Positions 1 through 35,604 of a stretch of 35,604 nucleotides of DNA are shown piece by piece (position 1 is the first letter of the stretch; each line of letters begins with the position of its first letter). The position numbers and the translations under genes were made by a program. A model generated the notes under the pieces. The model did no database searches. It worked only from the letters and a program-made list of their open reading frames with translations, and had not been told where the DNA came from. The stretch is from a bacterium (GTDB lineage Bacteria; Bacillota_I; Bacilli_A; RFN20; DUOZ01), in assembly GCA_012838555.1 (NCBI GenBank), contig DUOZ01000100.1:1-35604 (forward strand), written 5' to 3'.

Positions 1-883
1 TACCGCCACCAATAGCAACATTTAATAAGAAGTGAAATTCTTGATCAAACGGCCAAGCTTCATAAGGTTCTATAGAAGGCTTATAAAGTTCAGCAGCTGT
101 TAATTTATAGTATGGATAATCATCAAATAACCAAGTGATTGATCCAGGTTCCCAAATTATAGAATAAACATGGAAATCATCAACTAAGTTTGTTCCACCT
201 GGATGATATTTATCATATTTAATATAACCTGAACCTTTTTGTGTACCAATACTATGATGATAAGCTTTTGTATGGATTGTGCCCATGTAATGATTTAATG
301 CATAAGTAGCAGAATGCTCCATAATATCAATTTCGCCACTTCTAGGCCATCCACCATACACTCCCTTAGTTGGCATCATCCAAATCGCAGGCCAAGAACC
401 TTTAGTTCTAGGTAATTTAGCCCTGATATCAAATCTTCCATATTTAAAGTCTGCTTTACCTGAGGTATTAATTCTACTAGAAGTATATTCCTTACCACCA
501 TATTTTTCTTTTCTAGCAATAATATGTAAGAAGCCGTCTTTTACTTCAACATTTTCGCCTTTAGTATAATATTGGTGTTCTCCATTACCCCAGCCATTTC
601 CTCCGACTTGATAATTCCAAATTGATTCATCTGGTTTACCTTCATAGTTAAACTCTTCACACCATGTCGGAACCCAACCATCAACTATTTCTTTATTTTC
701 GCAACCTTCAAAGACCTTAGGTGCATCATCTGGTTCTACTTCTAAAGAAATACTATCAATATTAGATACTACTGAGGAAGGTTTTTCACTAGAAACCGAA
801 CTACTTACTTCTAAATCCTCACATGATATTATTGAAGTAGAAATTATCGCACTTATAAACAATAATGATATTATCTTCTTCAT
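1..883 (-). CDS. GH16 family beta-glucanase (laminarinase-like) lipoprotein, 3' end truncated by window edge
   Basis: Manual translation from ATG at 881-883 gives MKKIISLLFISAIISTSIISCEDLE... (signal peptide plus lipobox ISC), then ...WCEEFNYEGKPDESIWNYQVGGNGWGNGEHQYYT...GRFDIRAKLPRTKGSWPAIWMMP...SGEIDIMEHSAT (GH16 ExDxxE catalytic motif)...FLLNVAIGGG. SD AGGAGGGG upstream. Confidence 0.9.
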   Translation of the reverse strand, partial: MKKIISLLFISAIISTSIISCEDLEVSSSVSSEKPSSVVSNIDSISLEVEPDDAPKVFEGCENKEIVDGWVPTWCEEFNYEGKPDESIWNYQVGGNGWGNGEHQYYTKGENVEVKDGFLHIIARKEKYGGKEYTSSRINTSGKADFKYGRFDIRAKLPRTKGSWPAIWMMPTKGVYGGWPRSGEIDIMEHSATYALNHYMGTIHTKAYHHSIGTQKGSGYIKYDKYHPGGTNLVDDFHVYSIIWEPGSITWLFDDYPYYKLTAAELYKPSIEPYEAWPFDQEFHFLLNVAIGGG

Positions 884-897
884 CTTTGTCCCCTCCT

Positions 898-937
898 AAA
901 ACGCTTTCATTATAGCAAATTGTAAGCGCTTTGTAAA
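898..937 (-). promoter_or_regulatory. GH16 promoter with two operator-like sites
   Basis: Minus strand TTTACA (932-937) - 17 nt - TATAAT (909-914). Palindrome AAGCGCTT (924-931) lies in the spacer. Second site AAAACGCTTT (+ strand, 898-907) lies just downstream of the -10. Confidence 0.6.
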
Positions 938-943
938 GTTAAG

Positions 944-966
944 AAAAAAAGGCACAAGGCCTTTTA
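944..966 (-). terminator. Rho-independent terminator of the ABC/ecf gene run
   Basis: Minus strand AAAAGGC-CTTGT-GCCTTTTTTT, overlapping the stop codon of the 964..3375 gene. Confidence 0.7.
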
Positions 967-3375
967 AATATCATATTTTGTTAAGATTTGTGATGGTGTT
1001 TTTCTTAAAAGTAGGATGACTGGTAATAGTCCAAAGAAGAGATAAAATGCATATATCGCTAATAGCCCTAAGGCAACATTATACCAAGGGAATAAAAGGA
1101 CACTTCCAAAACTTACCATTAAACTATTTACATAATCAATAAAGTAAACGACTAAACCATATCCAATCGCGGTTGTAAAGGTTGTTAAGATTAAAATTTC
1201 TAACACAAAGAGATTGATAACCTTAATTCTACTAGCACCTAAAGCGCGATAAACACCAATATCATAAATACGATGAATAACTTTTGAACGCATCATAAAG
1301 AAGACAAAGATTAATAAGGCTGATGCTAAAACTAAAGAAGAAATAATCGGAGCCATTAGATATTGAATTCTTTGTTTAGAATATTCACTCATATCTTCCT
1401 TATTTGGATCATTAGCAGTATAACCTAAGTTTTCTAAATGCTCTATTGATTTTGTTTTATCATTACTTATAAAATATAAATTATATCCTACAAAGTAATC
1501 TTGTAATAATTTCTCACCATCTTCAATTGAAATTAAATTATATGCATAATATTTAGTATGACAAACACCAACAATTGTAAATGTTTTACCTAGAGAAACG
1601 CCATTAATTGAAGTAAGTTCTTGACCAATTTCATACCCAAATACCTCATGAACAACAATTTCTCCACTTTCAGATGGTAATCTTCCTTTAACTAATACAA
1701 CTTCAGAATCTGATTCATCTGTAGCAATTCTAAAAACTGGTAATTGAGAAGAAACTTTAAAAGCACTATTTAAGTATGTTGGATAATCAACAAATAAGAG
1801 ATAGGCATCCCTGTTAATAATACCGCTTATAGTAAATGTATCCAGATTATTCCGCATTGATAAAGTTCTACCTACAAAATCTTTACAAGAAAAGGAACCA
1901 CCAACAGTTGTTTGGGCATGCTTAGTTAAATCATCACAGACCCATTTACTTAAAGCAATTTCTTTATTACCACTAGGTAAAGCACCATATATTAAATCTT
2001 TTTCACTTACAATATTCGTTGGCATCATCTTAACATCATTAAAAACAACACTTCTATTTCTTGTTTGAAAGTTAATACTTACATCAACATTAAAGCTAAA
2101 ACTATTATTTAGATAAGCTACATACTCAATTGATTCATCACTTAAAATTTCCTCAAAATTTACATCTAATACTTCTTCTTTACTTGAAATCCCAACTAAA
2201 GTTGAGTCATGTCTTTTATAAGCTTTTTCATCTAAAGTATAAGCATTAGATATAGTCGCCGCAGTATAGGCAATAAACATACCAACAATCATAAAAGCTA
2301 AATACATTAATTTATATCTGAATTTAACAAAATAGAAATTAGAAAAGGCAACTTTAAAATCGTCCCACATCTTTCTAAAATCAAATTTTCTTCCTCTTAT
2401 ATCTTTAAAGAATGAGTTATCATAATCAAATTTATCAACATCAGTTAATTCAAGTTTCTTAAAGTGTTCATCTTTAAGTGTTACCTCACTATTTGATGTT
2501 AAATATTTGACTTTAAAATTAGATTTAACATCAACAATTAAAGAACCATTTTTATAAACAACTTTAATTTCAGGTTTATCCTTAACATCTTCATCATAGT
2601 AAAGTTTTAATGAATATGCTTCTTCTTCAAATTCTTTTTGATTTAAATCTTTCAAGTAAATAACTTTTCCATCATCATGATGATAAGAACTACTTGAAGT
2701 ATTAATTTCATCACTAACAACTTTACCATCTTTTAATTCAATAATCCGATCAGCATAAAAATTAGCTAATTCCCTATCATGTGTAACTAAAATAACTAAA
2801 CAAGTCTTACTAACCTTTTTAATAATGTTCATAACTTCAATCGTATTACTACTATCAAGGTTACCTGTTGGTTCATCTGCAATAATTACTTTTGCTTTCT
2901 TAACTAAAGCTCGAGCAATTGCCACACGTTGTTGTTGACCACCTGATAAAGCCGAAGCCCTTCTTCTTTTATAATTAATCATATTAACTGCATTTAAGCA
3001 GTAATTAATTCTTTTTTCAACTTCATCTTTATCATAAATATTTGCCAAAGATAACGCAAATTTAAGATTATCATAAACAGTCATCTCTGGGAAAAGTAAA
3101 TAGTTTTGGAAAATATAACCCATATTATTACGACGATATTTATCGATTTTATACATTTTGTAATTTTTAATTCTTAAATCGTCATAATAAATTTCACCTT
3201 TAGCCTTATCTAAACCACCGATAACATTTAAAAGTGTGGTTTTACCACTACCAGAGGCACCAAGTAAACAAACTAAACCCGTAGATGGAAATTCAAGTGT
3301 TGTATTGTTAATTACATGAATTTCATTAGCTTTACGACGATTAAAATATTTATTAATTTTGTTTAACCTAATCAT
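964..3375 (-). CDS. MacB/FtsX-type ABC protein (N-terminal ATPase fused to permease)
   Basis: Walker A GASGSGKTT, signature LSGGQQQR, Walker B VIIADEPTGNLDS; about 100-aa linker; TM segments with FtsX-like YRALGASRIKV near the C-terminus. ATG at 3375 with SD GGGGTG preferred over the ORF start at 3384. Confidence 0.85.
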   Translation of the reverse strand: MIRLNKINKYFNRRKANEIHVINNTTLEFPSTGLVCLLGASGSGKTTLLNVIGGLDKAKGEIYYDDLRIKNYKMYKIDKYRRNNMGYIFQNYLLFPEMTVYDNLKFALSLANIYDKDEVEKRINYCLNAVNMINYKRRRASALSGGQQQRVAIARALVKKAKVIIADEPTGNLDSSNTIEVMNIIKKVSKTCLVILVTHDRELANFYADRIIELKDGKVVSDEINTSSSSYHHDDGKVIYLKDLNQKEFEEEAYSLKLYYDEDVKDKPEIKVVYKNGSLIVDVKSNFKVKYLTSNSEVTLKDEHFKKLELTDVDKFDYDNSFFKDIRGRKFDFRKMWDDFKVAFSNFYFVKFRYKLMYLAFMIVGMFIAYTAATISNAYTLDEKAYKRHDSTLVGISSKEEVLDVNFEEILSDESIEYVAYLNNSFSFNVDVSINFQTRNRSVVFNDVKMMPTNIVSEKDLIYGALPSGNKEIALSKWVCDDLTKHAQTTVGGSFSCKDFVGRTLSMRNNLDTFTISGIINRDAYLLFVDYPTYLNSAFKVSSQLPVFRIATDESDSEVVLVKGRLPSESGEIVVHEVFGYEIGQELTSINGVSLGKTFTIVGVCHTKYYAYNLISIEDGEKLLQDYFVGYNLYFISNDKTKSIEHLENLGYTANDPNKEDMSEYSKQRIQYLMAPIISSLVLASALLIFVFFMMRSKVIHRIYDIGVYRALGASRIKVINLFVLEILILTTFTTAIGYGLVVYFIDYVNSLMVSFGSVLLFPWYNVALGLLAIYAFYLFFGLLPVILLLRKTPSQILTKYDI

Positions 3376-3386
3376 GACATTCACCC

Positions 3387-5525
3387 CTAGCTTCTTCTAA
3401 TGACCACATTAACGACACTTTCAAACATCTTGCGTGAGAATCTAACACTAAGCATAAAGGCTAAGATAACAATAATAATTAGTAAAATCAACATCGATCC
3501 ATAATCTCTATATTTAATGATGTTCATAACACCAAGGGAATAATATTGATTTATAATAATAACACCGACAAAGGTTGTAATATATGCTATGATTCCTAAT
3601 GTTATATTTTCTATTGAAACAATCGAATTTAAGTTCTTCCTGTTAGCACCTAAAATCCTTAAGATTGAATAGTCACGTTTTTTACTATTCATAACTAAAT
3701 GTAAAATCATATAGGTAACAAAATACAAGAAGACAATACCGAGGCCAGCAACAAAGGTTTTCATTATAGTTTCTATTAACATCATTAAACCATCAAAGCC
3801 ATATGAAGGGAAATCACTAACATCAATTACACGATATCCTTTATTTCTTAATTGACTCATTAAAGATCCCTTTATAAAAGAATCATCTAGAATAACAGAA
3901 ATTTGATATACTTCATTATCAATAAGATTAAAGAAAGTATTTTCGTTCATAAATATAAAATTAGTGTAATTATCTGGTTCACGTATAATTTCAATTGTCA
4001 CATCAGTTATTTCTTTTTCTCCATATATAGATGTTAAATAAACTTTAATATCTTCATCGTTAAACTCTAATTCACTTATTTGAGCTCCTAATGAAAGTCT
4101 AATAACTCCATCTTCATAACTAGGTGCAAAAGCAAAACTTATTCGCTCTAAATAACTATTTTCTTCTAATTCATCAATGCCTTTTAAAGAAAAATCAAAG
4201 TATGATTGACCTTGTTCAATAATTTTTTGTTTTCTTAGTAAGTCACTCGCATAGATTGTGCCACTACCATAGTAATTACTTTGATAATTCTTATCCGTTA
4301 TACCTACGATTTCAAATTCATATTTTTTATCATAAAAACTTTGATTAATCTTTTTACCTAATAATTTATCATTAGTAACAACTACCTCTAAATCATTTTC
4401 AGGCATACGACCTTGAATTATGTCTGCTTCTTTTAATTGATTAATACTTTGAAGAATCAAAGTATAAGACTCCCAATTATCATCATCATAGAAATAAATT
4501 GCCGAATCTAAATAAAAATCATTTTTATGAACATAATTTACTCCACTAATCTTACTTATATCTTCTATTTCTTGTTCACTAAATGGTGAATAATCCGGTT
4601 TATTAAGGATTAACCTGCGATTATCTGTAAAAGTATAAGTATACGAATAGCGATAATTAGTTGGTTGAGCTAAAAAAGTACTATCATAAATTCCAACGAT
4701 AGTAAAAGTTATTGCAATATAAACTAATAAAGAAAATATTGTTCTTTTTGGTGTCATTACTAAATTTCTTAAACCAAATAATAAATTTGTTAAAAAACGA
4801 GGTTGATTATTAACTAACTCTGTTTTATCTTCAGCATCAGGCTTTTTAGGTTTTAAATTAACATCTTCAACTATTTCACCATCAAATAAGCGTACCTTTC
4901 TAGTTGCATACGGCTCTACTAAAGAATAATCATGAGTTACTACTACAACTAATCTACCAGGAGCAACTTCATTAATTAAAGACATAATTTGCTCACTATT
5001 TTCACTATCTAAATTACCAGTTGGTTCATCACACACTAGGATTTTTGAATCACTAGCAATAGCTCGTGCAATAACTACTCTTTGTTTTTCGCCACCACTT
5101 AACTTAGCAGCTCTTGATCTTTTACGATTACTTAAACCAACACGTTCAATAATTTCTAAAGCTCTTTTACGAGCATCTTTTTTACTAACACCTCTTAAAA
5201 GTAAGACCGTTTCAACGTTTTGTAAAACACTATAACTTTCAATTAAATTATAATTTTGAAAGACAAACCCGATATTATTCTTTCGATAATCTTCCCAATC
5301 ACTCATCGAATAATAAGAAGTTTCTTGATTAGAAAAATACATTTCGCCTTCTTCGTAGGAATCAATCCCTGAGATAACGTTTAAAAGAGTCGTCTTCCCA
5401 CTTCCTGATTCACCAACTATGGCAACAAATTCATTTTTTTCAAACTTAATATTGATATTCCGTAAACCAAGTGCAACATTTCCTTCACTTGAATAGTATT
5501 TCGACACATTAACTAATTTCAACAT
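3387..5525 (-). CDS. MacB/FtsX-type ABC protein (ATPase fused to permease), second copy
   Basis: GESGSGKTT, LSGGEKQR, ILVCDEPTGNLDS, C-terminal FtsX-like YSILRILGANRKNL. Confidence 0.85.
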   Translation of the reverse strand: MLKLVNVSKYYSSEGNVALGLRNINIKFEKNEFVAIVGESGSGKTTLLNVISGIDSYEEGEMYFSNQETSYYSMSDWEDYRKNNIGFVFQNYNLIESYSVLQNVETVLLLRGVSKKDARKRALEIIERVGLSNRKRSRAAKLSGGEKQRVVIARAIASDSKILVCDEPTGNLDSENSEQIMSLINEVAPGRLVVVVTHDYSLVEPYATRKVRLFDGEIVEDVNLKPKKPDAEDKTELVNNQPRFLTNLLFGLRNLVMTPKRTIFSLLVYIAITFTIVGIYDSTFLAQPTNYRYSYTYTFTDNRRLILNKPDYSPFSEQEIEDISKISGVNYVHKNDFYLDSAIYFYDDDNWESYTLILQSINQLKEADIIQGRMPENDLEVVVTNDKLLGKKINQSFYDKKYEFEIVGITDKNYQSNYYGSGTIYASDLLRKQKIIEQGQSYFDFSLKGIDELEENSYLERISFAFAPSYEDGVIRLSLGAQISELEFNDEDIKVYLTSIYGEKEITDVTIEIIREPDNYTNFIFMNENTFFNLIDNEVYQISVILDDSFIKGSLMSQLRNKGYRVIDVSDFPSYGFDGLMMLIETIMKTFVAGLGIVFLYFVTYMILHLVMNSKKRDYSILRILGANRKNLNSIVSIENITLGIIAYITTFVGVIIINQYYSLGVMNIIKYRDYGSMLILLIIIVILAFMLSVRFSRKMFESVVNVVIRRS

Positions 5526-7293
5526 TGATTTTCTCTCCCATCATTTCTTGAAGTTTGTGAGCATCATACATTTTCTTATACTTACCATTTAACTCTAATA
5601 ATTCTTGATGTGTTCCTTGTTCTACAATTTTACCTTCTTCAAGCATATAAATACAATCCGAATGTTCGATTGTTGATAAACGATGTGCAATCATAATAAA
5701 TGTAGTATCTTTTAAATAATTTCTAATTCCATTAATAACTTTTAACTCAGTATTATTATCTAATGCACTTGTTGCTTCATCAAAAAGGATTAATGAAGGA
5801 TTACGTAAGATAATTCTTGCAATACCTATTCTTTGTCTTTCTCCACCAGATAACTTAACTCCATTTTCTCCAACTAAAGTATCTAAACCTTCTTTATTCT
5901 TAGCAATAATTTCATCAACACAAGCTATTTTAATCGCTAAATTTAATTGTTCTTCACTAGCTTTTGGAGCCGCAAACATAATATTTTCCCTAATTGTAGC
6001 ATTAAACAAGAACGTATCTTGGAAAACATAACCAATATGTTGTCTTAAAGATAGTTTATACTTTTCATCCATTGGATAACCAAAAACTTCAATTTTGCCT
6101 TCATCAACTAAATATAAACCTTCAAGCACTTTTAAAATCGTTGTCTTACCACAGCCTGTTGGACCAACAAAGGCATGAGTTTCTCCTTTTTTAACTGTAA
6201 ATGAAATATCATCAATAACTACTTTATCTTTAACATAAGAGAAAGTTACATTTTCAAATTTAACAACTGTATCTGATTCATCTATATCAAGTTTTTCTTT
6301 TTTAGCTAAGTAAGCTTTATCAATATCATATCCCATGATAGTATTAAGTCTACCTAAAGAAACACTGACATTTTGCATTTCTAAAAACATTCCAACAAAG
6401 TTAGATATTGGCGCAGCTAGTAAATCATTATACATTAATATCGCACTGACTCCACCTATACTTACCATGCCTTTTACAACCATGATACCTCCAAATGATA
6501 ACATTGTCGTTATTATCAAAACAAAGAAGAAGGTATTCATGAAGTTAACTTGAACATGATATTTTTGTGTTTTTTTATGATTATCAATAACTAGATAACT
6601 CGTTTCAATAACTTGTTCATATTTTGTTTCTTCTTGACTTGCAGCATGGATATCTCTCATCCCTTTAATATTTTCTTGATATTTTCGCCACATTCTTGAA
6701 TTACGTCTACGATTTTCTCTAGCAAAGCGCCAAAACTTAGTTCCTGATAATCTTGTAATAATTCCACTAGTAATCGCTAGAGGTAAAATAATTAAAGTTA
6801 ATCTAATATCAATTTGTGACATAAAATAAAAACCAAAAGCAAAACTAAAAATTGATCTTGTTAAATATGTTATAGGTACCATAAAACCTCTAATTGCAAT
6901 TGAACTATCTTGAATTAACCTATTTAATAATTCACTCGAGTCATTTTCATCAAAAAAGTTTTGAGGGACACTACTTAAATGCCAATAAACCTCACATCTA
7001 ACATCATGAGCTAGTTTTTCTTGTAATGTTGAATTATAATAATGCGAGAAATTATGAAATAAACTTTGCAAAACTTGCAAAATAAAATAAGTAATTGCTA
7101 AAGTTATAATCTTTTCAATCCCTGCATCAGCATCAAGTCGTCCTTCAAAAGCAGCAACACTTGTATCAATAACTTCTTTAAGCATATTAAGTGGATAAGT
7201 GCTTAAAAATGAAGTAATAATAATTAAAACAACAATTATAATCGCTTTAGGCCAATTCTTTTTTAATAATTTCCAAATCGTGATTTTCCCCAC
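5509..7293 (-). CDS. ABC exporter half-transporter (permease plus ATPase)
   Basis: N-terminal TM domain, GPTGCGKTT, LSGGERQR, LILFDEATSALD, IAHRLST. Complete catalytic motifs are compatible with a homodimer. Confidence 0.9.
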   Translation of the reverse strand: MGKITIWKLLKKNWPKAIIIVVLIIITSFLSTYPLNMLKEVIDTSVAAFEGRLDADAGIEKIITLAITYFILQVLQSLFHNFSHYYNSTLQEKLAHDVRCEVYWHLSSVPQNFFDENDSSELLNRLIQDSSIAIRGFMVPITYLTRSIFSFAFGFYFMSQIDIRLTLIILPLAITSGIITRLSGTKFWRFARENRRRNSRMWRKYQENIKGMRDIHAASQEETKYEQVIETSYLVIDNHKKTQKYHVQVNFMNTFFFVLIITTMLSFGGIMVVKGMVSIGGVSAILMYNDLLAAPISNFVGMFLEMQNVSVSLGRLNTIMGYDIDKAYLAKKEKLDIDESDTVVKFENVTFSYVKDKVVIDDISFTVKKGETHAFVGPTGCGKTTILKVLEGLYLVDEGKIEVFGYPMDEKYKLSLRQHIGYVFQDTFLFNATIRENIMFAAPKASEEQLNLAIKIACVDEIIAKNKEGLDTLVGENGVKLSGGERQRIGIARIILRNPSLILFDEATSALDNNTELKVINGIRNYLKDTTFIMIAHRLSTIEHSDCIYMLEEGKIVEQGTHQELLELNGKYKKMYDAHKLQEMMGEKINVEIS

Positions 7294-8087
7294 TATTTCA
7301 CCTTCTTTAACTTAACATTCTTTTCAATATCGATATTCCAATTCTTAACTAAATTATAAGCATAAATACGATTTACCGGATGAAAGTAATCAAAAGGCGA
7401 ATGGGCATCAATTCCCATCACAAACTTATTTTTATGTCTTTTAGCTATTTCAAAAAACTCTCTAACTGGATATTGGTAACGATATTCTTTATCAATTAAG
7501 CGTTGACCCCTTCTCATTCCGCCTTGATTCACTTCTAAATAAACATCATTTTCAAAAGCACTCTTACAAATACGGTGAGCTAATTTAACTCCATCTTCAT
7601 CTAATCCCTTTTCAGTCAAAAACAAATCAGGATGAACTAATATTGAAAAAAGACCTGTCTTTAAGCCTTTTTCAATTAAACTTACATATTTTTCGGTACT
7701 TATTTTACTAGAAGCGATATAACCTTCCATTTTATTATCTTCATATGAAATATAATGTTGACCTAAAATTAAATAATCAACTTTACCACTCATTAATAAA
7801 TCACGGTAATAATCTTCTAACTCTTCAAAATACTCACATTCAAAACCGATTAAAACTTCAATTTTATCTTTATATTTATCTTTTAAATGATTTAAAGAAT
7901 ACAAATAATTCTCTAATTCATCATAATTTCCTCTAATACCTTCTTGAGTCATATTAGGAATAAAAACATGATCAGAAAAACCAATAATCTTGTGATTATT
8001 TTCTATTGCTGCGATAACATAATCTTCATCTTCACCAACAGCATGACCACATCTTTTCGTATGAGTGTGATAATTATAAGTAATCAT
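7293..8087 (-). CDS. PHP-domain phosphatase, histidinol-phosphatase (HisJ/HisK)-like
   Basis: YNYHTHTKRCGHAVGEDEDYV, GFSDHVF, GFECEYF, LGQHYI, VHPDLF, GIDAHSP are PHP metal-binding motifs. Confidence 0.8.
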   Translation of the reverse strand: MITYNYHTHTKRCGHAVGEDEDYVIAAIENNHKIIGFSDHVFIPNMTQEGIRGNYDELENYLYSLNHLKDKYKDKIEVLIGFECEYFEELEDYYRDLLMSGKVDYLILGQHYISYEDNKMEGYIASSKISTEKYVSLIEKGLKTGLFSILVHPDLFLTEKGLDEDGVKLAHRICKSAFENDVYLEVNQGGMRRGQRLIDKEYRYQYPVREFFEIAKRHKNKFVMGIDAHSPFDYFHPVNRIYAYNLVKNWNIDIEKNVKLKKVK

Positions 8088-8824
8088 TAATACATAACCT
8101 CCACTAAATATAGGCCTTCTGCAGGTGCTTTATAAGGACATGGTTTATCTTCTTTTTTATCTAGTCTTGTTGTAATTTCTTCAAGACTAATCTTATTTTC
8201 GCCTATATGAATTAAAGTACCTACCATCATTCTAACCATATAACGAAGAAAGCCACTTCCTATTATATCAAAAATTACGATATCGTTTTCCACTTTTATC
8301 GAAAATTCATTAATAAACCTAACAAAACTAGTTACTTCACTATCTTTAGTCGAAGTAAAATTCCTAAAATCATGTTCACCAACAAAAAGACAAGCTGCTT
8401 CTTTCATCTTGTTTATATCTAACCTTTTACCATATTGATAAATGTAATTAACTTTTAAAGGATTATATTCACCCATATTTAAATAATAGCGATAATGCTT
8501 CTTTTTAGCATCAAATCTAGCATGAAATGATGAATCAACCTTGTAAACGTCTTTTACATAAATATCCTTAGGTAAATTACTATTTAATGCTTTTTTATAA
8601 TTTTCAGGTTCAATCTCAAAAATCGAATCAAAATGAATAACTTGATTTAAAGCATGAACGCCAGCATCAGTTCTTCCAGAAGCATATACTTTTATTTCTT
8701 GTTTATTGATTTTTGATAAGGCAATTTGTAATTCCTCTTGAACTGTTCGACCATTATTTTGAATTTGATATCCCACAAAGTTAGAACCATCATAACTAAA
8801 AATAACTTTGTATCTTAACGCCAT
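8087..8824 (-). CDS. truA: tRNA pseudouridine(38-40) synthase TruA
   Basis: YDGSNFVGYQIQNNGRTVQEEL, YASGRTDAGVHALNQVIHF, GSGFLRYMVRMMVGTLIHIG. Confidence 0.97.
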   Translation of the reverse strand: MALRYKVIFSYDGSNFVGYQIQNNGRTVQEELQIALSKINKQEIKVYASGRTDAGVHALNQVIHFDSIFEIEPENYKKALNSNLPKDIYVKDVYKVDSSFHARFDAKKKHYRYYLNMGEYNPLKVNYIYQYGKRLDINKMKEAACLFVGEHDFRNFTSTKDSEVTSFVRFINEFSIKVENDIVIFDIIGSGFLRYMVRMMVGTLIHIGENKISLEEITTRLDKKEDKPCPYKAPAEGLYLVEVMY

Positions 8825-9654
8825 AAGTCAATCCCTAACAGGCTTTCAATCATTTCTTTATTAAAACTTAGATAGACAAAACCTGCGGTAATTACAACAA
8901 TAAGAGATAAAGATAACCAATCACTAGATGTAAATTTTAAAACACGATATCTAGTTCTTTTCGCTGATGGGTCATAACCTCTAGCCTCCATAGCATCTGC
9001 AAGTTCATCAGATCTTTTAAAAGCCGAGAAAAATAAGGGGATAATCAGTGAAATAATCGCTGGGATTTTATCTTTTAATTTACCCTCACTTAAGATTGAA
9101 CCTCTACTAGCTTGAGCTTTCATGATTCGTTCGGTTTCATCTAAAAGTGTCGGAATAAATCTTAATGCAATTGAAATAATCATCGCTATTTCATGCGTTG
9201 GAAATTTAATAATTTTTAAAGGTGTCATTAAATATTCTAAACCATAAGTCATATCTAAAGGTTTAGTCGATGTCGTTAAAATCGTTGTGATTGTAATCAT
9301 AATAACTAATCTAATAATAATATATAAAGTTTGATAGATGCCACTATCATAAATTTTAAAGAATTCTAAATCTAATAAAACATTTCCTCTTTGAAATGAT
9401 AAGATATTAATAATAAATAAAAACAAAAACATGAACCACATATTTTTAATTAATCTAAATAAAGTTCTAAAGCTAACTTTAGTTACTTTAAGTAAAATTA
9501 ATAAGAAAATCCCTAAAATAAAATAACCTAAAAAACCAATTTCCATAAAGACAATTACTAATAAGAAAATCATAGCTAAAATTTTAGTTCGAGGGTCTAA
9601 ACGGTGGATAAACGTATCATTAGGAATGTATCTTCCTAAAGAAAGATTCTTCAT
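8815..9654 (-). CDS. ecfT: Energy-coupling factor transporter transmembrane protein EcfT
   Basis: SLGRYIPNDTFIHRLDPRTKI; ARG-type coupling motifs AQASRG and AMEARGYD; adjacent to two EcfA-type ATPases. Confidence 0.95.
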   Translation of the reverse strand: MKNLSLGRYIPNDTFIHRLDPRTKILAMIFLLVIVFMEIGFLGYFILGIFLLILLKVTKVSFRTLFRLIKNMWFMFLFLFIINILSFQRGNVLLDLEFFKIYDSGIYQTLYIIIRLVIMITITTILTTSTKPLDMTYGLEYLMTPLKIIKFPTHEIAMIISIALRFIPTLLDETERIMKAQASRGSILSEGKLKDKIPAIISLIIPLFFSAFKRSDELADAMEARGYDPSAKRTRYRVLKFTSSDWLSLSLIVVITAGFVYLSFNKEMIESLLGIDLWR

Positions 9655-10514
9655 GATTGTTTACCCCCTTTATTTAAGGCAATTTCATCAGCTAAGGTTT
9701 TAACATCCTTAACTTTACCTAAATCAATATCTAAACCTTTTTCAATTAATTTATTCGCAAATGAAAAGACAGTTGGTAATTCTAAATTTAATTCTTTACA
9801 CAACTTAGTATTCTTAAAAATATTAAGCGGTGTATCATAGGCCTTAAGCATGCCTTCACTCATAACAATGACTAATTCACTATATCTTAAAACATAATCC
9901 ATATCATGAGTTACTAAAATAACCGTTATACCTTGTTTATTTAATCTTGAAAATAAATCCATCATTTCTCTAGCTCCACGAGGATCTAATCCTGCGGTAG
10001 GTTCATCTAAAATTAAAACTGATGGTTTCATTGCTAAAATACCCGCGATTGCCACTCTTCTTCTTTGACCTCCAGAAAGTTCAAATGGAGACCGACTTAA
10101 TAACTCTTCATCAATTCCAACAAGTTTTGCAGCATCTTTGACTAAAACATCAATTTCTTCACTTGTTTTACCAAAGTTTTTCGGACCAAAAGCAATATCT
10201 TTATAACAAGTTTCTTCAAAAAGCTGATATTCAGGGAATTGAAAGACAAGTCCAACTTTTGATCTTAATTTTTTAATTTGTTTTAATTTAGAATTAGGAA
10301 AAATTTTGTAATCTTCAACAAATACAGTTCCACTAGTAGGTAATAATAAAGCATTAATATGTTGAACTAAGGTTGATTTACCACTTCCTGTATGACCAAT
10401 AATCGCAGTAAAACTACCTTCTTTAATTTCACAATTTACATCTTTTAAAGCTTCAGTCTTAAATACCGTATTGGGTAAATAAGTGTAACTAACATTTTCA
10501 AACTTTATTGGCAT
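9651..10514 (-). CDS. ecfA2: Energy-coupling factor ATPase EcfA2
   Basis: GHTGSGKST, VGLVFQFPEYQLFEETCYKDIAFGPKN, LSGGQRRR, LILDEPTAGLDPRG. Stop is TGA in an ATGA-type overlap region with ecfT. Confidence 0.93.
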   Translation of the reverse strand: MPIKFENVSYTYLPNTVFKTEALKDVNCEIKEGSFTAIIGHTGSGKSTLVQHINALLLPTSGTVFVEDYKIFPNSKLKQIKKLRSKVGLVFQFPEYQLFEETCYKDIAFGPKNFGKTSEEIDVLVKDAAKLVGIDEELLSRSPFELSGGQRRRVAIAGILAMKPSVLILDEPTAGLDPRGAREMMDLFSRLNKQGITVILVTHDMDYVLRYSELVIVMSEGMLKAYDTPLNIFKNTKLCKELNLELPTVFSFANKLIEKGLDIDLGKVKDVKTLADEIALNKGGKQS

Positions 10515-11329
10515 AATTCATTCACCAACATTTCTTCACTATTACAATTACTAACTTCTATTTCGTGTTTAGCTAGTTCATTTCTTAATTTATAAACAAA
10601 AGGAATATCTAAATCAATCGCTATTAACTTTTCTTCTTGCAAGAATATATCATTACTATTACCTTGATAATAGATTTCACCTTGATTTAAAACAATAATT
10701 TCATCCGCACCTAAGGCTTCTTCGACATCATGAGTAATTGAAATTACCGTTAATTCTGGATATAATTCCCTCATTTTGCGTGTTAACTCAATGATTTCTT
10801 TTTTACCTTTAGGATCTAACATGGATGTCGCTTCATCTAAAATGACAATTTTAGGTGTCATTGCTAAAACTCCAGCGATGGCAACTCTTTGTTTTTGACC
10901 ACCCGAAAGGAGGGTAGGTTCTTTATCTAAATAATCTTCCATACCTACCTTTTTAGCGTATTCATTAATAATATCATCCATCTTAATTTGAGGGACACAT
11001 CTATTTTCTAAACCAAAAGCAATATCATCTCTAACAGTCGCTCCAATAAATTGATTATCAGGGTTTTGAAAGACAACTCCAATTTTTGAACGAATCTCTC
11101 TTAAATTTTCTTCATTTAAGATAAGACCATCAACAATAATTTCTCCACTTTGTGAAGGCAATAATCCAATGATGAGTTTAGCTAATGTTGATTTACCACT
11201 ACCATTATGACCTAAAATCGCCGTATAACTTCCCCTTTTAATACATAAAGAGATATTTTTTAAAACTTCATCGTTTTCTTCATAAGAGAAAAATAAATCT
11301 TTTATTTCAATAATCATTTCACTCATCAT
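10505..11329 (-). CDS. ecfA1: Energy-coupling factor ATPase EcfA1
   Basis: GHNGSGKST, VGVVFQNPDNQFIGATVRDDIAFGLEN, LSGGQKQR, VILDEATSMLDP. SD AGGAGG upstream. Confidence 0.93.
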   Translation of the reverse strand: MMSEMIIEIKDLFFSYEENDEVLKNISLCIKRGSYTAILGHNGSGKSTLAKLIIGLLPSQSGEIIVDGLILNEENLREIRSKIGVVFQNPDNQFIGATVRDDIAFGLENRCVPQIKMDDIINEYAKKVGMEDYLDKEPTLLSGGQKQRVAIAGVLAMTPKIVILDEATSMLDPKGKKEIIELTRKMRELYPELTVISITHDVEEALGADEIIVLNQGEIYYQGNSNDIFLQEEKLIAIDLDIPFVYKLRNELAKHEIEVSNCNSEEMLVNELCQ

Positions 11330-11353
11330 ATTGCCTCCTTACACAACTACTTT

Positions 11354-11381
11354 ATTTTACTATAAAGAAATTAACTGTCAA
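11354..11381 (-). promoter_or_regulatory. Predicted housekeeping promoter of the ecfA1-to-MacB gene run
   Basis: Minus strand TTGACA (11376-11381) - 16 nt - TAAAAT (11354-11359), just upstream of the ecfA1 SD. Confidence 0.5.
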
Positions 11382-11495
11382 TTAATCTCATCAATATTTT
11401 CACCTGCATAACAATTAATATTATAACTTATACCATCCTTAATTTAAACAATTATAATTGTATGACTTTTCTGTATCATTAATAAAACTTAATCA

Positions 11496-11519
11496 ATAAA
11501 AAAATCCTCACTAGGAGGA
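11496..11519 (-). terminator. Terminator downstream of the cwlD-like gene
   Basis: Minus strand TCCTC-CTAGT-GAGGA followed by TTTTTTTATT. Confidence 0.6.
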
Positions 11520-11522
11520 ACA

Positions 11523-12224
11523 TTAACTTAGCTCTAGATAATTTATAATTCCTTTAATTATTTTATTAACTAAAGTATATTGATAATTTTCATTAGTTAA
11601 CTTTTTACGATCTTGATAATTACTAATAAAACCACATTCAACAATAACACCAGGATAAATTGAATTATTCGTTAAATAATAATCACCACTTTTAGCTACC
11701 TTATTTTTCTTATTTAAATCATTTAATGAATCTTGTAAACAATTGGCTAACAGCTTACCTTTTTCATTTCTTCTATTATAAAAAACCTGAGCACCACTTA
11801 CATTAGGATTAGGAAAATAGTTTAAATGAATACTTACAAATAAATCTGGACTCGTTGAATTAATATAACTAACTCTTTTTCTCATATCTTCATCTTTTCT
11901 GTTTCTAGCATAAAAACTAGCTAAATCATAATCACCATTCCTGCTAATATAAGCAATCGCACCAAATTCAACTAACTTTTCATATAATTTCTTTGCAACA
12001 CTTAAATTAATCTCATCTTCTAAAATTTCTTCCCAAGATGTTCCGTTATCATGACCACCATGACCTGGATCAACAAAAATGACTTTTCCATTTAAAAGAT
12101 AATAAGAATCATTATTAACATTAGCATTTAAATAATACCGATTAAAAGAAATAATAATAGCGAGTAATGTAACTACTACAACTGTAGGATAAGTTAAAAC
12201 TGATAATATTTTTTGTTTATTCAT
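11523..12224 (-). CDS. N-acetylmuramoyl-L-alanine amidase (Amidase_3, CwlD-like), membrane anchored
   Basis: N-terminal TM segment, VFVDPGHGGHDNGT, EDEINLSVAKKL, SIHLNYF, GVIVECGFISN: all Amidase_3 Zn-ligand motifs intact. ATG at 12224. Confidence 0.88.
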   Translation of the reverse strand: MNKQKILSVLTYPTVVVVTLLAIIISFNRYYLNANVNNDSYYLLNGKVIFVDPGHGGHDNGTSWEEILEDEINLSVAKKLYEKLVEFGAIAYISRNGDYDLASFYARNRKDEDMRKRVSYINSTSPDLFVSIHLNYFPNPNVSGAQVFYNRRNEKGKLLANCLQDSLNDLNKKNKVAKSGDYYLTNNSIYPGVIVECGFISNYQDRKKLTNENYQYTLVNKIIKGIINYLELS

Positions 12225-12228
12225 AAAA

Positions 12229-12717
12229 TCACCCAAGAACTTTAATACTAACTAGATTACTAAATTGTTCTAAATTAATTAACATTTCATTATCATAAAA
12301 AGAATAAGTAACTAAGGCTTGCGAAAAAGTTTGATTACTCGAGGAAGGAAATACCTTACACATGAAAACAATATTAATTGTTTCATATGTTGCTAAAGAG
12401 CCTATATAAATACCATTGCGCAAATCACCTTTTTTATAAAGTCGTTTATTAACATAAACCGAGGTGATAATTGGGATTAAATTTTCAGAAAAATTAAAGA
12501 AGACTTTGGTGTTAACTAAAGCTTTTCTTCCTAGATTATGAATATTTAAATTAAAAGTACAAGGTTCTCCTGCATAAGCACTATTTTTAAAACATTCATA
12601 ATCAACCATTAAATTATGACTAAGGAGTTCAACTTCAACATCATTAGAACTTATTTTCCTAATCTTATTAAAGTCCTTATACGTTACAATTGAACGATTT
12701 TTAACTAGTTTATCCAT
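12229..12717 (-). CDS. DUF11-like (Ig-like conserved repeat) protein, single unit, no signal peptide
   Basis: NSAYAGEPCTFNLNIHNLGRKALVNTKVFFNF...FSQALVTYSFYDNEMLINLEQFSNLVSIKV resembles a DUF11 repeat. Nearly contiguous with the cwlD-like gene. Confidence 0.6.
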   Translation of the reverse strand: MDKLVKNRSIVTYKDFNKIRKISSNDVEVELLSHNLMVDYECFKNSAYAGEPCTFNLNIHNLGRKALVNTKVFFNFSENLIPIITSVYVNKRLYKKGDLRNGIYIGSLATYETINIVFMCKVFPSSSNQTFSQALVTYSFYDNEMLINLEQFSNLVSIKVLG

Positions 12718-12811
12718 ATCGACACCTCTAATTAATGATATTAATTACCTAGATTAAAAATGTTAATAATTATTATCCTTATTTAATATCATTTAATGAA
12801 GGAGTGAAACT

Positions 12812-13975
12812 ATGGAAGAAAAAAAGCAAATTATCGCTTCATGCGCCTATGCTAGGTATGACTATGAAATCAAAAGTAATGAAAAGAGCGAAAGTCACAC
12901 ACGGTCTAATAATATAGTCGTTGATATAATTTCTCCACAAATTGAATTAGTTAAAACGATTATAAGTCCAATTGAAGTTAACCAAGATTTTCTAACGTAT
13001 AAACTAGTCATTGAAAATGAAGGAAATATTGAAATAACTAATATTGAAGTTTCTAACCCACATAACGATAATTTACTATTTAAAAAAGGATCACTCACAA
13101 TTGATGGAAAATTAACTGATTTTGATATTTTTAAAGGTTTTAATATCTCTAAACTAAGACCTAAACAAAGATTAATTATTATTTATGATTCCATCATTAA
13201 AAAAGATACCCCTACTTATAAAGTACCTAATCTAACAACCTTAAAATATGATTATAAATTAAACGGGGCTCTTATAAGTGAAACAAAAGTATCTAATACT
13301 GTTTATGCTGATATTTTAGTAGAATTAATTACAATTAATAAGACATCAAATAAAAATGTCGCTTCATGTCAAGATTTAGTCACCATTACAACGATTATCC
13401 AAAACTTAGGAAACACTTCTTTAAAAGACATTCATGTTGAAGAATTTGGTAATAACAATTATGAAGTAGTTGAAAATTCTATATTTATAAACGGAATCCT
13501 TTCTAATCAAAAATCTCCAGATATAATTAACATTCCTTTAATTAAAGAAAATTCACAAGTGATTATTACTTATGATATAAGAACACCAAAACCACCACTT
13601 AAGGACGATGAAATTAACATTGAATCAATTTTAACTTATAAAAGTAATAATGAATTAAAATCTATAACATCAAATAAAGTAATTGTTAATATTAAATACG
13701 CTTACTTAGTCGTCACAAAAACAGTCGATAAATTAAAAGCTAGAAGTGGTGAACAATTAACGTATTTAATTGAAATTAAAAACCAAGGAAATGTTAAAGC
13801 ATCTAATATCTTCTTCAATGATATCATCGCAGAAGGGATGAAGTTTATTTATGGCACATTAAAAGTAAACGATGTAATTAAAGGAGATTTAAATCCCACG
13901 ATTGGTTTTTTCTTAGATGATATCGATGCAAGTGAAAGTGTTCTAATTAGTTATCAAGTAGATATTGTTATATAA
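12812..13975 (+). CDS. DUF11-like multi-repeat protein, no signal peptide
   Basis: Repeated units such as FLTYKLVIENEGNIEITNIEV, DLVTITTIIQNLGNTSLKDIHV, QLTYLIEIKNQGNVKASNIFFND. SD GAAGGAGTG upstream. Confidence 0.75.
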   Translation: MEEKKQIIASCAYARYDYEIKSNEKSESHTRSNNIVVDIISPQIELVKTIISPIEVNQDFLTYKLVIENEGNIEITNIEVSNPHNDNLLFKKGSLTIDGKLTDFDIFKGFNISKLRPKQRLIIIYDSIIKKDTPTYKVPNLTTLKYDYKLNGALISETKVSNTVYADILVELITINKTSNKNVASCQDLVTITTIIQNLGNTSLKDIHVEEFGNNNYEVVENSIFINGILSNQKSPDIINIPLIKENSQVIITYDIRTPKPPLKDDEINIESILTYKSNNELKSITSNKVIVNIKYAYLVVTKTVDKLKARSGEQLTYLIEIKNQGNVKASNIFFNDIIAEGMKFIYGTLKVNDVIKGDLNPTIGFFLDDIDASESVLISYQVDIVI

Positions 13976-13978
13976 AAG

Positions 13979-14008
13979 AAAAACGCCAGAGTAATCTGAC
14001 GTTTTTTA
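13979..14008 (-). terminator. Terminator of rplM-rpsI, possibly bidirectional with the DUF11 gene
   Basis: Minus strand AAAAACGTCAGA-TTAC-TCTGGCGTTTTT. The single imperfect pair is a U.G wobble only when transcribed from the minus strand (C-A on plus). Confidence 0.75.
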
Positions 14009-14017
14009 ATAAGCTTC

Positions 14018-14425
14018 CTAACGTTTTGAGAATTGAGGAGCACGACGAGCGCCTTTAAGACCGTATTTCTTACGTTCTTTAGCTCTAGGGTCTCTAGTTA
14101 ACATACCAGCTTTTTTAAGAACTGGACGATAATCTAAACTAGCTTCATTTAAAGCACGAGCAATACCTAAACGGATTGCACCAGCTTGTCCTGTGAATCC
14201 TCCACCTGAAACATTAACACGGACATCAAAAGCTGCTTCTGTTTGAGTCAATGTAAGAGGCTGTTTTAAGTCCATTACTAGTGTCTCATAAGGCATATAA
14301 TCATTAACATCACGGCCATTAACGGTAATTTTACCAGTACCCGGAGTTAAAATGACACGAGCAGTAGATCTCTTACGGCGTCCAAGACCTCTATATTGAA
14401 CTATTGTTTTCTTTCTTGCTGCCAT
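14018..14425 (-). CDS. rpsI: 30S ribosomal protein S9
   Basis: [31 protein letters not shown]...[14 protein letters not shown]. Confidence 0.98.
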
Positions 14426-14438
14426 TTTCACTTACCTC

Positions 14439-14879
14439 CTACTCAATATCAAGCACTTGTGGATTTTGTGCTGCATGTTTATGTTCATTACCTTCATAAA
14501 CAAAAAGTTTTTTATAAATTTTTCTTCCAAGTCTTCCTTTAGGTAACATACCCCAAACGACTCTTTCAATTAACTCAATTGGATATCTATCAATCATTGT
14601 TCTTGCTGAACGTTGTCTTAAACCACCTAAATAGCCAGAAACATTATAATACATTTTTTGGTCTAATTTGTTATTTCCATTTAAAACAACTTCCTTAGCA
14701 TTAATAATGATTACATAATCACCGCAATCAAGATGAGGAGTATAGAATGGTTTATTTTTACCGATTAAAATTTGTGACACTTGTGAAGCAAGACGTCCTA
14801 AAGTTTTTCCTTTAGCGTCAATTACATACCATTTACGTTCGATTTGATCAGGTTTGATCATAGTTGTTTGACGTTGCAT
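14439..14879 (-). CDS. rplM: 50S ribosomal protein L13
   Basis: KWYVIDAKGKTLGRLASQVSQILIGKNKPFYTPHLDCGDYVIIINA...GMLPKGRLGRK. Confidence 0.98.
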   Translation of the reverse strand: MQRQTTMIKPDQIERKWYVIDAKGKTLGRLASQVSQILIGKNKPFYTPHLDCGDYVIIINAKEVVLNGNNKLDQKMYYNVSGYLGGLRQRSARTMIDRYPIELIERVVWGMLPKGRLGRKIYKKLFVYEGNEHKHAAQNPQVLDIE

Positions 14880-14880
14880 A

Positions 14881-14946
14881 ATTTTCCTCCTTACTACATT
14901 GTAGTTGTACCGGGGCTACAATAATAGCAATAGTGCCGACTTATAT
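14881..14946 (-). ncRNA. Structured rplM 5' leader (candidate L13-leader autoregulatory element)
   Basis: Minus strand GUCGGCACUAUUGCUAUUAUUGUAGCCCCGGUACAACUACAAUGUAGUAAGGAGG. Perfect 7-bp stem ATTGTAG/CTACAAT with 11-nt loop (14898-14922); the 3' arm overlaps a competing CTAC-AAT-GTAG hairpin next to the SD. Confidence 0.5.
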
Positions 14947-14973
14947 ATTATAACTTATAATATAAAATGTCAA
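14947..14973 (-). promoter_or_regulatory. Predicted rplM-rpsI promoter
   Basis: Minus strand TTGACA (14968-14973) and TATAAT (14947-14952), spacer 15 nt (short). Confidence 0.45.
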
Positions 14974-15004
14974 TCATTTTTGCTCTTATCTACATGTATT
15001 TTCT

Positions 15005-15283
15005 TTAATAATCATAATCTTCTTCTTGAAAGTGTAACTCAATAATTGTGACACCTTTATTTAATAAATCTGGTCTAACATTTCTTACATAAGGAGAATT
15101 AATGATTTCATCACTTTCTCTAATCGCTGTTTTAATTGCATCTCCTTTATTATAACCATGAATAACTCTAACTTCAAAGTCATAATTAAAGTAGGCTCTT
15201 TCGATTGCATATAAAATTCTAGTGATAGCTTTTTCAACACTTAATCCATGAACATTAATTTCTTGAATCTTTGTTTTTTGCAT
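15005..15283 (-). CDS. Small stand-alone Smr-domain-like protein
   Basis: MQKTKIQEINVHGLSVEKAITRILYAIERAYFNYDFEVRVIHGYNKGDAIKTAI resembles the Smr domain, with altered DxH and HGxGxG motifs. ATG at 15283 with SD AAAGGAA. Confidence 0.7.
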   Translation of the reverse strand: MQKTKIQEINVHGLSVEKAITRILYAIERAYFNYDFEVRVIHGYNKGDAIKTAIRESDEIINSPYVRNVRPDLLNKGVTIIELHFQEEDYDY

Positions 15284-17090
15284 TTTCGTGTCGTTTCCTT
15301 TCATTAGCATTTAATATTTTCTTTCTTAAACGAAATGTTTTAGGAGTTATTTCCACTAATTCATCGCTATTAATATAATCAAGTGCACTTTCTAAAGTAA
15401 ATAAGCGTGGTTTCCTTAAGACAACCGTATGGTCTTTAGAAGCTGAACGCATATTTGTTAATTGTTTAGTTTGACAAGGATTTACTGTTAAATCAGTATC
15501 ATAACTATTCTCTCCCACAATCATACCTTCATATACCATTGTTCCAGGTGTAATAAACATCACACCTCGATCTTCGATTTTTTCTAAAGCATAAGCAGTA
15601 GATTGACCGTTAGCCATCGAAATAAGCACACCATTAACTCTTTCACCATAACTAACTCCTTTATAAGGACGGTACTCTTTAAATGTATGAGCGATAATAC
15701 CGTATCCTTTCGTTAATGTTAAAAAATCTGAGACAAAACCAATTAAACCCCTTGAAGGAATGATATATTCAGCGCGAACTTGATTTTCAAAGTTAATCAT
15801 ATTCACTAATTCTGCACCTCTAGGTCCTAAAGCTTCCATAACTCCACCTAGAGATTCTTCAGGTGTTTCAATAAATAAAGACTCATATGGCTCACATTTA
15901 ACACCATCAATTTCTTTTATAATTACTTCTGGCTTTGAAACTTGAAGTTCAAAACCTTCTCGGCGCATATTTTCGATTAAAATAGAAAGATGAAGTTCTC
16001 CTCGACCAGAAACAATCCAAGATTCACTATTAGCAATTCTTTCTACTTTTAAACTAACATCTCTTTGCGTTTCTTTAAATAATCTCTCTTCTATTTTTCT
16101 TGCAGTCAATAAATCGCCATCAAGTCCTGCAAATGGAGAATTATTAGTATAAAAGGTCATTTGCATCGTTGGTTCATCAATATGAAGTTTAGGTAGAGGT
16201 AAATGAACATTTTCTTGATTAATTGTTTCACCGACATTAATATCATCTAAACCAGCAATAGCAATAATATCACCAGCATAAGCTTCTTCAATTTCAATTC
16301 TCTTTAATCCTAAATATCCATACAATTTTTGAATCCTAAACTTTTTAATTGTACCATCTAACCTAATACAATCAACCATTTGACCAACTCTTATTTTACC
16401 TTTAGCTATCCTACCAATCCCAATTCTTCCGACATAGTCATTGTAATCAAGTAAAGCAGGTTGAAATTGTAATGGTGATTCTATATCTATATCAGGAGAA
16501 GGAATTTCTTTAATAATAGTTTCAAAAACCGGATCCATTCCTTCTTTTTGAGTACTTACATCACTTGAATAACTAGAAGTTCCATGTAAAGCCGAAACAT
16601 AAAGAACAGGAAAATCTAACAAGTCATCACTAGCACCTAGATTAATAAATAATTCTAATGTTTCATCTACAGCTTTTTCAATATTAGCATTAGGTCGATC
16701 GACTTTATTAACTATAACGATAGGACGTAATTTAGCCTCTAGTGCCTTTTTTAAGACAAATCTTGTTTGAGGCATGGTTCCTTCATAAGCATCAACTACT
16801 AATAAAACCCCATCAACCATATGCATGATTCTTTCAACTTCACCACTAAAATCAGCATGTCCTGGAGTATCTAAAATATTTATTCGATAATCCTTATAAT
16901 TAATCGCAGTTGTTTTTGCTAATATTGTTATTCCTCGTTCTTTTTCAATCGCATTTGAATCCATTACTCGATCAGCAACTTCTTCATTTTCTCTAAAAGT
17001 TCCTGATTTTTTAAGCAACTGGTCAACCAAAGTTGTTTTTCCATGATCAACATGGGCAATAATTGCGACGTTTCTAATTTTTCTTTCCAT
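15255..17090 (-). CDS. typA: Translational GTPase TypA/BipA
   Basis: RNVAIIAHVDHGKTTLVDQLLKKSG, DTPGHADFSGEVERIM, NKVDRPNA, C-terminal TypA domain (SNMRSASKD-like NMRSASKDHTVVL). Confidence 0.97.
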   Translation of the reverse strand: MERKIRNVAIIAHVDHGKTTLVDQLLKKSGTFRENEEVADRVMDSNAIEKERGITILAKTTAINYKDYRINILDTPGHADFSGEVERIMHMVDGVLLVVDAYEGTMPQTRFVLKKALEAKLRPIVIVNKVDRPNANIEKAVDETLELFINLGASDDLLDFPVLYVSALHGTSSYSSDVSTQKEGMDPVFETIIKEIPSPDIDIESPLQFQPALLDYNDYVGRIGIGRIAKGKIRVGQMVDCIRLDGTIKKFRIQKLYGYLGLKRIEIEEAYAGDIIAIAGLDDINVGETINQENVHLPLPKLHIDEPTMQMTFYTNNSPFAGLDGDLLTARKIEERLFKETQRDVSLKVERIANSESWIVSGRGELHLSILIENMRREGFELQVSKPEVIIKEIDGVKCEPYESLFIETPEESLGGVMEALGPRGAELVNMINFENQVRAEYIIPSRGLIGFVSDFLTLTKGYGIIAHTFKEYRPYKGVSYGERVNGVLISMANGQSTAYALEKIEDRGVMFITPGTMVYEGMIVGENSYDTDLTVNPCQTKQLTNMRSASKDHTVVLRKPRLFTLESALDYINSDELVEITPKTFRLRKKILNANERKRHENAKNKDSRN

Positions 17091-17150
17091 TTTAACACCT
17101 TCTTATAACTTGGTAATTATAACACCAAATTATTTAGAATAAAAACTTTT

Positions 17151-18353
17151 TTAGGATAATTTTCTAATAATTGAGTGCTCTGCTAATTCAAAATCAACAT
17201 TAATATAATATAGTTTATCAGGTGTATTTGATATTTCTATCTTTTCACCTTCAAGTGTATAAATATCACCTAGATTAAACTTTCTAGTAATTCCACCTGG
17301 TGATAAAGTTTCAACTTCAATATTACTTGTGAAATAGTTGCGAGTTTTAATTAAAGCACGTCTATTCTCTTTATCATAACTTACAACAAACGCGATAAAG
17401 TCTTGATTTGGTTGCTTTGATTCATTTTCAAAAATTTGACCTTCATGAGTAACATCTCCACCAAAAAAACCACTACCCATCGCCCGATTTTCAAATCTAG
17501 ACATCTCTTGTTCATAATCTAGAAGTCGATTGTTACTAATTTGATAGTCACTTTCATAAATTTCATCTATTAATTTACGATAAAGACTAACAACAGTAGC
17601 AATATAATGATGAGATTTCATTCTTCCTTCAATCTTTAAACTATTGACGCCAATTCTAATTAAATCTTTAATATAATTAATTGACATTAAATCCTTTGAA
17701 GCAAATAAGAAATCCTCTTCACTTATTTTTTCCCCTTTATCTACTAAATCATAATGCCAACGACATGAATGTGCACATCCTCCACGATTAGCATCTCTAT
17801 TTGCCATATTATTAGATAAAACACATCTTCCAGAGAAAGCTGCACACATCCCTCCATGAATAAAGACTTCTAAAGCTACATCAGTATTATTTCTTAATTC
17901 TTCAATTTGATCTAAAGTTAATTCTCTAGCAAGAACAATTCGTTCTGCTCCAGCTTTTTTAAAGAATTCAATAGATGAAGTATTTGCAACTGATTGTTGA
18001 GTTGAGACATGGACTTCAAACTTACAACCTAATTTTCTAGCTGTGTCAATAATATGTAAAGAAGATACGATAATCGCATCAACACCAATTTTATCAAGTT
18101 CTAATAAATATTCTTCTAGACCTTCTAAGTCTTCATTTCTAGGATAGATATTAACAGTTATATAAACTTTTGAACCATGTTTATGAGCAAATTCTACCCC
18201 TTCTTTAATATCACTTAATTCAAAGTTACTTGCTTTAGCTCTTAAACTAAACTTTTTACCACCTATAAAAACAGCATCTGCTCCATATAAAACCGCAATT
18301 TTTAATTTCTCTAAATTACCAGCAGGTGCTAATAATTCTACTTTTTCTCTCAT
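17151..18353 (-). CDS. U32 family protein, TrhP2/YrrO-like (tRNA ho5U34 hydroxylation)
   Basis: LLAPAGNLEKLKIAVLYGADAVFIGG, EVFIHGGMCAAFSGRCVLSNNMANRDANRGGCAHSCRWHY, SLKIEGRMKSHHYIA. Confidence 0.9.
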   Translation of the reverse strand: MREKVELLAPAGNLEKLKIAVLYGADAVFIGGKKFSLRAKASNFELSDIKEGVEFAHKHGSKVYITVNIYPRNEDLEGLEEYLLELDKIGVDAIIVSSLHIIDTARKLGCKFEVHVSTQQSVANTSSIEFFKKAGAERIVLARELTLDQIEELRNNTDVALEVFIHGGMCAAFSGRCVLSNNMANRDANRGGCAHSCRWHYDLVDKGEKISEEDFLFASKDLMSINYIKDLIRIGVNSLKIEGRMKSHHYIATVVSLYRKLIDEIYESDYQISNNRLLDYEQEMSRFENRAMGSGFFGGDVTHEGQIFENESKQPNQDFIAFVVSYDKENRRALIKTRNYFTSNIEVETLSPGGITRKFNLGDIYTLEGEKIEISNTPDKLYYINVDFELAEHSIIRKLS

Positions 18354-18365
18354 TTTAAAAACCCC

Positions 18366-19241
18366 TTACTTATAAATACCTGTTTGATGGTGTAAGAAGC
18401 CAGTTGTAAAATCAACTTCTTTAAATTCTTCTTCAATTAATTTTTGATAATCACCATCAATACCGTTTAAAATCTTCTTATAATAATCTAGTGCATTTTT
18501 AACATGTTCTTTACTTAAAAAGATACTATCGATAATAAACATCTTTAAATCACTATTAACAATTTCCTTAAAATCATTTAGTGAAGACATACATCCATGA
18601 CTAAAGATATACGAGCCATTTTCATCTTCATAAATCGGATAGTATTCATTTCTTTTTTGTTCCTTTAATTTAAGTGTTCTCTTATTTTGATATTCATATT
18701 CTTGATTATATTTTTCAAAAAAGTTACGTAAAATTTTTCTTTTTGAATAAAACATATGTAAATAACCATGAATTATCATACCAAGATTACCCTTAACTAA
18801 CTTTGATGTCGTAATAATGTCTTCAAGGGGTAGTTCCTTAGATAAAATTACACCTTTTAATCCTTGATTAACAAAAAACTCACAATCTTTATGATTAACC
18901 ATTTGCGTTTCACTAAAATAAACTAATTTATCCTTAATACCTAGTTGTTCCCCCATAGTTATAACTCCTAGATCGGAAAAAAAGATACCATCAACATCAA
19001 TACTTTTTAACCAACTTAAGTAATTAAATAAGCCGTCTAACTCATCCTGTAAGAAAATCTTATTAACTAAAATATATAAACGTTTCCCTCTTTTACTTAC
19101 GATATCTTTTATTTCTAACGTTTCTTCTTTTGAAAAAACTCTATTTGTACGAACCCCGTATTTGTTTCCAATTAGGAAACTATCTGCATCTAGATTTTTA
19201 ATTTCATCTATCGATGAAGTTATAACAATTAAATCTTTCAT
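18366..19241 (-). CDS. U32-like protein, TrhP1/YrrN-like, lacking the Cys-rich motif
   Basis: Located upstream of the YrrO-like gene; U32-like barrel pattern (RLYILVNKIFLQDELDGLFNYLSWLKSIDVDGIFFSDLGV). GMIIHGYLHMFYSKRKIL replaces the Cys motif. ATG 19241 with SD AAAGGGAGA. Confidence 0.75.
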   Translation of the reverse strand: MKDLIVITSSIDEIKNLDADSFLIGNKYGVRTNRVFSKEETLEIKDIVSKRGKRLYILVNKIFLQDELDGLFNYLSWLKSIDVDGIFFSDLGVITMGEQLGIKDKLVYFSETQMVNHKDCEFFVNQGLKGVILSKELPLEDIITTSKLVKGNLGMIIHGYLHMFYSKRKILRNFFEKYNQEYEYQNKRTLKLKEQKRNEYYPIYEDENGSYIFSHGCMSSLNDFKEIVNSDLKMFIIDSIFLSKEHVKNALDYYKKILNGIDGDYQKLIEEEFKEVDFTTGFLHHQTGIYK

Positions 19242-19430
19242 ATAGTCATCTCCCTTTAAGGTCAACATTTATAATTATAGCACCTACATATGCTTTCATC
19301 CAAGAATTTTACCTTGTCTATGAAGATATATACCTCATTGACTTTAATAAATTTCTTTCTACTGTTATTATTTACTTATAAAGCCGATTTGACATATAAT
19401 AAGTAATGTGTTTGATTGGAGGATTTTTTT

Positions 19431-20357
19431 ATGATTAGTTATCGACGCTTAAAACCAACTCAATTTGAAGAATGGATTGACCATTGTGCTAATGTATTTG
19501 CAAGTAATGAAAATGAAATCGAACACTTTAGAGATTATTTTCGCCGTCACTTCTTAAATGATCCAGATCGAGATATATCTACAATCTTTGTAGCACTTGA
19601 TGATGATAAAATAGTTGGTTCAGTTAGATTATTTAAAAGAAAGATTTATTTAGATGGAAATATTATTGATGCAGGTGGCATTGGTGAAGTAGGTGTTAAT
19701 CCTAATTATCAAAAAAAAGGAATAGCTACTAATTTACTCAATTTAGCTTTTGAAGATATGCATAACTTAAATATTAACTTATCATTTTTATTTGCTTCTA
19801 GACATTCTTTTTATAATCGACTCGGTTATGAATTAGTGAGTTACAATTATTATAAAACCAAAGTTATTAAAAGCGAACAAAATGTTAAATACAAACTAGC
19901 TACGATGTTAGATTTTGAAACTTTAACTGATTTATATAATAATTATGCTTCTAAGTTAAATGGACCAATATATAGAAACTTATTTTATTTTGAAAACTGG
20001 GTTAAAGCCGAATTGAATGATATTTATCTTATTCTTAATGAAGATGATGAAACTGTCGGTTATATAAGCGGTTATACAAGAGATGATAGTTTGATAATTA
20101 AAGACTTTGCAATTAAAGATGGTTATAACTTTATAGATATTACTAATCATTTTGCATCTATTTATTTTAAAGATTATAACTATGTTAGTTACCCTTCAAT
20201 GCATTATACTCCTTCAACATATGAAGGAACTAGAGAAATTCCACACTTAATGATAAAAGTATTATCACCTTTAAGTGATAAAATTCAAAATACCAATGAC
20301 TTAAAAGATTATTTGTTAAATTCACGTTATGGTTATTACGAAACCGATAATTTCTAA
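19431..20357 (+). CDS. GNAT family N-acetyltransferase
   Basis: IVGSVRLFKRKIYLDGNIIDAGGIGEVGVNPNYQKKGIATNLLNLAFEDM; acetyl-CoA binding motif VNPNYQKKGIATNLL. SD TTGGAGGA. Confidence 0.85.
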   Translation: MISYRRLKPTQFEEWIDHCANVFASNENEIEHFRDYFRRHFLNDPDRDISTIFVALDDDKIVGSVRLFKRKIYLDGNIIDAGGIGEVGVNPNYQKKGIATNLLNLAFEDMHNLNINLSFLFASRHSFYNRLGYELVSYNYYKTKVIKSEQNVKYKLATMLDFETLTDLYNNYASKLNGPIYRNLFYFENWVKAELNDIYLILNEDDETVGYISGYTRDDSLIIKDFAIKDGYNFIDITNHFASIYFKDYNYVSYPSMHYTPSTYEGTREIPHLMIKVLSPLSDKIQNTNDLKDYLLNSRYGYYETDNF

Positions 20358-20360
20358 GAA

Positions 20361-20394
20361 AAAAGGATTTCTACTCTTAAATAGAAATCCTTTT
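20361..20394 (+). terminator. Terminator of GNAT gene
   Basis: Perfect 13-bp stem AAAAGGATTTCTA / TAGAAATCCTTTT with 8-nt loop. Confidence 0.85.
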
Positions 20395-20402
20395 AATTGT
20401 TA

Positions 20403-20428
20403 AAAACCAAGTTGCCTTGGTCTTTTTG
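20403..20428 (-). terminator. Terminator of darA, convergent with the GNAT terminator
   Basis: Minus strand ACCAAG-GCAA-CTTGGT followed by TTTTAA. Confidence 0.7.
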
Positions 20429-20440
20429 TGTTATTAAATT

Positions 20441-20764
20441 TTAAACTTTTTCATAACGATCTACATCAATGACAAAAATGGTAGCCCCGCCAACTTGAAC
20501 ATCAATAAATTGGGATTGAATCATCCCAAACTCTTTAGATGAAATCACCGGCATTGGTTGGACTCTTTGTTTCGAATAGCTCTTAATAATTGAAATAACG
20601 TTATCAACTTCTTTTTCCTCAGTACCAATTAATAAAGTTGTATTTCCTGATTTAAGGAAACCACCTGTTGTTGATAACTTGGTAACTGAATACTTGGCTT
20701 CTATTAATGCTTGAATCAGTAACGTACTATCATCATTAGAAACAATTGCAAAAACAAGTTTCAT
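20441..20764 (-). CDS. darA: PII-like c-di-AMP receptor DarA (PstA/YaaQ)
   Basis: MKLVFAIVSNDDSTLLIQALIEAKYSVTKLSTTGGFLKSGNTTLLIGTEEKEVDNVISIIK; about 107 aa. Confidence 0.9.
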   Translation of the reverse strand: MKLVFAIVSNDDSTLLIQALIEAKYSVTKLSTTGGFLKSGNTTLLIGTEEKEVDNVISIIKSYSKQRVQPMPVISSKEFGMIQSQFIDVQVGGATIFVIDVDRYEKV

Positions 20765-20824
20765 AACATCACCTACTTTAGTATTAATATATTAGCAGTT
20801 TTTGGAAATTATATCAACTTGTGC

Positions 20825-20865
20825 ATTAAAAAACCTTTTATAGATTCTAACTTTCTATAAAAGGT
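20825..20865 (-). terminator. Terminator of DUF1540 gene
   Basis: Minus strand ACCTTTTATAGA...TCTATAAAAGGT followed by TTTTTTAA. Confidence 0.75.
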
Positions 20866-20888
20866 AATTAACATTAAAGTTCATCTAA

Positions 20889-21224
20889 CTATCGAGGTTG
20901 GAAAGTATGACAATGACTTTCATCAAGGTTATTTTCACTTCTAGAATCAATAATTACTTTTTCAGCTTCACATCTTTTATACTTATTAAACACACACTTA
21001 TCTACTTCACAAGCGATTCCAGTGTAAACATATTTATCAATTGATAAATCATATGCAGCTTCAATATTCCAAGTTCTAAATCCTTTGTCATAATAACTTG
21101 AACAAAAAGTATTTGGTCTTAATAACTTTCGTTTATCCATTTTTACAAAAATAACACCTTTATGACAATTAGATGCTTGATTATATAAACAACTATAAAC
21201 TCGACATTCAACTCTATTTTCCAT
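20889..21224 (-). CDS. DUF1540 domain protein (two Cys-rich modules)
   Basis: VECRVYSCLYNQASNCHKGVIFV and IACEVDKCVFNKYKRCEAEKVII. ATG 21224 with SD GGAGGA. Confidence 0.8.
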   Translation of the reverse strand: MENRVECRVYSCLYNQASNCHKGVIFVKMDKRKLLRPNTFCSSYYDKGFRTWNIEAAYDLSIDKYVYTGIACEVDKCVFNKYKRCEAEKVIIDSRSENNLDESHCHTFQPR

Positions 21225-21299
21225 CACTAATCCTCCATTCATCTCTATTATTAGCCTTATAGTTAAGGATAATACAATAAATGGAGGTGGATGAATTTG

Positions 21300-22631
21300 C
21301 TATTTTTTAATTAACATTGATGTATGAGATAATCTCGGAGCGACATAATTAATAATTTCATCATTAATTATTATTTGCATTTTTACATCATAAACATTAT
21401 TATTTGAAAAAATTAAACCAATGCTTCCATCTTTGTTTTTAAATGCTACAGATTGGATTACATCATCATAATTTGAATCTACTCTAACAGCATTAGGACG
21501 TGCTACTTTTGAGAAATGTCCTAAAACAAAGTAATCAACACGGTTAAAAATAACTCTTTTTTCACTTTGAGAAATTGTAACTAAACCATGACATGTACTT
21601 TTTCCAAAACCCGGAACAAACGGACCATTATTTTCATCAAGAGCGATATTCCACAAAACATAACTTCTTGACCAGTTGCGGAAAACATCGATTCCCGTTT
21701 TAATCATACTACTTAATGGATTATGGACCCATTCTCCACCGCTAGATTCACTAAAATGAACTTCTTTAGTTGGATATAATTCATGAAGTTTTGATTGCGA
21801 ACTGACATGTCCACCATAAACATGCCAAGCAATTCCATCAACTTCATCATTAGCAAGTTTTAAGACTGCTTCAGGGTACTCATAATAATCCCAGTTATGG
21901 TCATAACATAAAATCTTAGTTTTAAGATTATTATTTTTAAAAGCTGGATATAAATGATATTTAATAAAATGAGCTTGTTCAACTGGTGTCATTTTCATTC
22001 CTGGATAATGACCAGGAGAATAATCAGGTTCATTTTGGACACTTATATAATCAATATCTAAACCATGCTTTTCATATTCTTTAATAAATTTAACAAAATA
22101 ATTAGCATACACATCATAACATTTATATCTTAAACTTCCTCCTATGGTTGAATCACTAGTTTTCATCCATCCAGGAGGACTCCAAGGAGTTGCCATTAAT
22201 TTTATTTCAGGATTAATTTCTTTAGCCCATCTAGTTAAAGGAATAATATCCTTTTCATCATGAGCTATGCTAAATTTCTTTAAATCAAAATCTTCTTCTT
22301 TTTTATTTAAATCATTATAAGTATAGAAATCTCTAGCAAAATCAGAAGCTCCCATTGGGTTTCGAATAAACGATAATCCTATACCTTCATTAACATCAAA
22401 CAACTTCATCATGAAGTCTTTTCTGTCTGCTTCATTTAAGACTTGATTAACTAAATAAGCGCTAGAATCAGTAAAAGAAGCCCCACAGCCATCGATTGTT
22501 TGATATTCTTTACTTAAATCTATTTTTAATTGATATGAATTGCCATCAATTGTACTATCAAAGCTAGTAACATCATTAACTTGTTTTAATAAATTATCAT
22601 TTTTTGAAACATAAACATCTACTTTTTTCAT
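21300..22631 (-). CDS. GH30 family glycoside hydrolase, predicted cytoplasmic
   Basis: YQTIDGCGASFTDSSAYLV, LMATPWSPPGWMKTSDSTIGGSL, ISVQNEPDYSPG (acid/base), VHFSESSGGEW (nucleophile), LVTISQSEKRV. No signal peptide. Confidence 0.92.
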   Translation of the reverse strand: MKKVDVYVSKNDNLLKQVNDVTSFDSTIDGNSYQLKIDLSKEYQTIDGCGASFTDSSAYLVNQVLNEADRKDFMMKLFDVNEGIGLSFIRNPMGASDFARDFYTYNDLNKKEEDFDLKKFSIAHDEKDIIPLTRWAKEINPEIKLMATPWSPPGWMKTSDSTIGGSLRYKCYDVYANYFVKFIKEYEKHGLDIDYISVQNEPDYSPGHYPGMKMTPVEQAHFIKYHLYPAFKNNNLKTKILCYDHNWDYYEYPEAVLKLANDEVDGIAWHVYGGHVSSQSKLHELYPTKEVHFSESSGGEWVHNPLSSMIKTGIDVFRNWSRSYVLWNIALDENNGPFVPGFGKSTCHGLVTISQSEKRVIFNRVDYFVLGHFSKVARPNAVRVDSNYDDVIQSVAFKNKDGSIGLIFSNNNVYDVKMQIIINDEIINYVAPRLSHTSMLIKK

Positions 22632-22632
22632 G

Positions 22633-23604
22633 TTACACCTCGTTATTCCATTTATTTACTAATGAATACATAATTTCCATAACTTTTAAACTTATTTGAT
22701 GAGTCATTACATCACTTTCTTTAAGCCCCTTATTAATTAAATCAACAAAATGACCGACTTGATATTTAAACTCATTAGATGCATCTCCAGTTATGATTTT
22801 TGTTTCTCTTCCATCATAATAATCAATAAAAGCTTTTGAAGCTACCCAGAATTCTGGAATAAAAATTTTACCTTTTGTTCCATAAATATAAACACCTTGA
22901 TATGTGTTTACCTCAATTCCACCTCGAATATTAGCGATGACTCCATTTTCAAATTGTAATATAACACTTGCAAGAGAATCTGCACCTGTAGGAGCCTTTT
23001 TAGCATATCCACAATAATCTTTAACTTCACTATCAATAAAGAATAAAGATATAAATAAAGGATAAACTCCTACATCGTACAAGGCTCCTCCACCATTACC
23101 TTTAATAAAATGGAAATGGTCATATCTAGGACCTCCATTATAGGTAAACGATCCTTCTAGAGTAATGATATCTCCAATTTCACCTTGATCAATTAACTTT
23201 TTCACTGCGATATTAACTGGTATAAAAGGAGATTTCATCGCTTCCATCAATAAAAGACCTTTTTCTTTAGCAATTTTAATTAATTGTTTTAATTCATCGA
23301 CATCTACAGTAAAAGGTTTTTCACATATAACATGTTTTCCTTTTTCTAAGGCTAATTTTGTATTAGGAAAATGCATGAATGGAGGAGTAGCAACATAAAT
23401 AGCATCTACTTCCTTGTTATTTAAGCATTCTTCATAATCATCATAAGCATATTTAAGATTGTATTTACTTGCGAAACTTTCTGCTCTTTCTTTGCTTCTA
23501 GAAACGATTGCAATTACTTCAGCATTATCAAGTTCATTTATACCATTCATAAAAGAATGTGCGATGGTACCTGGACCAATAATAGCAAATTTAACTTTTT
23601 TCAT
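22633..23604 (-). CDS. Gfo/Idh/MocA family oxidoreductase
   Basis: MKKVKFAIIGPGTIAHSFMNGINELDNAEVIAIVSRS; YVATPPFMHFPNTKLALEKGKHVICEKPF. ATG at 23604 with SD AGAGGTG. Confidence 0.92.
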   Translation of the reverse strand: MKKVKFAIIGPGTIAHSFMNGINELDNAEVIAIVSRSKERAESFASKYNLKYAYDDYEECLNNKEVDAIYVATPPFMHFPNTKLALEKGKHVICEKPFTVDVDELKQLIKIAKEKGLLLMEAMKSPFIPVNIAVKKLIDQGEIGDIITLEGSFTYNGGPRYDHFHFIKGNGGGALYDVGVYPLFISLFFIDSEVKDYCGYAKKAPTGADSLASVILQFENGVIANIRGGIEVNTYQGVYIYGTKGKIFIPEFWVASKAFIDYYDGRETKIITGDASNEFKYQVGHFVDLINKGLKESDVMTHQISLKVMEIMYSLVNKWNNEV

Positions 23605-23620
23605 TTTACACCTCTTATTA

Positions 23621-23655
23621 GAAAAAAGAAGTGCAGAGACCTGCACTCCTTTTAA
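23621..23655 (-). terminator. Intercistronic terminator-like hairpin
   Basis: Minus strand AGTGCAG-GTCT-CTGCACT followed by TCTTTTTT, between the glycan-binding lipoprotein and Gfo/Idh. Confidence 0.6.
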
Positions 23656-23671
23656 TTATTATTTTTTCGTT

Positions 23672-25258
23672 TTATACTTCTTCAACTACTCTAACAAACC
23701 TGAAATCATAGAACTCAATCTTTCCAAGATCGTTTGCTCCACCGCCGAAGTTACCAAATTGAACTGAGAATTTATATCTTTCGCCAGCTGCTACAAATGC
23801 AGGGTCAAGTGAAACTTCATTTTCTCCAGCTTCTAATTCGAAGACTTGATCATTCATCTTGAAACTTCTAGCATTTTCAACGTTAACTTTAAATTTAACA
23901 ACATAGTATCCATCAAAGAACATTGCTGCTGAGTAGTAGAACCATTGTAAGGACCAATCATTATCTCCAGATTCTTTAACATCAAATGATAGTTTACCAT
24001 CTTTAATTTCAGCATCTGCACTAGATAGAGCACCACAGCCCCAACCTAAATCTGCAACATACCAGAAATTAATTCTGCCATCAGGAAGTAATTCTTGTTC
24101 ACCTTGGCCAACATTTAATGTTTCATTATTGATTAATGGGTTACCGAAGTAATCAAATAATTCATCAATTACTACATCATCGATAGTAACAGTATGTTCA
24201 CCTTGAGGAGCTGTATCTCCAAGTTTACCTAACATGAAGCCAATTTGAACTGGTTGAGTTAAGTTATAAGAGACTAAGAATTCAGCTTCATAAACTTTAG
24301 TTTCTTCATCAAGTTCTGCAACTACTGTGCATAGTCCATACCAGCTATTAACTTCTTGGATTCTAAGTTCGATTGTTCTAGCAAGAGTTGAACTAGCTTT
24401 GAAGCTAACTTTATAACGTTTACCAGTAACAATTGGAACTTCACCTTGAGTTAATTGAGGTTCATGAGCTGCTCCACTACCAGAAACATCCATTGTCATG
24501 ACAAGTCCATTTTCATTGATTACATAATCAAATTTAGAAGAACCATTAGTACTTAAGCCCCAGTCTGTTAATTCTTCACCCTCGAATGAACCATTTTTAA
24601 GAATGTTAACAACTTGATCTGGGTCAATAACTTCAACTTTTCTTGTAACAACTGCATCTGGTATATCATAGTAATCTTTTACTTCATACTTAACTTCACA
24701 AACTTTAATTTCTGAGGTATCTAGTTTACCATCTGTAATTGTACAATTAACTTCAGTTACAGTTAATAATTCAGTTAAATCACGGCCATTGTCACCAGCT
24801 GCTGTAACGCCAGCATTAACATCAAATTCTTCACCAATTACGACAGCCGTATCATTAGCGCCAGAAATAATAATTTCTGTCATACCTTCAACAAATTTGA
24901 ATTCTTTTTGCGCTCTTAAGATTTTTCCGCCAAAAGATACTTTGTAGTCAACAACACATACATAAGGTTCCGCTAGATATTCTGCTTTAGCATCATCAGT
25001 TAGTGATAAAATATCTTTATCGTCGATTTGGCAACCTTCGGTTTTTGTTGTTGCTTCAACTTTAGTAATGTAGTTATTACCAGCTGAATCCATAGCGGTA
25101 ATTGAAGCTTTTGAATTAATTTGATCAAATACTTTGACTTCTCTTGTTTCGTCCATTCCACCCCAACTAAAAGTTGCAGGTTCAGCACATGAAACAACTT
25201 GAAGCATAATCGCTAGTGCTGCGACTAGAGAGAATTTTTTAAAGTTACTTTTCTTCAT
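23672..25258 (-). CDS. Surface lipoprotein with Ig-like domains and CBM4/9-like carbohydrate-binding module(s), no catalytic domain seen
   Basis: MKKSNFKKFSLVAALAIMLQVVSCAEP (signal plus lipobox); NILKNGSFEGEELTDWGLSTNG...GKRYKVSFKASSTLARTIELRIQ...HTVTIDDVVI is CBM4_9-like; second jelly-roll-like C-terminal segment. Confidence 0.8.
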   Translation of the reverse strand: MKKSNFKKFSLVAALAIMLQVVSCAEPATFSWGGMDETREVKVFDQINSKASITAMDSAGNNYITKVEATTKTEGCQIDDKDILSLTDDAKAEYLAEPYVCVVDYKVSFGGKILRAQKEFKFVEGMTEIIISGANDTAVVIGEEFDVNAGVTAAGDNGRDLTELLTVTEVNCTITDGKLDTSEIKVCEVKYEVKDYYDIPDAVVTRKVEVIDPDQVVNILKNGSFEGEELTDWGLSTNGSSKFDYVINENGLVMTMDVSGSGAAHEPQLTQGEVPIVTGKRYKVSFKASSTLARTIELRIQEVNSWYGLCTVVAELDEETKVYEAEFLVSYNLTQPVQIGFMLGKLGDTAPQGEHTVTIDDVVIDELFDYFGNPLINNETLNVGQGEQELLPDGRINFWYVADLGWGCGALSSADAEIKDGKLSFDVKESGDNDWSLQWFYYSAAMFFDGYYVVKFKVNVENARSFKMNDQVFELEAGENEVSLDPAFVAAGERYKFSVQFGNFGGGANDLGKIEFYDFRFVRVVEEV

Positions 25259-25285
25259 ATCTATTTCCTCCGTTCGTCTATTTAT

Positions 25286-25322
25286 ATTATACTATAACTT
25301 TTTTAATTGTAAAGCGCTTTCG
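25286..25322 (-). promoter_or_regulatory. Promoter of the glycan-binding lipoprotein operon with palindromic operator
   Basis: Minus strand TTTACA (25308-25313) - 16 nt - TATAAT (25286-25291). Perfect palindrome AAAGCGCTTT (25311-25320) overlaps the -35. Confidence 0.65.
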
Positions 25323-25360
25323 TGAAATTTAAATTGAAACCTAAAACCTATTCTTTGATA

Positions 25361-25390
25361 AAAAAAAGCCTTATTATTTCAGGCTTTTTC
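25361..25390 (-). terminator. Terminator of GH17 gene
   Basis: Minus strand AAAAAGCC-TGAAATAATAA-GGCTTTTTTT. Confidence 0.75.
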
Positions 25391-25398
25391 TTATCTAT

Positions 25399-26328
25399 TT
25401 ACTTGTTTTTTATATCTAATAAATATTCCATGAATTTTTTAGGCGTCCTATCCTCATTAAAGATACCCCAGTGTTTTTCCGGTTCATCTTCATGGTCTGA
25501 ACCTTTCCACGGTTCATCAAAAGCTTCAAAAATAAAGCCAAGAATTTGTTCTTTATCTAACCAATTAATTAATTGTTTTAAATAGATGAATTGATTTTCT
25601 TCATTAACTTCTTCATGATTCATTACTCGATTCGATTTAGTTGTCCATCCAAGTTCAGTAAAGATAATTGGTTTATCTAGATACTTATTTTTAACATTTT
25701 GATAATCTTTTTGATTACAAACTAAAGCGTCATTTAAAGAAATTCTAGCCCATAAAGGATAAGAGTGTACCGAAATAAAATCGACGACTTCAACTAATTT
25801 TTCTAACTTATTAATCCATCCATCTGGTCCTTCACAAAAAGTCACTAAATGTTTAGTTTCATTTTTAAGTAATGTCGCATATCTAACTAAACTTTCAACA
25901 CTGACCATTCTAATATTCCAAGAAGATGTATTTTCATTACCACAACTAACAGCGACAATAATATCTTCATATTCATTGGCTACTTTAATTAATTCCTTGA
26001 TTTGATTTAAATTACTTTCTTTATTTTGTTTTAATTCTTCTTCACTTCTTACTCTTTTATCCCAAGGACAATTAGGATTATTAACTTCTCCTACTAAATC
26101 AGCACCTAAAATTACTTTAAGTGGTATATTATTTTCTCTTATTACTTTTAATGTTGTTTTAGCATGGGTAGAAGGATCATACATCCTAATATAAGAAAAA
26201 TGATCTTTTAATAAGAGCAAATCTTCTTTTATTTGCTCATAACTAGGATATATCTTTTCAATCGGACTTTGTCCCTTGCGATATCCTGAATAACAAATAG
26301 CTCTCCCATATGGCATTCTTAACATCAA
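25399..26328 (-). CDS. GH17-like beta-1,3-glucan hydrolase, predicted cytoplasmic
   Basis: MPYGRAICYSGYRKGQSP, HFSYIRMYDPS, IVAVSCGNENTSSW (GNE acid/base), PIIFTELGWTTKS (nucleophile), GFIFEAFDEPWKG. No signal peptide. Confidence 0.88.
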   Translation of the reverse strand: MMLRMPYGRAICYSGYRKGQSPIEKIYPSYEQIKEDLLLLKDHFSYIRMYDPSTHAKTTLKVIRENNIPLKVILGADLVGEVNNPNCPWDKRVRSEEELKQNKESNLNQIKELIKVANEYEDIIVAVSCGNENTSSWNIRMVSVESLVRYATLLKNETKHLVTFCEGPDGWINKLEKLVEVVDFISVHSYPLWARISLNDALVCNQKDYQNVKNKYLDKPIIFTELGWTTKSNRVMNHEEVNEENQFIYLKQLINWLDKEQILGFIFEAFDEPWKGSDHEDEPEKHWGIFNEDRTPKKFMEYLLDIKNK

Positions 26329-26338
26329 AATTCCCCCT

Positions 26339-28387
26339 TTAAATCTCTATATTTGCATTAGCCACTTGTGAACGATAAATATTTGCATATGCTCCATTCT
26401 TTCTAATTAATTCGTTATGTTTACCTTCTTCAACCTTAATACCATTTTCTAATACGATGATATTATCAGCATCCCTAATTGTAGAAAGACGGTGAGCAAT
26501 AACAATTGTCGTTCGATTTTTAGAAACAACTTTTAAAGCTCTTTGAATCATCTCTTCTGTTTCAGTATCAATATTAGCCGTTGCCTCATCCATGATTAAA
26601 ATAGATGGATCATGAACTAAAGCTCTAGCAAAAGCTACGATTTGTTTTTCTCCTAGTGATAAATTGGTACCTTTACGACTAATTTCCTGGTTAATTCCAT
26701 CAGGATGTTTTTTAATTATATGTTCGCCACCAATACTAATTAATACTTTTTCCAACTCTTCATCACTTACATTTTCTTTTCCAAAACGGATATTATCAGC
26801 TAATGTTCCTTTAAATAAGACTGGATCTTGTAAGATAATGCCTATATGGGTACGATAGGTACGTTTAGAATATTTATTAATATCAACATCATCAACGGTA
26901 ATTGATCCCATATGTTCTTCTTTATCTAAATCATTAAATCGCATTAATAAATTCATCATCGTTGATTTTCCACTCCCTGTATGACCAACTATTCCTAACA
27001 TTGTTCCAGGAGGGATTTCAACATTTACTCCTTTTAATACATATTCATTCTTTTTATAACCAAACCAAACATTATCAAATTTAACCTTGCCCGTATAAGG
27101 AGCGATTTCAATTAAAGTATCATCTTCTAAATCGCCGTCTAAGATTTTAAATAATCTTTCGGTTCTAACTAAAGAATGTTCAAAACCACTAACTTCTCTA
27201 AATAAAATACCAATTGGTTCAATTAATTTTAAGATGTACTCATTATAAGCATAGATTAAACCTGCTGAAATCACTAAATCACCAAAATAGACTTTATTCC
27301 AACCAAAATATAAAACAACTAAAGCTGTAATAAAACCTCTAATTAAGTTAATCATATTCCATCCTAAGGATGTATGAAGTTTTACTTCTTCTAATTGTTC
27401 ATTCATATATGATTTAGATAACTTATTAAATCTTTCAATTGTAGGTTTTTTATAATTAAAGATTTGTAATATGGAGATACCATTAATAATTTCATTAATA
27501 GATGCCACGATTTGCGATCTAAATTCATTCACTTTTGTTGCTATTTTATTTAAAGTTTTAGAGAAATATTTAATCCATAAAAGAATTAAAGGATAAGCAA
27601 AAAATGATAATAAGGCTAAACGATAGTCTAGATAAAACATACCTACATATGCAGTAACAAAACTTAAACCTGCATATAATACGATATTAACAACAGCTCG
27701 ATAAAGCTCCATTAAACCATTAACATCATGTGTAATTCTAGCAGATGTCTTCCCTGCTGGTTCACCTTCAAAATAAGACATTGGTAATCTTGATATTTTC
27801 ATCGCTGCTTCAGATCGTGCAGCATGAACAATCCTTACATTGGTTTGCTCGGTTGTAATTCTTTGAATATAACCAAATATGATAGAAAGTAAAGCTCTTA
27901 AAAATAATATACCTATTAAAATAGTTAAAATTTTAACTGAAGGTTGATAAAATGCTGTTACATTTTGGGCTGTTAATTTAACTACATCTTCATATATATA
28001 AATAATTCCTTTACTATTAACCGTTAAAACATTACTTTTTTCATCTAAATTTCTTGTTCCTTCTTTGATATCGCCTTCAACAAAATAGAAACTATTATTA
28101 TACAAGAAGATAGAAGCAACATCAGTTTTATGAATAACATCATCATCATCAAAATTCTTTTCTTGTTTATAATAACTTCCGTTAAATAAGACAGTTGTAT
28201 CATCTTGATTATCGACTTTGTACCACGGTTGTTCAATCCCAATAATATGTTCATCTAAAATTTCTTTAACAATTAAAGGGGAAAGAAAACCCAAAATTTG
28301 GTTTAAAAGTAACATGATTAAAGAGACAACAACTAAAAACTTACATCTTTTAAGAAAACGCAAAATCTTCTTTAAGGTTTTAAACAT
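26339..28387 (-). CDS. Heterodimeric ABC exporter subunit (BmrD/YheH-like) with TM1-TM2 insertion
   Basis: GHTGSGKST, degenerate signature LSLGEKQ, intact Walker B ILIMDEATANID. About 110-residue polar insertion after KEILDEHI before the next TM. ATG at 28387 with SD AGAGGTG. Confidence 0.88.
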   Translation of the reverse strand: MFKTLKKILRFLKRCKFLVVVSLIMLLLNQILGFLSPLIVKEILDEHIIGIEQPWYKVDNQDDTTVLFNGSYYKQEKNFDDDDVIHKTDVASIFLYNNSFYFVEGDIKEGTRNLDEKSNVLTVNSKGIIYIYEDVVKLTAQNVTAFYQPSVKILTILIGILFLRALLSIIFGYIQRITTEQTNVRIVHAARSEAAMKISRLPMSYFEGEPAGKTSARITHDVNGLMELYRAVVNIVLYAGLSFVTAYVGMFYLDYRLALLSFFAYPLILLWIKYFSKTLNKIATKVNEFRSQIVASINEIINGISILQIFNYKKPTIERFNKLSKSYMNEQLEEVKLHTSLGWNMINLIRGFITALVVLYFGWNKVYFGDLVISAGLIYAYNEYILKLIEPIGILFREVSGFEHSLVRTERLFKILDGDLEDDTLIEIAPYTGKVKFDNVWFGYKKNEYVLKGVNVEIPPGTMLGIVGHTGSGKSTMMNLLMRFNDLDKEEHMGSITVDDVDINKYSKRTYRTHIGIILQDPVLFKGTLADNIRFGKENVSDEELEKVLISIGGEHIIKKHPDGINQEISRKGTNLSLGEKQIVAFARALVHDPSILIMDEATANIDTETEEMIQRALKVVSKNRTTIVIAHRLSTIRDADNIIVLENGIKVEEGKHNELIRKNGAYANIYRSQVANANIEI

Positions 28388-28398
28388 AAGCGACACCT

Positions 28399-30135
28399 CT
28401 ACTCAGGCATTGATGTTTGGCGAATATATTGATCTTTATACCAACCATCTTGTGCTAATAACTCTTCATGAGTTCCCATTTGAGTAATTCTTCCTTTTTC
28501 TAAAACAATAATTTTATCAGAATCTTTAATCGCACTAAAACGATGTGCGACAATGATATTAGTTTTATCTTGACGTGTTTCTTTAAGATTCTTTAATATA
28601 GTTTGTTCAGTCGTTGCATCAACCGCGCTTAATGAATCATCTAGTATTAAAATTTGAGGATCTTTAATTAGTGCCCTAGCTATTGATAAACGTTGACGTT
28701 GGCCCCCTGATAAGGTTGAACCAAACTCTCCGACCATCGTATTAAGTCCTTGCGATAAGAACTGTAAATCTTTTTTAAAGTCAGATACTTCTAGAGCCTT
28801 TTCAACATTTTCAATTGTTGCACCTTCATTACCAATGATAATATTTTCATCGACTCTTCCTTTAAACAAGAAGTGTGATTGAGGAACATAACCTACTAAA
28901 TTTCTAACATCTTCGATTTTGTAATTTTCAATTGGTTCATCGTCAATATAAATATCACCTTTTGTAATATTATAATCTCTTAGCAATTGACGAATTAACG
29001 TTGATTTACCTGCTCCTGTAGGACCAACAATCCCAATTGTTTCCCCTTTATTTATAACAATATTAATATCTTTAATAACGCAATGCCGGTCAAAAGGATA
29101 TTTAAAACTAACATTTCTAAATTCAATTTTTTCAAATTTGCAAATACGTTTTGAATCTTCTAAATCTGTTACTTCAGGTTTTAATTTAATTATTTCTTGA
29201 TACCTGTCATTAGCAATCACTGAATTATTAACACTACCTAAAACGCCACCAATCGCTGCTAAAGGTCCAAATAAGGTTCCAATATACATTGTAAAAGTAA
29301 CTAAATCACCGACACTTATTTTGGAATTAATTACATAATAAGTTCCAACAGCAAAGGCTAAGAAATAACTAATCGCATATACAAATTCAAATAAAGGAGC
29401 AAAAAGTGCTTCAAATTTTAAAATATATGACCATGATTTAATATCATTATCTATTGCTACTTTTAACTTCTTAAAATCATTTTCTTCTTGAGTATAAGCT
29501 TTTAAAGTTCTAATACCTTCGATAGTTTCTAAAACTTTTTCTTGCATCTCAGAATAGATAACGCGATGTTTAACATAATACTTTCTCATTCTTTGTCTTA
29601 AGATAGTTAAAATAAAAATCGATATTGGCATAATCGCCATTGTAATTAAAGTTAATTCCCAACTGATTGTAAAAAACATAATAGAAACTGTAAAAATAAT
29701 AACACCACTATTATAAACAATTGTTTGTAATAATCCAGTCGCTGCATTAGTTAATCCATACATATCATTAGTAACACGTGAAATTAAATCACCTTTGGTA
29801 TATTGTTCATAATTTTTAGCGTCTAACTCAAATAAATGTTCTAAGTAATTATGTCTTAAAAGAAAGGTTAATTTATGACCTTCAGCATTAATTAAATAAT
29901 GATAAATATAATTAACTACATAACCAAATAAAGGAACACCACTTAAAAGTGCGACAAGTAAAAAAAGTGATGATGAGTTAATATTTCCATTGACAATTAA
30001 ATCAATCGCTCGACCTAGTAAATTCGCAGGTATTGTTGGTAAAATCGAAAGGATAACGAGCATAATCGCCATCATTAAATAAGATTTCCATTCTTGTTTA
30101 AAAAACCACCCTAAACTCTTGTAGACCTTAAACAT
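28399..30135 (-). CDS. Heterodimeric ABC exporter subunit (BmrC/YheI-like)
   Basis: GPTGAGKST, canonical LSGGQRQR, degenerate Walker B ILILDDSLSAVD (D in place of the catalytic E). Partner of 26339..28387. Confidence 0.88.
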   Translation of the reverse strand: MFKVYKSLGWFFKQEWKSYLMMAIMLVILSILPTIPANLLGRAIDLIVNGNINSSSLFLLVALLSGVPLFGYVVNYIYHYLINAEGHKLTFLLRHNYLEHLFELDAKNYEQYTKGDLISRVTNDMYGLTNAATGLLQTIVYNSGVIIFTVSIMFFTISWELTLITMAIMPISIFILTILRQRMRKYYVKHRVIYSEMQEKVLETIEGIRTLKAYTQEENDFKKLKVAIDNDIKSWSYILKFEALFAPLFEFVYAISYFLAFAVGTYYVINSKISVGDLVTFTMYIGTLFGPLAAIGGVLGSVNNSVIANDRYQEIIKLKPEVTDLEDSKRICKFEKIEFRNVSFKYPFDRHCVIKDINIVINKGETIGIVGPTGAGKSTLIRQLLRDYNITKGDIYIDDEPIENYKIEDVRNLVGYVPQSHFLFKGRVDENIIIGNEGATIENVEKALEVSDFKKDLQFLSQGLNTMVGEFGSTLSGGQRQRLSIARALIKDPQILILDDSLSAVDATTEQTILKNLKETRQDKTNIIVAHRFSAIKDSDKIIVLEKGRITQMGTHEELLAQDGWYKDQYIRQTSMPE

Positions 30136-30211
30136 AAGCCCCACCCGCATTCATCTAAATAGGTACTCTTTTTATTAAATTCATTATATCATTAATAATG
30201 ATAAATACAAT

Positions 30212-30238
30212 CGAAATCGCTTTAAAAAATGATATAAT
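30212..30238 (+). promoter_or_regulatory. GH13 promoter with operator-like site
   Basis: CGAAATCGCTTTAA (30212-30225) immediately upstream of TATAAT (30233-30238) in the divergent GH13/ABC intergenic region. Confidence 0.5.
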
Positions 30239-30277
30239 ATCATTGAATTTAATATAAATAAAAAGGAGGTAAATAAT

Positions 30278-31927
30278 TTGAAAAAAGCATGGTATAAAGA
30301 AGGAGTCGTTTATCAAATTTATCCACGTAGTTTTAAAGACTCTAATAATGATGGTATCGGTGATTTAAAAGGTATCATAGAGAAACTCGATTATTTAAAA
30401 GAATTAGGGATCGATATTATATGGCTATCCCCAATTTATGAATCACCACTAGATGATAATGGTTATGATGTTTCTGATTATCGAGCGATTTTAAAAGATT
30501 TCGGTACCATGGAAGATTTTAAAAAGTTAGTTAAAGAAGTTCATAATCGAGGAATGAGAATTATTTTAGATATGGTTATTAATCATACCTCAAGTGAACA
30601 TAAATTCTTTAAAGAAGCTTTAAGTGATGTTAATAGTAAATATCGAGATTGGTATTTCTTCAAAAAAGGAAAGAAAAACAAATTACCTAATAACTGGACT
30701 TCCTTCTTTGGTGGAAAAGCTTGGACTTATAATAAACAAACTGATGATTATTATCTTCATTTATTCGCACCTTCTCAACCTGATTTAAATTGGGAAAACG
30801 AAGAAGTTAAGAAAGAGTTCAAGGATGTTTTAAAGTTCTGGCTTGATGAAGGGGTTGATGGTTTTAGACTAGATGTAATAAACATTTTATCTAAAAGAGA
30901 AGGTCTACCTAATGGTAAGAAAAGACTTGCTTTAACGGGTAAAGAACATTATGTAAACGGACCTAAAATGCATCAAATCCTTCAAGAATTAAATGAAGAT
31001 GTGTTTAATAAATATGATTGTTTTACGGTCGGTGAAACGGTCTTAATTGATACAAAAGAGGCTTTAAAATACACCGGCGGAGACAAACGAGAACTTGATA
31101 TGCTCTTTAGTTTTGAACATACTTCAGTTGATACCATTAACAATAAATGGTTTATTAGAAAATTTAGACCTTATCATTTAAAAAAAGTTTTAGATAAATA
31201 TCAAGAAGCACTTAATAATAAAGGCTGGAACACCTTATTTTTTGAAAACCACGATCAACCCCGCGTTGTATCTAGATGGGGAGATACAAAAGACTATTAT
31301 AAAGAAAGTGCGAAATTACTAGCGACTATTTTATTCTTCCAACAAGGAACGCCATTCATTTATCAAGGTCAAGAAATCGCGATGACGAATGCTGATTTTA
31401 AAGAACTAGATGAATACAAAGATGTTGAAACTCACAACATCTATAAATTAGGTAGAGAGGTTTTCCATTTCACTCATAAGCGAATGATGAAAAAGATCAA
31501 ATATATGTCTAGAGATAATGCGAGGACACCAATGCAATGGGATGATTCAAAAAACGCTGGTTTTTCTAAAGGAACTCCTTGGATTAGGGTTAATTCAAAT
31601 TATAAAAAGATAAATGTTAAAAATAATATTAAGGATAAAGATTCAGTTTATCATTATTATAAAAAAATCTTTGCTTTAAGAAAGAAATACCCAGTAATTG
31701 TTTATGGTGATTATAAACCATTATTTAAGAAGTCTAGATATTTATATGCTTATGAAAGAACTCTAGATAATAATTCATTAATAGTAATTTCTAATTTCTC
31801 TAAAAAGCAAAGAAAATTCCCAAAACTTAACTTAGATGACTATAAAGTTATTTTACAAAACTATAAGACTTTAGATAATAATTATTTAAAACCATATGAA
31901 GCTAGAGTCTATCTAAAAACTAAGTAA
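30278..31927 (+). CDS. GH13 alpha-glucosidase, oligo-1,6-glucosidase (MalL)-like; TTG start
   Basis: VVYQIYPRSFKDSNNDGIGDLKGI, GFRLDVINILSK (region II), VGETVLI, FENHDQPRVVSRW. SD AAAAGGAGG before TTG 30278. Confidence 0.93.
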   Translation: MKKAWYKEGVVYQIYPRSFKDSNNDGIGDLKGIIEKLDYLKELGIDIIWLSPIYESPLDDNGYDVSDYRAILKDFGTMEDFKKLVKEVHNRGMRIILDMVINHTSSEHKFFKEALSDVNSKYRDWYFFKKGKKNKLPNNWTSFFGGKAWTYNKQTDDYYLHLFAPSQPDLNWENEEVKKEFKDVLKFWLDEGVDGFRLDVINILSKREGLPNGKKRLALTGKEHYVNGPKMHQILQELNEDVFNKYDCFTVGETVLIDTKEALKYTGGDKRELDMLFSFEHTSVDTINNKWFIRKFRPYHLKKVLDKYQEALNNKGWNTLFFENHDQPRVVSRWGDTKDYYKESAKLLATILFFQQGTPFIYQGQEIAMTNADFKELDEYKDVETHNIYKLGREVFHFTHKRMMKKIKYMSRDNARTPMQWDDSKNAGFSKGTPWIRVNSNYKKINVKNNIKDKDSVYHYYKKIFALRKKYPVIVYGDYKPLFKKSRYLYAYERTLDNNSLIVISNFSKKQRKFPKLNLDDYKVILQNYKTLDNNYLKPYEARVYLKTK

Positions 31928-31930
31928 AAG

Positions 31931-31957
31931 AAAACTCCAGGAATTCTGGAGTTTTAG
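31931..31957. terminator. Bidirectional terminator between convergent GH13 and lipoprotein genes
   Basis: Perfect 10-bp stem AAAACTCCAG / CTGGAGTTTT, A-tract and T-tract on either side. Confidence 0.85.
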
Positions 31958-31963
31958 TAAAGA

Positions 31964-33100
31964 TCAGTCATGATGATTTTTATGATGTGGAATTTTGTCT
32001 CTTATTTCTTTTACCTTTTCTTTGATTTTTTCTTTAACTTCCTCTTTTATCTTTTTTATTTTTTCATTACGACATTTAAAGAATTCTTGTCCATCAAAGA
32101 AATGATAACGATAGAGTGTTTCTCCAGTTTCTTCATCAGTAATGATAAAGACTTTGATATCAATTACATTACGGTCTTTAATGATTCTAATTTTAATTAA
32201 TTGTTTACCTTCTTCTTCAATCTTTTTGAAACTGTAGTCTTCATAACTTCCATTTTCATATAATCTTAATTTAATTTCTGTTTTAGATTCAACGTTTTTA
32301 ACATTAATATCAGAAATTGATTCGATTTTACCGTCTTTAACAATTCGATATTTAAAGTTCTCTTTATCTTCATTACTCATATGAGAAACTCTTACATAAT
32401 TAAAGCGGTCAATAAATGAAATAAAGCTTGTTTTAGTAAATGTTTCATGAGCGATTCTAACACCTTTGATTTCATAATGTTCTTCCCCGACAATCATTAT
32501 TCCTTCAATAAGTGTAGAGACTTCATCAATTTTATCTCTTATACGGTCTAAATGACGAACTTCTTTAACCTTACTATGATAATTTTCAACGATTTCATCA
32601 ACTGACTCAACTTCATTACCAACTTCTTCTTCATCAGTGATATCCTCTTCAATTTCATCTTCAACATCAATAATTACTTCATTATAATATAGAACATAAC
32701 TTTGAGTTTCTCCTAGTAAACTTTTTGTTGAAATAATCATCATATAATCAAATTCTTCAATATCAGAATTTGAGATATTACTACTTAAGACACCTTCATC
32801 ACTTAATAAACTTTCAAATAGATTTACATAATAATTAATCTTTTCAATTTCTTCTTCACCGACTTCATTCCAAGCTAGATTCATCGCTTTAGATGCATTT
32901 GTCTCAGCTGACATATCAAATTGAGAAAGTAGTGACGCACTAGTTAATGCAGAAAAACCATAAACATCGTCGACATCATTAATTTCTGTTATGTATTCAC
33001 TCTTTTTTTCAGTATCTACATCTGAAGAATTAAGAGTTGAACAACCTCCTAGGATTAAAAGTGATACTAAAATTGATAAAGCAAAATTTTTCTTTTTCAT
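31964..33100 (-). CDS. Predicted lipoprotein of unknown function, acidic middle, charged helix and His-rich C-terminus
   Basis: MKKKNFALSILVSLLILGGCSTLNSS (lipobox GGC); C-terminus KIKEEVKEKIKEKVKEIRDKIPHHKNHHD. SD AAGGAGG. Confidence 0.85.
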   Translation of the reverse strand: MKKKNFALSILVSLLILGGCSTLNSSDVDTEKKSEYITEINDVDDVYGFSALTSASLLSQFDMSAETNASKAMNLAWNEVGEEEIEKINYYVNLFESLLSDEGVLSSNISNSDIEEFDYMMIISTKSLLGETQSYVLYYNEVIIDVEDEIEEDITDEEEVGNEVESVDEIVENYHSKVKEVRHLDRIRDKIDEVSTLIEGIMIVGEEHYEIKGVRIAHETFTKTSFISFIDRFNYVRVSHMSNEDKENFKYRIVKDGKIESISDINVKNVESKTEIKLRLYENGSYEDYSFKKIEEEGKQLIKIRIIKDRNVIDIKVFIITDEETGETLYRYHFFDGQEFFKCRNEKIKKIKEEVKEKIKEKVKEIRDKIPHHKNHHD

Positions 33101-33138
33101 ATCTTTTCCTCCTTACTAGTAAAAACTAGCATACATAT

Positions 33139-33170
33139 ATATAACTCTTTAAGATTTCATTTTGTTGGTA
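33139..33170 (-). promoter_or_regulatory. Predicted ECF-sigma-dependent promoter (lipoprotein)
   Basis: Minus strand TACCAACAAA (33161-33170) - 15 nt - GTTATAT (33139-33145); identical elements and spacing to 34897-34928. Confidence 0.75.
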
Positions 33171-33174
33171 AAAT

Positions 33175-34290
33175 TTATTTATGTTGATGATGTTGTTTTT
33201 TAAAATCATTCTTTTTCGTATCAAATTCACTTTGTAAATCATCTAATTGCTTCTTTAACAAGTCCTTATAATCATCTAATAACACTTTAAGTGCATTAAT
33301 TTCATGCTGATCTTTAGGATCGTTAATTTTAAACTCCCAATCTAAATGATTTTCTAAAATGAAATTATTAAACTTTTGCTTTACTCTATTTAAGAAAACT
33401 TTATTTTTAATTTTAGGTAAATCTTTTAAGATATCTTCGATTTTATCAATTCTTTCATTGATTAAATCCCTAGTTTCATTAAACTCTTTTCGAAACTCTT
33501 TAAATTCATCTTTTAAGGCATCATGATAATTATCGATTTCTTCTTTATTAAAACCATTAATTAACTCATTAAGTTCTTTAACTGAAAGAACTCTAGCTTG
33601 TTCAAAGGTTAAAGTTTGATCTTTATCACATGCTTTAGTGATTAATAAATATCTACCAACACTAACACCTAGTTCTTTAGCATGATTTTTAAAATCATCA
33701 TTATTACTCATTAAAACATTAACACGATTATCTAATAATTGCTCCTGCAAATAAATAGTAATAGCATTTTTTATTAATAAAGAAACTTCATTTTCTTTTA
33801 CCTCATCATCATTAATCGCTGTTATCATTAAAGCATTATCAGTTGTATCTTTATTAATATAACCTACTTCAATAGCTAAATTTACAATTTCTTTAACAGC
33901 ATCTTTAATATCTAAATCAATAAGTTCACATTCAAATAGTAACAACATCGCTTCTTTATTTAATGGACGATAAGAAGTTACTTTATTATCTTTATCAATT
34001 TCTAATTCAATTGATGGATTAATATCAATCGAAACATATGTGTTTAATTCTTCTACCTTAACAATACTTGATGGTGTAAAGGCATCTTTAAAAAGTGGAA
34101 TAATTGTAAATAAAACAAGTGCCGCAGCAAAAACTAAACTAATAAATGAACGCTTCATTTTCTTTTTAACTATATAATCATTACTAGGAGAATAGTAACT
34201 ATCAAGCTTTGACATTAATTCATCTTTAAGATTAGGAACGATAGAATCTGCTTCTATTTTTAATCTTTTTTCAATTTCTTTAATCTTCAT
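33175..34290 (-). CDS. RsgI-like transmembrane anti-sigma factor
   Basis: Single TM (SFISLVFAAALVLFTIIPLF) followed by TYVSIDINPSIELEIDKDNKV (RsgI-type domain with Asn-Pro), ELGVSVGRYLLITKA, then a long charged helix ending KKQHHQHK. Overlaps the sigma gene. Confidence 0.8.
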   Translation of the reverse strand: MKIKEIEKRLKIEADSIVPNLKDELMSKLDSYYSPSNDYIVKKKMKRSFISLVFAAALVLFTIIPLFKDAFTPSSIVKVEELNTYVSIDINPSIELEIDKDNKVTSYRPLNKEAMLLLFECELIDLDIKDAVKEIVNLAIEVGYINKDTTDNALMITAINDDEVKENEVSLLIKNAITIYLQEQLLDNRVNVLMSNNDDFKNHAKELGVSVGRYLLITKACDKDQTLTFEQARVLSVKELNELINGFNKEEIDNYHDALKDEFKEFRKEFNETRDLINERIDKIEDILKDLPKIKNKVFLNRVKQKFNNFILENHLDWEFKINDPKDQHEINALKVLLDDYKDLLKKQLDDLQSEFDTKKNDFKKQHHQHK

Positions 34291-34825
34291 TACTAATTCC
34301 CCCTTTCTCTAAATGTTCTTTTAAGGTATTCAAAGCTTTTAAATATTTCCAAGTAATTGTACTTATAGGTTTATTTAAGATTTTAGCAACTTCTTTACGC
34401 TTCATATTTAAGAATAAACACATCGCTAGAATCTGATATTCATCATCAGGTAAAACTTTTTTGGCTAGATCGATGGTCGGAGTATCAATATCACGTTCAT
34501 TTTCTTGGACTCCAAATAAATACTCATTTTCACTAACATCAATTGATTGTTCTTTCTTTCTAACTCTTAATTCATCTAGTGAAAGATTTCTTACTATTGT
34601 TGTAATCCATGCTCCTGGATTTGAATTATCTTGATATGATGATATTTTTTGCATGATTTTAAGATAGGTATTTTGCATAACATCTTTAGCTAATTCTCTA
34701 TTTTTTAAAATCGATAAAGCATAATGAAACACGTATTTATGAGTCATATCATAAATAGGTCCAAATGCTTCTTTTTTACCGTACTTAAACTCTAACATCC
34801 ATTTATTTAATGCTTGGTGATCCAT
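34280..34825 (-). CDS. ECF-type RNA polymerase sigma factor
   Basis: YVFHYALSILKNRELAKDVMQNTYLKIMQKISSYQDNSNPGAWITTIVRNLSLDELR (sigma2) and VLPDDEYQILAMCLFLNMKRKEVAKILNKPISTITWKYLKALNTLKEHL (sigma4). ATG at 34825. Confidence 0.93.
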   Translation of the reverse strand: MDHQALNKWMLEFKYGKKEAFGPIYDMTHKYVFHYALSILKNRELAKDVMQNTYLKIMQKISSYQDNSNPGAWITTIVRNLSLDELRVRKKEQSIDVSENEYLFGVQENERDIDTPTIDLAKKVLPDDEYQILAMCLFLNMKRKEVAKILNKPISTITWKYLKALNTLKEHLEKGGISNED

Positions 34826-34896
34826 ACACTTACCTTCCATCTAATAGTCAAATTATACCACACTTTTTCAAAAGTAAATGTAGTCATCACTCAATA

Positions 34897-34928
34897 ATAT
34901 AACGATGAAGTGATATTGTTTGTTGGTA
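34897..34928 (-). promoter_or_regulatory. Predicted autoregulatory ECF-sigma promoter (sigma/anti-sigma operon)
   Basis: Minus strand TACCAACAAA (34919-34928) - 15 nt - GTTATAT (34897-34903). Confidence 0.75.
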
Positions 34929-34966
34929 GGAAAATCTTTTAATGTTATAATTTAGAGGGTGAAAAT

Positions 34967-35604
34967 ATGGACATACTTAATTTAATCAAAGATGGAGACA
35001 TCATTATTACTCCCTATGAAGTAAAAAAGGAAATATTAAAAGAAATATCAAAAAGGAAATTATTCCATCACTTTCGTTTTTTCACTAAAAAGGAAATTAT
35101 TGAAAAGAGTTTATTTATTTATGATTTAAATACAATTGCTTATTTAATGGAAAATTATGAGTTTAGAGTTGAAAATGCCATTATGTATTTAAATAATTTA
35201 TATTATATAGATAATAAAACTTATAATATTGAAAAATTAGACTTTTTAGTCAAAATAAAAAAAGAATTAACTAGAATAAAGTTACTTAAAGAAGATAACT
35301 TATTTAAACAGTTAGTACTTAACAAAAGAGTGATTGTTGTTGGTTACCAAATTATTGACAATTTATTTAATAGAGCATTAAATGAACTTAATAAAGTCTC
35401 AGAAGTTCAAATAATTGAGTTTGAAAATAAAGAAATCCCTAAATTAGATGTCTTCCATTATCATCATTTAAATGATGAAGTTAACGGTGTTGCAGTTAAA
35501 ATTTGTGAGTTAATCGAACAAGGAATTAATATTAACAAGATAAAGCTTTCTAATGTAAATAATTCTTATTATTACACTTTAAATAAAATTTTTAATTTAT
35601 ATAA
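34967..35604 (+). CDS. N-terminal part of an AddB/RecB-like (PD-(D/E)XK nuclease/helicase) protein, truncated by window end
   Basis: Open from ATG 34967 (SD TAGAGGGTG) to window end; MDILNLIKDGDIIITPYEVKKEILKE...VFHYHHLNDEVNGVAVKICELIEQGININKIKLSNVNNSYYYTLNKIFNLY fits the 'EvegVA..I..l...G....I.i' AddB-type pattern. Confidence 0.45.
   Translation, partial: MDILNLIKDGDIIITPYEVKKEILKEISKRKLFHHFRFFTKKEIIEKSLFIYDLNTIAYLMENYEFRVENAIMYLNNLYYIDNKTYNIEKLDFLVKIKKELTRIKLLKEDNLFKQLVLNKRVIVVGYQIIDNLFNRALNELNKVSEVQIIEFENKEIPKLDVFHYHHLNDEVNGVAVKICELIEQGININKIKLSNVNNSYYYTLNKIFNLY

Follow-up and report, generated by a model that had tools for sequence, protein, structure and literature searches.

A duplicated two-block motif as the likely promoter of an ECF sigma factor operon with an RsgI-type anti-sigma factor and a companion lipoprotein gene

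A two-block motif that stands in identical form before an ECF sigma factor operon and before the adjoining lipoprotein gene is very probably a promoter recognised by that sigma factor, the only ECF in its genome. The sigma factor is proposed to govern an autoregulated envelope response of few target genes. The DNA analysed (hereafter the window, 35,604 nucleotides, 29% GC) is an entire contig (C77) of the 1.63-Mb draft genome of an uncultured Bacilli-type bacterium, a lineage assigned by way of its relatives. An autoregulated ECF promoter is by itself ordinary, because about 55% of ECFs autoregulate (PMC8103513). The new elements are an RsgI-type ectodomain on an ECF inhibitor, an unnamed lipoprotein family, and domain exchange. 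We give an even chance to a broader proposal, that of a widespread ECF system with three parts, whose sensor is split between the anti-sigma factor and a lipoprotein induced by the sigma factor. The outer domains of these two proteins, of the RsgI/SEAL type and of an unnamed beta-rich type, would be interchangeable, and the lipoprotein half, made after activation, would close the loop.

The motif reads TACCAACAAA-N15-GTTATAT, and both minus-strand copies match the original prediction letter for letter. Checked directly, the two agree at each of the 17 element bases and in the 15-nt spacing, and they differ in their spacers. On the minus strand, the first copy is followed by the sigma gene, the overlapping anti-sigma gene, the second copy, and the lipoprotein gene (Table 1). 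A first-order Markov estimate predicts 0.001 exact copies per whole genome and 3e-5 per window. The 1.63 Mb scanned contain three: the two window copies and one on another contig, C91. Intragenic copies lacking upstream enrichment, the pattern that would speak against a promoter, were not seen; all three exact copies are intergenic, sense-oriented, and placed ahead of a start codon. The view that the two window copies reflect chance or a recent, functionless duplication can draw on the AT-rich genome and on the abundance of copies with 2–3 mismatches. However, three exact copies, all upstream, against 0.001 expected, and order-wide conservation at the same positions (see below) contradict this view, which we consider hardly credible. 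Nor are the two copies a recent duplication, because their spacers differ.

Table 1. Positions of the motif copies, genes, and related loci
Feature	Position	Strand	Remarks
Promoter 1 (putative): TACCAACAAA-CAATATCACTTCATC-GTTATAT	34897..34928	-	before sigma operon; end of -10 block 56 nt from listed sigma start
ECF sigma factor, 186 aa	34280..34840	-	TIGR02937, PF04542
Anti-sigma factor, 371 aa	33175..34290	-	RsgI_M; matches RsgI structures by sequence and fold
Promoter 2 (putative): TACCAACAAA-ATGAAATCTTAAAGA-GTTATAT	33139..33170	-	before lipoprotein; 38 nt to its ATG
Lipoprotein, 378 aa	31964..33100	-	lipobox LGGC, His-rich tail; unnamed family, also anti-sigma ectodomain in relatives
Third exact motif copy	C91:12355-12386		16 nt before protease gene
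One-mismatch motif copy	C121:524-555		21 nt ahead of Alg14-like glycosyltransferase gene running off contig end
Mirror-image loci	L104:5513-7731, L105:5513-7734, L109:5477-7712		paired architecture
Possible sigma/anti-sigma fusions	L081:4986-6569, L087:1297-2973, L090:4941-6545, L093:4983-6581		single ORFs, Clostridia

The motif was also proposed as a means of finding the rest of the regulon. The exact form yielded a third member, a surface protease; relaxed versions returned background. Across the whole genome, the full motif has a single match with one mismatch and 30 matches with 2–3 mismatches; the latter are mostly intragenic background and were dropped. A relaxed-pattern scan of the same genome gave 23 matches in total versus 26 for the reversed pattern, and 17 of the 20 one-mismatch matches beyond the exact three are intragenic. 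Extension with CCAAYAAA-N14-18-GTWT was likewise rejected. Because such looser scans give mostly intragenic background, with counts not above the reversed control for CCAAYAAA-N14-18-GTWT and for the one-mismatch pattern, the firm regulon comprises three promoters. The glycosyltransferase gene behind the one-mismatch copy is a mere candidate for a fourth member, possibly linked to surface polysaccharide synthesis.

The copy on C91 had no part in defining the pattern. It precedes the gene for a lipoprotein of 276 aa whose trypsin-like peptidase domain (PF13365, Trypsin_2, 1.8e-21) has the His, Asp, and Ser motifs (NYHVFS, KDKDLAVV, and SGNSGGAL). The protein is not a full HtrA, because it has no PDZ domain. 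No motif was found in front of the protease homologues of relatives, so the link between protease and sigma factor comes from one genome.

Conservation was examined with related sigma factors gathered from 79 genomes of the same order and from GTDB genomes. Many of their genes are preceded by the two-block motif TACCAAYAAA-N15-GTWWWW. With TACCAAYAAA-N15-GTWW and a spacer of exactly 15, a match lies within 200 nt upstream of 31 of the 83 related sigma genes, versus an average of 0.075 matches in shuffled sequences. Upstream of the same 83 genes, spacers of 14 or 16 gave no match and the reverse strand gave 0. Lipoprotein homologues carry the upstream motif in 11 of 37 cases (0.035 in shuffles), and distant ECF genes in 1 of 31. 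The Y and GTWW positions were chosen after inspecting relatives; the -35 core and the spacing had been fixed beforehand by the window. Seven loci (L183, L189, L190, L191, L193, L205, and L206) have the motif at both the sigma and the lipoprotein positions, with a spacer of 16 in the lipoprotein motifs of L205 and L206. The other sigma loci (52/83) have no motif within 200 nt at the stringency used; there the motif may have diverged or be absent, or gene starts may be misplaced.

The expected conservation at orthologous loci is thus present, both before related sigma operons and before lipoprotein homologues, with the spacer of 15. What relatives share is the core CCAAYAAA-N15-GTWW, which makes the flanking TA and the full GTTATAT in part local features. 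A strict order-wide scan gave nine matches, five at sigma or lipoprotein promoters and four elsewhere, and the reversed control gave five. A lengthened form, CCAACAAAATG-N12-GTTTA, occurs at five loci from Acetivibrio/Herbivorax and some Tenericutes (L113, L114, L115, L116, and L128), and the lipoprotein promoter of the window likewise begins with CCAACAAAATG. An ECF locus of the same type, with the motif, was found in a MAG labelled Staphylococcus epidermidis (L100, CAMBSI010000041.1), which is probably a mislabelled or contaminated bin.

Sequence conservation alone does not distinguish a promoter from an operator, and the motif could therefore be bound by some other transcription factor with joint control over the sigma operon and the lipoprotein gene. 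We regard this explanation as improbable. Two blocks with a rigid 15-nt spacing, a variable spacer, and a fixed orientation fit an ECF promoter. CCAAC or CCAAT stands at -35 and GTTA or GTAT at -10, 2–106 nt before starts, and the motif accompanies the sigma gene in many genomes. A typical ECF promoter has AAC at -35 and CGT at -10 (PMC8103513), and the AAC-type and CGT-type elements of an autoregulatory promoter are found here by both sequence and conservation. The preferred reading remains that the motif is the promoter of the sigma factor. The exact conserved promoters before both genes support the predicted autoregulation and control of the lipoprotein, and from them we infer transcription itself.

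The sigma factor belongs to the ECF superfamily, scoring 69.3 bits against TIGR02937 (cut-off 42.9). Region 2 is clear (PF04542, 8e-14), and region 4 is weak (PF08281, 0.0016, under the Pfam cut-off). Homologues point to a possible start at the internal ATG (34825) that opens MDHQ. The gene overlaps the downstream gene for an anti-sigma factor with one membrane helix, in the window as in relatives. Seven proteins of the genome match sigma70_r2, and this is the sole ECF among them; the other six, named by reading, resemble RpoD, sporulation-type sigma factors, and one other. Several sporulation-type sigma factors, two in tandem, together with a second M50 protease that looks like SpoIVFB (C151, L154 and L156; C82, L155; C109, L153; C147:11512-11913, L277), point to possible spore formation in this bacterium with its small genome. 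In four Clostridia loci, the ECF sigma factor and an RsgI-type anti-sigma factor appear to share a single ORF, a possible fusion, with the lipoprotein gene just upstream (Table 1).

The anti-sigma factor has a short cytoplasmic N-terminus, one membrane helix, an RsgI-type (SEAL) ectodomain, a long helix, and a His-rich tail. Its ectodomain matches RsgI_M (PF23750, 5.2e-28) and solved RsgI domains by sequence (8her, 1e-20), and its AlphaFold model matches RsgI structures by fold (8hdj, 2e-8). An Asn-Pro site in DINPS (N91-P92) is near-invariant across 21 aligned sequences, and solved RsgI chains start aligning at the proline of this pair. By analogy with RsgI, the ectodomain would self-cleave at this site. 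Pfam matches up to E = 1 did not include RsgI_N, the domain with which RsgI binds SigI in the cytoplasm; the protein is therefore classed as an ECF inhibitor with an RsgI-type ectodomain rather than as an RsgI orthologue. The genome also encodes an RseP-like M50 protease (1.6e-57). After a long charged helix, both the lipoprotein (HHKNHHD, 31964-31990, minus strand) and the anti-sigma factor (QHHQHK, 33175-33200, minus strand) end in His-rich tails, which may point to a common metal or polymer contact.

The lipoprotein has no Pfam match and no meaningful NCBIfam match. An iterated profile connects it with two groups of proteins, the lipoproteins encoded next to related sigma operons and the anti-sigma ectodomains of those operons, and by this sequence relationship we judge the domains homologous. 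Three architectures are found. An RsgI-type anti-sigma factor is paired with a new-type lipoprotein in the window, L080, L085, L094, and L096; both proteins are of the new type in L091, L118, L183, L189, L190, and others; and the mirror image, a new-type anti-sigma factor with an RsgI-type lipoprotein, occurs in three Tenericutes or Acholeplasmataceae records (L104, L105, and L109). In L109, the motif stands ahead of the sigma operon and, separately, ahead of the lipoprotein. On a quick sigma tree of 63 loci, whose deep branches are weak, the ectodomain type changes five times, and at least three changes are forced by well-supported branches. The predicted structure of the lipoprotein is a helical N-terminus followed by 11 strands (pLDDT 72.5), with no counterpart in a Foldseek search of the PDB (best E 0.04). 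A LolA/RseB-like fold, expected from the 11 strands, was not supported, with no such match in the top 50 PDB results.

When two domains swap positions between membrane-anchored proteins that serve one sigma factor, the simplest explanation is that these partners work together. Because the two ectodomain types are interchangeable between them across relatives, the lipoprotein and the anti-sigma factor most likely come together at the outer surface of the membrane. As to whether they make up a two-piece sensor, our judgement is about evenly balanced. In a competing account, which falls somewhat short of an even chance, the promoter assignment is right and the lipoprotein is an effector only, a structural or binding protein of the surface; its likeness to anti-sigma ectodomains would be historical, through uptake of a common surface domain by anti-sigma factors, with no contact between the two proteins. 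This account gains from the lack of a PDB match and from 27 RsgI-type loci with no lipoprotein within the distance scanned, some of them truncated by contig ends. However, both domain types occur in both anchors, mirror image included, always beside the same sigma factor, and the type switches repeatedly on the sigma tree. Shared history alone predicts no such reciprocal exchange.

The most likely mechanism can be outlined. The anti-sigma factor would keep the sigma factor at the membrane. By homology to RsgI, its ectodomain would self-cleave, with the fragments staying non-covalently assembled; a change in the envelope would separate the pieces, the RseP-like site-2 protease would cut the membrane helix, and the sigma factor would be released. 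Given the exact conserved promoters, the freed sigma factor would transcribe its own operon, the adjoining lipoprotein gene, and the gene for the surface trypsin/HtrA-like protease. Joint production of the lipoprotein and the protease would be in keeping with a response that guards the quality of envelope proteins. RseB acts on RseA as a reset or tuning partner, and fresh lipoprotein might reset or tune the anti-sigma factor in the same manner. This is the least certain step, and since the lipoprotein model has no PDB match, the RseB-like role lacks structural support.

These results offer a testable promoter code for the ECFs of numerous uncultured Bacilli and of some Clostridia, among them lineages from gut and rumen and others that are Acholeplasma-like. 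They also connect ECF sigma factors with the RsgI ectodomain, a self-cleaving domain known from the SigI system. The unnamed domain family occurs now in the lipoprotein, now in the anti-sigma factor, and this exchange leads us to expect that the two touch directly and act as a feedback sensor on the cell surface.

One of the closest known systems is SigI/RsgI, found in Bacillus subtilis and Clostridium thermocellum, in which the periplasmic/SEAL domain of RsgI cleaves itself (Chen 2023 and Brogan 2023, cited by PMC12203970). The same paper describes self-cleavage of RsgI ectodomains and completion of the process by RseP and ClpXP. The system described here shares the kind of anti-sigma ectodomain (by profile, sequence, and predicted fold), the Asn-Pro motif, a sigma/anti-sigma operon that is probably autoregulated, and an RseP-type protease in the genome. 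It differs in that the cognate sigma factor is an ECF rather than SigI, the anti-sigma factor has no RsgI_N match, and the promoter is of the TACCAACAAA/GTTATAT kind, whereas SigI promoters are of the ACCCCC type (PMC4711584). Among the papers examined, none described an ECF with an RsgI-like anti-sigma factor.

The Firmicutes ECF operons SigW/RsiW, SigV/RsiV, and SigM are alike in the overlap between the sigma gene and that of a single-pass membrane anti-sigma factor, and in a promoter, here probably autoregulatory, that carries an AAC and a CGTT element. Here, unlike in those operons, the ectodomain is of the RsgI type or the unnamed type, a companion lipoprotein has its own promoter copy, and the -35 core is CCAAYAAA. 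The likeness to RpoE-RseA-RseB of E. coli and AlgU-MucA-MucB of Pseudomonas is one of working only: a sigma factor, a membrane anti-sigma factor, and a third, extracytoplasmic protein under the sigma factor's control. The lipoprotein matches RseB and MucB neither in sequence nor in fold and is instead homologous to anti-sigma ectodomains, and the first cleavage is probably self-cleavage rather than the work of DegS. As in the RpoE and AlgU systems, the proposed regulon includes an HtrA-like protease.
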